A DNA stretch of 10,721 nt, taken from the NCBI GenBank assembly GCA_030670605.1, contig DAOVBK010000028.1, positions 1 to 10,721 on the forward strand. The letters run 5' to 3'. The notes under the pieces were generated by a model that saw nothing but the letters and a program-made list of their open reading frames with translations, did no database searches and was not told the origin of the DNA. This DNA comes from Candidatus Stahliibacteriota bacterium (GTDB lineage Bacteria; Hydrothermota; Tepidihabitantia; SM23-42). Both the position numbers and the translations under genes were made by a program. Positions 1 to 10,721 of the stretch are shown here, piece after piece (position 1 is the stretch's first letter; each line of letters begins with the position of its first letter).

Positions 1-2767
1 CATCCCAGAATGGTGCGATAAGGAGCGGCGGACCACCAGCAGCAGGAATGTGCAAGTTGTACATATCGGCGATCCACGTGGAATCCATTGCTGCATAACC
101 GTTTGACGAGATTGATATCCGGTCATACCAGTTACCATAGAACTTAAAGCTGAAGGGAAGGGGAACTGTTTTTGTCTCGTTGTCTGCGAGACTGAGTGAA
201 TCACCAGGGCCCCCAAATTCGGGATCAATCTCAATCCAACTGTAGGTCGGACACGATGAGTAGTCAGTATCAGTGTCATCATATGCGAAATAGCCATATC
301 CATCAGGTCCACACGGTTGCGTTTCGTCAACAACACCAATGTATATTTTGAAGGAGATGGTTTCCTGGAAGTTGGTATCGCCTGATAGTCTGAGCACGCA
401 GTTTATTGCATGTCCTGGAGCAACAGATGATGCTGCCTGTATGACAAAGTGATTACTGCTATTTGTGACAGAGTCACCAATTGGGATATCACCGAAAGAC
501 CCGAGCGAATCAGTGACCGTCACCGCGGGATTCATGGACCGCAGTATGCCGGTGATATTCGTACCCATGAGTGCACCGCAGTTTTCAACTGACACAATGA
601 GATCGCTCGTTTCACCCGGCTCTAATATGCCATTTCCACCGTCAAGAACCGTGTGCCATTGATATGCGAACTCAGGTGCTTTGACTGAAAAAGGCATAGA
701 TGAGTACCACGTGCCCTGATCAGTACTGATTTCCAGTGTGCATTGTGCGGTATGTCCGTTTTTCGCGCTTGTTGAAACATTGAATGTGTACTGTTGAGGA
801 CCACCAGTTACACCGGGAGAGATTGAACCATACGACTTGAGCGAATCCGTTATTGTGATGAACGGATCATGGGTCATGAGTTTTGCCGTGACATTAGTTG
901 CGGTAACTGACGTGCCGAAATTTTTCAAGGTAATATTCGTGTTAATAATCTCACCAGGATTGATCTCACCATTATTGTTGCCGCTTGCATCATCAATGGT
1001 ATGGTCATAATAGCCAACATAGACTGATGTGTTGCTTATGGTACAGAATCCACAGTATGGTTTGACATTAGGCTTGGTAACTGTGACAAATAGTGTGTCC
1101 TCAGTAGCAGTCATGAAGGTGAAATCAGCAGAGCCTGATGCGTCAGTAAAGGCAACCTCTTTCACTTCATTTTCTTTATAGAGACTGACCATTGCATCAG
1201 CAACTGGCTGTGAACTGCTGTTCTCTACCTGTACTGAGAGTGCATTGGTGCCGACCGGCAGTGTTGCAGTATGGCTTACGATAAAACTGTCTGGTGTGTC
1301 GGTCCAGACCGCAAGTGAGGGGTCACCCAAGAGGTTGTACGTGTGAAAATAGAATGAACTTCCTTGATTCCAGGTGGTATCGAGCGGGAAATTCATGAAC
1401 AGTTCCATCTTGCCGCGGTACAGTGCTGGTCCGAGTGCATTAATAGAATCCTTTAAGAATCCCCAATAAATTCCGTAATCAAGGCAGTTATTCCAACGGC
1501 TGCTGGTTTGCCACGTTGATGCGCCGAAAAAGGCGACAGCGCCGCGCGGCGTGGTTGGATTGCCTGCTCGTAGCCATGCTTCGCCAAAACATACGGGAGC
1601 GCCATAATTACCATTGTAACATGTAATGCTCGTCACGACAGGTAGTTTCCAGCCGTTGGTCAGAGCAAATACATCGTCATTTGTGAAATCTGGCCTGATC
1701 CATCCGTTGATATTTGCGTCTCCAACCCGGTAGTTAACAAAAATAGCACCTTGGTTAACAGAGTTTGATACTGGAGCACCACTTGTCGTTGGCGGAAAAT
1801 AGACAGTGTCCACAGTCGTGAAACCGTACTCGAGCATTTTCTCTCTTACCCATCGTTTGGTCAGAATGGGTGTGGTCATGAATGCTGGGAAGTCAGCACC
1901 TACTACCAGGGATCGCTTAAACCATGCTGTTTCGTTTGTGTAGGGTTCTCTTTCATAACCTACTATTTTCGCAACCATTGTATTCAGTTCAAGTTCACTG
2001 CTGGCAGGCAAGCGTCCGATCAATAACTCCGAAAAGAAATCATCTCCGTCAATCAATGAATAGGGATGGTCAGTGTGATTGACTGGTGGAAGAGCTGAAT
2101 AAGACGGAAGGAATTCAACATCACCGATGAGAAGGACGTATTCTGGTGGCGGATTCCACGTAAGATATGCATTAGCGATGTAGTCTTTTATTTCACTTGG
2201 TAATCCCCCAGTTTCGGATAGACGCTTGACCGACACATGCCACCCTTTTTTCTCTTTCCATTCGGCGAGTGGCAAAACTTCATCGTAAAAGGCATCAGGT
2301 GTAATAATCAGATACCCTTGCGGTACGTCGTTCGCTATGCTTTCGCTATTGAGAATCAGGTTATGGAACACTGCTTGCATAGATGGAGACATTCGCACGT
2401 CGCGTGTTGGCCCATCATAGTCTATGGTGATCCTCAGAGCACTCAGGAACGTGCTCGTGCTTCCATCTGTGTATGATGGGAAAACATTGATGGGGTAGAG
2501 GGTGCACTCATTAAGGGAGATTGGTTCACCGATCCGCACAGGGCTCGCTGTACTGATGCTATTGCGTGCTGCCACTGAATCGAGCGCCATGATTTTGTAG
2601 TGATACTGTGGAACATTCTCAGACATAATGAAGCGTGTCACCGGCACATTCTCCGTTCGATTGTGCTCTGAGAAATCGATACGGTATTCCAGCTGTGAGG
2701 GAGCGTGTGACAATGTCGTGACTTGACTATCGTAGAAACCGATGATGAAAGCGAGAAGGAAAATCAT
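1..2767 (-). CDS. Secreted C25-peptidase-like (gingipain-type) multidomain protein, 3' end outside window
   Basis: The frame is open from the ATG at 2767 to the window edge (922 codons), so the C-terminus is missing. A short hydrophobic N-terminus (MIFLLAFIIG) suggests secretion. Residues about 149-487 look like a C25 cysteine peptidase domain: it begins PQGYLIITPDAF, has a GDVEFLP segment, and contains VVTSITCYNGNYG with the presumed nucleophile Cys383, then GAVAFFGAS and a terminal LLGDPSLAVW. The catalytic His expected in a 'GHG' context is not seen; the equivalent segment (345-359) reads NYRVGDANINGWIRP. Residues about 580-785 hold two related beta domains, each containing an asparagine/glycine-rich 'NPGE' or 'LEPGE' loop (near 592 and 709). 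From about 814 a further beta domain has CGPDGYGYFAYDD and ends in SNGYAAM. The start is fixed by an in-frame TGA at 2777-2779 and an AGGAGG at 2772-2777. The ATG overlaps the upstream stop (ATGA). Family assignment is good; peptidase activity is doubtful. Confidence 0.85.
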   Translation of the reverse strand, partial: MIFLLAFIIGFYDSQVTTLSHAPSQLEYRIDFSEHNRTENVPVTRFIMSENVPQYHYKIMALDSVAARNSISTASPVRIGEPISLNECTLYPINVFPSYTDGSTSTFLSALRITIDYDGPTRDVRMSPSMQAVFHNLILNSESIANDVPQGYLIITPDAFYDEVLPLAEWKEKKGWHVSVKRLSETGGLPSEIKDYIANAYLTWNPPPEYVLLIGDVEFLPSYSALPPVNHTDHPYSLIDGDDFFSELLIGRLPASSELELNTMVAKIVGYEREPYTNETAWFKRSLVVGADFPAFMTTPILTKRWVREKMLEYGFTTVDTVYFPPTTSGAPVSNSVNQGAIFVNYRVGDANINGWIRPDFTNDDVFALTNGWKLPVVTSITCYNGNYGAPVCFGEAWLRAGNPTTPRGAVAFFGASTWQTSSRWNNCLDYGIYWGFLKDSINALGPALYRGKMELFMNFPLDTTWNQGSSFYFHTYNLLGDPSLAVWTDTPDSFIVSHTATLPVGTNALSVQVENSSSQPVADAMVSLYKENEVKEVAFTDASGSADFTFMTATEDTLFVTVTKPNVKPYCGFCTISNTSVYVGYYDHTIDDASGNNNGEINPGEIINTNITLKNFGTSVTATNVTAKLMTHDPFITITDSLKSYGSISPGVTGGPQQYTFNVSTSAKNGHTAQCTLEISTDQGTWYSSMPFSVKAPEFAYQWHTVLDGGNGILEPGETSDLIVSVENCGALMGTNITGILRSMNPAVTVTDSLGSFGDIPIGDSVTNSSNHFVIQAASSVAPGHAINCVLRLSGDTNFQETISFKIYIGVVDETQPCGPDGYGYFAYDDTDTDYSSCPTYSWIEIDPEFGGPGDSLSLADNETKTVPLPFSFKFYGNWYDRISISSNGYAAMDSTWIADMYNLHIPAAGGPPLLIAPFWD

Positions 2768-3732
2768 TCTTCCTCCTCAATAATCACCAGACCCATATCG
2801 CGGTCAGCAACATATACCAAGCCATCTTTGACATAGATTGCGTTTGCATATGATGTCTCGATGTATGAATACAACATGGGCTCTTCAGGGATACTGATGT
2901 CTATTATCTGGACGCCACCGTCGCCATCTGCAACATATGCGTAGTCTCCATCCACGAACACATCATTGGTATATTCAGGGGTGTCATACGAACCCATCGT
3001 ATGCAAGTTTCCAGGGTCTGTGATGTCGATGATAATGAGTCCGGCACGGCCATCGGCAACGTATGCAAAGTCACCGGCGACAAATATGTTCCTTGCATTT
3101 GAGGGTGTGTCGATCCAGCCAACGAGAGCTTCACTATCTGGTTTCTCCAGGTTAAAAACATAAATCCCCATTTGTTCACATGCTAGATAGGCCATTGAGT
3201 CAACCACTGACAGTCCCCTTATGTCTCCAGGCGTGGTGAATCTTCGAACATAGGAAGGATATTGGGGGTACGTATATACATCTTCGACATGGAACCAATA
3301 CCGTGCAGCAATATACACATACATTGTTTCAGCGACCGGCGCGACTACGTTATATGCATAGATGGATGGATCCTGGCCGACAAAACGTGGTTCCCGCGGA
3401 TTTGCTATATTCAAAACCATGAGACCACCGTTTGTCGATGACGTGAGTGCCAAGTATCCGAACGTATCCCTGACCGCAATACCGTTTGCATCCCGATTAG
3501 TTATGTACTCTCCTACAACGAATGTAGATTCAGGGTTAGTTGTATTCACGATTTGCAGGCCGGCTTGACCATTGGCTACGTATGCGAATCCGTTGCGCAC
3601 TTCGACATCTTCTGCATAGCCAGGAAGTTCACACGTGCCGATGATGGTGAATTGTCCTTGTTCAGAGACGTCAGGTCGTTTACATGTGACAACCAACAAA
3701 ATAATGAAAAGAAAGCAAGTTGCTTTCTGCAT
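2764..3732 (-). CDS. LVIVD-repeat beta-propeller lipoprotein
   Basis: This 322-residue protein has a lipoprotein signal peptide: hydrophobic residues 6-15, then a lipobox ending at Cys17 (LVVTC). It should be lipid-anchored outside the inner membrane, probably at the outer membrane. The rest is built of LVIVD-type repeats, with patterns such as 'vfVdGDYAYVADGdGGVQIIDIS.P..P'. I count seven: about 41-78, 83-119, 126-165 (degenerate), 172-207, 213-250, 256-291 and 297-319. The seventh stops after LVII, and the N-terminal stretch FTIIGTCELPGYAEDVEV supplies the missing last strand, so the ring probably closes as a seven-bladed propeller. Proteins of this repeat type are often cell-surface or binding proteins of unknown ligand; no enzymatic residues are apparent. 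It lies 8 bp after the barrel gene and its stop overlaps the start of the C25-like gene. The specific function is unknown. Confidence 0.9.
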   Translation of the reverse strand: MQKATCFLFIILLVVTCKRPDVSEQGQFTIIGTCELPGYAEDVEVRNGFAYVANGQAGLQIVNTTNPESTFVVGEYITNRDANGIAVRDTFGYLALTSSTNGGLMVLNIANPREPRFVGQDPSIYAYNVVAPVAETMYVYIAARYWFHVEDVYTYPQYPSYVRRFTTPGDIRGLSVVDSMAYLACEQMGIYVFNLEKPDSEALVGWIDTPSNARNIFVAGDFAYVADGRAGLIIIDITDPGNLHTMGSYDTPEYTNDVFVDGDYAYVADGDGGVQIIDISIPEEPMLYSYIETSYANAIYVKDGLVYVADRDMGLVIIEEEE

Positions 3733-3735
3733 TAT

Positions 3736-3742
3736 ACCTCCT
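3736..3742 (-). promoter_or_regulatory. Shine-Dalgarno AGGAGGT overlapping the upstream stop codon
   Basis: On the minus strand the sequence reads TAGGAGGTATAATG. The TAG is the stop codon of the beta-barrel gene (3743-3741) and forms part of a perfect AGGAGGT ribosome binding site, 3-4 bases before the lipoprotein ATG at 3732. It supports that start and shows that this organism uses canonical Shine-Dalgarno sites, which makes their absence at pgsB notable. Confidence 0.85.
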
Positions 3743-4736
3743 AATGATAAAATTGGAAACCTGCGCTGAGCACATACTTATCATAATCCTTTATGGCGCC
3801 GATTTCCGGATAGATCTCTGATGTTACCGTGCGCAACCGGCGTGCGTACGCAATTTTCAAATACATCCGTGTCAGGAGTTCCCATGCAATATCACCTACA
3901 ACAGAATGCATATGATCTTGACGGCCGTAGTGCAGCGTATCGTTTGAAAAATCAGTTGTGTAATGCCGGAACGTGTATCTATAGCCGATGCCCACGTCGG
4001 TCGGACAGAACGACTTGAACCGATAGGATAGTGATATGTATGGTGTATGTTGGTTATGGGAACCTTCAGGTGCATCTGCCTCGGGGGATGATGCAATTTC
4101 TGTCACTTCATTTGTGTTCGCTCTGTATGAATACCACACGGCAAGCTTGAGTCTGCGCTGTGGTTTTGTCTCGTATCCAATATCAATGATATGGTTACGT
4201 GCATCATACTGATCGAATTCTGAGATGTAGTCATCCCATCGATGACGGTACCGTACATGAACAGCCGTGGCTTTCTTCGGATAATATGATACTTTGCCGG
4301 TCACGGTACTGTACTTGACATGGCATCCTAAGTAATCAACGCTTTCTCCCTCAGGGTTTCGATAGTAACGTATGAGGTAGTCTGGGATGATTTCAAACGT
4401 TGCCTTGACCGCATATGTGCCGAGGCTCTGCCTGAGCCCCAGTTTGACCTGCTGAAAATCCTTTTGCTTGTTGTTCAGATAGTGGTTGATGCCACAATAC
4501 AGGTTCCATGTTGTGGTCTTGTCATCAAATATCTTGTTCCGCACGAACAACTCAAAGAGAGCACGGGAGCGTAGATCATCATACGTTTCAAAGGGGAACC
4601 GGTACGCTCGTATTCCGTTTTCGAAATCAGAGAGCTGTTCATCCGAATACGCGTATATGTTATTGTCATAGGCAGCATCAACGGTGAGGTCGAACGAATA
4701 ATCCCAGATAGTCAGGGCAAAGAACAGAAGTATCAT
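3741..4736 (-). CDS. Predicted outer-membrane beta-barrel protein
   Basis: I recognise no named family in this 331-residue protein. It is rich in Tyr, Phe and Arg, and alternating polar/non-polar stretches look like transmembrane beta-strands: TAVHVRYRHRW (157-167), LKLAVWYSY (196-204), TPYISLSYRF (231-240), VGIGYRYTFRHY (248-259), MYLKIAYARRL (291-301) and the terminal YVLSAGFQFYH (321-331). I count roughly 14 candidate strands. The aromatic C-terminal strand is typical of outer-membrane proteins inserted by the Bam machinery, although the last residue is His rather than Phe. The N-terminal hydrophobic stretch (MILLFFALTI) is short and uncharged. An in-frame TGA lies three codons before the ATG, so no upstream start is possible. 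The start overlaps the previous stop (TAATG), with GAGGAG encoded by that gene's last two Glu codons. A porin-like or export-channel role is an inference from shape and context. Confidence 0.72.
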   Translation of the reverse strand: MILLFFALTIWDYSFDLTVDAAYDNNIYAYSDEQLSDFENGIRAYRFPFETYDDLRSRALFELFVRNKIFDDKTTTWNLYCGINHYLNNKQKDFQQVKLGLRQSLGTYAVKATFEIIPDYLIRYYRNPEGESVDYLGCHVKYSTVTGKVSYYPKKATAVHVRYRHRWDDYISEFDQYDARNHIIDIGYETKPQRRLKLAVWYSYRANTNEVTEIASSPEADAPEGSHNQHTPYISLSYRFKSFCPTDVGIGYRYTFRHYTTDFSNDTLHYGRQDHMHSVVGDIAWELLTRMYLKIAYARRLRTVTSEIYPEIGAIKDYDKYVLSAGFQFYH

Positions 4737-5563
4737 TACTCCTCAACCTGAAAACGCACAGAAACACTCTGTGCGATGGTGCCGGACAACGTGAATTGTA
4801 TCGTGTGCCAACCATCACCGACATCAACATACGAGCGCTTAATATTTGACGGGACTATTTCTTGCCGATCCGTATAGGTAATGGTTTCAGATTTATGACA
4901 TTTCAGCGGAAATCTCTTGGCTGTTCCCCCATCCTCAGCAAGAAGTGTGTAACTCTGTTCACCGAGCATTGTTTCATCATGATTCAAACGTGAGATGACC
5001 ATCAGCTTTGTTGGTCCCTTTATTCGTAATGTTATCTTTCCATCGCGTTGGAGTTCATAGTACCGTATGATTTTTTCGTCTTCGGCTGCCTCAATCACTG
5101 TGTTGTATTCTGTTGCTGGTATGTCTCGCCATTTCTTGGGCGATTCATGGGCGAACTTGAGCAGGATGGTATCATTCGGTGACAACCAGTGGGTAATTTT
5201 ATAGGTGTTCGAACCCTGTGGAACTTCAATATAGAAGGAACGCCACTTGCTGACTGGTTTTCCTCGAAGGTTTTTTGATACGCTTGACATTTCTGATTCA
5301 AACGTGATGATTCGTTCATCGAGTTCATTTTCTTGAAGGATCACCTTATATAGTTCGCCTCGCTGGGCTCTCTCAGTCCACGGGATTCGTGAATAGACCC
5401 TGAGGTAGGTGGGTCCATCAACAGTTATGGTCACTGGTTGGTCTTTTGCCAGGACTGTGTATGTATCCATTTTTTTCGTGACAATCTCAATCTCATATGT
5501 CTGATTTGGAGTGATCCCCGTTATTTGTGAAAAAATCCCCAATAGTGTTAGCAGATAAATCAT
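4736..5563 (-). CDS. Secreted protein of two tandem homologous beta-rich domains, function unknown
   Basis: The protein has 275 residues from the chosen ATG at 5563. It begins with a hydrophobic signal-like segment (MIYLLTLLGIFSQITG) and is otherwise soluble. Two copies of the same unit are visible. Copy A (about 34-139) has PVTITVDGPTYLRVYSRIPW, later WRSFYIEVPQG and ITHWLSPNDTILLKFA. Copy B (about 168-274) has KITLRIKGPTKLMVISRL, later KRSYVDVGDGWHTIQFTL and SVSVRFQ. The shared core is 'hTh.hxGPT.L.V.SR', with a second 'RS(F/Y)..V' strand. I do not recognise the family; the pattern suggests beta-sandwich domains. A longer start at 5596 exists (11 more residues, overlapping the upstream gene), but the strong AGAGGAG at 5569-5575 fits 5563 and gives a clean signal peptide. 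Its place after the PGA genes suggests a periplasmic or surface role with the polymer; this is inference. Confidence 0.8.
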   Translation of the reverse strand: MIYLLTLLGIFSQITGITPNQTYEIEIVTKKMDTYTVLAKDQPVTITVDGPTYLRVYSRIPWTERAQRGELYKVILQENELDERIITFESEMSSVSKNLRGKPVSKWRSFYIEVPQGSNTYKITHWLSPNDTILLKFAHESPKKWRDIPATEYNTVIEAAEDEKIIRYYELQRDGKITLRIKGPTKLMVISRLNHDETMLGEQSYTLLAEDGGTAKRFPLKCHKSETITYTDRQEIVPSNIKRSYVDVGDGWHTIQFTLSGTIAQSVSVRFQVEE

Positions 5564-5564
5564 A

Positions 5565-6626
5565 TCATCTCCTCTTAAGATAATAATCAATGTCAAATCT
5601 CAAAAACACAAACAGCACAACACAGAGAATGACAAGATAGAGTATCGCCTGAACAACCGAATACCGGTACTCAAAATATAGGTTTCCTTTGCCTATTTGT
5701 GGCATCGGTATAGGTGCGATTGGCAGGTTGTGCTCCTGTGCAAGATTGTTGATGTCAGTAAGATTGACGACCGGAATACCTGCTTGTGAGAATTGTGCAA
5801 TGAGTCCTTTTCCGGCTTTTATCTGACGGGGTTTGATGAAACCAGAAGGAGCGTCGGCTCCAAGCAGTGCAGCAGCACCACCGCCGACATTGATGAACAG
5901 TTTGATTGTGCCAGCATACAGTGTCTTTCTCCTACTGATTGCTTCTTCAATACGTGTACCCTCCAGCATTTCAATGCCGTTCCGTTGAATGGCATTGATG
6001 ATCATTTCTCGTCCTTGCGGACTCAGGCCTCTTCCAATATCATCTTCACCACCGATCGATGCTGCCCGCGTTGCGAATGGTATGAGACTTTGTTCCTTAA
6101 GCGCATGCTCCATATCAAGATAGGTGAAAACAGGGCGGTTAGCACCCCACATTGATGAGCTGACACTCGTAATGATGACTGGCTCAAGTTCCAGGATTTT
6201 AAGAACACTCAACACGGCTATGTTGAGGGCTGGAAATGAACCAGTGAACGAAACAGCGACAGTATCACCCGGTCGCACGTGTGTTGTCCTGAGATAATCA
6301 ACAATGAGTGCAGCAAAGTTGGGATTTGCTGAGGTCAATTTAGCATTCAAATCTCCTCGTTCAGTCGTGATTGGTGAGTACTGTAATCCTATAAGACCGG
6401 TTTCATTTGGATCATTGATTCTATCAACAGGGATGTTGTAGTTGGTGGTCGCCAACCTGACTGTTTGAAAACAGCGAGCAGTAAGCTCTGCTGCAGCGAC
6501 TTTTTCATCATGGAATGGTGTCTTGACACGCGTCTTTGAGTTCAACTCGAGAATCATGAGAACTATCGTGAGAGCGGTCACAATGAGGAGTGAGAGTAGA
6601 GAAATCTTTCCCTGACGGAGTCTCAT
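5565..6626 (-). CDS. pgsW: Poly-gamma-glutamate system membrane protein (PgsW-like)
   Basis: This 353-residue protein has a basic N-terminus (MRLRQGK), a membrane helix at about 9-27, a large extracytoplasmic domain (about 30-322), a second helix at about 326-343 and a short basic tail (YYLKRR). The ectodomain has conserved-looking stretches: GDTVAVSFTGSFPALNIAVL (120-139), SVSSSMWGANRP (155-165), IGGEDDIGRGLSPQGR (191-206) and a glycine-rich INVGGGAAALLG (245-256). Its position directly after pgsB and pgsC, its size and these stretches match my memory of the 'poly-gamma-glutamate system protein' family (TIGR04332) found beside capB/capC in some bacteria. The biochemical role of that family is not known to me. 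The ATG overlaps the pgsC stop (ATGA), with a GGTGGTGAT sequence upstream as a moderate ribosome site. No PgsA/CapA-type gene is present, so this protein may fill an export or anchoring role; that is speculative. Confidence 0.75.
   Translation of the reverse strand: MRLRQGKISLLSLLIVTALTIVLMILELNSKTRVKTPFHDEKVAAAELTARCFQTVRLATTNYNIPVDRINDPNETGLIGLQYSPITTERGDLNAKLTSANPNFAALIVDYLRTTHVRPGDTVAVSFTGSFPALNIAVLSVLKILELEPVIITSVSSSMWGANRPVFTYLDMEHALKEQSLIPFATRAASIGGEDDIGRGLSPQGREMIINAIQRNGIEMLEGTRIEEAISRRKTLYAGTIKLFINVGGGAAALLGADAPSGFIKPRQIKAGKGLIAQFSQAGIPVVNLTDINNLAQEHNLPIAPIPMPQIGKGNLYFEYRYSVVQAILYLVILCVVLFVFLRFDIDYYLKRR
5569..5575 (-). promoter_or_regulatory. Shine-Dalgarno AGAGGAG that decides the start at 5563
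   Basis: The minus strand reads AGAGGAGATGATATG. The motif lies 5 bases before the ATG at 5563 and inside the last codons of the upstream pgsW-like gene, whose TGA (5567-5565) falls between the motif and the ATG. A start at 5596 would place this site within the coding sequence. Confidence 0.75.
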
Positions 6627-7072
6627 GGTATCACCACCCCATTGTGTAATATGATAATTATGAGCCTGACAAGGCTCGAAACAATGATCATCGCAGCGAG
6701 CGTTGGTATTATCCCCTGACGCGCAATCCAGTACGCGATCAAACCGGGAATCACGAATCCAACAGTTTCGATATTGATAGCGACCGTATCAATAGTAATC
6801 GGTGGCGAGATTCTTGTGAAATAGGCGATAAGATAGCCAACCAGGATTGATGCGATCAAAAGTCTTCGGCCGTAGATTATCATGTAAAACGATAGAAGTT
6901 TAACAACAAGGTACGTCACAACACCAACTCCTATTGTGCTCACCACTTGTGTTGGTTTGTGGAGCACGAGCGCGATGTAGCCTGGAACAACAATACCACC
7001 AGCAGCGAGTCCAATTGCTTCTGTGAGCACAAGACTCAAGAACATTCCTATTCCAACTGCTTCAATCAGCAT
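6623..7072 (-). CDS. pgsC: Poly-gamma-glutamate biosynthesis protein PgsC/CapC
   Basis: This is the integral membrane partner of the PGA ligase, needed for polymer synthesis at the membrane. At 149 residues it is the usual length for the family. It is almost entirely hydrophobic, with about five membrane segments (roughly 5-22, 26-38, 42-60, 72-88 and 102-145, the last containing two). Recognisable motifs are GGIVVPGYIALV (25-36), MIIYGRR (64-70) and GFVIPGLIAYWIARQG (105-120). These match the PgsC pattern of 'AGLVVPGY', 'YGRR' and 'IVPGLIAN..QKQG' in Bacillus. The VVPGY and VIPGL segments look like an internal duplication. The ATG at 7072 shares a base with the pgsB stop (TAATG), with AGGAAGGA upstream. 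It acts with PgsB as the catalytic pair. Confidence 0.95.
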   Translation of the reverse strand: MLIEAVGIGMFLSLVLTEAIGLAAGGIVVPGYIALVLHKPTQVVSTIGVGVVTYLVVKLLSFYMIIYGRRLLIASILVGYLIAYFTRISPPITIDTVAINIETVGFVIPGLIAYWIARQGIIPTLAAMIIVSSLVRLIIIILHNGVVIP

Positions 7073-8238
7073 TATTCCTTCCTGTGTTTGTCCAATTCCT
7101 CAGCCAGTTTCATGCCATAGCCGACAGTGTTGCCGATCGCAAAGATGAGGCTTTTGTCAGCAACGAGCTGTGTGATATGATCAACAACATGGCTGGGTTC
7201 ACGATTGCCATGCTCGTGTATTTTTTCCGGATTAACGATGTGCTTCAATCTACGTAGGAGCACTTTCGTACCTGCTCCGGTTAGTATGTAATTATCTGCA
7301 CAGATTTTATTCTTGAAAAGTTCTGCAAGCCGAAATGTACGTTCAAGGCGGTCTTCTCGACAGTTCACAAGAACACTGATCTGTGAAAAATCCTTGTCTA
7401 TTGACTCCCAGATGTGGAAGGTTGATTCCGGATCATTCGCTGCCATTGCATTGACGAGCGTGACTGTTTTGTCATCAAGTTTGAGAATATTTTTTTTGAG
7501 GACGCCAGGATCTGGCTGCATCGCACACATGCCGTGGAGCGCTTTTTTTCGGTCTGCACTCAAGTGAGTGCAGACATCGAGTGCAATCGCAACGTTTTCT
7601 CTGTGTTCCTCGTAGCGAAATTGTTTCAGTTCACGAGGTGTAACAGTACCCATGTCGGAAAAGACAACAGTGATATTTCTTTTCTGTAGTTGGGGAATAA
7701 AATCCTGCATCAGTTCAGACTTCGTACAGAAGAGGTGACAGCCCGACGGAATTGCATTGACAAATGCTTGAGCAACGTCTTGTACCGATGGTCCCATGAC
7801 ATCGAGATGGTCTGGTCTCACATTCGTGATGACGGCAATGGTGGGTTGTGTTATCCGCGTAGATTCAGTTTTCTGAAGGTCTGGTCGTAGTGCCATACAT
7901 TCGAAAACTACGGCATCGGGTTTTCGAACGGCCATTCTCTTGGTTATCCTCATCTGTTCTCGGATGTTTGCCATACCAAGCCGGACAATAGCGTTTTCAG
8001 AACCATCATCCATGATAATGCGGGCACTGGTTCCTGTTGTCTTAGCAATGACTTTTGTACCATCGGCACGAAGACCTGCAGCAATGAGCCGCGTCACCGA
8101 TGATTTGCCGCGCGTGCCATTGACCCATATGCGCACGGGTATAGATTGCACCCGCTTCTCATGCTGCACTTTCTCAACTCTATAAATAACAATAAAGAGA
8201 AGGAGGAGCACGACCACTGCTAAGATACTGTACGGCAT
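7072..8238 (-). CDS. pgsB: Poly-gamma-glutamate synthase PgsB/CapB (Mur-ligase family amide ligase)
   Basis: PgsB activates the gamma-carboxylate of the growing poly-glutamate chain with ATP and adds glutamate through an amide bond, on the cytoplasmic face of the membrane together with PgsC. The 388 residues fit the family (about 390). The order is: an N-terminal membrane helix (about 4-18), a charged linker (VEKVQHEKRVQSIPVRIWVN), the ATP-binding loop NGTRGKSS (39-46) followed by TRLIAAGL and KTTGTSAR (65-72), the family signature ECMALRPDLQ (112-121), and TNVRPDHLDVMGPS (137-150), which corresponds to the Mur-ligase-type metal/ATP region. The C-terminus has FAIGNTVGYG. The start is firm: an in-frame TAA lies just upstream (8247-8245) and the N-terminal layout matches Bacillus PgsB. 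No Shine-Dalgarno is present, and the -10 box lies 5 bp before the ATG, so translation is probably leaderless. It is the first gene of the operon. Confidence 0.96.
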   Translation of the reverse strand: MPYSILAVVVLLLLFIVIYRVEKVQHEKRVQSIPVRIWVNGTRGKSSVTRLIAAGLRADGTKVIAKTTGTSARIIMDDGSENAIVRLGMANIREQMRITKRMAVRKPDAVVFECMALRPDLQKTESTRITQPTIAVITNVRPDHLDVMGPSVQDVAQAFVNAIPSGCHLFCTKSELMQDFIPQLQKRNITVVFSDMGTVTPRELKQFRYEEHRENVAIALDVCTHLSADRKKALHGMCAMQPDPGVLKKNILKLDDKTVTLVNAMAANDPESTFHIWESIDKDFSQISVLVNCREDRLERTFRLAELFKNKICADNYILTGAGTKVLLRRLKHIVNPEKIHEHGNREPSHVVDHITQLVADKSLIFAIGNTVGYGMKLAEELDKHRKE

Positions 8239-8243
8239 ACTAA

Positions 8244-8271
8244 ATTATAAACAATTCGTTAGATTTGTCAA
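8244..8271 (-). promoter_or_regulatory. Consensus housekeeping (sigma-70-type) promoter of the pgsB operon
   Basis: On the minus strand TTGACA (8271-8266) is followed by a 16-bp spacer and TATAAT (8249-8244), a perfect match in both hexamers. Only 5 bases (TTAGT) separate the -10 box from the pgsB ATG at 8238. Transcription normally begins about 7 bases after the -10 box, at or within a base or two of this ATG. The first message should therefore have essentially no 5' leader. Confidence 0.85.
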
Positions 8272-8277
8272 TTCGTT
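8252..8277 (-). repeat. 9-bp direct repeat AACGAATTG within the pgsB promoter
   Basis: AACGAATTG occurs twice in the same orientation on the minus strand (8277-8269 and 8260-8252), 17 bp start to start. The first copy overlaps the -35 hexamer and the second lies in the spacer, 2 bp from the -10 box. Such placement fits a repressor or activator operator, but part of the repetition could be chance in this AT-rich stretch. No cognate regulator is visible in the window. Confidence 0.5.
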
Positions 8278-8339
8278 GATATTACTGGTTTTTCTCGAGT
8301 AAGCCTAAACCAATTTGTAAGACGTGTGTCTAAAATGTG

Positions 8340-10721
8340 ATGAGATACGATAAATTTACACAAAAGGCGCAGGATGCACTCGCCGGAGCGCAAGAAATCC
8401 TTGATGAGTACAATCATCAGGAACTTGATACTGAGCATATTTTTCTAGCACTGCTCAGACAGGAAGATGGACTCGTCGTTAAGATCCTGCAGCGTATCGA
8501 TATTGTCCCGGACGTTGTTCAGCGCAGGATTGAATCAACACTTAAGATGAGGCCAAAGGTGCATGGTGGCACTACTGCTCAAATGTACATCACGCCGCGG
8601 ACCAAGAAACTGCTGTCGCTCGCGCGCGCTGAGGCTGAACGCATGAAAGACGAATACGTCGGCTGCGAGCACATTTTTCTGGCGATAACTGAGGAACGGG
8701 AAGGTGCAACTGCTCAGATTGTGCGGGAGTTCGGTATTACCAAAGAGAAGGTGTATCAGGCGTTGCAGATGATACGTGGGTCGCAGCGGGTGACTGACCA
8801 GGATGCAGAGAATAAGTACATGGCGCTTGAGCGGTACGCACGTGATATTACGGCGCTCGCAAAACAAGGTAAACTTGATCCAGTCATTGGCAGGGATAAT
8901 GAGATACGGCGTGTGATCCAGGTTCTGTCACGTCGGACAAAGAATAATCCAGTTCTCATTGGCGATGCCGGCGTGGGTAAGACCGCAGTTGCTGAAGGCC
9001 TCGCCCAGAAAATCGTCGAAAAAAATGTCCCCGAGATACTCAAGGACAAACGCATACTCGCCCTTGATATGGGCGCGCTTGTTGCTGGCTCCAAATACCG
9101 CGGTGAGTTTGAGGAACGTCTGAAAGCGGTCATGGATGAGATACGCAAGGGTAGGGGGGAGATCATTCTTTTTATTGATGAGATGCATACGATTGTTGGT
9201 GCAGGTGCCGCAGAAGGTGCGATCGATGCTTCGAATATGCTCAAGCCGGCACTTGCACGTGGTGAACTTCAGTGCATTGGTGCCACAACCCTCAATGAAT
9301 ACAGAAAATCCATTGAAAAAGACGCCGCGCTCGAACGCAGATTTGCACAGGTCTTTGTTGGTGAGCCGTCAATCGAAGACACGATTGAGATCCTCAAAGG
9401 GTTAAAGAATCGCTACGAGTCCCATCATGGTGTGACGATCGATGATGGTGCACTCGAGGCAGCAGCAAAATTGTCAGACCGTTACATTACGGAGCGATAC
9501 TTACCTGACAAGGCAATCGATTTAATCGACGAGGCATGTGCCCGGGCACGTATCGAGATCTATTCCATGCCTGATGAGTTGAAAGAGATGGAAAAGAAAC
9601 TTGAACAATTGAATAAAGAAGGCAGGGAAGCCGTTGACATGAGGAACTACGAGAAGGCAGCGCAACTGCGTGATGAGACTGAAATACTACAAAATGAGTA
9701 CAAGAAAAAAAGAGCACAGTGGATGAAACAGCGCGGTATTGACGATCGCGTACGTGCTGATGATATTGCGCACATCGTGTCGACGTGGACAGGCATTCCT
9801 GTTTCCCGTATGCTTGAGTTAGAAAGGGACAAATTGCTCAGAATGGAGGAACGTATTCATCAACGTTTGGTTGACCAGAACGATGCCGTTGTTGCGGTCA
9901 GCGATGCTATTCGACGTTCACGTGCAGGTCTTAAGGATCCAAGCCGTCCAATCGGTTCGTTTATATTCTTGGGCCCGACTGGCGTTGGTAAGACCGAGCT
10001 TGCGAAATCACTTGCACAATTCCTATTTGATACCGAAGAAGCCATCGTACGAATTGACATGAGTGAGTATCAAGAAAAACATACGGTGTCACGTCTCATT
10101 GGCGCACCACCCGGGTACGTGGGGTATGAAGAAGGGGGCCAGCTGACTGAGGCAGTCCGGCGCAGACCGTACCGTGTTATTCTCTTTGACGAATTCGAAA
10201 AAGCACATCCTGAAGTCTTTAATGTACTCTTGCAGCTTCTCGACGATGGACGGCTCACTGATGGTCAGGGGAGAACCGTTGATTTTAAGAACACGATTGT
10301 CATCATGACATCAAATGTTGGCAGTGAAATTATCACCGATGCTCTCAAGAACGGTGACTACAACCACGACAAGATAAAAGATGAGGTATACCAAATACTA
10401 CAACGGAGTGTACGACCTGAATTCTTGAATCGCGTTGATGAAGTTATCGTTTTCAAACCGCTCGGATTTGATGAAATCAAGGGCATCGTTGAGAGGGAAT
10501 TGAAAAAAGTAGAGAAAAATGTTAAAGAGTTTGGCTACACAATCACTGTTTCAGAGACGGTCAGGGATTTCCTCGCACACGAAGGATTTGATCCCGTGTA
10601 TGGAGCGCGTCTTTTGCGCAGAGCGATACAACGGCTGATAGAAAATCCTCTTTCCAAACATCTCATTGCCGGCAAATTCAAAAAAGGTAGTACCGTCACC
10701 ATTGATATGGAGAAGGGAAAG
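8340..10721 (+). CDS. clpC: Hsp100/Clp AAA+ unfoldase with UVR middle domain (ClpC/ClpB type), 3' end outside window
   Basis: The frame runs 794 codons to the window edge and is nearly full length. It is an ATP-driven hexameric ring that unfolds or disaggregates proteins in the cytoplasm. Order: Clp N domain with two repeats (about 4-55 and 82-137; [11 protein letters not shown] and [10 protein letters not shown]); first ATPase with Walker A GDAGVGKT (208-215), pore loop KYRG (Tyr253), Walker B IDEMH (Asp280, Glu281) and Arg333/Arg334; a short middle region with a UVR motif [11 protein letters not shown] (436-446); second ATPase with Walker A GPTGVGKT (545-552), pore loop GYVG (Tyr593), Walker B FDEFEKAH (Asp617, Glu618) and RPEFLNR (692-698). 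The small UVR-bearing middle domain is typical of ClpC, not of ClpB with its long coiled coil. The 662-691 loop lacks the VGF/IGL-like ClpP-docking tripeptide, and the C-terminus ([20 protein letters not shown]) is ClpB-like. ATG 8340 is chosen; GTG 8337 is possible. No Shine-Dalgarno is seen. Confidence 0.93.

What the first reader, a model, noticed from the sequence alone, without database searches (positions are those of the whole stretch)
1..8238. PGA synthesis module coupled to an unusual set of envelope proteins and lacking PgsA/CapA
Seen: pgsB, pgsC and a PgsW-like gene are followed without a break by a two-domain secreted protein, a predicted outer-membrane barrel, a propeller lipoprotein and a C25-like surface protein. 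Known: in Bacillus, PgsB and PgsC work with PgsA (and PgsE), and CapD or PgdS release or anchor the polymer; none of these is visible here. Inference: in a two-membrane cell the polymer needs a route through the periplasm and outer membrane, and the barrel plus duplicated-domain protein could supply it, with the lipoprotein and C25-like protein on the surface. This could be an undescribed PGA export or capsule pathway.
Basis: partly seen in the sequence, partly recalled or inferred. Interest (0 to 1): 0.7.

Follow-up and report, generated by a model that had tools for sequence, protein, structure and literature searches.

The report
Outer-membrane exit for polyglutamate in WOR-3
A gene cluster in bacteria of the little-known phylum WOR-3 joins the enzymes predicted to make the polymer poly-gamma-glutamate to two unnamed envelope proteins that look like a dedicated channel for getting the polymer out through the outer membrane.

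Summary
Confirmed and strengthened. The window is one whole contig of a WOR-3 genome. It carries pgsB-pgsC-pgsW (all over curated cut-offs), a protein of two duplicated beta-sandwich domains, a 14-stranded outer-membrane barrel (AlphaFold2 pLDDT 93), an LVIVD lipoprotein and a C25-like protein, packed head to tail behind a conserved near-perfect promoter.

Over 147 genomes of the phylum, 66 of 70 with pgsB or pgsW matched the sandwich or barrel profile, against 6 of 77 without. After reading loci, 65 of 70 have both parts, three contigs end too early to tell, one genome has the barrel only and one has lost both. The link holds where the genes lie apart (family f17). In 12 genomes the two parts form one, very basic polypeptide (net charge +37 to +92), beside pgsW wherever the contig reaches that far.

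Best reading: a dedicated periplasmic and outer-membrane portal for poly-gamma-glutamate, working like BcsB/BcsC or PgaA without detected sequence relation. LVIVD, C25 and YCF48-like proteins are accessories of some families; the C25 protein lacks the gingipain histidine. CapA-family genes exist elsewhere but are unlinked, and 22 of 70 pgs genomes have none. No experiment shows polymer or transport, and other two-membrane phyla could not be tested.

The parts
8244..8271 (-). promoter-like TTGACA-16-TATAAT directly before pgsB; start codon follows after 5 nt, so a leaderless mRNA is expected (inference)
   Evidence: 12 of 12 matches; 10-12 of 12 in the same place in 12 of 12 relatives' loci
7072..8238 (-). 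pgsB, poly-gamma-glutamate ligase
   Evidence: TIGR04012 401.5 bits over cut-off 222.7
6623..7072 (-). pgsC, membrane partner
   Evidence: TIGR04011 120 bits over cut-off 96.45; PF14102
5565..6626 (-). pgsW, poly-gamma-glutamate system protein
   Evidence: TIGR04332 301.5 bits over cut-off 100
4736..5563 (-). tandem beta-sandwich protein, proposed periplasmic guide of the portal
   Evidence: duplication, model pLDDT 89.4, pTM 0.61, jelly-roll matches for the second domain, co-occurrence
3741..4736 (-). 14-stranded outer-membrane barrel, proposed channel of the portal
2764..3732 (-). LVIVD-repeat lipoprotein, accessory
   Evidence: PF08309, E 2e-35; lipobox by eye
2..2767 (-). C25-like surface protein, cut by the contig start, accessory, probably not an active peptidase
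   Evidence: PF01364; gingipain GHG histidine missing, cysteine kept; a full-length relative ends in a type IX sorting domain

Best explanation
A dedicated trans-envelope pathway for poly-gamma-glutamate in a two-membrane bacterium. Shown by sequence: PgsB, PgsC and PgsW are encoded together with a tandem beta-sandwich protein and a 14-stranded outer-membrane barrel; in this phylum the last two are almost never found without pgs genes, and in 12 genomes they are one polypeptide. Inferred: PgsB and PgsC with PgsW make the polymer and pass it across the inner membrane; the sandwich protein catches and guides the polyanion through the periplasm; the barrel, whose inner wall is net basic, lets it out. 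The LVIVD lipoprotein and the type IX-exported C25-like and YCF48-like proteins add surface functions in some families.
For: Co-occurrence over 147 genomes: pgs genes with sandwich or barrel 66, pgs only 4, sandwich or barrel only 6, neither 71 (Fisher P 2e-29, not corrected for relatedness). After reading loci, 65 of 70 pgs genomes have both parts. In family f17 pgsB, pgsW and the sandwich-barrel pair lie on three different contigs in 3 genomes, yet all are present. In eight families, printed members without pgs genes also lack both parts. Both parts are one ORF in 12 genomes of 5 families, beside pgsW in the 10 loci that reach it, and between pgsW and pgsB in the two genomes of family f27. 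These fused proteins have net charge +37 to +92, against mean 1.5 and sd 15 for 52 other ORFs of the same loci. Barrel fold with 14 strands; inward K+R exceed D+E in 97% of 72 barrels. Four Clostridia loci matched pgsB, pgsC and pgsW but neither portal part.
Against: No biochemistry. G072 (99% complete) keeps pgsB, pgsC and pgsW but has no barrel and only a remnant of the sandwich gene; G108 (97% complete) has the barrel right after pgsW and no detectable sandwich protein, so the sandwich protein is not always needed or is unrecognisable there. In G029 the two parts lie in different frames. The best fold matches are ordinary diffusion channels such as CymA and OmpG. The window's own barrel is not basic overall (net -3), and the inward face was assigned from hydrophobicity, one strand being ambiguous, without control barrels. 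PMC5542703 states that capABC alone gave PGA in Escherichia coli (passage), so production there needed no dedicated portal.
Confidence: 0.68

Rival explanations
1. The sandwich protein and barrel hold or anchor the polymer at the outer membrane, or take up its fragments, while export happens another way.
For: Jelly-roll domains resemble binding modules and the barrel resembles uptake channels. G108 lacks a recognisable sandwich protein.
Against: The pair is kept in the smallest loci, where pgsB, pgsC and pgsW are accompanied by the fused gene only (for example L058, L070), and the PGA locus has no other outer-membrane candidate there; no transporter for fragments was seen beside it in the loci read.
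Confidence: 0.17
2. The product is not gamma-PGA but another polyamide or short oligomer made by a PgsB-like ligase; the rest of the export logic may still hold.
For: No product is known from any WOR-3 cell; PgsB belongs to the Mur-ligase superfamily, whose substrates vary.
Against: PgsB and PgsC both pass equivalog cut-offs, and the fused portals are strongly basic, as expected for a polyanion.
Confidence: 0.1
3. The downstream genes are unrelated envelope genes that merely share the operon by descent.
For: Gene order can be conserved by descent alone, and the co-occurrence test was not corrected for relatedness. Correlated protein distances (r 0.873 and 0.865) would follow from descent too. 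This does apply to part of the cluster: LVIVD and C25 genes are missing beside pgs genes in several families.
Against: Co-presence in f17 where the genes are unlinked, shared absence within 8 families, fusions in 5 families, and a changed gene order in f27 that keeps the fusion inside the cluster.
Confidence: 0.05

Closest known systems
PgsBCA(E) / CapBCA(DE) polyglutamate synthesis of Bacillus
   Same: PgsB and PgsC at equivalog level
   Different: No CapA/PgsA beside them; the CapA family is unlinked and not associated over the phylum; no CapD-family gene in 20 of 21 genomes; two outer-membrane pathway proteins are added
pgsB-pgsC-pgsW loci with TIGR04332, as in Clostridia
   Same: The same three genes in the same order in 4 loci
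   Different: No match to the sandwich or barrel protein in those four loci; Clostridia have one membrane (recalled)
Synthase-dependent polysaccharide secretion: BcsB/BcsC, PgaA, PelB/PelC
   Different: The polymer is a polyamide; the periplasmic part is a tandem beta-sandwich, not a TPR superhelix (recalled for PgaA and BcsC); no PDB relative by sequence
CymA and OmpG outer-membrane channels
   Different: Gene context and proposed direction of transport
CapBCA operon of Cloacimonadota (PMC13082233, section 20 and passages)
   Same: A PGA operon proposed in another uncultured phylum
   Different: Reported as capB, capC and capA; no outer-membrane component is mentioned in that section

Membership tests
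Poly-gamma-glutamate synthase PgsB/PgsC | PgsB and PgsC above curated equivalog cut-offs, adjacent | tested here: met
   401.5 and 120 bits against 222.7 and 96.45; 1-nt overlap
Poly-gamma-glutamate synthase PgsB/PgsC | Makes gamma-linked polyglutamate | not testable with these tools
   Needs chemistry
Classical PgsBCA / CapBCA locus | CapA/PgsA family gene in the locus | tested here: not met
   None in the window; own copy on another contig; in the 8 same-contig genomes compared the nearest copy is 200 kb from pgsB
Capsule anchoring by CapD | Gamma-glutamyltranspeptidase-family gene in the genome | tested here: not met
   0 in the own genome, which is 79% complete; 1 of 21 genomes
TIGR04332 gamma_Glu_sys (PgsW) | Curated cut-off 100 bits | tested here: met
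   301.5 bits
Synthase-dependent polysaccharide portals (PgaA/BcsC type) | Outer-membrane beta-barrel | tested here: met
   14-strand model, pLDDT 93.2
Synthase-dependent polysaccharide portals (PgaA/BcsC type) | Periplasmic TPR superhelix | tested here: not met
   The partner protein models as beta-sandwiches, not helices
Synthase-dependent polysaccharide portals (PgaA/BcsC type) | Sequence homology to known portals | tested here: not met
   No PDB match for A3; one chance-level match (E 0.84) to an unrelated protein for A4
Peptidase family C25 (gingipain) | C25 domain | tested here: met
   PF01364, E 7.4e-60
Peptidase family C25 (gingipain) | Catalytic His and Cys (pair recalled) | tested here: not met
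   Cys kept, GHG His missing in the window; GHG in 0 of 33 related rows with letters there
Type IX secretion cargo | C-terminal sorting domain on the C25-like protein, and SprA in the genome | tested here: inconclusive
   Relative L006 has PF18962 (34.5 bits) and SprA is found in the own genome, but the window copy is cut before its C-terminus

The most novel reading that the evidence does not exclude
A new kind of secretion machine: a trans-envelope exporter for a non-ribosomal polyamide, made of PgsB-PgsC-PgsW in the inner membrane, a tandem jelly-roll guide and a basic 14-stranded outer-membrane channel, found in 20 families of the phylum WOR-3, carried in 5 of them as a single guide-plus-channel polypeptide, and used to build a polyglutamate coat that in some families works together with type IX-exported surface proteins.
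Probability: 0.6. Interest if true: 0.82.

Novelty: new variant of a known kind. Interest (0 to 1): 0.72.

Why it matters
[quoted passage not shown] How PGA crosses an outer membrane is thus an open question. This locus offers a candidate for the missing part and a small natural form (pgsB, pgsC, pgsW and one fused gene) that makes it directly testable.

Tried and rejected
Chance co-location: rejected. A classical PGA locus elsewhere: the own genome has one pgsC match and one pgsB match; the CapA family is unlinked and not associated. C25 as an active processing peptidase: disfavoured. Riboswitch or structured leader: no Rfam match in the window at the gathering scores. Solved relatives by sequence: none for PgsC, PgsW and the sandwich profile at E up to 1, one chance-level hit for the barrel profile, and only Mur ligases for PgsB.

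Spread outside the phylum: the PgsW scan of genome contigs gave 12 WOR-3 and 4 Clostridia loci; it used one protein and finds close relatives only. The search with the fused proteins scored only the 7999 candidates sharing most words and returned 2 proteins, so it says little. For the sandwich and barrel proteins 143 and 166 homologs were found, 120 of each listed; most carry no name, and the names shown are WOR-3, Stahlbacteria, TA06, 'bacterium' or subsurface metagenome, one barrel being called 'Porin' by one source and two carrying a precomputed PF11854. Other diderm phyla were therefore not tested. A Foldseek or VIA-align table does not list every family; absence there was not used as evidence.

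Literature: nine searches in a library of open-access papers; no listed title or abstract start describes an outer-membrane PGA exporter. Most subscription papers are not held.
Full report
What is there. The window is exactly contig C7 of a 1.75 Mb, 294-contig, 79% complete genome. Its nearest named relatives are candidate division WOR-3 / Stahlbacteria. Seven genes run on the - strand from 8238 to the contig start: pgsB, pgsC, pgsW, a duplicated-domain protein, a barrel, an LVIVD lipoprotein and a C25-like protein; clpC (named by eye from its sequence) runs the other way from 8337. PgsB, PgsC and PgsW pass curated cut-offs. Neighbouring genes overlap by 1-4 nt or are 1-8 nt apart. A perfect TTGACA-16-TATAAT lies at 8271-8244, and the same element with 10-12 of 12 matches lies just before pgsB in 12 of 12 relatives' loci, 7 of them perfect; shuffles of one such region reached 11 in 2 of 300 and 10 or more in 36 of 300. 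One promoter for the cluster is likely. In the window it ends 5 nt before the start codon, so the mRNA should be leaderless (inference).

Distribution in named relatives. In nine WOR-3 loci that reach far enough (L005-L009, L011-L013, L019) all seven genes stand in the same order. L004 and L010 end early, and L014 breaks inside pgsW. Downstream of the C25 gene come a protein with YCF48-like repeats and a type IX tail and then usually a second C25-like gene, in L007 an M14 peptidase (ORFs; families tested for L006, L007, L008 and L013). Four Clostridia loci (L015-L018) matched pgsB, pgsC and pgsW only.

Distribution over the phylum. Of 147 genomes, pgsW was found in 70 (66 over cut-off), pgsB over cut-off in 69, the sandwich profile in 65 and the barrel profile in 69. 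The two-by-two table of pgs genes against sandwich or barrel is 66, 4, 6, 71. The pgsB family also gives weaker matches to other Mur ligases, which were not counted. By profile alone 59 of the 70 have both parts. Reading loci adds six fused genes, in G034, G035, G037, G045, G055 and G056 (L058, L074, L070, L077, L060, L059), making 65 of 70. The other five: G070, G041 and G091 have contigs that end inside the sandwich gene or just after pgsW; G108 has the barrel right behind pgsW and no sandwich protein even in a sensitive six-frame search of that locus; G072, counted in the 66 for a 45-residue sandwich remnant with a stop, has lost both. All 20 families with pgs genes have at least one member with both parts. 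In G029 the barrel part lies in another frame than the sandwich part (L067), so that copy may be broken or mis-assembled. Of the six genomes with a portal match but no pgs gene, G038, G039, G082 and G112 have it at a contig edge, G020 belongs to f17, where the genes lie apart, and G010 has only an isolated weak barrel match without a sandwich protein. In f17, pgsB, pgsW and the sandwich-barrel pair lie on three contigs in each of G017, G018 and G019. In eight families (f2, f10, f16, f21, f22, f26, f32, f37) members without pgs genes also lack both parts; family labels were available only for genomes printed in the tables. Gene order is not always strict: in L055 two ORFs lie between pgsW and the sandwich gene and pgsB is on another contig.

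Fusions. In 12 genomes of families f20, f22, f23, f24 and f27 one ORF of 509-664 residues carries the sandwich part first and the barrel last. In L059 the sandwich match is very weak, and in L077 it is absent, so there the assignment rests on the barrel match, the fusion profile and position; the L077 ORF includes letters before the likely start. The fused gene stands next to pgsW in the ten loci that hold pgsW or its end; in L075 and L076 the contig starts inside it. In both genomes of f27 it lies between pgsW and pgsB. Net charge is +37 to +92 in 12 of 12, against mean 1.5 and sd 15 for 52 other ORFs of 300 residues or more in the same loci, one of which reached 56. No LVIVD or C25 match was found in these 12 loci, whose flanks vary, so these genes look like accessories; L056 has a YCF48-like match further off. 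Elsewhere LVIVD and C25 genes follow the barrel in families f1, f6, f9, f10, f26, f32 and f37, LVIVD alone in f7, and LVIVD up to the contig end in f18; neither was seen beside it in f16, f17 and one f10 genome (L066). Pairwise distances of the barrel-bearing protein correlate with those of PgsW and PgsB (r 0.873 and 0.865, 27 genomes), which descent alone would also give.

CapA and anchoring. The CapA family is in 93 of 147 genomes, in 48 of 70 with pgs genes and 45 of 77 without (P 0.23). 22 pgs genomes have none, among them G074, G093, G096, G097 and G099 at 92-97% completeness, which do have the portal. In 8 genomes with both on one contig the nearest copy is 200 kb from pgsB. The GGT/CapD family was found in 1 of 21 genomes. 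So neither CapA nor CapD is a regular partner.

The C25-like protein. It matches gingipain R over about 360 residues and keeps the cysteine, but the GHG histidine is replaced; of 35 related rows, 33 have letters at that place and none has GHG. That His and Cys are the catalytic pair is recalled. A full-length relative ends in a type IX sorting domain, and SprA, the type IX translocon, is found in 21 of 21 genomes, 18 over cut-off. It is therefore most likely a secreted, non-catalytic surface protein.

Interpretation. The simplest account is a dedicated route for poly-gamma-glutamate through periplasm and outer membrane. It works like synthase-dependent polysaccharide secretion but is not filed as a member: the periplasmic part is of another fold, the polymer differs, and no sequence relation was found. 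That the polymer is gamma-PGA, that the barrel passes it, and that PgsW stands in for CapA are inferences. WOR-3 cells do have an outer membrane: isolate sy37 shows inner and outer membranes by microscopy (PMC12285271, passages). The WOR-3 survey PMC12542636 has no occurrence of the terms glutam, capsule or pgs in its main text (term search only). The Cloacimonadota paper (PMC13082233, outline, passages and section 20) describes a CapBCA operon and, in a legend, PGA clumps by staining; section 20 names no outer-membrane part. Whether the portal exists outside WOR-3 remains open.

Noticed in passing
window 8244-8271 (-): Perfect consensus promoter ending 5 nt before the pgsB start codon, kept in 12 of 12 relatives' loci (10-12 of 12 matches); suggests a strong, leaderless transcript.
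   Followed up: partly
window 8337-10721 (+): A clpC-like gene is divergent from pgsB; tblastn found it on the other side of pgsB in 10 of the 12 WOR-3 loci, not in L005 (short flank) and L014. Whether the shared promoter region has meaning was not tested.
   Followed up: no
window 2-2767 and C25-like ORFs in the relatives' loci: C25-like proteins keep the cysteine but have no GHG histidine (0 of 33 rows with letters there): a whole set of probable pseudo-peptidases exported by type IX secretion.
   Followed up: partly
L057 fused ORF, between sandwich and barrel parts: A lysine/arginine-rich linker of about 20 residues in the fused portal; possible polyanion-binding tether.
   Followed up: no
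L050 (G052:C16): The cluster with its accessory genes stands in a genome whose printed family members (G050, G051, G053, G054) lack pgs genes and portal; by PgsW and barrel its closest sequence is in family f1, by PgsB in f37, so transfer of a block is possible but not shown.
   Followed up: partly
L056 and L067: A secreted protein of about 496 residues, similar in the two loci and resembling the M14 peptidase of L007 by eye, lies directly upstream of pgsB.
   Followed up: no
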